DNA from: Rhodospirillales bacterium
GTDB taxonomy: Bacteria > Pseudomonadota > Alphaproteobacteria > ATCC43930 > CGMCC-115725
Direction: 5' to 3'
DNA length: 46,402 nucleotides
Assembly: GCA_028291405.1 (NCBI GenBank)
Contig: JAQGID010000312.1
Location: forward strand, 1 to 46,402
In this document: in pieces, positions 1 through 46,402 of the stretch
How the letters are laid out: each line of letters starts with the position of its first letter
Numbering within the stretch: position 1 is the first letter of the stretch
Notes under the pieces: generated by a model
What the model saw: the letters and a program-made list of their open reading frames with translations, nothing else
Told to the model about the DNA's origin: nothing
Database searches by the model: none
Made by a program: the position numbers and the translations under genes

Positions 1-219
1 GCAGGAAGGAAGTTTTTGCGAGAGCCGGGCCGCGCATGATCGGACGAAGCTCGAAAACCGGAATCGTAAGATCAGCCCCGGTTCGCTCGAACGCACGAGA
101 GCATCACGCCGCCGAAAAATCGCTTTAGATCGGCCGGCAATCTACAGTCGGCTCAATATTGGGGAGGGGGCGGAGCCGAGAGAGCGCTGACACGTCCGCC
201 GCGGCGTTTTGTTCCCGCA

Positions 220-233
220 TTGACCTGTGTCAA
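220..233. promoter_or_regulatory. FNR/FixK-type binding site
   Basis: The 14 bases TTGACCTGTGTCAA form a perfect inverted repeat (TTGAC, four bases, GTCAA), which fits the FNR/FixK consensus TTGAY-N4-RTCAA. The centre is at 226.5. A -10-like TATTGA lies at 256-261, so a class II activator at -41.5 would put transcription start near 268, essentially on the ATG of the following small gene. The match is seen directly; regulation by an FNR/CRP-family protein under low oxygen is inferred. Confidence 0.6.
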
Positions 234-266
234 TGAGTCCTCCGTTCCGCCGCCGTATTGATAGGC

Positions 267-458
267 ATGGACGAAGCAGATTTGGTGCTCGTCACGGCTG
301 CGGGGTTCGTCGAGTGCATGGGGGTCGCCGCTGTCGACTTCCTGGAACAGCATGCCGAGATTGCAGCACGTAGGGGCGACCGTTTCTCAGAAGAGGCATG
401 GCGCGAGGTTGCGGCCGCCGCCACCCGGCTGCTGCATGCTGGTCTCTACCTGACGTGA
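267..458 (+). CDS. small hypothetical protein (63 aa), possibly oxygen-regulated
   Basis: Small acidic, helix-rich protein beginning MDEADLVLVTAAGF and ending GLYLT. I believe very similar short proteins of unknown function occur in Bradyrhizobium-like genomes, but this is from memory. ATG 267 is preferred over the in-frame TTG at 258. No good ribosome-binding site precedes either start, and the inferred transcription start from the FNR/FixK-type box at 220-233 falls almost on the ATG, so the message could be leaderless. It has no membrane segment or cysteine motif (one Cys, in VECMG). The function is unknown; the only clue is the upstream box, which suggests induction by low oxygen or a related signal. 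Confidence 0.55.
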   Translation: MDEADLVLVTAAGFVECMGVAAVDFLEQHAEIAARRGDRFSEEAWREVAAAATRLLHAGLYLT

Positions 459-555
459 TGCCGCGGGTGGTCACACCTTGATCCAAGAATGAGAGGCGGC
501 GCGATTGCAATCTGGGAAAATGCACGCGTTCCTGGATCCGCGCTATTTTGGCCCG

Positions 556-753
556 ATGAGCGAAATGCGTCCGATGCGCAGCCCATCAGAATTCCGCGAG
601 CGAGCTGCCGAGTGCGAACGGCTAGCGGAAGAGGCCTTCCGGCCGAGCGACTGCGCCGCGATGCTCGATGCCGCCGCTCGCTGGCGGCAGATGGCCGACG
701 AGGAAGAAGCGAGGCAGGCATTCGCCGCGTACCGGATGAACGGCCGATCCTGA
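556..753 (+). CDS. small hypothetical protein with RAAECERLAEEA helix
   Basis: A 65-residue highly charged helical protein (MSEMRPMRSPSEFRERAAEC and on) with the pattern F-x-x-RAAECERLAEEA followed by a second helix containing AARWRQMADEEE. Such short proteins are widespread in Rhizobiales and lack an assigned function. Upstream in-frame starts exist: TTG 505 with a GAGAGG motif eight bases before it, and ATG 520. I chose ATG 556 because the recognisable family core begins just after it, but 505 has the better ribosome-binding site. The proteins at 1544-1720 and 21889-22095 share the helical pattern. Confidence 0.5.
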   Translation: MSEMRPMRSPSEFRERAAECERLAEEAFRPSDCAAMLDAAARWRQMADEEEARQAFAAYRMNGRS

Positions 754-1003
754 GAAATACCGCAAAAGCCCCGAGCCGTCGTCTCCACGCCGAGATCGTC
801 CATGGTTCGGAAATGAAGCTTGTTCTGCTCCACGGCCGATGTGACGGCTACCAAATACCGGAAATTGTCGACGGTGCGCCCCTCAGAATGGCCGCCGAAC
901 GAGGGGCGCCGTCGAGCGAGAGCGTCTTTTTCGACGGGCCTCGATGGATCGATTTCGTTCGCCATATGTTCTCATCATAGAGGCGTGATGAAGGCTGGCA
1001 CAG

Positions 1004-1444
1004 ATGGCTCAGTTCGCGGCGATGTTCCTCGGCCTCGCAGGTGGGGTCGTCGGCTGGTTTGCAACGAATCTGTACGGGCGGTCGCTCGTGCTGCTGTTCG
1101 AGCTCCGCGCCCTGGCGCACGAGGAGATGCTGTTCTCCGCCGATCTCACGCCCGAGTTGGAGCTTCCGCTCTTCAATGCCAGCCGCGAGCGCCTCCGCCG
1201 AATCGCCTCTCGCCTCAAGGCGCTCGATGAGACCTCGCCGGCAATCGTGCGGCGCATCTGGGCGGCCGTGGATTACCATCCCGGCGCGGCAGCCGACGCC
1301 CTCGTCGGCTACGCTTACGCCTACGACCGAAGCGAGCGCCGCAAGTGGCGGGGCAAGGTGGAGCGGGCGCTGCGCTTCTCGCTCTGGGCCGACCGAACTT
1401 CGCGACTTGTGCAGAGGCTCAGCGACACGAATGTCCGGTATTAG
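1004..1444 (+). CDS. membrane-anchored hypothetical protein (146 aa)
   Basis: The N-terminus MAQFAAMFLGLAGGVVGWFA is one hydrophobic segment (about residues 3-30) that should anchor the protein in the inner membrane. The remainder is a soluble, Arg-rich helical domain with a conserved-looking stretch around LFNASRERLRRIASRLKALD. There is no enzymatic motif. Codon use (strong GC at third positions) agrees with a real gene, unlike the overlapping alternative frames. It stands alone between small genes on the same strand, with about 250 bases of non-coding sequence before it. I do not recognise the family and can assign no function. Confidence 0.6.
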   Translation: MAQFAAMFLGLAGGVVGWFATNLYGRSLVLLFELRALAHEEMLFSADLTPELELPLFNASRERLRRIASRLKALDETSPAIVRRIWAAVDYHPGAAADALVGYAYAYDRSERRKWRGKVERALRFSLWADRTSRLVQRLSDTNVRY

Positions 1445-1543
1445 GTAGCAGTCACGCCTTGGATCATATATCGTAGATCAATCGGCGTTAACGCTTCTGG
1501 CAACGCCGGCTGAGAGATAGGCGCGCTCCCGCCTCGCTGGGAG

Positions 1544-1720
1544 ATGCGTATGGAAGACGCAGAGTTCTTCGTAGAGAGGGCCGCTGAGTGCCGACGTTTG
1601 GCGGCCTCAGTTCTCGTGCGGTCTGGTCCCGCCCTAAAGACGCTCATTGGGCTGGCCGACGAGTTTGAAGGTCGGGCCGCAACATATGAATCGAGATCGG
1701 AAGCCAATCGGCGCGGGTGA
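1544..1720 (+). CDS. small hypothetical protein with RAAECRRLA helix (58 aa)
   Basis: Translation from ATG 1544 gives MRMEDAEFFVERAAECRRLA, then a second helix LKTLIGLADEFEGRAATYES, ending at TGA 1718-1720. An ATG two codons later (1550) is an alternative start. The layout (FFxxRAAECRRLA, a short linker, then an amphipathic helix with EFExRA) parallels the protein at 21889-22095 and the N-terminal helix of the one at 556-753. It is too short for many gene callers. Function is unknown; a two-helix hairpin that self-associates or binds a partner is a reasonable structural guess. Confidence 0.55.
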   Translation: MRMEDAEFFVERAAECRRLAASVLVRSGPALKTLIGLADEFEGRAATYESRSEANRRG

Positions 1721-1846
1721 GCTGCGGTACTGGGAGCGGTCGCACCTTGTCGGGAAACTGGCAGGCTCAGGCTCTTTTGGTTTCAGTTGGCGCCGCCCGA
1801 CGACTTGGCGTACTATAACTCAAGTTAATTTCTGATGGGGACGTGT

Positions 1847-2230
1847 ATGGCTGCGCCGCGACACGTCCTTATTGTCGACGACGATGCCGACGTTCGAGAT
1901 GTACTCCAGGCCATCCTTGAGAATGTTGGTTACCGAATATCGGTCGCAGATGGTGGGAGGCCAATGCGCGACTTTCTCTCCGCTCCCGATCCCGTCGACT
2001 TGGTGGTGCTGGACTCAGCCATGCCAGGGGAGCGAAGCGCGTCGCTCGCCCTTCATCTTAAGGGGCTAAGGATGCCGGTCGTCATGATCTCGGGCAGTCC
2101 CGACATGATGGAGTTTGCCCAGGAACACGACCTTCAACTACTTTGGAAGCCTTTCGGCGCCAAGGAGCTGACCTCGGCGATCGACAAGGCTTTTGCGAGT
2201 CATTTGTTCGGCCAGCGAGACGACGCTTAA
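1847..2230 (+). CDS. single-domain (CheY-like) response regulator
   Basis: A 127-residue receiver domain without an output domain. The acidic pocket is D11-D13 (HVLIVDDDADVRDVL), the phosphoacceptor is D56 in LVVLDSAMPG, the switch Ser is S82 (MISGSP) and the conserved Lys is K101 (LLWKPF). All key residues are present, so phosphorylation should work. ATG 1847 is preferred over ATG 1835 because a GGGG lies eight bases upstream and the receiver begins at once. No histidine kinase or output partner is adjacent, so it is an orphan that probably acts by protein-protein contact or in a phosphorelay. The kinase cannot be told from this window. Confidence 0.85.
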   Translation: MAAPRHVLIVDDDADVRDVLQAILENVGYRISVADGGRPMRDFLSAPDPVDLVVLDSAMPGERSASLALHLKGLRMPVVMISGSPDMMEFAQEHDLQLLWKPFGAKELTSAIDKAFASHLFGQRDDA

Positions 2231-2375
2231 CGCCTCGGCTATTCGTGCTGAGCCACGAACACTCCGCCTTGCGACGCTGACCGCACCGCTTAGATCTCAG
2301 CCGAGGCTTCGGCTCTCTAAATGTCATGTTCCGACCGGTCGTGCGCGCCAACTCGCGTGGATCGAAGCACCCTGA

Positions 2376-2594
2376 GTGTCCGCACCAGAGGCAAAACAGA
2401 GCGAGCGAACCGGCCGGCCGCCCGGCTCCGCGGCCTTCATTGCGCGGCTCGAGAAGTGCCTCGGGGGGCCGTTCGCTCAGCAGAAGCCCGGCCCGAAGCC
2501 GAGGATAGTGGACCGGTCCGGGCAGGGCAGAGATAAGTACGATGTCCCCGGAACTGATCTCGGCGGCCTTTGCTCGATCCCGATGCGCTATTGA
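2376..2594 (+). pseudogene. remnant of a REP-associated (RAYT-type) transposase C-terminus
   Basis: The 357 bases between the response regulator and the SRPBCC gene contain an open frame whose middle reads RTGRPPGSAAFIARLEKCLG and continues with QQKPGPKPR (about 2403-2510). This matches my memory of the C-terminal tail of REP-associated tyrosine transposases, where GRPxGS-x-x-FIxxLE and a KPGPKP element occur. No upstream catalytic HUH or Tyr motif is present, so only a tail is left. A hairpin (AGCCGA, four bases, TCGGCT; 2299-2314) lies before it. The frame overlaps the end of the minus-strand SRPBCC gene by a few bases. I read it as a decayed mobile gene; the identification rests on motif recall. 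Confidence 0.4.
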
Positions 2595-3031
2595 TTGATC
2601 TCGGGCTCGACGAGCCTTGCCAGGTTTCGCAGCGACTCCTGCCAGCCGAGATAACAAGCCTCAGGTGGAATGACGTCCGGCACGCCTGCCTGCGCGATAT
2701 CCAACTCGGTACCGACCGATACTTTCTTCAACGTCACAGTCACCTGCATCTCGCCGGGCAGGTTGGGATCGTCGAATTTGTCCGTGTAGCGCAGGCGTTC
2801 GCCCGGGACGAGTTCGACATATTCGCCGCCAAACGCGTGGCTTTTGCCCGTTGTGAAGTTCCGGAAGGACATTTTGAACGTGCCACCGACTTTTGGATCC
2901 AGATGATGCACAGTGCAGGCAAAGCCGTTGGGCGGCAGCCATTTCGCGAGCGCGTCGGCCTCGAGGAACGCGCGATAGACTTTCTCTGGACTGGTTGCCA
3001 GAACGCGGTGCAAGCGCACGGTGTTGGGCAT
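2588..3031 (-). CDS. SRPBCC / AHSA1-like (Aha1 C-terminal fold) protein
   Basis: A 147-residue START/Bet v 1-like domain of the activator-of-Hsp90-ATPase-homologue type. The usual opening is present (VRLHRVLATSPEKVYRAFLE), followed by ALAKWLPPNGFACTVHHLDP, the GGTFKMSF strand and the closing helix GWQESLRNLARLVE. Such domains bind small hydrophobic ligands in a cavity; in bacteria the ligands are mostly unknown. The gene is last of three on the minus strand after a SnoaL-like and a YCII-like gene, a combination of small alpha/beta-barrel ligand-binding proteins often seen together, sometimes near ECF sigma factors. None of these is beside it here. Length and motifs are complete. Confidence 0.8.
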   Translation of the reverse strand: MPNTVRLHRVLATSPEKVYRAFLEADALAKWLPPNGFACTVHHLDPKVGGTFKMSFRNFTTGKSHAFGGEYVELVPGERLRYTDKFDDPNLPGEMQVTVTLKKVSVGTELDIAQAGVPDVIPPEACYLGWQESLRNLARLVEPEINQ

Positions 3032-3075
3032 GCTCGTTTATCCTTATGAATTGGTGGAATGGACGTTGCCGCCGA

Positions 3076-3441
3076 TCAGGCGCCTGGTATCGGCAGGACC
3101 GGCATGATCTCCACGGAGTCGCCCGGGAAGATCGTGAAATGCGGATGTTTCTCGAACAGCCTGGCGGCCGCCTCGTGCGATTCCGCCCGTACGACCATGA
3201 AGGCGCCCATCTCGTTGCTCGCGTCCTCGATGCCGCGTTCGGTGATCTTCTTCGTCTTGCCGAGTGGCCCGCCCATGGCGGAAACCGCCGCGTGGTGCTT
3301 TTCGACCCAGGTTTTCCAGGCGGCCATACCCTCCTGTTCCTTGGCGCGCCTTTCGGCTTCGGGAAGCGCCATCCACGCCTTCATGCGCGGGCTAGTTTTG
3401 CTGCCGAGAAAGACGGCAAGATAGGTATCGTTCGTGGTCAT
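3076..3441 (-). CDS. YCII-related domain protein
   Basis: A 121-residue protein starting at MTTNDTYLAVFLGSKTSPRM, with AAGGAAA a few bases before the ATG (a good ribosome-binding site), so a longer upstream reading is discarded. The sequence has the YCII/DGPF pattern: N-terminal strand, a helical middle (EAERRAKEQEGMAAWKTWVE), GGPLGKTKKIT, then the FMVVRAESHEAAARLFEKHP strand-helix unit and a C-terminal EIMPV strand. It probably forms a dimeric ferredoxin-like barrel. No catalytic role can be assigned. It lies in one minus-strand group between the SnoaL-like gene (95 bases upstream) and the AHSA1 gene (44 bases downstream). Confidence 0.8.
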   Translation of the reverse strand: MTTNDTYLAVFLGSKTSPRMKAWMALPEAERRAKEQEGMAAWKTWVEKHHAAVSAMGGPLGKTKKITERGIEDASNEMGAFMVVRAESHEAAARLFEKHPHFTIFPGDSVEIMPVLPIPGA

Positions 3442-3536
3442 GCGGTTTCCTTTCCTTTGGGGATTTCGGGCGAGGGTGGGCCATGATGCTTTCATCCAAG
3501 CCATGCGCTCCAAGCGACGGAACGCCTCTGGTTCTT

Positions 3537-3950
3537 CTAGTCCGTCGCCGGCACCGAATGGTGCTCGTGCTGGATGCACCAAGCACCGTCGACCTTGCAA
3601 AGGCCGATGGTCAGTCGAAACTGGAAGCCACCCCGCACGGGAGGGCCACTGACTGTGGCCGACCCGCAACGCATGATGGCGACCGCAAAGGCGACGGTGT
3701 CTCCGACGCACATTTGTAGCTCTTCGACGTCGAAGGCTTGCCCAGGTTGGTGATAGGCGAAGAACAGATGCCAGGTCTTCTCGTATGCCGCCATGCCGCG
3801 CGATTGCAGCGGCGGCGGCACGTCGAACATCACGATGTCGTCATCGTGATGCGCCAATATGGCCGGCAGGTCGTGCCGCCGGACGGCGTCTGCCCAAGCT
3901 TCGATGAGTGCCTTGATCTCGGCTTCCGCGGTTCCAGCTCGCTGCGACAT
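3537..3950 (-). CDS. SnoaL-like / NTF2-fold protein
   Basis: A 137-residue NTF2-like (SnoaL, DUF4440-type) protein. Typical features are AEIKALIEAWADAVRRHDLP for the opening helix, ILAHHDDDIVMFDVPPPLQS for the core strand, and the C-terminal strands with VDGAWCIQHEHHS. The fold makes a cone with a small-molecule pocket; members include polyketide cyclases, isomerases and many proteins of unknown activity. As the first gene of the SnoaL-YCII-AHSA1 set it probably carries the promoter of the group in the intergenic space to its right. Substrate unknown. Confidence 0.8.
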   Translation of the reverse strand: MSQRAGTAEAEIKALIEAWADAVRRHDLPAILAHHDDDIVMFDVPPPLQSRGMAAYEKTWHLFFAYHQPGQAFDVEELQMCVGDTVAFAVAIMRCGSATVSGPPVRGGFQFRLTIGLCKVDGAWCIQHEHHSVPATD

Positions 3951-4435
3951 GACCCTTGCTCCCCACGAATTGCCGATCCATGCCCTGAGGACGAACGAGG
4001 CTTTGCCAATCCGACACGGAATCTCAGATTTTTTGAAAGCGTCGGGAGCGGTCCATCCGGCCCGCTGCAGCTTTTACGGCCGAGCCCGCCCATGCGCCGA
4101 TGCCCCGTTCCTACGATGGCCCTCTGTGAAGCGGCTAGGCTGCTCCCACCCGATCCGGTCTTAGGCCGAATCTGGCGGCCGGAGCCGCCGCTCTCGACCC
4201 AGAGTGGAAGTTCGGCATGCCGCCGTATGGTGCCAGGAGCAACCTTTCAGCCCGCGCGGCCTGGACGACCGCTTTCGGCCGACCCATTGCAGTCGTTCAA
4301 ATTCGCAGCTTTGGCGCGGTTAGAAATTCATTTCCATTGCCAACGCCTTGGATGGTTCCATGTTACTGATCATCGAGCGTGGACGGTGTCGAGGACCGGC
4401 ACCGAACAAAAGGAGCATGTCGGGAGGACGCTTGG
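3951..4435. other. 485-base intergenic region, divergent promoters presumed
   Basis: This lies between the start of the minus-strand SnoaL group and the plus-strand cyclase-like gene. No open frame here has convincing codon use. The sequence is less GC-biased than genes and includes the segment 4185-4215 (CTCTCGACCCAGAGTGGAAG), which resembles degenerate intergenic repeats I have seen in Bradyrhizobium-like genomes. No clear -35/-10 pair or terminator was found. Divergent promoters must lie here if the flanking genes are expressed. Confidence 0.4.
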
Positions 4436-5584
4436 ATGCTCTCGAAACTCGAATCCGCGTGTTTCGTGATCGCCGACATCTCGGGCTACACGAGCTTCCT
4501 GGCCAGTTCCGAGCTCGATCACGCGCACGACATCATCGCGGATGTGATGGCTACGGTGATGAAATGCCTGCGCCCGCCATTCAATCTCGCCAAATTCGAG
4601 GGCGACGCGGTCTTTGTCTACGCGGTCACCGACAAGATCGACGGGTCGGCCCTCCAGGACGCCATCGAATCCGCCTACTTCGCTTTCCGCAAGCGTCTCC
4701 GCAACATCAAGCAGGCGACATCCTGCGAGTGCAGCGCCTGCAGCAACATGCAGCACCTCGACCTTAAATTCGTCAGCCACTACGGCGAGTTCATCAAGCA
4801 CAGGATGGGTGGCCGCGAGGAGCTCGCGGGACGCGATGTCATCCTCATTCATCGCCTTCTGAAGAACGGGGTGAATGAGCGGCTCGGCGGCCATGCCTAC
4901 GCGCTCTATTCTGACCCCTGCATCCGGGCGATGGGGATTGATCCGTCCGCGCAGGGTCTTCTCCAGCACCAGGAGTCGATCGACATCATCGGCGATGTGA
5001 AGTGCTGGGTGCGCGATCTCGAAGAGGCATGGGCGAAAGAGAACGACCGCCAGCGCAACGAGGTCACCCGCGACAAGGCGGTAAGCGTGATCGAGTTCGA
5101 CATCGCTGCGCCGCGCCCGGTGGTGTGGGAGCATTTCACCCTGCCAGGCCTGCGGCCGAAATGGCGGGCCGCCGACGAAGTGCGCGAAGCCTCGGAAAGC
5201 GGCCGCCGCGGGGTCGGCACCACCAATCATTGCATGCACGGCGCCCACGCCATCATCGAGGAGGTGATCGACTGGCGTCCGTTCGACTACCTGACCCTGA
5301 CCACCCTGTTGCCGATTCCCGGCGCTCCCAAGGTGCTCATGACTTACGCGTTCATGGAGAGCGCGGATGGCGGCACGCGTATCGAAATTCGGTTGGGCAA
5401 GCCCAAGCCGAAAGACAGGGAATTCCTCGATCACGTCGGCGCTGAATTCAGGAAGAACATCACGAACGAGGTCGCGGCCCTGCGGGTCATGCTCGAGCGG
5501 CAGAAGGGGGCAACAGTGATCGAAGAACCAGCCCTGCCCGTATCGGCCGAGCGCTTCCTGACCCAACCCATCCAAGCCCGGTGA
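4436..5584 (+). CDS. DUF2652-type cyclase-like domain with C-terminal SRPBCC domain
   Basis: A 382-residue protein with two domains. The N-terminal part resembles class III nucleotide cyclases: CFVIADISGYTSFLASSEL gives the first metal Asp (D14) and AKFEGDAVFVYA the second (D57), so both metal-binding aspartates are kept. A Cys cluster, CECSAC (C97, C99, C102), follows and is not part of a standard cyclase. From about residue 211 a START/SRPBCC domain begins (IEFDIAAPRPVVWEHFTLPG). ATG 4436 is chosen because GGGAGGA precedes it at good spacing. It could make a cyclic nucleotide in response to a hydrophobic ligand, or be a degenerate cyclase; neither is shown. Confidence 0.75.
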   Translation: MLSKLESACFVIADISGYTSFLASSELDHAHDIIADVMATVMKCLRPPFNLAKFEGDAVFVYAVTDKIDGSALQDAIESAYFAFRKRLRNIKQATSCECSACSNMQHLDLKFVSHYGEFIKHRMGGREELAGRDVILIHRLLKNGVNERLGGHAYALYSDPCIRAMGIDPSAQGLLQHQESIDIIGDVKCWVRDLEEAWAKENDRQRNEVTRDKAVSVIEFDIAAPRPVVWEHFTLPGLRPKWRAADEVREASESGRRGVGTTNHCMHGAHAIIEEVIDWRPFDYLTLTTLLPIPGAPKVLMTYAFMESADGGTRIEIRLGKPKPKDREFLDHVGAEFRKNITNEVAALRVMLERQKGATVIEEPALPVSAERFLTQPIQAR

Positions 5585-6027
5585 AATTGCTCACCTGGTC
5601 GTCCGATTCATTCAACGAAACGAGCCCGAATAAGGAGCCCGGTATCGAAACGAGATTCGCCCTCACCTCCATTAGCCGCTCCAGCGAATGTCGGCTTTCC
5701 ACCCATTTCGGCCGAGCGACTCGCGTATGGGGAATGACCCACTGAGGCTCAATCGCGCCGATATGCGAAGGCGGAGACAGTCGCCGAAAACCGGCCTTTC
5801 GAGAAGTCTACAAGCACGGTGGTTGCCTAATCGCGGCCGATCGCGGCGTCCACCTCTTCGCATCAACGGCATCAACTCTCGCTCCCTGTTCCGCGACAGA
5901 CGATGATATCGACCACGCATCTATTGGAGTAACCGGCGAAAACCGGTTTGAGCATATAAACCCAAAAAGGTCTTGACATTATATCCATTTTAGACTACAT
6001 CCCTCGTAGCCATCATGCGAGGTGATC
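5585..6027. other. 443-base intergenic region with promoter near its end
   Basis: No gene is supported here. Around 5686-5720 the sequence reads like degenerate intergenic repeats of Bradyrhizobium-type genomes that give spurious short frames on both strands. A short hairpin (AACCGG, six bases, CCGGTT) sits at about 5931-5948. The last 60 bases are AT-rich and hold the promoter-like TTGACA described separately. I found no tRNA or small RNA signature. Confidence 0.45.
5973..6001 (+). promoter_or_regulatory. candidate sigma-70 promoter for the DUF5681 gene
   Basis: A perfect -35 TTGACA (5973-5978) is followed 17 bases later by TACATC (5996-6001), a weak -10. The stretch is clearly more AT-rich than its surroundings. 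The start codon is 27 bases downstream of the -10, leaving room for the GAGG ribosome-binding site at about 6019. The -35 is seen; promoter activity is inferred. Confidence 0.45.
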
Positions 6028-6552
6028 ATGTCCCAGGTTCCTCTCGTCACCAATCCCGGCCAGTTCTCGAAAGGTGTTTCCGGTAATCCCCTGGGCCGGC
6101 CGCGCGGCGCACGGAATCGCACGACGATGGCGAGCGAGGCGCTACTCGAAGGCGAGGCGGAGGTCTTGACGCGCAAGGCGATCGATGCCGCGCTGGAGGG
6201 CGATCCCTGGGCCCTGCGGCTGTGCCTCGAACGTATCCTGCCGGCGTCGCGGGCGCGGCCGGTGATGCTCGATCTGCCGAGCAATCCGGATGCCGAGAGC
6301 GTCGCCGCCGCGATGTCGGAGACGGTGCGGGCGATGGGCGCGGGGGAGATCACGCCCGAGGAGGCCATGACCGTTTCGGGCGTGCTGGAGGCGCAGCGCC
6401 GCACCGTCGAGACCGTCGATCTCGATCGCCGCCTCGCCGTGCTGGAGGCGGCGGCGCGGCGCGAGGATGCGGCGGAGCGCGAAGCCCTGGCCAAGGGCGG
6501 CGGCTTCGGCGTCGAGTTCGCGCCCGGCTTCGACCGGGTCCGCAGCGCGTGA
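6028..6552 (+). CDS. DUF5681 domain protein
   Basis: A 174-residue protein whose N-terminus carries the DUF5681 signature: FSKGVSGNPLGRPRGARNR (residues 13-31), the pattern F-x-x-G-x-SGNPxGRPxGxRN. The rest is helical and acidic with DALEGDPWALRLCLERI-like helices. DUF5681 proteins are common in alphaproteobacterial genomes, often near phage or mobile DNA, and have no established function; the basic N-terminal tail suggests nucleic acid binding. ATG 6028 has GAGG at good spacing. Its stop overlaps the GTG start of the next small gene by three bases, so the two are translationally coupled. No phage genes flank it. Confidence 0.75.
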   Translation: MSQVPLVTNPGQFSKGVSGNPLGRPRGARNRTTMASEALLEGEAEVLTRKAIDAALEGDPWALRLCLERILPASRARPVMLDLPSNPDAESVAAAMSETVRAMGAGEITPEEAMTVSGVLEAQRRTVETVDLDRRLAVLEAAARREDAAEREALAKGGGFGVEFAPGFDRVRSA

Positions 6553-6794
6553 CGCCGAGCGGGCGAGCCCGGCTCGCCGCCCGCCTCGAACGGCGCGACG
6601 CCGAGCGGCGCAAGGCGCGGCTGGAGATCGCCGTGGATGCGCTGACCGACGATCAGATGCGACGCGCCATCGCGCTCCTGCGACGCTGCGTCGACGACGC
6701 GCCGGATCCATTGACCGCCGAAGAGCGGGCCGAGCTCGAGATTCTCGCCGCGCCGGTCGTCGCGCTGCTCGATGCGACCGATGCGGCGCGCTGA
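6549..6794 (+). CDS. small charged helical protein coupled to DUF5681 gene
   Basis: Starting at the GTG inside GTGA, where the DUF5681 stop is the TGA, this frame encodes 81 residues: MTPSGRARLAARLERRDAER, then KARLEIAVDALTDDQMRRAI and LTAEERAELEILAAPVVALL. It is fully helical, basic in its first third and acidic later. The overlapping start/stop and coherent amino-acid pattern support a real gene; longer readings of this frame upstream run through the DUF5681 gene and are shadows. I recognise no family. By position it is likely a partner of the DUF5681 protein. Confidence 0.5.
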   Translation: MTPSGRARLAARLERRDAERRKARLEIAVDALTDDQMRRAIALLRRCVDDAPDPLTAEERAELEILAAPVVALLDATDAAR

Positions 6795-6957
6795 CGCGAG
6801 CCGGTCGCTCACCGGTAATTGGCGTCGCGCGGCCGCGATTTCGACGCGCTCGCGCCCCGCCGCGTCCATGGCAAATCCCGCGTCCCCGCCCGGTCGCCTC
6901 GCCCGCGGCCGCGTCGCTCGCGAACCCGTTGCTGTCTCATCGATAGCGGCCGCTGCG

Positions 6958-6982
6958 CCTGTAAATCGCCTGTTCTTACAGG
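6958..6982. promoter_or_regulatory. inverted repeat, possible activator site
   Basis: CCTGTAA (6958-6964) and TTACAGG (6976-6982) are perfect inverted 7-mers separated by 11 bases. The element lies about 117-141 bases upstream of the -24/-12 promoter at 7099-7115, a normal place for the enhancer-like site of a sigma-54 activator. It is not an NtrC consensus (TGCACC-type). The dyad is seen; its role is inferred. Confidence 0.35.
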
Positions 6983-7098
6983 CCACGCGCGGCTGCTGCC
7001 GAGGCCGCGGTCAGCCTGCCTGGATTCTGAGCAGCGGCGCCGCGACCGGCCGCCGGCGCGATGCTGGGCCTCGCGTCGATTCGTCTTTTCCCGATTCG

Positions 7099-7115
7099 TG
7101 GCGCATAACTTGCAT
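7099..7115 (+). promoter_or_regulatory. sigma-54 (-24/-12) promoter of the ATP-grasp/alpha-E/Anbu operon
   Basis: TGGCGCATAACTTGCAT matches the sigma-54 consensus TGGCACG-N4-TTGCA: TGGC and TTGCA are exact, and GG and GC are separated by the required 10 bases. Transcription would begin near 7125, leaving 35-50 bases before the GTG 7159 or ATG 7174 start. The other amidoligase-type cluster has a similar element at 22308-22323. Activity would require RpoN and an enhancer-binding protein, neither encoded in this window. Confidence 0.6.
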
Positions 7116-7173
7116 CGTCATCGATAGGCAAGTCGGTCGTTCGAGTCGAGGAGGCGGCGTGCAGGAGCAGGCG

Positions 7174-8601
7174 ATGGCGAGCGTGACCGGCAGCTTCCCG
7201 TTCGACGAGATGGGGGCGGTCGGCGATCCGCGGATGGCCTACGATCTGGTGCGGCAATGGCTGGGCGAGACGCCGGCCGCGGTGCTCGATCTCAAGCGGC
7301 GCGAGGCCGAGCTGCTGTTCCGCCGCATCGGCGTCACCTTCGCCGTCTATACCGACGGCGGCGATCCCGAGCGGCTCATTCCCTTCGACATCATCCCGCG
7401 CATCATCGACGCCAAGGAATGGCAGCGCCTGTCGCTCGGCCTGACGCAGCGCGTCCGCGCCCTCAACGCCTTCATCCGCGACGTCTATCACGAGCGCGAG
7501 ATCCTGCGCGCCGGCAAGATCCCCGAGGCGCTGATCCTCGCGAACGAAGCTTATCGCCCGCAGATGCGCGGGCTGCAGGCGCCGCACGACGTCTATACCC
7601 ACGTCTCCGGCATCGATCTCGTGCGCGTCGGGCCCGACGATTTCTACGTCCTCGAGGACAATTGCCGGACGCCCTCCGGCGTCTCCTACATGCTGGAGAA
7701 CCGCGAGGCGATGATGCGGCTCTTCCCCGAGCTCTTCGCCCGCCACCGCATCGCCCCGGTGGCGCGCTACCCCGAGGAGCTGCTGGCGACGCTGAAGTCG
7801 GTGGCGCCGCGCAACTGCGACGACGAGCCGGTCGTCGCCCTGCTGACGCCGGGCGCCTACAACTCCGCCTATTACGAGCATTCCTTCCTCGCCGACGAGA
7901 TGGGGATCGAGCTCGTCGAGGGCGCCGATCTCGTCGTCGAGGGCGACGTCGTCTACATGCGGACGACCCAGGGACGCCGCCGCGTCGACGTGCTCTACCG
8001 GCGGATCGACGACGACTATCTCGACCCGCTCGCCTTCCGGGCGGATTCGATGCTCGGCACGCCCGGCCTCTTCGGCGCCTATCGCGCCGGGAACGTCACG
8101 CTGGCGAATGCCACCGGCGCCGGCATCGCCGACGACAAATCGGTCTATCCCTACGTCCCGGCGATGATCCGCTTCTACCTCGGCGAGGAGCCGCTGCTCA
8201 GCAACGTGCCGACTTATTGCTGCGGCGAGAGCGACGATCTCGCCTATGTCCTCGCCAACATGGCCGAGCTCGTCGTCAAGGAGGCGCGGGGCTCCGGCGG
8301 CTACGGCATGCTGATCGGGCCGCAGTCGACGATCGCGCAGCGCCAGGAGTTCGCCGCCAAGCTGAATGCGCGGCCCGGCGACTATATCGCGCAGCCGACC
8401 TTGGCGCTCTCGACCTCGCCGACCTTCGTCGCCAGCGGCGTCGCACCGCGCCACGTCGATCTCCGCCCCTTCGTGCTGGTCGGCAAGGAGATCCAGATCG
8501 TCCCCGGCGGCCTCACCCGCGTCGCGCTGCGCGAGGGCTCGCTGGTCGTCAACTCGAGCCAGGGCGGCGGCACCAAGGACACGTGGGTCTTGGAAGAATG
8601 A
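7174..8601 (+). CDS. circularly permuted ATP-grasp protein (stand-alone, apparently active)
   Basis: A 475-residue circularly permuted ATP-grasp enzyme (DUF404/DUF407, COG2308 type). These are predicted amidoligases that form peptide-like bonds with ATP; no substrate is established. Likely active-site elements are intact: E161-D162-N163 in VLEDNCRTPSG, K369 in VVKEARGSGGYG with the glycine-rich loop 373-378, R431 in VDLRPFVLVG, and N460 in VVNSSQGGGTKD. ATG 7174 has AGGAG six bases upstream; GTG 7159 with GAGGAGG is also possible and would add five residues. It is first in an operon with alpha-E and Anbu genes. Compare the fused copy at 25810-28338, where these residues are lost. Confidence 0.9.
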   Translation: MASVTGSFPFDEMGAVGDPRMAYDLVRQWLGETPAAVLDLKRREAELLFRRIGVTFAVYTDGGDPERLIPFDIIPRIIDAKEWQRLSLGLTQRVRALNAFIRDVYHEREILRAGKIPEALILANEAYRPQMRGLQAPHDVYTHVSGIDLVRVGPDDFYVLEDNCRTPSGVSYMLENREAMMRLFPELFARHRIAPVARYPEELLATLKSVAPRNCDDEPVVALLTPGAYNSAYYEHSFLADEMGIELVEGADLVVEGDVVYMRTTQGRRRVDVLYRRIDDDYLDPLAFRADSMLGTPGLFGAYRAGNVTLANATGAGIADDKSVYPYVPAMIRFYLGEEPLLSNVPTYCCGESDDLAYVLANMAELVVKEARGSGGYGMLIGPQSTIAQRQEFAAKLNARPGDYIAQPTLALSTSPTFVASGVAPRHVDLRPFVLVGKEIQIVPGGLTRVALREGSLVVNSSQGGGTKDTWVLEE

Positions 8602-8641
8602 GACTTGTCGTGGAAGACAGTTCCGCCTGTTCACGTTCTTT

Positions 8642-8753
8642 CGTCATGCCCGGGCTTGACCCGGGCAACCACGTGTTGCCGCCAACGTCGGTCGCTGGAG
8701 AGACTCAGCCTGTCCCCACCGCGTGGATGGCCGGGTCAAGCCCGGCCATGACG
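8642..8753. repeat. palindromic REP-like intergenic repeat
   Basis: Two 32-base arms, 8642-8673 and 8722-8753, are inverted copies matching at 29 of 32 positions. The first begins CGTCATGCCCGGGCTTGACC and the second ends GGGTCAAGCCCGGCCATGACG minus its first base. Each arm is itself nearly palindromic around GGGCTTGACCCGGGC. This is a widespread type of intergenic repeat in Bradyrhizobium-like genomes. It lies inside an operon between the ATP-grasp and alpha-E genes and could form a large RNA stem affecting message stability or partial termination. Confidence 0.75.
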
Positions 8754-8800
8754 GGGTTGGGAAGCTTGGTGTTCAAAGACTCTCCGACGGACCTCCCGCG

Positions 8801-9745
8801 ATGCTGAGCCGCACCGCCGACAGTCTCTACTGGGTCGCCCGCTACATGGAACGCGCCGAGAACCTGGCGCGCATCCTCCAGGTCGGTCATCGCATGGCGA
8901 GCCTCGCCGGCTCGCTCGGCAATCCCAGCAACGAGTGGAGCTCGACGCTCGTCGCGGCGGGCTGCGAGCCCGGCTTCCTCGCCAAGCACAAGGCGGCGAC
9001 GGCGGCGACGGTGATCGACTATCTGGCGCGCGACCCCGAGAACCCGTCCAGCGTGCTCTCCTGCCTCGAGACGGCGCGGCGCAACGCCCGGGCGGTGCGC
9101 ACCGCGCTCACCGTCGACATGTGGAGCGCGCTCAACGACACCTGGCTGAAGATCCGCAGCTTCGGCTCCGAGTCCTTCGAGCCGGCGCGGGTCGGCGATT
9201 TCCTCGACTGGGTCAAGGAGCGCTCGCAGCTCTTCACCGGCGCCTATGAGACGACGATGCTGCGCAACGATGCGTATCATTTCACCCGGCTCGGCACCTT
9301 CGTCGAGCGCGCCGACAACACCGCCCGCATCCTCGACGTCAAATATCACGTGCTGCTGCCGCAGCACGAAGGCGTCGGCGGCGCGCTCGACTACTACCAG
9401 TGGCAGGCGATCCTCGCGTCGGTCTCGGCGCTGCGCTCCTATCACTGGGTCTATCACGAGCGGCTCAACCCGCGGCTGGTCGCCGAGTTCATGATCCTGC
9501 GCGACGAGATGCCGCGCTCGCTCCTCGCCTGCTTCGAGCAGATCACCGCGCTGCTCGACCTCATCGCCAATGCCGACGGCGGCAAGCGCGGCGAATGCCA
9601 CCGTCTCGCCGGCGAGATCCACGCCCGGCTGCGCTACGGCCAGATCCGCCAGATCATGAATTCCGGCCTGCACGAGTTCCTTACCGAGTTCATCGAGCGC
9701 TCGGGCGTCCTTGGAAATGCCATCGGCAGCCAGTATCTCATCTGA
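8801..9745 (+). CDS. alpha-E domain protein (DUF403)
   Basis: A 314-residue all-helical alpha-E protein (COG2307). It begins MLSRTADSLYWVARYMERAE, the characteristic start with the R-Y-x-E-R-A-E-N pattern, and has a second R/E-rich helix TRLGTFVERADNTARILDVK. Alpha-E proteins occur next to or fused with circularly permuted ATP-grasp domains and are thought to work with them; their biochemical activity is unproven. ATG 8801 is chosen because the family begins there; a longer in-frame reading from 8723 translates the upstream palindromic repeat and is rejected. Anbu follows after 35 bases. Confidence 0.9.
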   Translation: MLSRTADSLYWVARYMERAENLARILQVGHRMASLAGSLGNPSNEWSSTLVAAGCEPGFLAKHKAATAATVIDYLARDPENPSSVLSCLETARRNARAVRTALTVDMWSALNDTWLKIRSFGSESFEPARVGDFLDWVKERSQLFTGAYETTMLRNDAYHFTRLGTFVERADNTARILDVKYHVLLPQHEGVGGALDYYQWQAILASVSALRSYHWVYHERLNPRLVAEFMILRDEMPRSLLACFEQITALLDLIANADGGKRGECHRLAGEIHARLRYGQIRQIMNSGLHEFLTEFIERSGVLGNAIGSQYLI

Positions 9746-9780
9746 ACGTTTGCGATGATGAGGACAGGATCGGTGACCAC

Positions 9781-10536
9781 ATGACCTATTGCGTCGGCTT
9801 ACGCCTCAACGAAGGCCTGGTCATGCTGTCCGACACGCGGACCAACGCTGGCGTCGACAACATCTCGACTTTCTGCAAGATGCACGTCTTCGAGGCGCCG
9901 GGGGACCGGGTCATCACGCTGCTGACCGCCGGCAATTTGGCGCTCTCGCAGTCGGTCGTGACCTTGCTGAAGGAGGGCATCGACAGCGAGCACGGCGTCG
10001 AGACGATGTTCAACGTGCCCAGCATGTTCCGCGCGGCGCAGCTCGTCGGCGCGGCGATCCGGCAGGTCTACAAGATCGACGGCGAGGCGTTGAAGGAGCA
10101 GGATTTCTCGTTCGACGTCTCGATTCTGCTCGGCGGCCAGATCAAGGGCCGCGGCATGCGGCTCTTCCAGATCTACTCGGCCGGCAATTTCATCGAGGCG
10201 ACGAACGACACGCCGTTCCTGCAGATCGGCGAGCACAAATACGGAAAGCCGATCCTGGACCGCGCGGCGCGGGCGGAGACCGAGCTCTACGACGGCGTCA
10301 AGCTCGCGCTGGTCTCGATGGATTCGACGCTGCGCAGCAATCTGCGGGTCGGGTTGCCGATCGATCTCCTGGTCTATCGCCGCGACGCGCTGTGCATCGA
10401 CCTGCGCCGCCGCCTGACCGAGGACGACCCCTATTTCAAGATGATCCGCGAGCGCTGGTCCGAGGCATTGCGCGACGCCTACCGCGCCATGCCCCGGCCG
10501 TCGTGGCCCGAGCTTCAGCCTTCGCCGAAGCCATAG
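9781..10536 (+). CDS. Anbu, proteasome-like N-terminal nucleophile peptidase
   Basis: A 251-residue bacterial proteasome-type protease. The start MTYCVGLRLNEGLVMLSDTR is that of Anbu: removal of Met exposes Thr as the N-terminal nucleophile, with D17 (LSDTRTN) and K32 (STFCKMHVF) as supporting catalytic residues in processed numbering. The remainder fits the family (SFDVSILLGGQIKGRG, RLFQIYSAGNFIEA). Anbu forms ring or lock-washer oligomers related to HslV, but its peptidase substrates are unknown. Its linkage here to ATP-grasp and alpha-E genes is the known conserved association. The gene ends 22 bases inside the convergent RraA-like gene. Confidence 0.92.
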   Translation: MTYCVGLRLNEGLVMLSDTRTNAGVDNISTFCKMHVFEAPGDRVITLLTAGNLALSQSVVTLLKEGIDSEHGVETMFNVPSMFRAAQLVGAAIRQVYKIDGEALKEQDFSFDVSILLGGQIKGRGMRLFQIYSAGNFIEATNDTPFLQIGEHKYGKPILDRAARAETELYDGVKLALVSMDSTLRSNLRVGLPIDLLVYRRDALCIDLRRRLTEDDPYFKMIRERWSEALRDAYRAMPRPSWPELQPSPKP

Positions 10537-11141
10537 AGATCGATGGTGCGCTCGCCGGCGCGGATGCGGCGGATCTTCTCGGTCTCGTCGGCGACGCGCT
10601 TGTCGGAGGCGTCGAGCACGTCGGCGACACTTGCGCTGGGGATCGCGACGACGCCGTCGACGTCGCCGACGATGAGATCGCCGGCCGCGACCGTGACCTC
10701 ACCGATCCGGACCGGCTGGCCGTTCCAGGCGATCGCGCCGCGGTCCTTGCCGGTGCCGCGGATCGCGATGCCGCGGGAGAACACCGGGAAGTCGGCGGTC
10801 GCGAGCTGCGCCGCGTCCCGGACCCCGCCGTCGATGACGAGGCCGCCGAGCTTGCGGGCCATCGCCGCCTCGTTGAGGATCTCGCCCCAATAGCCGGCCT
10901 CGTAGCCGCCGCTGACGTAGACGACGAGGATGTCGCCCGGCGCCGCCTTATAGAGGGCGCGGTGGATCCAGAGATTGTCGATCGCCGGGACATGGACGGT
11001 GAAGGCGGGGCCGGCCAACGTCCATGTCGGCACCACCGGCTTGATCGCCGCCGGCAGCGCGCCGATGCGGCCCGCCGCCTCGTGCAGCGTCGCGCTGCCG
11101 AGCTTGCGGCCGCGCTCGATCTGGTCCTTGGTGAGGCTCAC
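10515..11141 (-). CDS. RraA / HMG-aldolase family protein, paralogue 1
   Basis: A 208-residue RraA-like protein, the family that includes 4-hydroxy-4-methyl-2-oxoglutarate/4-carboxy-4-hydroxy-2-oxoadipate aldolase and the RNase E inhibitor RraA. The signature is GGLVIDGGVRDAAQL; Arg and Asp of the RD pair that bind substrate and divalent metal are present, but the acidic residue three positions after the Asp is Gln. GDLIVGDVDGVVAIP closes the core. It is the last of three tandem paralogues; its start overlaps the previous stop by four bases (ATGA), so they are co-translated. Catabolic context favours an aldolase or decarboxylase role over RNase E control. Confidence 0.85.
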   Translation of the reverse strand: MSLTKDQIERGRKLGSATLHEAAGRIGALPAAIKPVVPTWTLAGPAFTVHVPAIDNLWIHRALYKAAPGDILVVYVSGGYEAGYWGEILNEAAMARKLGGLVIDGGVRDAAQLATADFPVFSRGIAIRGTGKDRGAIAWNGQPVRIGEVTVAAGDLIVGDVDGVVAIPSASVADVLDASDKRVADETEKIRRIRAGERTIDLYGFGEG

Positions 11142-11800
11142 TTCTTCGCATCCTCGCGGCGCTGCAGCTCATGATACTTCATCTGCTTGCGCGCCTCGTC
11201 GAGCCGCATGCCGGAGGCGACCATGTCGCGGATCTTGGCCTCGGCGACCTCGATCGCCTCGGCGACCCGAAGCACGTCCTCCTCGCGCTCCTTGGGGATG
11301 CAGATGACGCCGTCGGAATCGCCGCGCAGCAGGTCGCCTGGGCAGACCCGCGCATCGCCGATGTTGACGGGCACGTTCATCTGCTCGACCTGGACGCGGT
11401 CCTTGCCGGTCCGCATCGAATAGCTGCGGCTGTAGATCGGATATCCCAGCTCGAGCGCCAGCGAGGTGTCGCGGCAGGGCCCGTCGATGACCGTGCCGGC
11501 GACGCCGCGCTTGTTCGCCATATAGGTCAGGATGTCGCCCCAGACGGTGGCGTTCTCGCGGCCGCCGTTGTCGAGCACGACGACGTCGCCCGGGGTGATG
11601 TCGTCGATGTAGTCGCCGACCGTGCCCGGCGTCGCGCCGGCCGGTCCGTAAAGGATCGTGAAGGCGCGGCCGGCGAGGCGGAACTTGTGGTCGAGCGGCT
11701 TGATCCCGAGGCACTGGCCGGGAATGCCCAGGCGGTCGAGCGCGTCGCTCAACGTCGCGGTGTCGATCTTGGCGACGCGTTCTACGTTCTTGTCGGTCAT
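11138..11800 (-). CDS. RraA / HMG-aldolase family protein, paralogue 2
   Basis: A 220-residue member of the same family with VAGTVIDGPCRDTSLALELG as the signature segment. The RD pair is present, but the residue that is acidic in known HMG/CHA aldolases (RD-x2-E/D) is Leu. GDLLRGDSDGVICIPKE is the usual GDxDGVxxIP element. A helical C-terminal tail of about 35 residues (MRLDEARKQMKYHELQ) extends beyond paralogue 1. It lies between paralogues 1 and 3, overlapping the first by four bases and 12 bases after the third. RraA-fold proteins are trimers with interface active sites, so this copy may contribute to a hetero-oligomer. Confidence 0.85.
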   Translation of the reverse strand: MTDKNVERVAKIDTATLSDALDRLGIPGQCLGIKPLDHKFRLAGRAFTILYGPAGATPGTVGDYIDDITPGDVVVLDNGGRENATVWGDILTYMANKRGVAGTVIDGPCRDTSLALELGYPIYSRSYSMRTGKDRVQVEQMNVPVNIGDARVCPGDLLRGDSDGVICIPKEREEDVLRVAEAIEVAEAKIRDMVASGMRLDEARKQMKYHELQRREDAKK

Positions 11801-11812
11801 CGCAGCGTTTCC

Positions 11813-12472
11813 CTATTTATGTCCCAGCATCTTTTCATAGTCGGCGCCCATGACCGTGCCGATCGGCTGACCGGAAAGGGTGGCCTTCGCCATCGCCGCC
11901 TCGCGGGCGGCGATCTGCTCGGCGGTGTCGACCACGCGCTCGATCTCGGCAGCCTTGACGAAGACGACGCAGCTGCTGTCGGCGACGACATAGTCGCCGG
12001 CCGATACCATGAACTCGCCGATCTGCACGGGCTCGCCGGTCGCGACCTCGACGATGCGGCCGCGCGCCGTCCGCGCCGTCGCCGAGCGCGAATAGACCGG
12101 AAAGCCGAGTTCGAACGCCTCGTCGACGTCGCGGGCCGGGCCGTCGACGATGACGCCGCTCAGCCCTTTGACGCGCGCGCCGGTCGACAGGATGCCGCCC
12201 CAGCCGGCCGCCTCGAGCCCGGTGCGCTGCTCGACGACGATGACGTCGCCAGGATCGGCGGCCTCGATCGCTGTCGTGCAGAGATGCTTGGCGGCGGTGA
12301 CGCCGGGCGTCGCGATGCCGAGCTTGACAGTGCGGACCCGACCGGCGATGCGCTGGCGCACCGAGCGCGCCGCGAGGCCGCCGACCGCGCCGGCGAGACC
12401 GTGGCGGTCGAGCGCGTCGGAGACGGCGCAGGTGTCGAGCCGGCGCAGGCGGACGAGGATGTCTTCGGCCAT
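11813..12472 (-). CDS. RraA / HMG-aldolase family protein, paralogue 3 (first in operon)
   Basis: A 219-residue family member with GVIVDGPARDVDEAFELGFP. This is the only one of the three with the complete RD-x2-E pattern, so it is the best candidate for an active metal-dependent aldolase. In the usual GDxDGV position it has GDYVVADSSCVVFV, so that element diverges instead. The three paralogues differ greatly in sequence, which argues against recent duplication. It is the first gene of the minus-strand operon; a promoter candidate lies at 12558-12584. HMG/CHA aldolase is the last step of protocatechuate or gallate meta-cleavage, but no other enzyme of that route is visible here. Confidence 0.85.
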   Translation of the reverse strand: MAEDILVRLRRLDTCAVSDALDRHGLAGAVGGLAARSVRQRIAGRVRTVKLGIATPGVTAAKHLCTTAIEAADPGDVIVVEQRTGLEAAGWGGILSTGARVKGLSGVIVDGPARDVDEAFELGFPVYSRSATARTARGRIVEVATGEPVQIGEFMVSAGDYVVADSSCVVFVKAAEIERVVDTAEQIAAREAAMAKATLSGQPIGTVMGADYEKMLGHK

Positions 12473-12557
12473 GTCAGTGCCTCATGCTATGCCGCTGCCC
12501 AGCGGCGCGAAGATGGCGATGCGAAACGCCCGACTTGCCGCTTCGCGAGGGAGCGAA

Positions 12558-12584
12558 ATGATAATAAATCAGGATCCTTGTCAA
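12558..12584 (-). promoter_or_regulatory. candidate promoter of the RraA operon
   Basis: On the minus strand TTGACA (12584-12579) is followed after 15 bases by TATCAT (12563-12558), five of six matches to the -10 consensus. The spacer is two bases shorter than ideal. The -10 overlaps an imperfect dyad TGATAATAAATCA (12559-12571) that could be an operator. The AT-rich patch is unique in this 276-base divergent region. The site fits the gene start at 12472 with a leader of about 80 bases. Confidence 0.45.
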
Positions 12585-12748
12585 CGCCTTGCTCGCCGCG
12601 GGTTTCCGGCTGGAAATGCCGGGGACGCCTTGGGCGCAGGCCCACCGGCGAATTGATTTTCCGGCGCGGTTCTGCCAGCCTCTTTGTCCGGGGAACGATG
12701 GGCGCGCGCCCACGCTGCCGTAAAGTCGCGCAAGAATGAGGTCATTTG

Positions 12749-13243
12749 ATGAGCGAGCTGCCCGAACTGTCGCGCAATTTCCGCGAGGCGATGCGGCGGC
12801 TGGCCGCGACGGTGAACGTCGTGACGGCGCGGAGCGGTGATCGCTGCCTCGGCATGACGGCGACCGCCGTCACCTCGCTGTCGATGGACCCCGTCAGCGC
12901 CCTAGTCTGCGTCAACCGGACGGCCGAGATTCATGGCATCCTGACCGAAGGCGCGCCGTTCCGGATCAACCTGCTCGCGGCGCGACCGGATCACGAGCAG
13001 ATCTCCGGCGTCTTCAGCCACCCGCTCGTCAAGGGACATGAGCGCTTCAAGACTGGCGATTGGGACATGGAGGCGGCGGGCGGTCCGCGGCTGCGCGATG
13101 CGCGCGCCTCGCTGCTCTGCATCGTCGGCGGTAAGCTCGACTACGGCACGCATACCGTGATCGCCGGCACGATCACCGACGTCGAGCTCGGCCCCGAGGC
13201 GCAAACCCTGGTCTATTACGACGGGCGGTACGCGACGGCCTGA
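12749..13243 (+). CDS. flavin reductase family protein (FMN-binding split barrel)
   Basis: A 164-residue flavin reductase-like protein (HpaC/NtaB type). It has the family core: NFREAMRRLAATVNVVTARS, LGMTATAVTSLSMDPVSALV, VNRTAEIHG and FRINLLAA, then LLCIVGGKLDYGTHTVIAGT, in which the G-T-H is typical of the NAD(P)H-flavin reductases of two-component monooxygenases. It would supply reduced FMN or FAD to a partner oxygenase. The luciferase-like monooxygenase at 20169-21347 is one possible partner; the FAD monooxygenase nearby reduces its own flavin. ATG 12749 has GAGG seven bases upstream and is preferred over the TTG before it. The class II aldolase follows 22 bases later. Confidence 0.85.
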   Translation: MSELPELSRNFREAMRRLAATVNVVTARSGDRCLGMTATAVTSLSMDPVSALVCVNRTAEIHGILTEGAPFRINLLAARPDHEQISGVFSHPLVKGHERFKTGDWDMEAAGGPRLRDARASLLCIVGGKLDYGTHTVIAGTITDVELGPEAQTLVYYDGRYATA

Positions 13244-13265
13244 ACGGCGCCGACGGGAGGACGCC

Positions 13266-14036
13266 ATGCGACTGGCCAATGTGTCGGAGGCGATGGCGGT
13301 CGAGCAGCAGCTGCGCATCGAGTTGGCGGCGGCCTATCGGTTGATCGATCATTTCGGCTGGACGACATTGATCTTCAATCACCTGACGATGCGCGTCCCC
13401 GGCCCGACGCGGCAGTTCCTCATCAATCCCTTCGGCCTGCGGTACGACGAGATCACCGCTTCCAGCCTCGTCAAGATCGCGATCGACGGCGAGATCGTCG
13501 AGCCCGGCAGCGGCGAATTCGGCAGGACGATCAACCCGGCCGGCTGGGTCATTCACCGCGCCATCCACCAGGCCCGCGACGACGCGCATTGCGTCATGCA
13601 CACCCACACGATCGCCGGCTCGGCCGTCTCGGCCCTGGAGTGCGGCCTCCTGCCGGTGACGCTCGAATCCATGGGCTTCATCGGAAAGGTCGGCTACCAC
13701 GACTACGAAGGCGTCACCGTCGAGGACGACGAGGGGCCGCGGCTGGTCGCGGACATCGGCGACAGCAATGTCCTGATCCTGCGCAATCACGGGCTGCTGG
13801 TCGCCGGCAAGACGGTCGGCGAGGCCTTCTACCGGCTCTTCAACCTCGAGCGCGCCTGCCAAGTCCAGATCGCCGCGATGTCCGCCGGCAGCAAGCTGGT
13901 GCAGCCGACGCCAAGCGTCTTCGGCAATTCGCGGCGCCAGCAAGGCCAGACGACCGCCGGCCTGCCGAATGCCGAGCGCGCCTTCCGCGCCTTCATGCGG
14001 CTGATGGACGAGAAGGATCCGTCGTACCGGGAGTGA
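13266..14036 (+). CDS. class II aldolase/adducin family protein
   Basis: A 256-residue class II aldolase/adducin domain. Zinc ligands are visible: H112 and H114 in VMHTHTIAG and H175 in ILRNHGLLVAG; the N-terminal FNHLTMRVPG, with the substrate-phosphate region of true sugar-phosphate aldolases replaced by INPFGLRYDEITA, is typical of the large subgroup of unknown substrate. The catalytic Glu usual in fuculose-phosphate aldolase is not obvious. GGGAGG six bases before ATG 13266 supports the start. It is likely co-transcribed with the flavin reductase and lies 12 bases from the convergent lyase-family gene. A decarboxylase or aldolase role in a degradative path is an inference. Confidence 0.85.
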   Translation: MRLANVSEAMAVEQQLRIELAAAYRLIDHFGWTTLIFNHLTMRVPGPTRQFLINPFGLRYDEITASSLVKIAIDGEIVEPGSGEFGRTINPAGWVIHRAIHQARDDAHCVMHTHTIAGSAVSALECGLLPVTLESMGFIGKVGYHDYEGVTVEDDEGPRLVADIGDSNVLILRNHGLLVAGKTVGEAFYRLFNLERACQVQIAAMSAGSKLVQPTPSVFGNSRRQQGQTTAGLPNAERAFRAFMRLMDEKDPSYRE

Positions 14037-14048
14037 CGCCGGCGAAGA

Positions 14049-15038
14049 CTATTCCTTCTCGGCGGGAGTCTGCGTCTCGGCGAACGCCGTCTTGTGCCCC
14101 CAGGTATTCGCGTAGTCGCGCTGTGCCTCGGCCGTCAGGAACTTGTCCTCGATCTCGCGGACCTTGCCGATGTCGACCAGCTGGCGGAAATCGGGGCGGC
14201 CCCATTTACTTCGGCTGGCGCGGACCGCCCAGTCGTCGAGCGCGACGCCGCCGCGTTCCTTGAGATCGCTCAGCGTCTCCCAGGCACCTTGCAGGCCGGA
14301 GGTCGCGGCGCAGACCGGGTAGAGGATGATGCGCAACCCGAGCGCCTCGTATTCCTCGCTGGTCGGCGGCTTCTCGGTATCGCCGCCCCAGATCGCCAGG
14401 ACCGGCGCCGGCGTCTCGGCGCAGACCTTGCGCAGCTGCTCGCGGGTCTGCACCGAGTTCAGCCAGATGAGATCGGCGCCGCCTTCCTTGGCGTAGCCGA
14501 TGCAGCGGCGCAGCGTCTCCTCGAAGCTGCCGCCCTCGGCGCCCAGCGTGTCGACGCGGGCGCAGATGACGAATTCCGGATCGAGCGCGTCGCGCGCCGC
14601 GACGGCGGCGCGGATCTTGCCGACCGCCTCATCGTAGGGGATGCAGCGGCGGCCTGCGAGGGTGCTGGATTTCTTCGGCGCCTCCTGGTCCTCGATCTGC
14701 ATCGCCGCGACGCCGGTGCGAATCACCTCCTGCACGGCGTAGTAGACGTTGACGGCGTTGCCGAAGCCGGTGTCGGCGTCGATCAGGATCGGGATGTCGG
14801 CGCGGGCCGCCATGTGACGGGCATGATCGGCGAGATCCCGCAGCCCGATGATGCCGTTATCGGGAACGCCGTAGAGAAACGCAGAGAGCTGCGAGCCGGC
14901 GAGGAAGAAGGTCTCGAAGCCCGCCTGCTGCGCCAGCCGCGCGTAGAGCGGACTGAAGCCGCCGGGCATCACGGTCAGAGTCTTGCGGCTCAGGATCTCG
15001 CGGAACGTGCGCCGCTTGACGCGGACGGGATCTTCCAT
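14049..15038 (-). CDS. isocitrate lyase/PEP mutase family protein with atypical active-site loop
   Basis: A 329-residue TIM-barrel protein of the isocitrate lyase/phosphoenolpyruvate mutase superfamily. Metal-binding motifs are present: LIDADTGFGNAVNV and AAMQIEDQ, and the ARVDTLGAEGG strand. The catalytic loop, K-[KR]-C-G-H in lyases, reads PKKSSTLAGRR here, so Cys-Gly-His is replaced by Ser-Ser-Thr; this is closer to the PKxNS loop of PEP mutase and phosphonopyruvate hydrolase, although not the same. It is therefore unlikely to be a classical isocitrate, methylisocitrate or dimethylmalate lyase. It lies 26 bases downstream of the FAD monooxygenase gene on the same strand, forming a two-gene operon. 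Confidence 0.8.
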   Translation of the reverse strand: MEDPVRVKRRTFREILSRKTLTVMPGGFSPLYARLAQQAGFETFFLAGSQLSAFLYGVPDNGIIGLRDLADHARHMAARADIPILIDADTGFGNAVNVYYAVQEVIRTGVAAMQIEDQEAPKKSSTLAGRRCIPYDEAVGKIRAAVAARDALDPEFVICARVDTLGAEGGSFEETLRRCIGYAKEGGADLIWLNSVQTREQLRKVCAETPAPVLAIWGGDTEKPPTSEEYEALGLRIILYPVCAATSGLQGAWETLSDLKERGGVALDDWAVRASRSKWGRPDFRQLVDIGKVREIEDKFLTAEAQRDYANTWGHKTAFAETQTPAEKE

Positions 15039-15064
15039 GGAACGTCTCCTCCGATTGCCTTTTT

Positions 15065-16273
15065 TCAGATATTTTCGATGGCGAAGCCCGCGACCTTCTT
15101 GTAGCCATCGGAGAGCTGCTGCAGCTCGGCCTGGGTGATGTACTTGTCGAGATCGTCGAACGGCTTGTCGCCGACCAGCTCCTCGACCTTGATATTGATG
15201 AAATCGGGCGGGTTGCTGCGGTTGGTCAGCACCACCTTGTTGGCAGGCCCCAATCGCGCCGCCTCGTACTCCTTCAGCGCCGCCGGGACGTCGGTGTTGC
15301 GCTGCAGCAGGTCGGCGAGGGTGCGGGCGTCGACCGCCGCCTGCGCCGCGCCGTTCGAGCCGCGCGGGTACATCGGATGCGCCGCGTCGCCGAGCAGCGT
15401 CACGCGGTCGAAGGTCCAGCGGTCGACCGGATCCTTGTCGACCATCGGATACTCAAGCACCGTCTCGGCGTTGCGGATCATCTCCGGCACGTCGAGCCAG
15501 TCGAATTTCCAGTCCTTATAGATGTCGTAGAAATCCTCGATCTTGCCGGCGAGGTTCCAGTCGTTCTTGGCGAAGCCTGCCTGCTTGATCTCGGCCATCC
15601 AGTTGATCAGCTGGTTGCCCGCGCCGTCGATCTCGTTGACGATCGGATAGATCACCAGCTTGCCCGTGAGGATCGAGCCGACACGCATGTAGCTGCGGCC
15701 GGTCAGGATCGGCTTGCGGCGGGTGACGCCGCGCCAGGTATTGATGCCGGCGAAGGCGACGGCGTCGTTGGGGTAGAATTGCTTGCGGATCGCCGAGTTG
15801 ATGCCGTCGCAGGCGATGACGGCGTCCGCCGTCACCGAGGCGCGATCCTTGAACGAGACGACCGCCCGGCCGCCGCTCTGCGTCACGCCGATGCATTCAT
15901 GGTCGGTCAGCATGTTCGCGTCGCCCAGCCGCCGGCGGGCGGCGTTCCACAACGCCAGGTGCAGGCGGCCGCGGTGAATGCCGATCTCGGGGAATTGATA
16001 GCCGGCGTAGCGGCCGCGCTTCTCCTTGTAGATCAGCTGGCCGAAGCGATTGAAGAAGCAACTGTCGAGATTCTCGATGCCTATCGCCTCGAGATCCTTG
16101 TCGACGCCAAGCGCGGTGAACTCGCGCATCGCATGCGGCAGCAACGTGATTCCGACCCCGAGCTCCTTGATTTCGGGAGCGCGTTCGTAGATCCGACACG
16201 AGATGCCGCGTTTCTGCAGGTTCAGAGCGAGACAGACACCTCCGATGCCGCCGCCGATGATCGCTATCTCCAT
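15065..16273 (-). CDS. FAD-dependent aromatic monooxygenase (PhzS-like)
   Basis: A 402-residue single-component flavin hydroxylase. Motifs are the Rossmann GxGxxG in MEIAIIGGGIGGVCLALNL, the DG motif ADAVIACDGINSAIRK, and the GD motif VTLLGDAAHPMYPRGSNG. The spacing and the G-I-G-x-x-L-L-P-H-A-M-R-E-F region are like 5-methylphenazine-1-carboxylate monooxygenase and other flavin-dependent oxidoreductases acting on small aromatics. It would use NAD(P)H and O2 to hydroxylate or oxidatively decarboxylate its substrate. It leads a minus-strand operon with the PEP-mutase family gene and diverges from an exported protein gene 179 bases away. Substrate is unknown. Confidence 0.85.
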   Translation of the reverse strand: MEIAIIGGGIGGVCLALNLQKRGISCRIYERAPEIKELGVGITLLPHAMREFTALGVDKDLEAIGIENLDSCFFNRFGQLIYKEKRGRYAGYQFPEIGIHRGRLHLALWNAARRRLGDANMLTDHECIGVTQSGGRAVVSFKDRASVTADAVIACDGINSAIRKQFYPNDAVAFAGINTWRGVTRRKPILTGRSYMRVGSILTGKLVIYPIVNEIDGAGNQLINWMAEIKQAGFAKNDWNLAGKIEDFYDIYKDWKFDWLDVPEMIRNAETVLEYPMVDKDPVDRWTFDRVTLLGDAAHPMYPRGSNGAAQAAVDARTLADLLQRNTDVPAALKEYEAARLGPANKVVLTNRSNPPDFINIKVEELVGDKPFDDLDKYITQAELQQLSDGYKKVAGFAIENI

Positions 16274-16452
16274 GATGTGCTGCTCCGCTTTCCGGCCGGT
16301 CGAGTATGGGTTGCTTGCCGGCGCAAGCTAAAGTTTCGGCCGTTCCCGATCAAGCCCGGCAACGGCGCCCCGGCAGCGCGCGATCACGCGATCTTGCATT
16401 GTTCGACGGCTCGCCTGCTGCCTAGTCTGCCGCTTTCAATGGGGGAGGCACC

Positions 16453-17046
16453 ATGCGAAACGTTCTTCTGTCGTCGGCCATCGGAGCGTCCCTGCTCCTG
16501 ATCGCCGGCGCCGCCGCGGCGCAGAATATCCGCGGCACGATCGCCACGGTGGACGGCGACACACTGGCCATCGACGAGCGCGGCGGCGACAAGGTCTCGG
16601 TGGTCGTTCCGGCGGCGATGCCGGTGACCGCGATCGTGCCGGCCAAGCTCACCGACATCAAGCCGGGCAGCATCATCGGCAGCGCGGCGATGCCGCAACC
16701 CGACGGCTCGTTCAAGGCGCTCGAGGTGCAGATTTTCCCGGAAAGCCTGCGCAGCGTCCGGCAGGGTCAATTTCCCTACGATCTGAAGCCGCAGAGCGCG
16801 ATGATCAACGCCGGAGTCGGCGACGTCGTCGGCACGGCGGACCGCACCGTGACGATGAAGCTGCAGGACAAGGAGATCAAGCTGTTGGTCCCGGCCGATG
16901 CGCCGATCATCACCTACGAGCCCGGCGACCACGCGATGCTCAAGCCCGGCGCCCATGTCATCGTCGCGACCACGAAGGATGACCAAGGCGCGACGAAGGT
17001 CCAGCGCATCGCCGTCGGCAAGGACGGCCTTGTCCCGCCGATGTAG
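16453..17046 (+). CDS. exported hypothetical protein (197 aa)
   Basis: A clear Sec signal peptide, MRNVLLSSAIGASLLLIAGA, with likely cleavage after AAA at residue 23, is followed by a beta-rich secreted domain. The mature part begins QNIRGTIATVDGDTLAIDER, resembling OB-like or DUF5666-type repeats (a G-x-I-x-x-V-D-G-D-T-L strand, repeated later as GDVVGTADRTVTMK). It has no cysteine. GGGGGAGG before the ATG is a strong ribosome-binding site. It probably resides in the periplasm. Its function is not known; such proteins sometimes accompany metal or stress genes, but the neighbours here give no help. Confidence 0.7.
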   Translation: MRNVLLSSAIGASLLLIAGAAAAQNIRGTIATVDGDTLAIDERGGDKVSVVVPAAMPVTAIVPAKLTDIKPGSIIGSAAMPQPDGSFKALEVQIFPESLRSVRQGQFPYDLKPQSAMINAGVGDVVGTADRTVTMKLQDKEIKLLVPADAPIITYEPGDHAMLKPGAHVIVATTKDDQGATKVQRIAVGKDGLVPPM

Positions 17047-17127
17047 GCATCCGATGACGACGTGAACGGATCGCGCCGAGCGTGCGTTCGCGGCATGCGG
17101 CGCCGTTGGGGGTGCCGGGAGATTCGC

Positions 17128-17706
17128 ATGCATCCTCGCGTCGTCGTCGCCCTTTTCGCTCTACTCGCCGCCCCGCCAGCGTTGGCCGAATCCGCCTCCT
17201 CAGGCCTTGCGCGGGACATCGTCGATCACGCGAGCATCGGCTATCTGGCGCATGACGTTTCCGGCCTGTGGAGCGGTTTCCGGATCGAGCGGGCAGCGAC
17301 CGCGCTGAACTTCGATGTCGTCTTTGCACCGCATCTGGATGTGCTCTGGGGCACGATCCGTCCGGCAGTCGGCGGCACTGTCACCCTCGGCGACGGCACG
17401 AGCTACGGCTATGCCGATGCGCGCTATGAGATCACCGGCCCTTTCGCCACCTTCTTCGGGGTGGGTCTCGGCTTCGCGGTCCACGACGGGGCCTTCGACC
17501 GCACGCGGTTCGTCCCGCCCGGCGGGCACGACGACAAGGCGCTGGGCAGCCGAGTGCTGTTCCACGTGCCGCTCGAGGTCGGCGTCACCGTCGCGGAGCG
17601 GGTGCGCCTTTCGGCCTATTTCGAGCACGTCTCGAACGGCTGGCTCGGCACCGACGTCAACGAGGGCATGGACAACGTCGGAGCGCGCATCGGCTATAAG
17701 TTCTAG
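17128..17706 (+). CDS. PagL-like lipid A 3-O-deacylase
   Basis: A 192-residue outer-membrane beta-barrel with a signal peptide (MHPRVVVALFALLAAPPALA, cleavage near residue 20). The C-terminus has the PagL family pattern: LSAYFEHVSNGWLG with His167 and Ser169 as the catalytic pair, then NEGMDNVGARIGYKF, ending in a terminal Phe as outer-membrane barrels do. PagL removes the 3-O acyl chain from lipid A and alters outer-membrane charge and immune recognition. ATG 17128 has GGGAGA at good spacing, so the longer upstream reading is discarded. The gene ends on the same CTAG that ends the convergent ketopantoate reductase gene. Confidence 0.8.
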   Translation: MHPRVVVALFALLAAPPALAESASSGLARDIVDHASIGYLAHDVSGLWSGFRIERAATALNFDVVFAPHLDVLWGTIRPAVGGTVTLGDGTSYGYADARYEITGPFATFFGVGLGFAVHDGAFDRTRFVPPGGHDDKALGSRVLFHVPLEVGVTVAERVRLSAYFEHVSNGWLGTDVNEGMDNVGARIGYKF

Positions 17707-18695
17707 CCGTCGACGAGCCTCTCGCCATAGCACCCGGCCAGCCGCGCTCGCAAAATGACCAGCGGCAGCAGCGTGTCGAGCACCGGCGTCGCGACGCCGC
17801 CCTGACGGGCAAGCTCCTGAACCGCAACGAGCTGCGCGTCGATTTCCATCGGGCGGCCGCGTTCGAGGTCCTGCAGGATCGACGGTTTGTGCGTCGTGCG
17901 CACGCTCGCCCGTTGCCGCGTCAGGTCGATGCCGATGTCGGCAAAGCCCTGCGCTGCCGCGACTGCGATCGTCTCGCGGCGCAGCGCGAGAACCAGCTCC
18001 TGCGCCGCCGGCTCGGCGCTGATCGCGCCGATGCTGGCGCCGGTCAGGACCGCGAGCGGCGAGTTGCCGACGTTGTCCACCAGCTTCCGCCACATCGCCT
18101 GGCGAATGTCGCCCGTTACCTTCGTCTCGAAACCACAACCGTCGATGGCCGCGGCGACGCGCTCGGCCTTCGCGGTCGCGCCCGCCACCGTCTCGCCGAT
18201 GGTGAAGGAGCTGTCGCCGCCGTTGCACACGACGCCCGGCGCGATGACGGCGTTCGGCGAATAGACGATAATCCCCAGCGATCGCGCCGCGCCGATCTCT
18301 TTCTCGATGACCCCGCCGGGGTCGATTCGCGCGGTCGGCGGTGCCTTGCCGCCCGGCGCGAAGCCGTGACCGTAGAACCAGAAAATGCCGTTGACGGCGA
18401 AGGCGACCAGCGTCTCGGGCCCGAGCAGCGGTGCGATCGCAGCCGCTACCTCGGGCAGCGCCGGCGTCTTCGCCGCGACGATGACGAGGTCCTGCTCCCC
18501 GAGATCCGGTGGCGAATCCGAGGCACGCGGTGTCACGGTGATCGTTTCGGTCGGCGTATCGAGGCGCAGCCCGCGCTCCCTGATCGCCGCGAGCTGATCG
18601 CCGCGGGCGACGATCGAGACGTCCCGCCCGGCATTGGCCAGCCGCGCAGCGAGATAGCCGCCGACGGCGCCGGCACCGAACACGCAGATCCGCAT
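17703..18695 (-). CDS. 2-dehydropantoate 2-reductase family protein
   Basis: A 330-residue PanE/ApbA-type oxidoreductase. The N-terminal NADPH-binding motif is MRICVFGAGAVGGYLAARLA; the catalytic Lys-Asn region is MWRKLVDNVGNSPLAVLTGA, and the C-terminal substrate helix contains THKPSILQDLERGRPMEIDA. True ketopantoate reductases convert 2-dehydropantoate to pantoate for CoA synthesis, but many genomes have several paralogues with other 2-oxo acid substrates, and this one lies among catabolic genes, so the symbol panE is not given. Start at 18695, where the Rossmann motif begins, is preferred to an upstream ATG. It is divergent from the DUF1488 gene. Confidence 0.82.
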   Translation of the reverse strand: MRICVFGAGAVGGYLAARLANAGRDVSIVARGDQLAAIRERGLRLDTPTETITVTPRASDSPPDLGEQDLVIVAAKTPALPEVAAAIAPLLGPETLVAFAVNGIFWFYGHGFAPGGKAPPTARIDPGGVIEKEIGAARSLGIIVYSPNAVIAPGVVCNGGDSSFTIGETVAGATAKAERVAAAIDGCGFETKVTGDIRQAMWRKLVDNVGNSPLAVLTGASIGAISAEPAAQELVLALRRETIAVAAAQGFADIGIDLTRQRASVRTTHKPSILQDLERGRPMEIDAQLVAVQELARQGGVATPVLDTLLPLVILRARLAGCYGERLVDG

Positions 18696-18781
18696 GAGTC
18701 GACTACTCCTGGTCGTGAGGCCGAGAACGATGGTACGTCCTGCCATCGGCGGCAAGGTAGTGCGACGGCGGCAGCTTAGCC

Positions 18782-19063
18782 ATGTTCTCGTTTCCCGATG
18801 ATGCGACCTGGAACGACGGCGAAGATGCCGTCCAATTCACCCTCGTCCTCGGCGAGTACGAGGGGATCGTCTATGTCGGTCGCCGCGTCCTGCACGGGTT
18901 GATCGGGAGCCGCCCGACGCCGGAGCAATGTATCGAGCACTTCCATGCGTACCGTACCGAGTTCGAGCGCATTGCCGAGGCCAAGGTGCGGGCGCGGGCG
19001 CTCGAGCCGGATGCGACGATCCGCATCACGGGGCGCGATTTGAAGCAGTTCGGTGAGGGTTAG
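18782..19063 (+). CDS. DUF1488-like small protein
   Basis: A 93-residue protein with the DUF1488 layout: MFSFPDDATWNDGEDAVQFT at the start, a central strand ILGEYEGIVYVGRRVLHGLI-like segment, then a helix around EQCIEHFHAYRTEFERIAEA. DUF1488 proteins are short alpha/beta proteins of unknown function common in Proteobacteria. There is a single Cys (QCIEHF). It is transcribed alone, 86 bases from the divergent reductase gene; the palindrome at 19076-19103 directly after its stop probably ends transcription. Confidence 0.6.
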   Translation: MFSFPDDATWNDGEDAVQFTLVLGEYEGIVYVGRRVLHGLIGSRPTPEQCIEHFHAYRTEFERIAEAKVRARALEPDATIRITGRDLKQFGEG

Positions 19064-19075
19064 ACACGCCTCACG

Positions 19076-19103
19076 CGTCATTCCGGCGAAAGCCGGGATG
19101 ACG
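19076..19103. terminator. palindromic repeat, probable bidirectional terminator
   Basis: CGTCATTCCGGCGAAAGCCGGGATGACG is a nearly perfect 12-base stem with a GAAA loop. It belongs to the well-known CGTCATTCC...GGAATGACG palindromes that sit after genes in alphaproteobacteria. Here it lies between two convergent genes (DUF1488 and the solute-binding protein). There is no T-run, so it may act as a Rho-independent-like pause or RNA stabiliser rather than a classic terminator. Confidence 0.6.
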
Positions 19104-19153
19104 GACCGGGTGAGTAATGCGAGGGGCGAAGAGTCGAACGCGACTCGTCGGCC

Positions 19154-20119
19154 TTAGAACTTCACCGGCACGAAGCGGTCGGTGTAGAGATCCTTCGCGT
19201 CCGGGACCTTGTCGAGGATGCCGAGCTCGACCAGCGAGCCGCGGATGACGTCGATCGCCTTGGGATTGAAGGCGCCGTCGCCCGACAGCATCGTGCTGAT
19301 CTCGAGATCGTAGGCACGCGACACGGCTGATTGGCTCATGTCGATCGTCTTCGCCGCGATCTTGATTCCGAACTCCTTGTGCGCCCGCATATAGGCGACC
19401 GATCTGAACCAACCGCGGACGAAGCGCTGCACGAGATCGGGGTTGTCACGGACCAGCTCGTCGCGCGCGAAGAGGATATGGGTGTGGAAGTCCTTGACGA
19501 TGTCGCCGAAGGTGACGAGGAGCCGCGCCTCATTGTTCTCCTCATAGGAATAGGCCTGCTCGAGCGTCGTCACCGAGCCGTCGATGTCGCCGTTCTTGAG
19601 CGCCGCGAGCCGCGCCCGGTCGCTGCCCAGCGGGATATCCTTGATGCCGGTCGGACCCCAGCCCTTCTGACGCGACAGCTCGCGGACCAGCCATTGCGTC
19701 AGCGATCCCGCCGTCGTGATCCCGACCGACTTGTCCTTGAGATCGTCGGTCGTGCGGATCTTGCTGTCGCGTCCGACGACGATGACGAAGGGATAGGGCG
19801 GACCGCCGACGGCGGCGACGGCGATCGCCGGCACGCCCTTGACGCGGTACCCCATCCCGGGACCCGAACCGAAGCCGAAATCGATATCGCCGGAGGTCAT
19901 TGCGCGCTGCGTCACCGCATCGCCGTTGAACTGGATGGCGGTGACGTCGAGCCCCTCGCTCTCCCAGATCCTGGCATCCTGGCCGCCCTCGATGACGCTC
20001 CAGGCCATGCCGACGCCCGACTTGCCGACCTTCACCGTGTCGAGTGCGGCGGCGCCGCCGCTCCCGAGCGCCACGGCAAGCGCGGCGACGAACGCGGTTC
20101 CCATGAACTGGCTGCGCAT
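19154..20119 (-). CDS. ABC-type solute-binding protein, NMT1/SsuA type (orphan)
   Basis: A 321-residue periplasmic binding protein with a signal peptide (MRSQFMGTAFVAALAVALGS, cleavage after AAA near residue 26). The fold is NMT1/TauA/SsuA-like: WSVIEGGQDARIWESEGLDV, the QRAMTSGDIDFGFGSGPGMG ligand loop, and LKDKSVGITTAGSLTQWLVR. Substrates of this family include alkylsulfonates, taurine, nitrate and pyrimidine thiamin precursors. It is downstream of the luciferase-like monooxygenase on the same strand (49 bases apart), as in sulfonate-type uptake and desulfonation pairs, but there is no permease or ATPase gene. It must share transport parts with another system or act as a sensor-binding protein. 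Confidence 0.82.
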   Translation of the reverse strand: MRSQFMGTAFVAALAVALGSGGAAALDTVKVGKSGVGMAWSVIEGGQDARIWESEGLDVTAIQFNGDAVTQRAMTSGDIDFGFGSGPGMGYRVKGVPAIAVAAVGGPPYPFVIVVGRDSKIRTTDDLKDKSVGITTAGSLTQWLVRELSRQKGWGPTGIKDIPLGSDRARLAALKNGDIDGSVTTLEQAYSYEENNEARLLVTFGDIVKDFHTHILFARDELVRDNPDLVQRFVRGWFRSVAYMRAHKEFGIKIAAKTIDMSQSAVSRAYDLEISTMLSGDGAFNPKAIDVIRGSLVELGILDKVPDAKDLYTDRFVPVKF

Positions 20120-20168
20120 CGAAAGCTCCTCCCTTGACGGCGGCACCATTCGGTACCGCTGTACTGCC

Positions 20169-21347
20169 TTACTCCGCTGCCGATTTATCCTTGCGGCTCG
20201 CGGCCTCGGCGAAGTGCTTGTCGATGACGAGCTTCGCCGCGCTCTTGCGCATGCTGCTGAAGTCGTCGCGGTTGTCGCGCATCCAGCTCATCGACGCGTC
20301 GCGCTGCGTGTTGCGGCCGAGGAATTTCGGCAGCACGTAGCGCATGAAGAGCTCGTAGGATTTTTTGGTCGCCTCGAAATCGGCCCAGTTCATCGCGAGC
20401 TGCAAGATGCAGCCGAAGCCGCCGACCTTGTCCCAGTATTTCTCGAGCAGCGCGACCGCGTCGTCCGGCGTCCCGATCGCACCCTTGCCGTCGGCGATGA
20501 TCGATTCGATGCTGCCGAGACCGATCGCCTTGCCGCCCTCGGGATTGACGGCATACGAGTACTCCTGCCACTTGTCGAAGCCCCAGCGGACGTTGGCGAT
20601 CGCCTGGTCGCGCGTCTCGGCGATGTGGAAGGGCGCCATCAGCCGCAAGTCGTGCTGCGCCATCTCGCGGCCGTGCTCGGCGGCGACCTGCTTCGCGAGG
20701 TTCCAGTTGGTGTCGAGCACGTCGTAGCCGCCGGGATTCGCCGCGGCGACGCAGAGCATGCCTAGGCCGAAGCGTCCGGCCAGCTTGCCGCCCGACGGCG
20801 TCACCGCGCTGGCGACTGCGAGATAGGGCCGTGGCTGGGTATAGGATTTGAGATGCAGCCGTGCGTTGCGCAATTTGATCCAGTCGCTGTCGTGCGTCAC
20901 GACCTCGCCGTCGAGCAGACGCAGGATGATCTCCAGCGACTCGACCATGCGCTCGCGCTGCGTCTCCGGCGAGATGCCGAGCATCGCGGCGTCCGACACC
21001 AGCAGGCCGGGGCCGACGCCGAACATCGCGCGGCCGCGCGTCTGGTGGTCGAGCTGGACCATGCGGTCGGCGACCATCAGCGGGTTGTGGTACGGTAGCG
21101 AGATGACGCCGGTGCCGAGGCGGATGCGCTTGGTGCGCTCGGCCGCGCCGGCGATGAAAAGCTCCGGCGAGCCGTAGATCTCGAAGCCGCCGGAATGATG
21201 CTCGCCGATCCACGCCTCGTCGTAGCCGAGCTTGTCGAGAAATTCGACGAGCTCGAAATCGCGCTGCATGCACAGCGTCGGATCCTCGTCGTTCGGATGA
21301 AACGGCGGCAGGAAGATGCCGGCGCCGAGCTGCTTGGATTGAGCCAT
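20169..21347 (-). CDS. luciferase-like (LLM) flavin-dependent monooxygenase
   Basis: A 392-residue bacterial luciferase-fold oxygenase. Diagnostic segments are ELVEFLDKLGYDEAWIGEHH followed by SGG, ERTKRIRLGTGVISLPYHNP, and RAMFGVGPGLLVSDAAMLGI, typical of the limonene 1,2-monooxygenase and alkanal monooxygenase groups. Such enzymes use FMNH2 or F420H2 supplied by a separate reductase; the flavin reductase at 12749-13243 is the nearest candidate. SD AGGAG precedes the ATG. It is the first gene of a two-gene unit with the solute-binding protein. Limonene hydroxylase, sulfonate monooxygenase or another role cannot be told apart. Confidence 0.85.
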   Translation of the reverse strand: MAQSKQLGAGIFLPPFHPNDEDPTLCMQRDFELVEFLDKLGYDEAWIGEHHSGGFEIYGSPELFIAGAAERTKRIRLGTGVISLPYHNPLMVADRMVQLDHQTRGRAMFGVGPGLLVSDAAMLGISPETQRERMVESLEIILRLLDGEVVTHDSDWIKLRNARLHLKSYTQPRPYLAVASAVTPSGGKLAGRFGLGMLCVAAANPGGYDVLDTNWNLAKQVAAEHGREMAQHDLRLMAPFHIAETRDQAIANVRWGFDKWQEYSYAVNPEGGKAIGLGSIESIIADGKGAIGTPDDAVALLEKYWDKVGGFGCILQLAMNWADFEATKKSYELFMRYVLPKFLGRNTQRDASMSWMRDNRDDFSSMRKSAAKLVIDKHFAEAASRKDKSAAE

Positions 21348-21482
21348 CGTTCCCTCCTGGCGGCCGCCGCTTGGACGGCATGGTTGGGGACAAATTACCG
21401 GGATCGTGTCGGAGCCGTCGACAGCAATCGACGTGCTTCGCCATCGGTCATCGACGACACGCGATAGGGGGCTCCGGGCGCC

Positions 21483-21511
21483 TTGACAGGCTCGGCGCCG
21501 ATAACCATAGT
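21483..21511 (+). promoter_or_regulatory. promoter of tRNA-Ala
   Basis: TTGACA (21483-21488), a 17-base spacer, then CATAGT (21506-21511), four of six matches to TATAAT. The -10 ends 21 bases before the first base of the tRNA. The perfect -35, ideal spacing and short leader make this a convincing housekeeping promoter. Confidence 0.65.
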
Positions 21512-21532
21512 CCCGGCCCGCCGACGCGAATT

Positions 21533-21608
21533 GGGGCAGTAGCTCAGTTGGGAGAGCGCGACGTTCGCAATGTCGAGGTCAGGGGTTCGATTCCCCTCTG
21601 CTCCACCA
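21533..21608 (+). tRNA. tRNA-Ala (anticodon CGC)
   Basis: A 76-base cloverleaf with CCA encoded (21606-21608). The acceptor stem GGGGCAG pairs with CTGCTCC and contains the G3-U70 wobble pair that marks alanine tRNAs. The D stem is GCTC/GAGC; the anticodon stem CGACG/TGTCG closes the loop TTCGCAA with anticodon CGC, reading the codon GCG. The T stem is AGGGG/CCCCT with TTCGATT in the loop. All stems are complete. GCG is very common in the genes here. Confidence 0.95.
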
Positions 21609-21628
21609 TTCGCCGGCGCGGATTAGGC

Positions 21629-21738
21629 AGCCGCCATATGGCGGCTTCGCTATTCCACCGGCGGACGGAATATCGCGTCGCAGCATAAAATTACCGTAGA
21701 TTTTATGTCATAAAGGTGCAATCTTATTGCACTGCAGT
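21629..21738. repeat. cluster of four short palindromes after the tRNA
   Basis: Within 110 bases are AGCCGCCATATGGCGGCT (21629-21646, perfect 18-base palindrome), ATAAAAT-N8-ATTTTAT (21685-21706), GTGCAAT-CTT-ATTGCAC (21716-21732) and ACTGCAGT (21731-21738). The second and third sit in an AT-rich patch that stands out from the surrounding DNA. The first could end tRNA transcription, though no T-run follows; the others could be operator sites for the small gene at 21889 or parts of a structured RNA. Confidence 0.5.
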
Positions 21739-21888
21739 ACGATCTGTCGTGATCGGATCTGCGGCCATGCCGCCCATCAACCAACTGGTTCGGACTCTTC
21801 GGTATTTACCGCTTGATTGCGCTCGGTCGCCGGCCGGTTGTCGTCGGTGTGGCTGGGTGTGCCAGGCGTCCGTTGCTCGGAGGACGTC

Positions 21889-22095
21889 ATGCCGGATGCC
21901 AACTATTTCTTGCAGATGGCCGGAAAGTGTTTCCGTCAGGTCGTTCTCGCGAGCAGTCCCGCCGAGTGCGAGCGCTTCGAGCGCAGGGGCCGCGAGTTTC
22001 TGATGAAGGCTGAGCAGATCGAAGCACGCGGCGGCGCCGCATCAACGGCGCCCTACGCACACGCTCACGACGACAAGCCATCCACCCATCGCTGA
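21889..22095 (+). CDS. small hypothetical helical protein (68 aa)
   Basis: Starts at ATG 21889 with GGAGG five bases upstream, a near-ideal ribosome-binding site. The protein begins MPDANYFLQMAGKCFRQVVL and continues with SPAECERFERRGREFLMKAE. The arrangement of two amphipathic helices with a Cys about residue 14 and a final low-complexity His-containing tail parallels the 58-residue protein at 1544-1720. Codon use is less GC-rich than in the metabolic genes. Its function is unknown. It is preceded by the palindrome cluster at 21629-21738. Confidence 0.6.
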   Translation: MPDANYFLQMAGKCFRQVVLASSPAECERFERRGREFLMKAEQIEARGGAASTAPYAHAHDDKPSTHR

Positions 22096-22307
22096 GACAA
22101 TTCCTGCGTCGGCTCCTTGCGCCACGACGAGGCTAATCGACGGGTGTTAAGCTTCAGGGACGTTTTTTGGGCAGGTGCTTTAAGAAAGCGCAGACTGGCC
22201 GCTCTACCCTGATGCTTCCGATGCATCCGTCGTCGAAACGAGGATGCCGCGCCGCACCTGAACATCGGTTCGTGAAACGGCGCCGGTTAGGCCATGAGCG
22301 CGCCGCG

Positions 22308-22323
22308 TGGCATGATCATTGCG
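22308..22323 (+). promoter_or_regulatory. sigma-54 (-24/-12) promoter of the transglutaminase/ATP-grasp cluster
   Basis: TGGCATGATCATTGCG fits TGGCACG-N4-TTGC: TGGCA, G and TTGC match, and GG and GC are 10 bases apart as required. Start of transcription would be near 22334, giving a 60-base leader before ATG 22396. The rest of the 300-base space 22096-22395 holds no gene, and I found no clear activator site. It parallels the site at 7099-7115 before the related Anbu operon. Confidence 0.6.
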
Positions 22324-22395
22324 TGCCGAAGATGAAAACATTGTGTCCGGCGCAGTCGATTTTCGCTGCTCCCAGGGGCGGCCGAGGTCAGATCC

Positions 22396-25300
22396 ATGAC
22401 AATCCACGTCGCGCTGCATCACCGTACCGTCTATCGCTATGACCGGCTGATCTCGCTCGGGCCGCAGACGCTGCGGCTGCGCCCGGCGCCGCATTGCCGG
22501 ACGCCGATCCTCGCCTATTCGCTCTCGGTCCAGCCTAGGGATCATTTCATCAACTGGCAGCAGGATCCCTACTCGAATTACCAGGCGCGGCTCGTCTTCC
22601 CCGAGAAGACCCGCGAACTCGTCATCGAGGTCGATCTCGTCGCCGATCTCGCCGTTACGAACCCGTTCGATTTCTTTCTCGAGCCGAGCGCCGAGAGCTT
22701 TCCATTCCTCTACGATGCCTCGCTCGCCGCCGAAATCGCGCCCTATCGCGAGCCGGCGCCCGCCGGGCCATTGCTCAAGCAGTGGCTGGCGGCGATCGAT
22801 CCCGCGCCGCGCCAAACGACCGAGTTCCTGGTCGACCTCAATCTCCGCCTGCAACGCGACATCGGCTATGTCATCCGCATGGAGCCGGGCGTGCAGGGCT
22901 GCGACGAGACTCTCGGGTTGCGCAAGGGATCCTGCCGCGACACCGCCTGGCTGCTGGTCGAGATCCTGCGCCACCTGGGCCTCGCCGCCCGCTTCGTCTC
23001 CGGCTATCTCATCCAGCTGAAGCCCGACGTGAAACCGCTCACCGGCCCTGAAGGACCGGACAGCGATTTCACGGATCTGCACGCCTGGGCCGAGGTCTAT
23101 CTTCCCGGTGCCGGCTGGATCGGGCTCGACCCGACCTCAGGGCTGCTGGCGGGCGAGGGGCATATTCCGCTAGCCGCGACGGCGACGCCGGCGAGCGCGG
23201 CGCCGATCACCGGCGCGGTCGATCCCTGCGAGGTCGAGTTCGTCCACGAGATGAAGGTGACGCGGATCCGCGAAAGCGCCCGCGTGACCAAGCCTTATTC
23301 CGATGAGCAATGGCAGCGGATCGATCGTCTCGGCCGGCATGTCGACCACGCGATCGAAGCCGCGGGAATGCGGCTGACGATGGGCGGCGAGCCGACTTTC
23401 GTCTCGATCGACGACATGGATGGCGCCGAGTGGAACATCACGGCGCTCGGGCCGGCGAAGCGTCGTCTCGCCGGCGATCTGCTGCGCCGGCTGCAGCGGC
23501 GCTGGGCGCCGGGCGCGCTGCTCCATTACGGCCAGGGGAAATGGTACCCCGGCGAGAACTTGCCGCGCTGGGCGCTCGGCTGCTTCTGGCGCAAGGATGG
23601 CGAGCCGATCTGGCGTGACCCCACGCTGTTCGCCGGCGACAGCGGTCTCGGCACCGCCGGTCTCCTCGATGCCGAGGCCTTCATCGGCGCGCTGGCACGA
23701 CGGCTGCAGATCGATACGTCCTTCGCCGTCGCCGGCTTCGAGAACGCCTGGCACTACCTCGAGCGCGAGCAGCGCCTCCCGGTCGATCTCGACCCCGGCG
23801 CCTCGGATCTACGCGATCCGCAGGAACGCGCCCGGCTGGCGCATGTCCTCGAGCGCGGCCTCGACGAGGCGGTCGGCTACGCCCTGCCGCTGCAGCGCAT
23901 GCGCGGCCGCGACGGCGATCGCTGGATCAGCGCTTGCTGGCCCTTCCGCTCGCCGCGGATGTATCTGCTGCCCGGCGATTCGCCGATGGGGCTGCGCCTG
24001 CCGCTCGATTCGCTGCCGCGTCCCGACGACGAGGACACCAAGGATCCGGAGGTCGATCCCTTCGCGCCGCGCGACGCCTTCCCGGCACGGGACGCGCTCG
24101 CCATCTACTCGTGGCAGGCGGCGTCGGAGCGGCCGTACCAGAGCCAGCAGGGCCCGGCCGCCGACCGCAAGGCGAACGGCGTGCGCTCGCCGCGCCCGGC
24201 CGAGTACAAGCCGCCGACCGTCATTCGCACCGCGCTCTGCGTCGAGCCGCGCGACGGCAAGCTGCATGTCTTCATGCCGCCGGTGGTGCACGCCGAGGAT
24301 TATCTCGAGCTCGTCGCGGCGATCGAGGATACCGCCGCGCGCCTCGCGACCAAAGTGGTGATCGAGGGTTATCCGCCGCCGCGCGATCCGCGCATCCGCA
24401 GCTTCAGCGTCACCCCCGATCCCGGCGTGATCGAGGTCAACATCCATCCGGCGGCAAACTGGGACGAGCTCGTCGCGAATACGACGGTGCTCTACGAGGA
24501 GGCGCGCCAGACGCGGCTCGGCACCGAGAAATTCCTGATCGATGGGCGGCACGTCGGAACCGGCGGCGGCAATCACTTCACGCTGGGCGGCGCTTCCGTC
24601 GAGGAATCGCCGATGCTGCGCCGCCCGGATCTGCTGCGCAGCCTGATCAGCTACTGGCTGAACCACCCGTCGCTTTCCTATCTCTTCTCCGGCCTCTACA
24701 TCGGCCCGACGAGCCAGGCGCCGCGGATCGACGAAGCGCGCAACGACAGCATCGCCGAGCTCGAGCTCGCCTTCGCCCAGATCCCGGATGACGGCATCGT
24801 GCCGCCGTGGCTGATCGATCGCGTGCTGCGCCACATTTTGGTCGACGTCACCGGCAATACGCATCGGACCGAGTTCTGCATCGACAAGCTGTACTCGCCG
24901 GACGGGCCGACCGGCCGGCTCGGCCTCGTCGAGCTGCGCGCCTTCGAGATGCCGCCGCATGCCCGCATGAGCCTGGTGCAGCAGCTGCTGCTGCGCGGCC
25001 TGATCGGCGAGTTCGCGCGGCGCCCCTATCGCAAGAAGCTGATCCGCTGGGGCACGCGGCTGCACGATCGCTTCCTGCTGCCGCATTTCATCCGCCGCGA
25101 CTTCGCCGAGGTCATCGAGGATCTGCGCGTCGCCGGGTTTCCGTTCGAGCTCGACTGGTTCGCGCCGCATTTCGAGTTCCGTTTTCCCGAGATCGGCACG
25201 ATCAGCCACGGCGGCGTCACGCTCGAGCTGCGCCAGGCGCTGGAGCCCTGGCCGGTCTTGGGCGAGGAGCAGGCGGCGTCGGGCACCGTCCGCTATGTCG

Positions 25301-25734
25301 ATGCCTCGCTCGAGCGCATCCAGGTGCTGGTCCGCGAGATCAGCGACGACCGCTACCTCGTCGCCTGCAACGGCGTCCGCCTGCCGCTGCAATCGACGGG
25401 AACGGCCGGGGAGTACGTCGCCGGCCTGCGGTATCGCGCCTGGCAGCCGACAGCGAGCCTGCACCCCCGCATCGGGGTCCACTCGCCGCTCGTCTTCGAC
25501 ATCGTCGACAGCTGGTCCGGGCGTTCGGTGGGCGGCTGCACTTATCACGTCATGCACCCCGGCGGGCGGAACTACGAGACCCTGCCGGTCAACGCCAACG
25601 AAGCGGAGGCGCGGCGCCGCGTCCGATTTCTGCCGAGCGGCCATTCCGGTGGAGCGATGACCGTCGCGCCGGCGCCGATCATCGCCGAGTTCCCTCTGAC
25701 GCTCGATCTGCGGTACGCTGCCCGATTGGGTTAA
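22396..25734 (+). CDS. transglutaminase-like plus DUF2126 protein (1112 aa)
   Basis: A very large protein of the bacterial transglutaminase-DUF2126 type. Residues 1-80 form the N-terminal beta domain (HVALHHRTVYRYDRLISLGP). The transglutaminase-like cysteine protease core has C180 (GSCRDTAWLLVEIL), H229 (DLHAWAEVYLPGAGW) and D245 (GLDPTSG), so the triad is intact. From about residue 300 to the end is DUF2126, including the segment RLTMGGEPTFVSIDD. Such proteins are linked to circularly permuted ATP-grasp genes and are predicted to cleave or transfer amide bonds. GAGG lies eight bases before the ATG. The fused ATP-grasp/alpha-E gene follows after 75 bases. Confidence 0.9.
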   Translation: MTIHVALHHRTVYRYDRLISLGPQTLRLRPAPHCRTPILAYSLSVQPRDHFINWQQDPYSNYQARLVFPEKTRELVIEVDLVADLAVTNPFDFFLEPSAESFPFLYDASLAAEIAPYREPAPAGPLLKQWLAAIDPAPRQTTEFLVDLNLRLQRDIGYVIRMEPGVQGCDETLGLRKGSCRDTAWLLVEILRHLGLAARFVSGYLIQLKPDVKPLTGPEGPDSDFTDLHAWAEVYLPGAGWIGLDPTSGLLAGEGHIPLAATATPASAAPITGAVDPCEVEFVHEMKVTRIRESARVTKPYSDEQWQRIDRLGRHVDHAIEAAGMRLTMGGEPTFVSIDDMDGAEWNITALGPAKRRLAGDLLRRLQRRWAPGALLHYGQGKWYPGENLPRWALGCFWRKDGEPIWRDPTLFAGDSGLGTAGLLDAEAFIGALARRLQIDTSFAVAGFENAWHYLEREQRLPVDLDPGASDLRDPQERARLAHVLERGLDEAVGYALPLQRMRGRDGDRWISACWPFRSPRMYLLPGDSPMGLRLPLDSLPRPDDEDTKDPEVDPFAPRDAFPARDALAIYSWQAASERPYQSQQGPAADRKANGVRSPRPAEYKPPTVIRTALCVEPRDGKLHVFMPPVVHAEDYLELVAAIEDTAARLATKVVIEGYPPPRDPRIRSFSVTPDPGVIEVNIHPAANWDELVANTTVLYEEARQTRLGTEKFLIDGRHVGTGGGNHFTLGGASVEESPMLRRPDLLRSLISYWLNHPSLSYLFSGLYIGPTSQAPRIDEARNDSIAELELAFAQIPDDGIVPPWLIDRVLRHILVDVTGNTHRTEFCIDKLYSPDGPTGRLGLVELRAFEMPPHARMSLVQQLLLRGLIGEFARRPYRKKLIRWGTRLHDRFLLPHFIRRDFAEVIEDLRVAGFPFELDWFAPHFEFRFPEIGTISHGGVTLELRQALEPWPVLGEEQAASGTVRYVDASLERIQVLVREISDDRYLVACNGVRLPLQSTGTAGEYVAGLRYRAWQPTASLHPRIGVHSPLVFDIVDSWSGRSVGGCTYHVMHPGGRNYETLPVNANEAEARRRVRFLPSGHSGGAMTVAPAPIIAEFPLTLDLRYAARLG

Positions 25735-25809
25735 GCGACTGGGTTAAGACGGAAGCGCAATGTCAGAGTCGTCACCAAGGGTCGATCCACGCGAATCTGC
25801 GGCTCGCCG

Positions 25810-28338
25810 ATGACCTCGACGCAGTATTCGCTGTTCGTCGAGGCCGGGTCCGGCGCGCGGCTCGGCGAGTACGACGAGATGGTCAGCGGCGACGGTCGCA
25901 TCCGCCAGCCGTGGCGCGCGCTGATCGGTTCGCTGCAGGCGGTTCCCGAGGGTGTCCTGAGCGAGCGCGTCGAGCGCATCTATCGTCAATACCAGGACAC
26001 CGCGCTGGCCTATAGCGTCGACAACGACCGCCAGAGCACCGAGGTGCGGCGGCCCTTCGACATCATTCCGCTCGTCCTGAGCGAGGACGAGTGGCGCGCG
26101 CTGGAGACTGGACTAGCGCAACGGGCGCGCTTGCTCGACCGTCTGATCGACGACCTCTACGGTGAGCGCCGGGTCATCGTCAATGGGCTCCTGCCGCCGG
26201 CGCTGATCTACGGAAACCCGCGCTTCCTGCGTCCCTGCGCCGGAATTCCGGCGCCGCGGCGCGGTGCACGCCTGCACGCCTACAGCGCCGATCTCCTGCG
26301 TCGCGCTGACGGATCCTGGGCCGTGGTGACGGACCGGACCCAGGCGCCGGCCGGCATCGGTTTCGCGCTGCAGAACCGCGGCATCCTGGCGCGGACGCTG
26401 CCCGAGCTCTTCCGCTCGCAGGCGGTCCGCCGGATCGAGCCGTTCTTCGAGCTGTGGCGCGAGGGTCTCGCCGCCTTGTCGCCGCGGCGCGACGGAGCGC
26501 CGCGCATCGTCGTTCTCACCCCGGGGCCGTTCAACGCCGCGTATTTCGAGCACGTGTACCTGGCGCGGCAGCTCGACGCGACCCTCGTCGAGGGCGCCGA
26601 TCTGACCGTCCGGGACGGCAAGGCCTACGTCAAGACCCTCGGATCGTTGCACCAGGTCGACGTCATCCTGCGCTTCCTCGAGGACGATTATTGCGATCCG
26701 CTCGAGCTGCGCGGCAATTCGGTGCTCGGCGCCGCCGGGCTGCTCCAGGCAGTGCGCGAAGGCAACGTCGTCATCGCGAATGCCTTGGGGGCGAGCGTCG
26801 TCGAGACGCCGGCGCTGCGCGAGTTCCTACCGGCTCTCGCGGAAGCGCTGCTCGGCGAGACGCTCCTTCTGCCATCGGTCGAGAGCAGCTGGCTCGGATC
26901 GCGGCAGGCAATGGCGGACCTGCCCGATCGGCTGAACGACGCGATCATTCGGCCGGCCTATGCGACGGCGCGCGAGGAGCGGTCGTTCCATGCGCTCAAC
27001 CAGGAGGCCGGGCGCAATGCGCTGCTCGAGGAGGTGCGGGCGAGGCCGAGATCCTACGTCGTCGAGCCGCGTCTGATCCGCTCGGTCATGCCGATCTGGA
27101 CGCCGGGCGGAATGTTGCCGCGGCCGTTGACGCTGCGGATCTTTGTCGCCGAGCGTGACGGCAGCTATTTCGCGATGCCGGGCGGTCTGGCGCAAGTTCC
27201 CCATGTTCCGACCAGCGGCATCACCCTGCTCGAGCCGGTCTTCGCCAGCAAGGATTCCTGGATCCTTGCCGGCGACGGCAGCGATGCGACCATGGCGAGC
27301 CGTCCGGCGCACGGCGTGGTCCCGGTCAGCCACGCGCCGGAGGAGCTGCGCAGCCGCAGCGCCGACGATCTCTTCTGGCTCGGCCGCTATACCGAACGGC
27401 TCGACAACGCGGCGCGGATGATGCGCAGCGCCCTGGCACGCACCGTCTTCGATCAGATCGGCCCGGGCCAGCAACAGGAATTGCACATCCTGATCCGCAT
27501 CCTCTCCGAGGTCGGCCTCGTCGATCCGCAGACGGCGGAGTGGCTGCCTGATGCGACGGCGCTGCGCCGCGCGATCGTGCAGGCGAGCTCGCAGGACAAG
27601 AAGCTGAAGAGCGTCTTCCGCGCGATCCAGCGAATCGCCCAGTCGCTGCGCGACCGCCTGTCCAACGACATGTGGCAGGTCGTCGTCGTCCTGATGCGAG
27701 GGGCGCAGGAGCGGCTCGACGGCGAAACGCGCGACGCCGACGGACTCATCGCGGCATTGGATCACCTGGTCGGCGTCATCGCCGCCTTCGGCGGGATGGC
27801 GTCGGAAAACATGACGCGCGGCACGGGATGGCGCTTCGTCGACATCGGCCGCCGGATCGAGCGCGGCGCCTACGGCGTCGCGGTGCTGCGCAACATCCTG
27901 CTGGCGCGCGGTGCCGAGCTCGAGATCGGGCTCGGCCTCGCCCTCGAGCTGTTCGACAGCTCGATCACCTATCGTTCGCGCTACCTTTCGGCGGTGCAGC
28001 TCGATCCGGTAATCGAGCTGGTCCTGGCGGACGAAAGCAATCCGAGAGGCCTCGTCTACCAGCTCCTGATGCTCGTCGATCATCTCGGAGCCCTCGTCGC
28101 CGCGCTCGATCGCGATTCGAAGCCGGCAGAGCAGGCCCTCGTCGACATCGCGGCGCAAACCCTCGGTCAGGTCAGCGCGCTGACGCAGATCGGCGATCAC
28201 GGCGAGATGAGCCTGCGCCGCGTCGTCGACCGGCTCGATTTTACCCGCGATCGGCTGCACCATTTGTCCGACGCCATCACCCACGCCTATTTCTCGCAGG
28301 TTCAGATGCCGCATGCCGTCGGCTACGAGGGGATCTGA
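25810..28338 (+). CDS. fused ATP-grasp (DUF404/407, degenerate) and alpha-E (DUF403) protein
   Basis: An 842-residue fusion. Residues 1-490 match the circularly permuted ATP-grasp protein at 7174-8601; from about 515 an alpha-E domain follows (RSRSADDLFWLGRYTERLDN). The ATP-grasp half lacks its catalytic signature: EDN of the other copy (161-163) is TDR here (174-176), the Lys plus glycine loop VVKEARGSGGYG is IIRPAYATAREE near 379-390, and the final NSSQGGGTKD is LEPVFASKD. Folding residues such as VVLTPGPFNAAYFEHVYLA are kept. It may be a non-catalytic partner. No clear ribosome-binding site precedes the ATG; translation may be coupled. The next gene starts one base after its stop. Confidence 0.88.
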   Translation: MTSTQYSLFVEAGSGARLGEYDEMVSGDGRIRQPWRALIGSLQAVPEGVLSERVERIYRQYQDTALAYSVDNDRQSTEVRRPFDIIPLVLSEDEWRALETGLAQRARLLDRLIDDLYGERRVIVNGLLPPALIYGNPRFLRPCAGIPAPRRGARLHAYSADLLRRADGSWAVVTDRTQAPAGIGFALQNRGILARTLPELFRSQAVRRIEPFFELWREGLAALSPRRDGAPRIVVLTPGPFNAAYFEHVYLARQLDATLVEGADLTVRDGKAYVKTLGSLHQVDVILRFLEDDYCDPLELRGNSVLGAAGLLQAVREGNVVIANALGASVVETPALREFLPALAEALLGETLLLPSVESSWLGSRQAMADLPDRLNDAIIRPAYATAREERSFHALNQEAGRNALLEEVRARPRSYVVEPRLIRSVMPIWTPGGMLPRPLTLRIFVAERDGSYFAMPGGLAQVPHVPTSGITLLEPVFASKDSWILAGDGSDATMASRPAHGVVPVSHAPEELRSRSADDLFWLGRYTERLDNAARMMRSALARTVFDQIGPGQQQELHILIRILSEVGLVDPQTAEWLPDATALRRAIVQASSQDKKLKSVFRAIQRIAQSLRDRLSNDMWQVVVVLMRGAQERLDGETRDADGLIAALDHLVGVIAAFGGMASENMTRGTGWRFVDIGRRIERGAYGVAVLRNILLARGAELEIGLGLALELFDSSITYRSRYLSAVQLDPVIELVLADESNPRGLVYQLLMLVDHLGALVAALDRDSKPAEQALVDIAAQTLGQVSALTQIGDHGEMSLRRVVDRLDFTRDRLHHLSDAITHAYFSQVQMPHAVGYEGI

Positions 28339-28339
28339 C

Positions 28340-29218
28340 GTGCGATACGCGGTGCAGCATCGATCGAGCTTCGACTATCAGGACACCATCGATCTCTCCT
28401 ACCACGTGCTGCATCTGACGCCGCGCAGCCTGCCGTGGCAGCGGGTCATCGAGACGCGCATCCGGACGACGCCGGGAACGCCGCCGATCATCGACAGCGT
28501 CGATTACTTCGGCAACGGCAGAAGCTTCCTGTCCCTGGCGGAGCCGCACGCGAGGTTCGTCGTCGACATGACGGCGCGAGTCGAGGTCACCGCCCGCGAA
28601 CCGGTGCGTGCCGCCGCGACGCCGCCCTGGGAAAGCGTGCGGGACGCGCTCGACCGCCCCGAGCTGCCGGCCGACATCGAGGCAGCTGAGTTCGTCGCGG
28701 CCTCGCCGCTGATCCCCGGCGGCGCCGAATTCGCCGCTTACGCCGCCCCGACGTTCACGCCGGGACGGCCGATCCTGGAGGCTGCCCTCGATCTCACCAG
28801 GCGCATCCATCGCGAGTTCACGTTCGACACCGAGGCGACAGAGGTGACGACGCCGCTCTCCGAGATCCTGGTGAAGCGCCGCGGCGTCTGTCAGGACTTC
28901 GCCCATACCGAAGTCGCGGCGCTGCGCGCGATGGGGCTCGCGGCGCGTTATGTCAGCGGCTATATCCGGACCTATGCGGCGCATGGCAAGGCGCGGCGGG
29001 TCGGGGCCGACGCCTCGCACGCCTGGGCGTCGGTCTATTGTCCAGGCAGCGGCTGGATCGATCTCGACCCGACGAACAACATGGTCGTCGGGCAGGAGCA
29101 CATCACCCTCGCCTGGGGACGCGACTACGGCGACGTCAGCCCGGTGCGCGGCGTCATTCTCGGCAGTGGCGATCACCGGCTGGCGGTCAGCGTCGACGTG
29201 GAGCCGCTCGACGATTAG
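28340..29218 (+). CDS. transglutaminase-like cysteine protease (cluster member)
   Basis: A 292-residue protein starting at GTG 28340, one base after the preceding stop and with GAGGGG eight bases upstream. The N-terminal beta domain begins MRYAVQHRSSFDYQDTIDLS. The triad is C184 (KRRGVCQDFAHTEVAALRAM), H227 (DASHAWASVYCPGSGW) and D243 (DLDPTNN). An upstream ATG inside the previous gene (28313) is rejected. These proteins probably hydrolyse or transfer isopeptide bonds, not crosslink proteins. It is the third gene of the cluster and ends two bases from a convergent relative, the third transglutaminase in the region. Confidence 0.88.
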   Translation: MRYAVQHRSSFDYQDTIDLSYHVLHLTPRSLPWQRVIETRIRTTPGTPPIIDSVDYFGNGRSFLSLAEPHARFVVDMTARVEVTAREPVRAAATPPWESVRDALDRPELPADIEAAEFVAASPLIPGGAEFAAYAAPTFTPGRPILEAALDLTRRIHREFTFDTEATEVTTPLSEILVKRRGVCQDFAHTEVAALRAMGLAARYVSGYIRTYAAHGKARRVGADASHAWASVYCPGSGWIDLDPTNNMVVGQEHITLAWGRDYGDVSPVRGVILGSGDHRLAVSVDVEPLDD

Positions 29219-29220
29219 GG

Positions 29221-30114
29221 CTACAGCGCGCCGTCGGGCTGGGCGACAACCTCGACTCCGACGGTCATGCCGAGGAACGAGCCGGTCAGGCCGGTGAAGG
29301 TGCCGGCCAGCGGGATCGCCTGCGAGGGATCGCGCGCGACGCCGACGCGGATCAAATTCTTGCCGCCGACCAGCGCATTCGCCGGATCGAATTCGACCCA
29401 TCCCGCGCCGGGAAGATAGATCTGTACCCAGGCATGGCTCTCGCCGGTGCCGACGATGGTCTCGCTGCCGCCGCCGATCAGCTTTTCGTCGTAGAGATAA
29501 CCGGTGACGAAACGCGCCGCGAAGCCGAGGCTGCGGGCCGCTTCCATCATGAAGAGAGCGAAGTCGCGGCAGCTGCCGGACCGCAAATCATAGGTCAGGA
29601 CCGGATCCTGTGTGCCCATCTCGAACCGGTAGTTGTAGGCGAACTGCTGCCGGATCGCCCGCGTCATGGCGATCAGGATGCCCATGGTGTTGCGGTCCGG
29701 CCCGGCGTCGACGAACTGCCGCGCCCAGAGGCCGACCTTGTGATCGGGGTCGGGGTAATGGCGCTCTGCCGTGCGGCCGAGATCCGCGACCTCCGCCGCC
29801 GAATAGCTGAAGGGGTAACGCGCCGCGTAGGGCTCGATCTCGACCTGGCGCAGGGCGAGCGGATAATGCACGGCGCGGAACGACGAGACGACGGTCAGCT
29901 CCGACGCCATCTCATGGAAGTGGGCGATTGCGATCGAGTTTCCGAAGACATCGTGCAGCCAACGGATCGTCGCGCTCGGGGTGATCGAGAGCGAGGTGTC
30001 GAGCAAGCGCAGATCGTGGCTGTCGCGCGGTCGGAACATCAGACGGTGCTCGCCGAACTCGACGGGGCTCGCGTACCGGTAGACCGTCCGGTGAGTGACT
30101 GTCAGGATCGTCAT
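29221..30114 (-). CDS. transglutaminase-like cysteine protease (convergent copy)
   Basis: A 297-residue protein with the same two-part layout: TVTHRTVYRYASPVEFGEHR at the N-terminus, C182 in LRSGSCRDFALFMMEAARSL, H227 in GESHAWVQIYLPGAGW and D243 in EFDPANA. It is transcribed toward the cluster on the other strand, with stops two bases apart. I saw no sigma-54-type element upstream of it (30115-30315). It is clearly a homologue of the other two cysteine proteases but divergent in sequence, so the three probably have different roles or substrates. Confidence 0.88.
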   Translation of the reverse strand: MTILTVTHRTVYRYASPVEFGEHRLMFRPRDSHDLRLLDTSLSITPSATIRWLHDVFGNSIAIAHFHEMASELTVVSSFRAVHYPLALRQVEIEPYAARYPFSYSAAEVADLGRTAERHYPDPDHKVGLWARQFVDAGPDRNTMGILIAMTRAIRQQFAYNYRFEMGTQDPVLTYDLRSGSCRDFALFMMEAARSLGFAARFVTGYLYDEKLIGGGSETIVGTGESHAWVQIYLPGAGWVEFDPANALVGGKNLIRVGVARDPSQAIPLAGTFTGLTGSFLGMTVGVEVVAQPDGAL

Positions 30115-30315
30115 TGTCTGAATTTAACCCGCGCTGGCCGTCCTCGTTCCGCCTATTTCGCAATTGCAGCAATGCATCGGACGGGTATAACAACGACGCG
30201 CTTCGCGCGGTAGCGTCGGAACGCTCAATGATTGCGTGCGCGCAGCCCCAGCTTGCGCTCGCGGCAAGCTGCTTGTACGTTTCCCGCCGCCCGAGGGAAC
30301 CGTGGAAATCATTCG

Positions 30316-30606
30316 ATGCGAGCCGTCGTCGAGCTTATCCTCATCGTCATCAACCTGTACTGGTGGGTCGTCATCGCCTCCGCGGTGATGAGCTGGCTCG
30401 TCGCCTTCGGCGTCATCAATACGCGCAATCGCTTCGTCGCCAGCCTGGGCGAGACGCTGTACCGATTGACGGAGCCGGCGTTGCGGCCCATTCGGAACTT
30501 CATCCCCGATCTCGGCGGCGTCGACATCTCGCCGGTGATCCTGCTGCTCCTGCTCTGGTTCATCGAACGGCTTGTCATCCTCTATCTCCTTCCCCTCGCC
30601 TTTTAG
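30316..30606 (+). CDS. YggT family membrane protein
   Basis: A 96-residue protein with two hydrophobic regions, MRAVVELILIVINLYWWVVI and the C-terminal PVILLLLLWFIERLVILYLL, and the intervening sequence NRFVASLGETLYRLTEPALR with the P-x-R-x-x-I-P motif RPIRNFIPDLGGVDISP. YggT proteins are bacterial inner-membrane proteins found beside DUF167 and division or pyrroline-5-carboxylate reductase genes; a role in osmotic or division processes has been proposed. ATG 30316 is chosen over upstream in-frame starts since the membrane segment begins there. Overlaps the DUF167 gene by 35 bases. Confidence 0.85.
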   Translation: MRAVVELILIVINLYWWVVIASAVMSWLVAFGVINTRNRFVASLGETLYRLTEPALRPIRNFIPDLGGVDISPVILLLLLWFIERLVILYLLPLAF

Positions 30607-30916
30607 CGCCGACCGCGACGGCGTGCGGATCCGGCTGCGCGTCGCGCCGGGCGGCTCGGGGGGCCGGATCGTGGGTCTCGCCGGGGAGGTCGACGGCGGC
30701 ATGGCGCTCCGCGTCATGGTCACCGCCGTCGCCGAGGACGGCAAGGCGAACGCCGCCGTGGTCAAGCTGTTGAGCCGCGTCTGGGGCGTCGCGAGATCGC
30801 GGTTCTCGATCGTCGCCGGCGGCGCGGCCCGCCGTAAGATGCTGCACCTCGCGGGCGATCCGGCCGACCTTCCGCCGCTCCTCGAGGCAAGTATCGCCAG
30901 CCTGAAACCGGGGTAA
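30572..30916 (+). CDS. DUF167 family protein (YggU-like)
   Basis: A 114-residue protein with the DUF167 core: VRIRLRVAPGGSGGRIVGLA, then the signature EDGKANAAVVKLLSRVWGVA and RFSIVAGGAARRKMLHLAGD. The family is found in bacteria and archaea, often beside YggT, and its function is unknown. The start is uncertain: TTG 30572, which overlaps yggT by 35 bases, places the usual PFSADRDGVRIR beginning inside the protein; GTG 30623 is also possible but would cut the first strand. The pair is an established two-gene unit. Confidence 0.8.
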   Translation: MSSSISFPSPFSADRDGVRIRLRVAPGGSGGRIVGLAGEVDGGMALRVMVTAVAEDGKANAAVVKLLSRVWGVARSRFSIVAGGAARRKMLHLAGDPADLPPLLEASIASLKPG

Positions 30917-30991
30917 CGAAGACAAACCAGGTAACGAAGTTGGGGCCGCGCCGCTCTGGACGGAAGCCGATTTCCACGACATGGTGACGGA

Positions 30992-31684
30992 ATGGCCGGG
31001 AGTTTCGCATCACTCGTCATCGCGGGCCTTGCCTTCCACGGCAGCCACGTGCTCGTCTCCAGCACCCGTCTGCGCGGCAGCCTGCGGGAACAGATCGGTG
31101 AGCGCGGCTATCTCATCCTTTACTCCCTCGTCGCCCTGGCGACGTTCGCCTGGTTTGTCATGGCCTATGCCCAAGCGCCGACCTTGCCGCTGTGGGGCCT
31201 TAAACGGTGGATGGTCTTCGTCCCGATCGTCGTAATGCCGATTGCGACGATCTTCCTGATCGCCGGCTATACCGTGCCGAATCCGACGGCGGTCGGGATG
31301 GAGCGTGCCGCGGCGGCCGACGATCCGGCTCCCGGTATCCTGCGCATCACTCGCCACCCGATCCTCTGGGCGATCGGGCTCTGGGCGGCGGCGCATCTCG
31401 TCGTCAATGGCGACCTGGCGTCGGTGATCTTCTTCGGCTCGCTGCTGCTGCTTGCCTTCGGCGGAACGCTGCTGGTCGACCGCAAGAAGCGCCTCGCGCT
31501 CGGCAGCAACTGGGCACGGCTGGCGCAGGTGACGTCGAACGTGCCGTTCGTCGCGATCCTCGCCGGCCGCACCAAGCTGCGCCTTTACGAGATCGGGGCG
31601 CTGCGCATCGTCGCCGGCCTGTTGCTCTATGCCGTCCTGTTTCTGGCGCATCCGGTCATCACCGGCCGCGCCATTACGTTCTGA
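30992..31684 (+). CDS. NnrU family membrane protein
   Basis: A 230-residue integral membrane protein with about six hydrophobic segments. The NnrU pattern is seen at LRITRHPILWAIGLWAAAHL and near the N-terminus in FHGSHVLVSSTRLRGSLREQ. NnrU was first described in denitrification regulons and is related to methyltransferase-like and heme-pathway membrane proteins; its role is not settled. Start at 30992 is the first in-frame ATG of the family. It lies 75 bases after the DUF167 gene, convergent to the Rieske oxygenase gene with 12 bases between. Confidence 0.85.
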   Translation: MAGSFASLVIAGLAFHGSHVLVSSTRLRGSLREQIGERGYLILYSLVALATFAWFVMAYAQAPTLPLWGLKRWMVFVPIVVMPIATIFLIAGYTVPNPTAVGMERAAAADDPAPGILRITRHPILWAIGLWAAAHLVVNGDLASVIFFGSLLLLAFGGTLLVDRKKRLALGSNWARLAQVTSNVPFVAILAGRTKLRLYEIGALRIVAGLLLYAVLFLAHPVITGRAITF

Positions 31685-31696
31685 GACGCCGAGCGG

Positions 31697-33022
31697 CTAC
31701 TCGGCGGCCTGCCGCGTGCCCGGCCGCAACGCCGCCTCCAGCCGCTCGTCGTAGAGCGCCTGCCAGTCCTCGCCGGTCTTCGCCATGATCTCGCCGCTGC
31801 GCGCCCGCAGATAGATCTCCGGCTCGTCGACGCCCGGCGGTACCTGGCCGTCCTCCTGCAGGGCGCGAACGGCACGCAGCATCCGTCGGCGGGTGAAGCC
31901 GATCATCGCGTCGCTCGGGGCGAGATGTTCGAAGGCGAAATCGGTGACTGGCCCCATGCTCTCGGTGACGGCTTGGTCCTGGCGATGCGCGCCGCCGCTG
32001 ATGCCCGAGAAGATCCGGTTCTCGCGCTGCGCGCCGCGGTCGATCAGCCAATCGTTCGTCGTGTTGCCGGCAAGGCGCCAGCGGCCCAGCCAATCGGTCG
32101 TCTGCGGCAGGAACTCGGGGTCGTTCTCCAGCCCGGGCGGCATCTCGCCGTTGTTCATCAGCGAGATTCCGAGGGACGCCTTTCGCCACGACACCATGAC
32201 GTACATCGTATGCGTGTCGTCGAGCGGGACCCAGGCGCGGGCGACGACGCGATCCTCAAAGCGGCCCTGCGGAACATGCGTCCAGAACGGGAAGAGGTAT
32301 TGGGCGAAGCGCCAGTAGGTATTGGCCTCAGTGTCGTCGGCGGGTCGGTAGGCGGCGTACATCGTCCCCCAGGGCGATTCCTTGACGTGGTATTGCGGCG
32401 TGCGATTGGCGACCACGGGTCGCAGCGCGTGAGCCTTGGGCAGATCCTCGACGGCGAGGCTGCCGGTGTGCAGGAAGCTGAAATGCGAGGTGTCGATGTC
32501 GCCTTCGAGCGCCTGCAGCCAATTGCACTCGCGCTGCGCGAAATAGATGTCGACCTCGTCCCCCGGCAGCAGCGTCGCCTCGATGCTGGGCAGCGGCGGC
32601 GCGACGTCGCGCGCCCCCATATAGACCCAGACCAGCCCGTTACGCTCGGTGACCTTGTAGGCCTTGGCCTTGACCTTGTGCTTGAAGTCCTGGTCGGCCG
32701 GCATGTTCGGCATCTCGAGGCAGTTGCCGTCGACGTCGTATTTCCAGCCGTGATAGATGCAGCGGATGCCGTTCTCCTCGTTGCGGCCGAGGAACAGCGA
32801 GGCGCAGCGGTGCGGGCAGCGGTGATCCATGATCCCGACACGTCCGGCGCTGTCGCGGAAAGCGATCAGCTTCTCGCCCAACAGCATGAGCCGCATTGGA
32901 TCGCCGTCGGGGGCGAGCTCGGACGATTTCGCGGCGGGAAGCCAGTATTCCCGCATCAGCCCGCCCATCGGTGTGCCGGGGCCGACGCGCGTCAGGGTTT
33001 CCACATCGCTGGTCGTAGTCAT
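31697..33022 (-). CDS. Rieske aromatic ring-hydroxylating oxygenase, alpha subunit
   Basis: A 441-residue oxygenase of the phthalate/toluenesulfonate dioxygenase type. The Rieske [2Fe-2S] ligands are C69-x-H71 (HRCPHRCASLF) and C88-x2-H91 (IRCIYHGWKYD). The mononuclear iron site is in ALEGDIDTSHFSFLHTG with H180 and H185. It should hydroxylate or demethylate an aromatic compound, taking electrons from a ferredoxin reductase-type partner that is not encoded nearby. GGAGGAGA before the ATG is a strong ribosome-binding site. The gene stands alone; its promoter is probably in the 143 bases to the right. Confidence 0.9.
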   Translation of the reverse strand: MTTTSDVETLTRVGPGTPMGGLMREYWLPAAKSSELAPDGDPMRLMLLGEKLIAFRDSAGRVGIMDHRCPHRCASLFLGRNEENGIRCIYHGWKYDVDGNCLEMPNMPADQDFKHKVKAKAYKVTERNGLVWVYMGARDVAPPLPSIEATLLPGDEVDIYFAQRECNWLQALEGDIDTSHFSFLHTGSLAVEDLPKAHALRPVVANRTPQYHVKESPWGTMYAAYRPADDTEANTYWRFAQYLFPFWTHVPQGRFEDRVVARAWVPLDDTHTMYVMVSWRKASLGISLMNNGEMPPGLENDPEFLPQTTDWLGRWRLAGNTTNDWLIDRGAQRENRIFSGISGGAHRQDQAVTESMGPVTDFAFEHLAPSDAMIGFTRRRMLRAVRALQEDGQVPPGVDEPEIYLRARSGEIMAKTGEDWQALYDERLEAALRPGTRQAAE

Positions 33023-33165
33023 GCTCGTCTCCTCCCACGCGGCATTGCTGCCTTCGCGTTCGGCAGATTAAGGCGCGGCGGCGGGAAAGACGAGTCTGCA
33101 AACGAATCAGGAAATCGGGAGAAATCTTCGGGGCGGGGCTGACACCCGCCTCGAAGCGAAAGCAC

Positions 33166-33729
33166 CTACTCGGCGGCGGAAGCGTGCCGCCCCTCGCGGA
33201 ACTCCTCGACGATCTTCTTGCAGAATGCCGGGAGATCATCCGGTTTGCGGCTGGTGACCAGCCCATGATCGGTCACCACCTCGCGGTCGACCCAATTGGC
33301 GCCGGCATTCGTGAGATCGGTGCGCAGCGACGGCCACGACGTCATGGTGCGGCCGCGAACGACGTCCGCCTCGATCAGCGACCACGGGGCATGGCAGATC
33401 GCACCGACGGGCTTCTTCGCGTCGAAGAAGTCGCGGACGAATTTGACCGCCCCCTTATTGATACGGAGTTCGTCCGGGTTCGCCACGCCGCCGGGCAGGA
33501 CGAGCGCATCATATTGCGCCGCGGCGACCGAATCGAGCGTCTTGTCGACGCTCACTGCGTCACCCTTGTCGCGATGCTGCATGCCCTGGATCGAGCGGCC
33601 ATGCGGGGCGACGACATGCACCCTCGCGCCGGCCTCCATCAAAGCCCGTCGCGGCTCCGTTAGCTCGACCTGCTCGAAGCCATCGGTCGCGAGAATGGCG
33701 ATCGTTTTCCCAGCCAGTTCCTGAGCCAA
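33166..33729 (-). CDS. PfpI/DJ-1 family protein (type 1 glutamine amidotransferase fold)
   Basis: A 187-residue DJ-1/PfpI protein. The nucleophile elbow is GAICHAPWSLIEA with C112 followed by H113, and the acidic partner is in ATDGFEQVELTEPRRAL (E19 or E22). YDALVLPGGVANPDELRIN is the conserved central strand and loop. Members are linked to glyoxal/methylglyoxal detoxification, deglycation claims or stress protection (YhbO, YajL-like). All catalytic residues are present. It lies between argG and the Rieske gene on the same strand, with 63 bases to argG; co-transcription is possible. Confidence 0.88.
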   Translation of the reverse strand: MAQELAGKTIAILATDGFEQVELTEPRRALMEAGARVHVVAPHGRSIQGMQHRDKGDAVSVDKTLDSVAAAQYDALVLPGGVANPDELRINKGAVKFVRDFFDAKKPVGAICHAPWSLIEADVVRGRTMTSWPSLRTDLTNAGANWVDREVVTDHGLVTSRKPDDLPAFCKKIVEEFREGRHASAAE

Positions 33730-33792
33730 TTCCTGTCTCCGTCATTGTCGGGGTCTACCCTTTCAACGACGGCCGACAGATGGGGTTCCGGC

Positions 33793-35004
<1,212 letters not shown>

Positions 35005-35103
35005 CTGAGCCAAACTCCCGCGCCTGATCCGGACGCGGGTTTGTATCGGGAACACCCCGGCGCGGCAAGGGCGGCGGGCCGCCTGGGGTCCGTCGCCTGC
35101 TAT

Positions 35104-36021
35104 CTAGACCGGCAGAAACCCGGCCGTTGCGGCGATGCGCCGCGTCCGCTTGCGGCGCGGTGTGCCGCCGAGTTCTTGGCCGGGGCCGCCGCCGCTCGGC
35201 GCCGAGCGGACGGTGAACGAGGCCGGCTGGGCGCTCGGCGCCGGCTCGTTGTGCCAGACCTCCCATGGGGCCTTGCCCTGGGAATAGAGCTGCTCCAGCG
35301 ACTGCAGGTCCTTGAAGGTGTCGACGCAGCGCCAGAACCCGTCGTAATCGTGGGCCATCAGCTTGCGCGCCTCGATTAGTCTTTGGAATGGCTGCTCGAC
35401 GAGTTCCTCACCCTTCCGCATATAGTCGAAAATCTCGTGGCGGAAGACGAAATACCCGCCGTTGATCCAGGCATTGGCGGCGATGACGTTATCGACGCCG
35501 AGAACCGTCCCGTCGGGCGCCCGGGACACGAAGTGGAAGCTGTAATTCGGCCGGACGGACAAGAAGGTGCCGACCGAATTGCTGCGCCGGAACTCGTCGA
35601 TCAGGGTCGGCAACGGGAAGTCGCTAAGCCCGTCGCTATAATTGGCGAGGAACATCTCCTCGCCGGCAAGGAACGGCTCGACGGCCTTCAGGCGCTCGCC
35701 GATGTTCGACGAGATCCCGGTGTCGACGAAGGTGATGCGCCAGTCCTCGATGTCCTTGCGGAGCAGCTCGACGCTGCGGGCGCCGTTGGAGAGGACGAAA
35801 TCGTTCGACAGGCACTCGTCGTAGTTGAGAAAATATTCCTTGATCGCGTCGCCCTTGTAGCCGAGGCACAGGATGAAGTCGGTATGGCCAAAATGGGCAT
35901 AATACTTCATCACATGCCACAGGATCGGGCGATAGCCGAGCGGAACCAGCGGCTTGGGGATCTTTTCGGAATAATCGCGCAGACGGGTGCCGAGCCCACC
36001 GCAGAACAGGACAACTTTCAT
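35104..36021 (-). CDS. sugar-phosphate nucleotidyltransferase (glucose-1-phosphate cytidylyltransferase-like)
   Basis: A 305-residue nucleotidyltransferase. The nucleotide-binding start is MKVVLFCGGLGTRLRDYSEK followed by IPKPLVPLGYRPILWHVMKY; the sequence lines up with RfbF-type CDP-glucose enzymes (NGGYFVFRHEIFDYMRKGEE, DGFWRCVDTFKDLQSLEQLY). About 35 residues at the C-terminus are extra, low in complexity and end in a basic stretch, TPRRKRTRRIAATAG. No other dideoxysugar or polysaccharide genes are next to it. GAGG five bases before the ATG supports the start. The exact nucleotide cannot be set from sequence alone. Confidence 0.83.
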   Translation of the reverse strand: MKVVLFCGGLGTRLRDYSEKIPKPLVPLGYRPILWHVMKYYAHFGHTDFILCLGYKGDAIKEYFLNYDECLSNDFVLSNGARSVELLRKDIEDWRITFVDTGISSNIGERLKAVEPFLAGEEMFLANYSDGLSDFPLPTLIDEFRRSNSVGTFLSVRPNYSFHFVSRAPDGTVLGVDNVIAANAWINGGYFVFRHEIFDYMRKGEELVEQPFQRLIEARKLMAHDYDGFWRCVDTFKDLQSLEQLYSQGKAPWEVWHNEPAPSAQPASFTVRSAPSGGGPGQELGGTPRRKRTRRIAATAGFLPV

Positions 36022-36142
36022 GTCGACCTCGCCGCCAATACCGTGCCGCCCCCGGCGGGCCGGCACTATGGGTCGAACCGGCGGGCGGCTCGACCGGGCG
36101 ATTCAACGGGACGCGGACCCGATCGTTCCCCGCTGCCGTCGC

Positions 36143-36337
36143 TCAGCGCAACGCCAGCAATCCCTGTGCGACGGCGTCGATTGGCCAGAACAGGCTCGCC
36201 TGCAGGCTCTCGATCCATTCATAGCTCTCGACCCGGCGGTCGCCGGTGGACATGTAGAATGCGACATGCACGGTCAGGTCGCCGAGGATGCCGAGCACGT
36301 AAAAGACCAGCACCCATCGCCAAAGCAATTTGCTCAT
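36143..36337 (-). CDS. small membrane protein (64 aa)
   Basis: Begins MSKLLWRWVLVFYVLGILGD with AAGGA five bases upstream, so a longer in-frame reading that overlaps mrp is rejected. One clear membrane segment (residues 5-22) is followed by YMSTGDRRVESYEWIESLQA and a weaker second hydrophobic stretch LFWPIDAVAQGLLAL. It lies 46 bases downstream of mrp on the same strand, so it may be co-transcribed. I do not recognise the family. Confidence 0.55.
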   Translation of the reverse strand: MSKLLWRWVLVFYVLGILGDLTVHVAFYMSTGDRRVESYEWIESLQASLFWPIDAVAQGLLALR

Positions 36338-36383
36338 GGTGATCCTTGCCCGCGGGCCGGGGTTCTTTCGTCCGGAATTGAGC

Positions 36384-37496
36384 TTATTGGATGACGATCC
36401 GCGGCGCCGGGCGCTGCGTCTGTCCGGCGATCTTTTCCCAGACTCGCTGCGCCATGCCGCGGAAGACGCGCGCATGCTCGCCATCGGGCTGGGCGACGAC
36501 GATCGGGTGCCCCTCGTCCGAGGTCTCGCGGATGACGATGTCGAGCGGCACCTCGCCGAGAAATTCGACGCCCAGCCGCTCGGCTTCGAGCCGCGCTCCG
36601 CCGTGGCTGAAGATCTCGCTGCGGTGGCCGCAGTTCGGGCAGCAGAAATAGCTCATGTTCTCGACGATGCCGAGCACCGGCACGTCGACCTTGCGGAACA
36701 TGTTGAGGCCCTTGCGAGCATCGAGCAGCGCGATGTCCTGCGGCGTCGAGACGATCACGGCGCCGGCTAGCGGGACCTGCTGGGCCATCGTCAGCTGGGC
36801 GTCCCCGGTGCCGGGCGGCAGATCGACGACCAGGATGTCGAGCTCGCCCCAGTTGACGTCCCGGAGCATCTGGTTAAGCGCGCTCATCACCATCGGGCCG
36901 CGCCAGATCATCGGCGTGTCCTCGGCGACGAGAAAGCCCATCGACATGCATTTGAGGCCGTAGTTCTCCATCGGCTCGAGGATCTTGCCGTCGCGCGAAT
37001 TCGGTTTGCCGCTGATGCCGAGCATCCGCGGCATCGAAGGGCCGTAGATGTCGGCATCGAGGATGCCGACCCGCAGCCCGTTGGCAGCGAAGCCGAGCGC
37101 GAGGTTGACGGCGGTCGTCGACTTGCCGACGCCGCCCTTGCCGGACGCCACCGCGACGATGTTCGTGATGCCGGGGACCAGCGGCTTTGCCGCCGCCGGG
37201 GCGCCATGGGCATGGCCGCGCGGCGGCGGAGGCGCCGGTTTCGCTGCGGACTCGGCGGTCAGGACGGCGCTGACCGAGAGGACGCCGTCCAGCGCATCGA
37301 CCGCCTGCTCGGCGGTCCGGCGCAGCGGCTCGAATTCGGCGGCGCGGGCGCGCGGCACCTCGAGCGCGAAGGCGACGTGGCCGTCGCGGACCGCGAGGCC
37401 GGATACCATGCCGAGGCTGACCACGTCCTTGCCGCTTGCGGTGTCGCGTACGGTGCGGAGTGCGTCCAGGACCTGCTGCTCGCTTGGTGCCGTCAT
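36384..37496 (-). CDS. mrp: Mrp/NBP35-type iron-sulfur cluster carrier ATPase
   Basis: A 370-residue P-loop ATPase that carries and hands over Fe-S clusters. An N-terminal MIP18 (DUF59) domain covers residues 1-85 (QQVLDALRTVRDTASGKDVV). The deviant Walker A motif is VASGKGGVGKSTTAVNLALG (near 117-136), followed by ILDADIYGPSMPRMLGISGK. The cluster-binding CxxC is in SYFCCPNCGHRSEIF. A Pro/His linker joins the two domains. Start at 37496 begins the MIP18 domain. Divergent from hflK with 223 bases between. Confidence 0.93.
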   Translation of the reverse strand: MTAPSEQQVLDALRTVRDTASGKDVVSLGMVSGLAVRDGHVAFALEVPRARAAEFEPLRRTAEQAVDALDGVLSVSAVLTAESAAKPAPPPPRGHAHGAPAAAKPLVPGITNIVAVASGKGGVGKSTTAVNLALGFAANGLRVGILDADIYGPSMPRMLGISGKPNSRDGKILEPMENYGLKCMSMGFLVAEDTPMIWRGPMVMSALNQMLRDVNWGELDILVVDLPPGTGDAQLTMAQQVPLAGAVIVSTPQDIALLDARKGLNMFRKVDVPVLGIVENMSYFCCPNCGHRSEIFSHGGARLEAERLGVEFLGEVPLDIVIRETSDEGHPIVVAQPDGEHARVFRGMAQRVWEKIAGQTQRPAPRIVIQ

Positions 37497-37541
37497 ACGC
37501 TGCCCTGCGATATCGCCGGACGGTCGCAAGCCGTCCTCATG

Positions 37542-37570
37542 CTTGACATCTCTGCGCGTTTCCCAATTAT
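37542..37570 (+). promoter_or_regulatory. candidate heat-shock-type promoter upstream of hflK
   Basis: CTTGACA (37542-37548) is followed by CCCAATTAT (37562-37570), which resembles the sigma-32 pattern CTTG-N17/18-CCCAT or CYTAT more than a sigma-70 promoter. A second AT-rich patch, TATAAG, is at 37630-37635 and has no good -35. The hflKC genes are stress-related in other bacteria, so a heat-shock promoter would make sense. The match is only partial. Confidence 0.3.
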
Positions 37571-37719
37571 CGAGGTCATTGACCGGGGGCCGACGTACTG
37601 CCACTCACAATTCGGCGGTAAACCTGTCATATAAGGGGCTGCGCGTCATTTGCATAGGCGCGCATCGGCGCCGGAGCAAAGAACCGGCGCCCAAGCGCGC
37701 CTCAGGGAGTCGTTTCACG

Positions 37720-38928
37720 ATGGGATCGTACAAGATGAGCGGCGGCGGCCCGTGGGGCGGCGGTCCATGGGGCGGGCCGCCTCGCGGCAACGGAATGCCG
37801 CCGCGCGGTCGCGGCCCGCAGCCGAATCTTGAGGAGATGCTGCGGCGCGGCCAGGACCAGTTCCGCCGGATGATGCCGCAGAACTTCGGCTCCGGCAAAG
37901 GCGTGCTCATCATTATCGGCGCGCTGGTGCTGCTCTGGCTGGCGAGCGGCATCTATCGCGTCCTGCCGGACGAGCAGGGCGTCGTGCTGCGCTTCGGCAA
38001 ATACGTCTATACGACGACCTCCGGACTGCATTGGCGCCTGCCCTGGCCGATCGAGTCCGTGCTGACGCCGAAGGTGACGCGCGTCAACCGGCTCGAGGTC
38101 GGCGTCCGCACCGACAGCAGCCTGCAGACGCGCGCCAGCGCTCGGCAGGTGCCGGAGGAGGCGTTGATGCTGACGGGCGACGAGAACATCGTCGACATCA
38201 ACTTCACCGTCTTCTGGGTGATCAACGACGCGACGCGTTACCTCTTCAACATCCGGAACCAGGAGGGCACGGTGAAGGCGGCCGCGGAAAGCGCGATGCG
38301 CGAGGTCGTCGGTCGCACGCCGATCGCCTCCGCCCTCGCGGAAGGCCGCAAGGTCATCGAGGGCGACACGCAAAAGCTGCTACAGGAAATCCTCGATTCC
38401 TACGGCGCCGGGATCTCGGTGACGGAGGTCCAGCTTCAGAAGGTCGATCCGCCGGCGCCGGTCATCGACGCCTTCCGCGATGTTCAGCGCGCCCGCGCCG
38501 ATCAGGAGCGCAAGCGCAACGAGGCGGAAGGCTACCGCAACAGCATCCTGCCGGTGGCGCGCGGCGAGGCGGTGCGCATCGTGCAGGAGGCGGAGGCCTA
38601 CAAGCAGCAGGTCGTCGCCGAGGCGCAAGGCGAGGCGCAGCGCTTTCTGTCCGTCTACAACGCCTATCTCACGTCGAAGGACGTGACGATGCGGCGCATC
38701 TACATCGAGACCATGGAAGCCATCCTGAAGAACACAAACAAGGTCGTCCTCGACAAATCGGCGCAAGGGACGGGCGTCCTGCCCTATCTGCCATTGCCGG
38801 CACTCACCTCGAGCGGCGCTGCCCGGGCGACGAGTTCGCCGCAATCGGCCCAGCCGTCGCAGAACCAGCAACAACGTCTCAATCCGGGACAAAATCCCGG
38901 ACAGGCCGCCGGGCAGGGAGCGCGGTGA
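37720..38928 (+). CDS. hflK: HflK, FtsH protease modulator
   Basis: A 402-residue SPFH/prohibitin-type membrane protein that with HflC forms a large cage around the FtsH protease in the inner membrane. The cytoplasmic N-terminus is Gly/Pro/Trp-rich (GGGPWGGGPWGGPPRGNG); the membrane segment is VLIIIGALVLLWLASGIYR (62-80), then the SPFH domain with VLPDEQGVVLRFGKYVYTTT. A C-terminal Gln/Asn-rich tail (QPSQNQQQRLNPGQNPGQ) is unstructured. ATG 37720 has GGGAG about 11 bases upstream. Its stop overlaps the hflC start by one base (TGATG). Confidence 0.96.
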   Translation: MGSYKMSGGGPWGGGPWGGPPRGNGMPPRGRGPQPNLEEMLRRGQDQFRRMMPQNFGSGKGVLIIIGALVLLWLASGIYRVLPDEQGVVLRFGKYVYTTTSGLHWRLPWPIESVLTPKVTRVNRLEVGVRTDSSLQTRASARQVPEEALMLTGDENIVDINFTVFWVINDATRYLFNIRNQEGTVKAAAESAMREVVGRTPIASALAEGRKVIEGDTQKLLQEILDSYGAGISVTEVQLQKVDPPAPVIDAFRDVQRARADQERKRNEAEGYRNSILPVARGEAVRIVQEAEAYKQQVVAEAQGEAQRFLSVYNAYLTSKDVTMRRIYIETMEAILKNTNKVVLDKSAQGTGVLPYLPLPALTSSGAARATSSPQSAQPSQNQQQRLNPGQNPGQAAGQGAR

Positions 38929-39839
38929 TGGGCAACAACCGCGTCCTTCTCGTCGCCGCTTCCGTCATCGGAATCGTCGTCATCGCCGTCGCCTTCAGTG
39001 CGCTTTTCGTCGTCGACCAGACTCAGCAGGCGATCGTCCTGCAGTTCGGCGAGTTCAAGAGCGTCATTCGCGACCCCGGCCTGCACGTCAAGCTGCCGTT
39101 CATCCAGGACGTCGTCTATTACGACCGCCGCGTCCTCGACGCCGAACCCCCGACCGAGGAGGTCATCGCCTCGGATCAGAAGCGGCTCGTGGTCGACGGC
39201 TTCGCTCGCTTCCGCATCGCGGATCCGCTGCAATTCTATCAGTCGGTCGGGACGGAAGCTGGTGCGCGGCCGCGGCTGAACTCGATCATCAGCGCCAGCT
39301 TGCGCCGCGTCCTCGGCAACGTGACGCTGGCCTCGGTCCTCTCGGCGGAACGCTCGAATATCATGCGGACGATCACCGAGGAGACGCGCGTCCAGGCGAA
39401 GCCGTTCGGCATCGAGGTGCTCGACGTGCGGCTGCGTCGCGCCGATCTGCCGGAGGAAAACAACCAGGCGGTCTACGCCAGGATGCAATCCGAGCGGCAG
39501 CGCGAGGCGCAGGAGTTCCGCGCCCAGGGCGACGAGTTCGCGCAGCGCATCCGTGCCACCGCCGAGCGCGAGCGGACGGTCATCCTCGCCGAGGCACAAC
39601 GCCAATCCGACATCCTGCGCGGCCAGGGCGAGGCGGAATCGACGACGACCTACGCCGAGGCCTTTGGCAAGGACAAGGATTTCTTTGCCTTCTACCGGTC
39701 GATGCAGGCCTATCGCTCTGCCTTGGACGGGAACAACACGACGCTCGTCCTGACGCCTGACAACGAGTTCTTCCGCTTCTTTGGCAGTGCGGAGGGCGGC
39801 GGCCCGACGCCGCCGACCGGCGGGACGCCGCAGCGCTGA
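38928..39839 (+). CDS. hflC: HflC, FtsH protease modulator
   Basis: A 303-residue SPFH protein, partner of HflK. The N-terminal membrane segment is VLLVAASVIGIVVIAVAFSA, followed by FVVDQTQQAIVLQFGEFKSV. The coiled-coil part has QSERQREAQEFRAQGDEFAQ and RATAERERTVILAEAQRQSD. The C-terminal YRSMQAYRSALDGNNTTLVL followed by TPDNEFFRFF is the family ending. It begins on the last base of the hflK stop. Length and motifs are normal. Confidence 0.96.
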   Translation: MGNNRVLLVAASVIGIVVIAVAFSALFVVDQTQQAIVLQFGEFKSVIRDPGLHVKLPFIQDVVYYDRRVLDAEPPTEEVIASDQKRLVVDGFARFRIADPLQFYQSVGTEAGARPRLNSIISASLRRVLGNVTLASVLSAERSNIMRTITEETRVQAKPFGIEVLDVRLRRADLPEENNQAVYARMQSERQREAQEFRAQGDEFAQRIRATAERERTVILAEAQRQSDILRGQGEAESTTTYAEAFGKDKDFFAFYRSMQAYRSALDGNNTTLVLTPDNEFFRFFGSAEGGGPTPPTGGTPQR

Positions 39840-39867
39840 CCAACGAGCCTGGTGCCGCGGCCGGCGC

Positions 39868-40053
39868 ATGAAGGAGTTCGCGACGGGTGTCGCGCTTGCC
39901 CTCGTTATCGAGGGGGCTCTCTACGCGCTCTTCCCGGATCAGATGAAGCGGATGGCGGCGGCGATGCTGGCGCTGCCGCCGCCGGTGCTGCGCTACGCCG
40001 GGCTCGCCTCCGTCTTCGTCGGCGTTGGCATCGTCTGGGCGTTGCGCCGATGA
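39868..40053 (+). CDS. DUF2065 small membrane protein
   Basis: A 61-residue protein, MKEFATGVALALVIEGALYA and FPDQMKRMAAAMLALPPPVL, with two membrane helices and the conserved E-G-x-x-Y-A-L-F-P motif of DUF2065. It lies between hflC and degP, the position it occupies in many alphaproteobacteria, and is almost surely part of the FtsH/HflKC/DegP quality-control operon. Function is not known. Confidence 0.85.
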   Translation: MKEFATGVALALVIEGALYALFPDQMKRMAAAMLALPPPVLRYAGLASVFVGVGIVWALRR

Positions 40054-40196
40054 CGGGAAATGCCCGCGCACGGCAATATCGTTGTCATGTCGGTGTTCAT
40101 CCCTCGGTCATGCGCCGCCGATCCCTGTGGGTTTCGCCGACGGATTGCCGTAAACTGCCTCATCCGCGCCCGCTTCTGATTCATGGAGTAGCCCTC

Positions 40197-41714
40197 GTGA
40201 GCCGTCCGATGCTTGGCCTTGCCGGCTCTCCCTGCCGGCGTCTTACGCCTCTTTCCTTTGTCCTCGCCCTGTTCACGGCGCTCCTGCTCGGCGCCGGGCC
40301 GGCTGCTGCCAAGCCCGGCCCGGATGGGTTCTCCGAGTTGGCCGAAAGATTGCTGCCAGCTGTCGTCAACGTCTCGACGACCCAGACGCTGAAGGGCGAC
40401 CGGCAACGTCCGGAGATGCCGGAGTTCCCGCCGGGTTCGCCGTTCGGCGACCTGTTCCGTGACTTTCTCGACAAGAACAAGCCGAAAGGCCAGCGTCCCG
40501 ACGCACAGCCGCAGCAGCAGCGCAAGGCGACGTCGCTCGGCTCCGGCTTCATCATCGACGCGTCCGGGCTGGTGGTGACGAACAACCACGTGATCCAGGA
40601 CGCCGACGAGATCACCGTCATCCTGCACGACGACACCTCCCTCAAGGCCGAGGTCGTCGGCAAGGATACCAAGACCGACATCGCCTTGCTGCGCATCAAA
40701 TCCGACAAGCCGCTGCCGTTCGTCTCGTTCGGCGACAGCGACAAGATGAAGATCGGCGACTGGGTCCTAGCGATCGGCAATCCCTTCGGCCTCGGAGGCA
40801 CCGTCACCGCCGGCATCGTGTCGGCGCGGGCTCGCGACATCCAGCAGGGCCCCTACGACGATTTCATCCAGACCGACGCCTCGATCAATCGCGGCAATTC
40901 CGGCGGTCCGATGTTCAACATGAGCGGCGAGGTGGTCGGCATCAACACGGCGATCTTCTCGCCGAGCGGCGGCTCGATCGGCATCGGCTTCGCGATCCCG
41001 TCGGCGCTCGCGCACTCGGTCGTCGAGCAGCTGAAGGACTACGGGAAGCCGCGGCGCGGCTGGCTCGGCGTCAAGATCCAGGGCGTCACCGACGAGATCG
41101 CCGAAAGCCTCGGGCTCGACAAGGCGCGCGGCGCCCTCGTCGCCAGCGTCACCGACAAGGGCCCGGCAGAGGCGGCCGGCATCCAGCCCGGCGACATCGT
41201 GCTGACTTTCGACGGCAAGGACGTCACCGACATGAAGCGCCTGCCGCGCATCGTCGCCGAGACGCCGATCGACAAGGCAGTCAAGGTGACGGTCTGGCGC
41301 AAGCGCAAGGAAACGCCGGTCAACGTCAAGGTCGGCGAGTTGCAGGAGGACGACAAGACGGCCGATGCCTCGGCGACGCAAAAGCCGTCGCCGCCAGGGG
41401 GGGCGACCGCGACGGTACAGGCGCTCGGCCTTTCGCTCTCCGGCGTGACGCCGGAGCTCAAGCAGAAATTCTCCTTGGCCGACGATGTCGACGGCGTCGT
41501 CGTGGTCGATGTCGCCGGGGATACCCCGGCGGCGGAGAAGGGCGTCCGGCCGGGCGACATCATCGCCGAGGTCGCGCAGCAGGAGGTCAAGACGCCGGAT
41601 CAGGTCACGGCCCGGATCGCAGAGGCCCGCAAGGCCGGCCGCAAGTCGATCCTGTTGCTCATCGACCGCGCCGGCGATCTGCGCTTCATCGCGCTGCGCA
41701 TCGACCAGGGCTGA
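40197..41714 (+). CDS. degP: DegP/Do-family periplasmic serine protease
   Basis: A 505-residue HtrA-type protease and chaperone for misfolded envelope proteins. The signal peptide is SFVLALFTALLLGAGPAAA (about 20-38). The catalytic triad is H131 (VTNNHVIQDADE), D161 (KDTKTDIALLRI) and S235 (NRGNSGGPMFN). Two PDZ domains follow: RGWLGVKIQGVTDEIAESLG (first) and DGVVVVDVAGDTPAAEKGVR (second). The start is uncertain: GTG 40197 with GGAG nine bases before it, or ATG 40209; both keep the signal peptide. Last gene of the hflKC operon, and its stop is 11 bases from the convergent anti-sigma gene. Confidence 0.93.
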   Translation: MSRPMLGLAGSPCRRLTPLSFVLALFTALLLGAGPAAAKPGPDGFSELAERLLPAVVNVSTTQTLKGDRQRPEMPEFPPGSPFGDLFRDFLDKNKPKGQRPDAQPQQQRKATSLGSGFIIDASGLVVTNNHVIQDADEITVILHDDTSLKAEVVGKDTKTDIALLRIKSDKPLPFVSFGDSDKMKIGDWVLAIGNPFGLGGTVTAGIVSARARDIQQGPYDDFIQTDASINRGNSGGPMFNMSGEVVGINTAIFSPSGGSIGIGFAIPSALAHSVVEQLKDYGKPRRGWLGVKIQGVTDEIAESLGLDKARGALVASVTDKGPAEAAGIQPGDIVLTFDGKDVTDMKRLPRIVAETPIDKAVKVTVWRKRKETPVNVKVGELQEDDKTADASATQKPSPPGGATATVQALGLSLSGVTPELKQKFSLADDVDGVVVVDVAGDTPAAEKGVRPGDIIAEVAQQEVKTPDQVTARIAEARKAGRKSILLLIDRAGDLRFIALRIDQG

Positions 41715-41725
41715 TCCCGCCGGTT

Positions 41726-42505
41726 TCAGCCCGCGGCCGCCATGTTGCGGTCGAAGAGGCGCTGGAAGTCGCGGAGCTCGGCGAGGTTGAGGTCGGAGAC
41801 CGCCCAGAAGGCGAGGTCGCCGCGCGTCCAGTGCAGCAGGTTGAAGCCGCGCTGCGACAGAGATTGCGACGCCGCCGCCGGCCCGCCGCGGTTCGGCAGG
41901 ACGAAGACGTTGATCGGATGCTCGGCGTGGCGGTAGACGAGCGCCGCGACTGGCCGTTGCTCGACGTAATCGAGCCGGCCGCCGACCAGCGGGAAACCCT
42001 CCGCGGCGAGATCATCGACCGGCGGCGCTAGGTCGAGGCGGCCGTGAAACCACGGCTTGACGGTGTGCTGGTCGCTCGATGCGACGTCGGTCAGATGGTC
42101 GGCCATCAGCGAGCGGACGTGGTCGGAAACCAGCTCTTGCACTAGCCGGTCGTCGGCATTCGGCCGGGTGACATAGGCGGTCAGGCTCGACGACAGGACG
42201 ACCGCCAAGAGGACGGACGCGGCGATCGCCCATTGGCGCCACTCGCCGGCGCGGCTGCGCGACGGCGTGCTCGGCGGCCGCTCGGCGTCGGCGACCGCAG
42301 CTGCGAGCCGCTGGCGCAACGCGTCCGGCGCGGTATAACGGGCCGCGTTGCGCTTGATGGCGGCGTGCCATTCCTGCTGCTCGACGAGGTGGCGGGCGCA
42401 TTCGGCGCAGTCTGCGAGATGCGCGGCAAGCGCGGCCTCGCCGGCGGCGTCGAGCTCGCCATCGATCCTGGCGCCGATGAGGCGGCGCGCCTCGCTGCAC
42501 TGCAT
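41726..42505 (-). CDS. membrane anti-sigma factor with zinc-binding (ZAS) domain
   Basis: A 259-residue protein starting MQCSEARRLIGARIDGELDA with the H29-x3-C33-x2-C36 zinc motif (AAHLADCAECARHL) of anti-sigma factors that hold ECF sigma factors at the membrane. A membrane segment follows, WAIAASVLLAVVLSSSLTAY (92-111), then a periplasmic domain with GGRLDYVEQRPVAALVYRHA. Its start overlaps the sigma stop by one base (TAATG), so expression is coupled. The signal would be sensed outside the cytoplasmic membrane, releasing the sigma factor. Confidence 0.9.
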   Translation of the reverse strand: MQCSEARRLIGARIDGELDAAGEAALAAHLADCAECARHLVEQQEWHAAIKRNAARYTAPDALRQRLAAAVADAERPPSTPSRSRAGEWRQWAIAASVLLAVVLSSSLTAYVTRPNADDRLVQELVSDHVRSLMADHLTDVASSDQHTVKPWFHGRLDLAPPVDDLAAEGFPLVGGRLDYVEQRPVAALVYRHAEHPINVFVLPNRGGPAAASQSLSQRGFNLLHWTRGDLAFWAVSDLNLAELRDFQRLFDRNMAAAG

Positions 42506-43032
42506 TATCCGATCCTCGCCACGGGATGGCGACGCCATGACTCCTGCAGCCGCTGCCGCGCCCGCGCCAGCCGCGACATGACCGTACCGATCGGCACCTC
42601 GAGGATCTCGGCAATCTCCTTGTAGGAGAGCTCCTCGATCTCGCGCAGGATGACGATTTCGCGGAACAGCGGCGGCAGCGCCTCGATGAGCTCGTTCAAG
42701 GTCGATTCGTCGAGCCGCCGCAGCAGTTCGGTCTCGGGATCCGGGGTCTCCGTATCGGGTGTCGCGGCGAACCGCTCCTCGGCATCGTCGTCGGCGATAG
42801 CGATGAGCTCGAACGGACGGTTGCGCGCCAGCCAGGTGAAGCAGCTGCGGCGGACGATCGTCAGGATCCAGGCGCGGGCGTCGCCGCCGCGATACCCGTC
42901 GATGAATTTGAAGGCCCGCAGATAGGCTTCCTGCACCACATCCTCGGCATCGTGCTCGTTTCGCGTCAGCCAGCGCGCGAGGTTGAAGGCGGCATCCATA
43001 TGCGGGACGGCGATCGCCTCGAACCGCCGCAT
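42505..43032 (-). CDS. ECF RNA polymerase sigma factor
   Basis: A 175-residue group 4 sigma factor. Region 2 is AEDVVQEAYLRAFKFIDGYR with the usual core-binding helix, followed by WILTIVRRSCFTWLARNRP. Region 4 is FREIVILREIEELSYKEIAE and LEVPIGTVMSRLARARQRLQ, the DNA-binding helix-turn-helix. The linker is Asp/Glu-rich. ATG 43032 is used, but the GAGAGGGG at 43053-43060 and TTG codons at 43053 or 43050 suggest a longer start. It is autoregulated from the promoter at 43080-43109 and divergent from the phosphoesterase/cupredoxin pair. Confidence 0.92.
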   Translation of the reverse strand: MRRFEAIAVPHMDAAFNLARWLTRNEHDAEDVVQEAYLRAFKFIDGYRGGDARAWILTIVRRSCFTWLARNRPFELIAIADDDAEERFAATPDTETPDPETELLRRLDESTLNELIEALPPLFREIVILREIEELSYKEIAEILEVPIGTVMSRLARARQRLQESWRRHPVARIG

Positions 43033-43079
43033 CCTCGATTGCTCGACCAACAACCCCTCTCGCGTAACGCTCCGAGGAC

Positions 43080-43109
43080 AAGACCGCGCGACGGTCCGTC
43101 TTATTCCCG
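43080..43109 (-). promoter_or_regulatory. ECF-dependent promoter for sigma/anti-sigma operon
   Basis: On the minus strand CGGGAATA (43109-43102), a 14-base spacer, then GCGGTCTT (43087-43080). Exactly the same two 8-base elements with the same 14-base spacer occur on the plus strand at 43137-43166. This mirrored pair between divergent operons is the expected sign of an ECF sigma factor that transcribes itself and its target. Transcription would begin near 43073. Confidence 0.75.
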
Positions 43110-43136
43110 TGATCGAACTGCAACGGCGAAATAAAG

Positions 43137-43166
43137 CGGGAATAGAGGCGCGGCGGCTGCGGTCTT
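43137..43166 (+). promoter_or_regulatory. ECF-dependent promoter for phosphoesterase/cupredoxin operon
   Basis: CGGGAATA (43137-43144), 14 bases, then GCGGTCTT (43159-43166), identical in both elements and spacing to the minus-strand site at 43080-43109. The predicted start of transcription is near 43173, 32 bases before ATG 43205. It defines the probable recognition sequence of the sigma factor encoded at 42505-43032. Confidence 0.75.
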
Positions 43167-43204
43167 TTCGGTGTCTGCCACACCAGAACCGAGAGGAGCC
43201 TAGC

Positions 43205-44107
43205 ATGAGCACCGGCATCGATCGCAGGGATTTCGCCAGACTGATCGGCCTCGGCGGCGTCGTTTTCGCCTCCGGCCTCGGCAACCCGTTCCGTCTTTCC
43301 GGCGCCAGCGCCGCGACGGCGGCGCCGGCCGAGGATTTCTTCTTCGTCCAGCTATCCGACACGCATTGGGGCTTCCAGGGCCCGCCGAACCCCGAGGCCA
43401 AGAACACGCTCAAGCTCGCCGTTCAGCAGGTCAACGCGTTGCAGGCGCAGCCCGATTTCATTGTCTTCACCGGCGACCTGACGCACACGACGGACGACGT
43501 TGCCGAGCGCCGCAAGCGGATGACCGAGTTCCGCAACATCGTCGGCGAGCTCAAGGTCAAGGACCTCCGCTTCATGCCTGGCGAGCACGACGCCTCGCTC
43601 GACAACGGCGCGGCGTTCAAGGAGTTCTTCGGTCCGACCCGCTACAGCTTCGACCACAAGGGGGTGCATTTCATCGTCATCGACAACGTCTCGGACCCGG
43701 GCGCGGCGATCGGACCGGAGCAGCTTTCGTGGATGGCGGACGACCTCAAGAAGCAGGACCCGGCGGCGCGGATCGTCGTCTTCACCCATCGCCCGCTGTT
43801 CGATCTCTATCCCCAGTGGGACTGGGCGACGCGCGACGGCAAGGCGGCGATCGACCTGCTGATGCCCTATCAGAACGTCACCGTCTTCTATGGCCACATC
43901 CATCAGGAGCATCACCAGATGACCGGCCATATTCCGCATCATGCGGCGACCTCGCTGATCTTCCCGCAGCCGGCGCCGGGCTCGCAGGAAAAGCGGCTGC
44001 CGGTCGCCTGGGATCCGGCGCATCCCTTCAAGGGGCTCGGCTGGCGCGAGGTGACGGCCGATAAGAGCGGCAGCTATGCGCTGACCGAGATGCCGGTCCA
44101 GGCTTGA
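43205..44107 (+). CDS. Tat-exported metallophosphoesterase
   Basis: A 300-residue calcineurin-type phosphoesterase. The N-terminus has a twin-arginine signal, DRRDFARLIGLGGVVFASGL, so it is exported folded. The metal-binding motifs are D52-x-H54 (LSDTHWG), G90-D91 (FTGDLTHT), H195 (VVFTHRPLFD) and G230-H-x-H233 (YGHIHQEHH); the GNH[DE] motif is PGEHDASL, where Glu127 replaces Asn. GAGAGGAG precedes ATG 43205. It is transcribed with the cupredoxin gene from the ECF-type promoter. The substrate is unknown; CpdA-like nucleotide or phospholipid targets are possible. Confidence 0.85.
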   Translation: MSTGIDRRDFARLIGLGGVVFASGLGNPFRLSGASAATAAPAEDFFFVQLSDTHWGFQGPPNPEAKNTLKLAVQQVNALQAQPDFIVFTGDLTHTTDDVAERRKRMTEFRNIVGELKVKDLRFMPGEHDASLDNGAAFKEFFGPTRYSFDHKGVHFIVIDNVSDPGAAIGPEQLSWMADDLKKQDPAARIVVFTHRPLFDLYPQWDWATRDGKAAIDLLMPYQNVTVFYGHIHQEHHQMTGHIPHHAATSLIFPQPAPGSQEKRLPVAWDPAHPFKGLGWREVTADKSGSYALTEMPVQA

Positions 44108-44111
44108 TCCG

Positions 44112-44492
44112 ATGCGGCACCTTCTCCAATGGCCGGCGCTTTGCGCCGGCGGCGGCCTGCTCGCGGTCGGCGCCGTCGGCATCGTTGCCGTCGCTGCCGT
44201 CGCCGCTCCGGCCGCAGAGCGGACGGTCTCGGTGACCGTGATGAAGTTCGAGTTCATCCCGGACACCATCAACCTCAAGAAGGGCGAGCCGGTGGTCGTC
44301 GACCTCAGCTCGCTCGACCGGCGGCACGGCTTCAACGTTCCGGAGCTCGGGCTGCGCACCGACGTGCTGCCCGACGAATCGGTGAAGATCCGGCTCGTCC
44401 CGGACAAGGCGGGCCGCTTCCTCTTCCGTTGCGACAATTTCTGCGGCGACGGGCACGAGGACATGCAGGGCGTTATCGTCGTCAGCGAGTAG
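44112..44492 (+). CDS. CuA-type cupredoxin, membrane-anchored or periplasmic
   Basis: A 126-residue protein with an N-terminal hydrophobic signal or anchor (GGGLLAVGAVGIVAVAAVAA, residues 13-32), then a cupredoxin fold. Copper ligands are H72 (DRRHGFNVPEL) and C107-x3-C111-x3-H115-x2-M118 (FRCDNFCGDGHEDMQG), the pattern of the binuclear CuA site of cytochrome c oxidase subunit II and nitrous oxide reductase, but here in an isolated small domain. It starts four bases after the phosphoesterase stop. Electron transfer or copper delivery or sensing in the periplasm is inferred. The last 11 bases overlap the convergent serB gene. Confidence 0.85.
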   Translation: MRHLLQWPALCAGGGLLAVGAVGIVAVAAVAAPAAERTVSVTVMKFEFIPDTINLKKGEPVVVDLSSLDRRHGFNVPELGLRTDVLPDESVKIRLVPDKAGRFLFRCDNFCGDGHEDMQGVIVVSE

Positions 44493-45405
44493 CGGGCCGC
44501 ACGATCTCCGCTTGGCGATAGCCCTGGGCGTAAAGTAGGGCGGTGAGATCGGCGTGGTCGATGCGCACCCGCGAGGCGGCGGCGACGGAAGGCTTGGCGC
44601 GAAACGCGACGCCGAGCCCGGCTGCCAGCAGCATCGGCAGGTCGTTGGCGCCGTCGCCGACCGCGGCCGTGGCGGCGAGGCCGATGCCGCGCTCGGCGGC
44701 GAAGCGCTTGAGGCAGTCGAGCTTGGTGTCGCGCGTCACGATCGGCAATCCGACCGCGCCGGTGATGCGTCCATTCTCGACCAGGAGATCGTTGGCGACG
44801 TCGGCATCGAAGCCGAGCGCGTCGCGGATCCGCGCGGTGAAGACGCGAAACCCGCCGGAGACCAGCACGGCCGCGGCGCCGTTCGCGCGCATCGTGGCGA
44901 CCAGCGCGGCGGCGCCCGGCGTCACGCGAATGCGTAGCGCCGCCTCGTCGAGCCGCGCTGCGTCCATGCCGCGCAACAACGCGACCCGCGCCTCGAGGGC
45001 GGCGACGAAATCGAGCTCGCCGTTCATCGCCCGGCTGGTGATCGCCGCGACCTCATCGCGCAAGCCCAGGAAATCGGCGAGCTCGTCGAGCATCTCGTTC
45101 TCGATGATCGTCGATTCCATGTCGGCCAGGAGCAGCGACTTGCGGCGGCCTGCCGTATGCTGGACGACGAGATCGATCGGGACGCCGGCAAAGCGCTCGG
45201 CGAGCAGCAGCCGCGCCGCGGCGTCTGCCTGGTCGGGGTCCAGGCCGCTGAAGGGCAGGTCGCAGGCGACGTCCGGCGCGAGAAAATCGATCTCGCCGGT
45301 GCGTGCGCCGAGGCCGGCGAGCATCTCCGCCAGCGCTGCGACCATCGCGTCGAGACGGGTTGCGGCCGCGCCGGCGGCGATGAGGGTCAGGATCTCGGTC
45401 GACAC
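44482..45405 (-). CDS. serB: phosphoserine phosphatase
   Basis: A 307-residue HAD-family enzyme for the last step of serine synthesis. It has an N-terminal ACT-like domain of about 85 residues, then the HAD core: ADMESTIIENEMLDELADFL with nucleophile D95, LVSGGFRVFTARI, KLDCLKRFAAERG and GDGANDLPMLLAAGLGVAF. The second Asp of the DxDxT motif is Glu (D-M-E-S-T, E97). GTG 45405 is chosen as the start of the ACT-like part because no ATG is nearby; the frame stays open far upstream, but that would run antisense to miaA. Divergent from miaA, with 75 bases between. Confidence 0.9.
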   Translation of the reverse strand: MSTEILTLIAAGAAATRLDAMVAALAEMLAGLGARTGEIDFLAPDVACDLPFSGLDPDQADAAARLLLAERFAGVPIDLVVQHTAGRRKSLLLADMESTIIENEMLDELADFLGLRDEVAAITSRAMNGELDFVAALEARVALLRGMDAARLDEAALRIRVTPGAAALVATMRANGAAAVLVSGGFRVFTARIRDALGFDADVANDLLVENGRITGAVGLPIVTRDTKLDCLKRFAAERGIGLAATAAVGDGANDLPMLLAAGLGVAFRAKPSVAAASRVRIDHADLTALLYAQGYRQAEIVRPATR

Positions 45406-45480
45406 CGGCGGGTTATCCGCGAGCTTGGCGCGAAAGGCAAGGCTGCGGGGCAAGCGCGACGCCGTGATAGAACCCGCGGC

Positions 45481-46402
45481 ATGGATCCGAGCCCGAGCGC
45501 AACGAGCGCACCAATCATCATCATCGGCGGTCCGACGGCGAGCGGCAAATCGGCGCTCGCCCTCGCGATCGCCCACGAGTTCGGCGGCACGATCATCAAC
45601 GCCGACAGCATGCAGGTATATCGCGATCTGAAGATCCTGACGGCGCGGCCCGACGCCGCCCTCGAGGCGCTGGTGCCGCATCGTCTCTACGGCGTCCTCG
45701 ACACTACCGAGCCCTGCTCGGCGGCGCGCTGGGCAGCGCTCGCGGAGGAGGCGATCGCGGCAGCGAGCGCCGCGGCAAGCGTGCCGATCCTGGTCGGCGG
45801 CACCGGTCTCTACTTTCGCGCGCTGCTCGATGGGCTCGCCGCGGTTCCGCCGATTCCGCCGGAGATCAGGGTGGCGGTGCGTCAGCGTCACGCCGAGCTC
45901 GGCGGCGCGGCGTTCCGGGAATTGCTGGCGGAGCGCGACCCGCTCGGTGCGGCGCGGCTCGCCGCCGGCGATACGCAGCGCCTCATCCGCGCCTACGAGG
46001 TGGTGACCGCAACCGGTCGGACGCTCGGGGCGTGGCAGGACGAGCAGGCGGCGGCGCCGCGCCGCCGCCACGCCGCCTTCGTCCTCGTACCGCCGCGCGA
46101 GACGCTCTACGCCGCCTGCGATGACCGCTTCGCCGCGATGATGGCGGCGGGCGCCTTGGCCGAGGCACGCGCCCTCGTCGGTCGCAATCTCGATCCCGGA
46201 CTGCCGGCGATGAAGGCGCTCGGGATCCCCGAGCTCGCCCGTCATCTCGCCGGCGAGATCCCGCTCGACGAGGCCGTGACGCTGGCGCAGCAGGCGACTC
46301 GGCGCTACGCCAAGCGGCAGCTGACGTGGTTCCGCCATCAGCTGCCGGAAGCGACCGCGATCGAAATGAAATTTTCGGAAAGTCTTCTTCCAAAAATCTT
46401 TT
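45481..46402 (+). CDS. miaA: tRNA dimethylallyltransferase (3' end beyond window)
   Basis: The reading frame from ATG 45481 is open to the window end (307 codons), about the length of MiaA, so only the last residues are missing. MiaA transfers a dimethylallyl group to A37 of tRNAs reading UNN codons. Motifs are the P-loop GGPTASGKSALALAI, NADSMQVYRDL, PILVGGTGLYFRALL and DTQRLIRAYEVVTATGRTL, then the C-terminal QATRRYAKRQLTWFRHQ. It is divergent from serB, a pairing typical of alphaproteobacteria. Confidence 0.95.
   Translation, partial: MDPSPSATSAPIIIIGGPTASGKSALALAIAHEFGGTIINADSMQVYRDLKILTARPDAALEALVPHRLYGVLDTTEPCSAARWAALAEEAIAAASAAASVPILVGGTGLYFRALLDGLAAVPPIPPEIRVAVRQRHAELGGAAFRELLAERDPLGAARLAAGDTQRLIRAYEVVTATGRTLGAWQDEQAAAPRRRHAAFVLVPPRETLYAACDDRFAAMMAAGALAEARALVGRNLDPGLPAMKALGIPELARHLAGEIPLDEAVTLAQQATRRYAKRQLTWFRHQLPEATAIEMKFSESLLPKIF

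Follow-up and report, generated by a model that had tools for sequence, protein, structure and literature searches.

What controls the expression of Anbu, a proteasome-like peptidase, and which promoter is used for it in Alphaproteobacteria? To our knowledge, no substrate of Anbu is known. As far as the accessible part of one report goes, several groups observed no peptidase activity of Anbu on standard substrates (PMC6376114). We investigated an Anbu operon in a stretch of 46,402 nucleotides, hereafter called the window, from a draft genome of 6.48 Mb (contig C342). The plus strand encodes a circularly permuted ATP-grasp type 2 protein (7159 to 8601; PF14403, 5.8e-167, and PF04174), an alpha-E protein (8795 to 9745, its first in-frame ATG probably at 8801; PF04168, 8.7e-102) and Anbu (9766 to 10536, its ATG probably at 9781, where the protein would begin MTYCVG; PF00227, 2.4e-6), in this order and all with open frames. 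Relatives of the Anbu protein are up to 76% identical. A Shine-Dalgarno sequence, GGAGG (7150 to 7154), precedes the GTG at 7159, and AGGAG (7163 to 7167) precedes an ATG at 7174 that could also serve as the start of the ATP-grasp gene. The transglutaminase gene of the usual four-gene form is missing between the alpha-E gene and Anbu; it is found in this position in several relatives of the window's family and is absent from the Nitrospirillum loci.

Upstream of the ATP-grasp gene, TGGCGCATAACTTGCA at 7099 to 7114 on the plus strand has the layout of a sigma-54 -24/-12 box. As the earlier note had read it, this is an exact TGGC-N7-TTGCA, with T at 7099, GG at 7100 and 7101, ten intervening bases and GC at 7112 and 7113. 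It is the sole zero-mismatch occurrence of that pattern on either strand of the 46,402-nt window. The end of the box is separated by 44 bases from the GTG and by 59 from the ATG at 7174, both within the 35 to 75 bases claimed previously. Judging from sigma-54 promoter geometry, transcription would start about 24 bases past the GG, near 7125 on the plus strand. When the 369-bp stretch from 6790 to 7158 was shuffled with its dinucleotides preserved, TGGC-N7-TTGC[AT] appeared on the sense strand in 8 of 5,000 shuffles. Across the whole genome, this pattern was not in excess (104 occurrences versus 107 for the reversed pattern). The box at 7099 is thus weak evidence when taken alone, a caution that had already been voiced, and it is comparative evidence that carries the sigma-54 claim.

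From each of 169 loci, the 400 bp preceding codon 15 of the ATP-grasp gene were compared; the set comprised 79 named loci (80 minus L069, which has no upstream sequence), 89 loci from across the phylum and the window. Not all of these genes belong to Anbu operons, since Anbu was present at 61 of the 80 named loci and 72 of the 89 phylum loci were in genomes with Anbu. TGGC-N7-TTGC was found upstream in 47 of the 169 loci, a number that includes non-independent relatives and possibly overlapping genome sets and should not be read as that many independent species, compared to a shuffle mean of 2.05 (maximum, 7). The antisense strand of the same regions had the pattern in 4 cases, and spacers of N5, N6 and N8 gave 2, 1 and 3 occurrences, respectively, indicating that the enrichment is specific to the spacing. 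Ten close orthologues with identities of 72% or more were found in the window's family, and 8 of them carried the box, located between -47 and -106 relative to codon 15. The promoters of the other two were unreadable, one because of a disrupted start and one because of a contig edge, so that all 8 readable promoters have the box. The upstream regions of these eight are otherwise unalignable with that of the window (34 to 47% identity; flanking columns, about 4/9), and two consensus bases outside the search pattern, C at box position 6 and G at position 7, were kept in 7/9 and 8/9 sequences, respectively.

Across families, conservation of the box is patchy. The box was found in none of 4 more distant homologues from the window's own family (about 53% identity) and in none of 4 genomes of f2, a sister family in the same order (L213 to L216), one of which (G039) was tested and has sigma-54. 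Other families had it frequently (f59, 9/10; f61, 7/8; f88, 4/7), occasionally (f24, 2/12; f111, 2/8) or not at all (f14, 0/6; f60, 0/5; f62, 0/5). Conservation of the -24/-12 element in related Anbu operons, proposed earlier as a check, was therefore confirmed for the close relatives and for the 47 loci, but not for f2, f14, f60 and f62. Genomes bearing sigma-54 had the box at 28 of 69 loci and those without it at 1 of 11, a weak association (one-sided Fisher P = 0.04). In one genome in which the sigma-54 DNA-binding domain was not found (G175), locus L190 has a box, TGGCGTGATCATTGCC, together with a perfect dyad, TGCCTAATATTTAGGCA, which suggests either a relic or a missed gene. We also observed a variant box, TGGCACG-N4-TTGTA, with GT for GC at -12, conserved at -64 in Ancylobacter and similar loci (L096, L097, L099, L107, L109, L110, L111 and L119), mostly with an NtrC-like dyad about 70 bp upstream.

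These data bear on the possibility that the box at 7099 is a chance match and that the operon is transcribed from a different, housekeeping promoter. The genome-wide counts and the many families without the box are what this explanation has in its favor. It is nevertheless highly improbable, given the spacing-specific enrichment, the retention of the box in every readable close orthologue amid unalignable DNA and its co-occurrence with the dyad described below. Moreover, a sigma-70 promoter had been raised as the alternative, and a consensus scan of 6790 to 7170 found no sigma-70-like site. Comparative evidence thus supports the earlier claim that a sigma-54-type promoter stands ahead of the Anbu operon.

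Sigma-54 promoters can be activated by NtrC from upstream sites, and the NtrC site of E. coli has a 17-bp form. We found a candidate NtrC-type activator dyad, TGCCTGGATTCTGAGCA, at 7017 to 7033, 65 bp before the box. It scored 10.4 with a matrix made from six glnB upstream dyads of relatives, in which no Anbu promoter or urtA site was included; TGCCTATTTTTTAGGCA, TGCCCAATTTTTGGGCA and TGCACAATATTTGTGCA are glnB upstream dyads of relatives. Scores of at least 10.4 were reached at only two of 46,386 window positions, 7017 to 7033 and 22176 to 22192, each located before one sigma-54 box. Among 3,000 dinucleotide shuffles of the 200-bp region, 11 matched the score at 7017. This dyad is degenerate, with 10.4 compared to 20.8 to 25.4 for the training sites, and among eight close relatives an NtrC-like dyad was strong in 3, degenerate in 2 and absent in 3.

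The same kind of dyad was enriched, at a single spacing, in the 69 box-bearing upstream regions, from which L034 to L037 and L208 had been excluded as duplicates or for a broken start. GCC-N9-GGC occurred in 38 of the 69, versus 9.3 in shuffled sequences and 13 to 21 for other spacings, and TGCC-N9-GGCA occurred in 11, versus 0.3 in shuffled sequences and 0 to 2 for other spacings. The full form, exemplified by TGCCTAAAAAATAGGCA, has a GC-N11-GC frame, and such a frame is described for NtrC of Pseudomonas stutzeri in the accessible part of one report (PMC8443478). As a positive control, we used the upstream regions of PII genes from 12 genomes; 10 of 16 readable regions had a strong box, and several of them had the same dyad (in this survey, the start was not found for L243). 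Two known site types did not qualify as the general site. The E. coli-type GCAC-N7-GTGC was present in 2 of the 69 regions (L154 and L162; shuffle mean, 0.4), which indicates that most Alphaproteobacterial sites have a different inner sequence, and the NifA site TGT-N10-ACA was also present in 2, at the level of shuffled sequences (2.3). A further dyad, TCGGC-N6-GCCGA, was observed in 13 of the 69 regions, 180 to 254 bp upstream, with 12 of these 13 in two similar groups of loci.

The earlier note had placed the activator site elsewhere, at a perfect inverted repeat at 6958 to 6982. This repeat does exist and is even slightly longer, with 8-bp arms (GCCTGTAA-N11-TTACAGGC, 6957 to 6983), and about 117 bp separate it from the box. 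As a shared activator site, CTGTAA-N11-TTACAG was rejected, since among the 69 box-bearing regions it was found in the window alone; its recurrence in related operons, which had been proposed as a check, was thus not observed, and the repeat is probably not the activator site.

We also searched the draft genome for the required regulators. A profile search identified a sigma-54 gene (PF00309, 4.1e-18) and an ntrC gene (TIGR01818, 719 bits versus a cut-off of 558.6) that adjoins genes for an NtrB-like kinase and NtrX. The NtrC frame contains the GAFTGA motif; NtrC proteins of Caulobacter and Rhodobacter are described as being without it in the accessible part of one report (PMC10274813). Four strong sigma-54 activator domains are encoded in the genome, and a real sigma-54 promoter could accordingly answer to another enhancer-binding protein, either NtrX or one of the two further activators, and to a signal other than nitrogen, with the striking repeat at 6957 possibly being its site. 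The absence of an NtrC-like dyad in 3 of the 8 close relatives would fit such an arrangement. We consider it quite unlikely, since the repeat is shared with none of the other box-bearing regions and since the dyads accompanying the Anbu boxes match those at glnB and urtA of the relatives.

That match was examined with a composite pattern, TGCY-N9-RGCA followed after 50 to 80 bases by TGGC-N7-WTGCW, in 61 genomes. It gave 48 matches, and the reversed control gave 15. In the genome of the window, the single match (reversed control, 0) was 7017 to 7114, which is not independent evidence, since the pattern was designed after this site was known. Among the 30 loci listed of the 48 matches, 7 precede urtA (four of these calls being above the NCBIfam cut-off, one a fragment below it and two made by eye), 4 precede PII genes, 2 precede an ABC permease gene and 2, including that of the window, precede ATP-grasp genes of Anbu operons; the remainder are chance-like. 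Nine of these 30 listed loci had dyad scores of at least 16, and all nine were of the urtA, PII, ABC permease or Anbu operon kinds. At one locus (L309, G018:C36), a single dyad lies between boxes on both strands, and the reverse box has no frame of at least 80 amino acids downstream in the 260 bases scanned. The glnB and urtA promoters of the window's family resemble the Anbu promoter in having a -24/-12 box and a 17-bp TGC-N11-GCA dyad, but their boxes often end in ATGC instead of TTGC and their dyads are mostly closer to a perfect palindrome.

The second high-scoring dyad in the window, TGCTTTAAGAAAGCGCA at 22176 to 22192 (score, 10.9, matched by 28 of 3,000 dinucleotide shuffles of the 200-bp region), is upstream of a second sigma-54-type box, TGGCATGATCATTGCG, at 22308 to 22323 on the plus strand, which has one mismatch to the pattern and an intact GG-N10-GC. 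Boxes of this type precede 17 of 30 orthologous genes examined, that of the window included. The downstream cluster, also on the plus strand, starts with a gene for a protein with transglutaminase-like and DUF2126 amidoligase parts (22396 to 25734; PF09899, PF08379 and PF01841), continues with an ATP-grasp/alpha-E fusion of 842 amino acids (25810 to 28338; PF14403 and PF04168) and further contains a transglutaminase-like protein (28313 to 29218; PF01841 and PF08379). A further transglutaminase-like gene (29221 to 30114, minus strand) faces the cluster. The weight previously given to the site at 22308 was thus well placed, since the genes behind it form a second ATP-grasp/alpha-E/transglutaminase cluster and an NtrC-like dyad of its own accompanies it. 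In Burkholderia cenocepacia, I35_5080-83 resembles this cluster in having ATP-grasp (DUF404/407), alpha-E (DUF403) and transglutaminase genes, whereas ATP-grasp and alpha-E are fused in the window. The accessible part of one report includes I35_5080-83 among the targets shared by NtrC and sigma-54 and does not name Anbu for it (PMC5491218).

Nitrogen control of Anbu is already known in outline from Pseudomonas putida, as described in the accessible parts of two reports. The PP_2688-PP_2685 operon is of the same type, with an ATP-grasp gene, two genes in between and a proteasome beta/Anbu gene, and it responds to nitrogen limitation (PMC8050072, PMC7801951). Its end genes were upregulated on nitrate versus ammonium (log2 values of 3.99 and 4.44), and a reporter of the PP_2688 promoter, which serves as a nitrogen sensor, was induced 3.7-fold on nitrogen depletion, with no response of the PP_2685 promoter (PMC8050072). 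NtrB/NtrC was named as the putative regulator; however, PP_2686 to PP_2688 were still induced 14- to 20-fold in one data set from an rpoN mutant, similarly to the wild type, as was urtA, which argues against strict sigma-54 dependence in that organism (PMC7801951). P. putida is a Gammaproteobacterium and has the transglutaminase gene, PP_2686, that the operon of the window lacks (PMC8050072, PMC7801951). In Bradyrhizobium DOA9, the available part of a list of RpoN boxes includes one before an ATP-grasp domain gene, possibly that of an Anbu operon; this box differs in sequence and position (TGGCATACCACATGC at -247; PMC13207237). The nitrogen signal suggested in the earlier note is thus likely, considering the NtrC-type dyad and the induction in P. 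putida, but it is not a new clue, since it is already in print (PMC8050072, PMC7801951). As far as the open-licence literature shows, what appears to be new is the NtrC-type dyad and the conservation, at the level of individual sites, in Alphaproteobacteria.

On the basis of the box, the dyad, their conservation in relatives and the genes for sigma-54, an NtrB-like kinase, NtrC and NtrX, we conclude that the ATP-grasp/alpha-E/Anbu operon is very probably a member of the Ntr regulon, with a sigma-54 promoter under NtrC. Nitrogen shortage would act via the PII/NtrB pathway to yield phosphorylated NtrC, which would bind the 17-bp dyad at 7017 to 7033, probably aided by weaker sites. NtrC would then loop to sigma-54 RNA polymerase parked on 7099 to 7114 and open the promoter through ATP hydrolysis, so that transcription would proceed from about 7125 through ATP-grasp, alpha-E and Anbu as a single transcript. 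The second cluster, beginning at 22396, would be wired likewise.

One feature inside the operon could interfere with such a transcript. Between the ATP-grasp and alpha-E genes lies a long imperfect palindrome (8642 to 8753, 73% self-complementary over 112 nt). It is a dispersed repeat, with related pieces in L085, L112, L117, L121, L302 and L304, and it may attenuate the distal genes. An ancestral promoter could be decaying here as a relic, with the palindrome uncoupling alpha-E and Anbu. The degenerate dyad at 7017 and the missing transglutaminase gene would fit such decay, as would a genome of the same genus (G001) with no match to the Anbu or ATP-grasp protein. Still, the box at 7099 is intact, open frames are retained in all three genes and the window contains a second, similarly wired cluster, making decay unlikely.

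Ntr control of both clusters within one genome would point to one shared pathway. It is conceivable, though doubtful, that Anbu, ATP-grasp/alpha-E and the DUF2126/fusion cluster belong to a single, ancient module of the Ntr regulon in nitrogen-starved Proteobacteria, a module that makes and breaks amide bonds for nitrogen storage or salvage; Anbu might, for instance, hydrolyse a peptide or conjugate rich in glutamine or glutamate. The second ATP-grasp/alpha-E/transglutaminase cluster would thus be worth studying jointly with the Anbu operon. Membership in the Ntr regulon would extend the nitrogen behaviour seen in P. putida to a distant bacterial group and, for Alphaproteobacteria, would provide a condition, nitrogen starvation, under which the substrate of Anbu could be sought.
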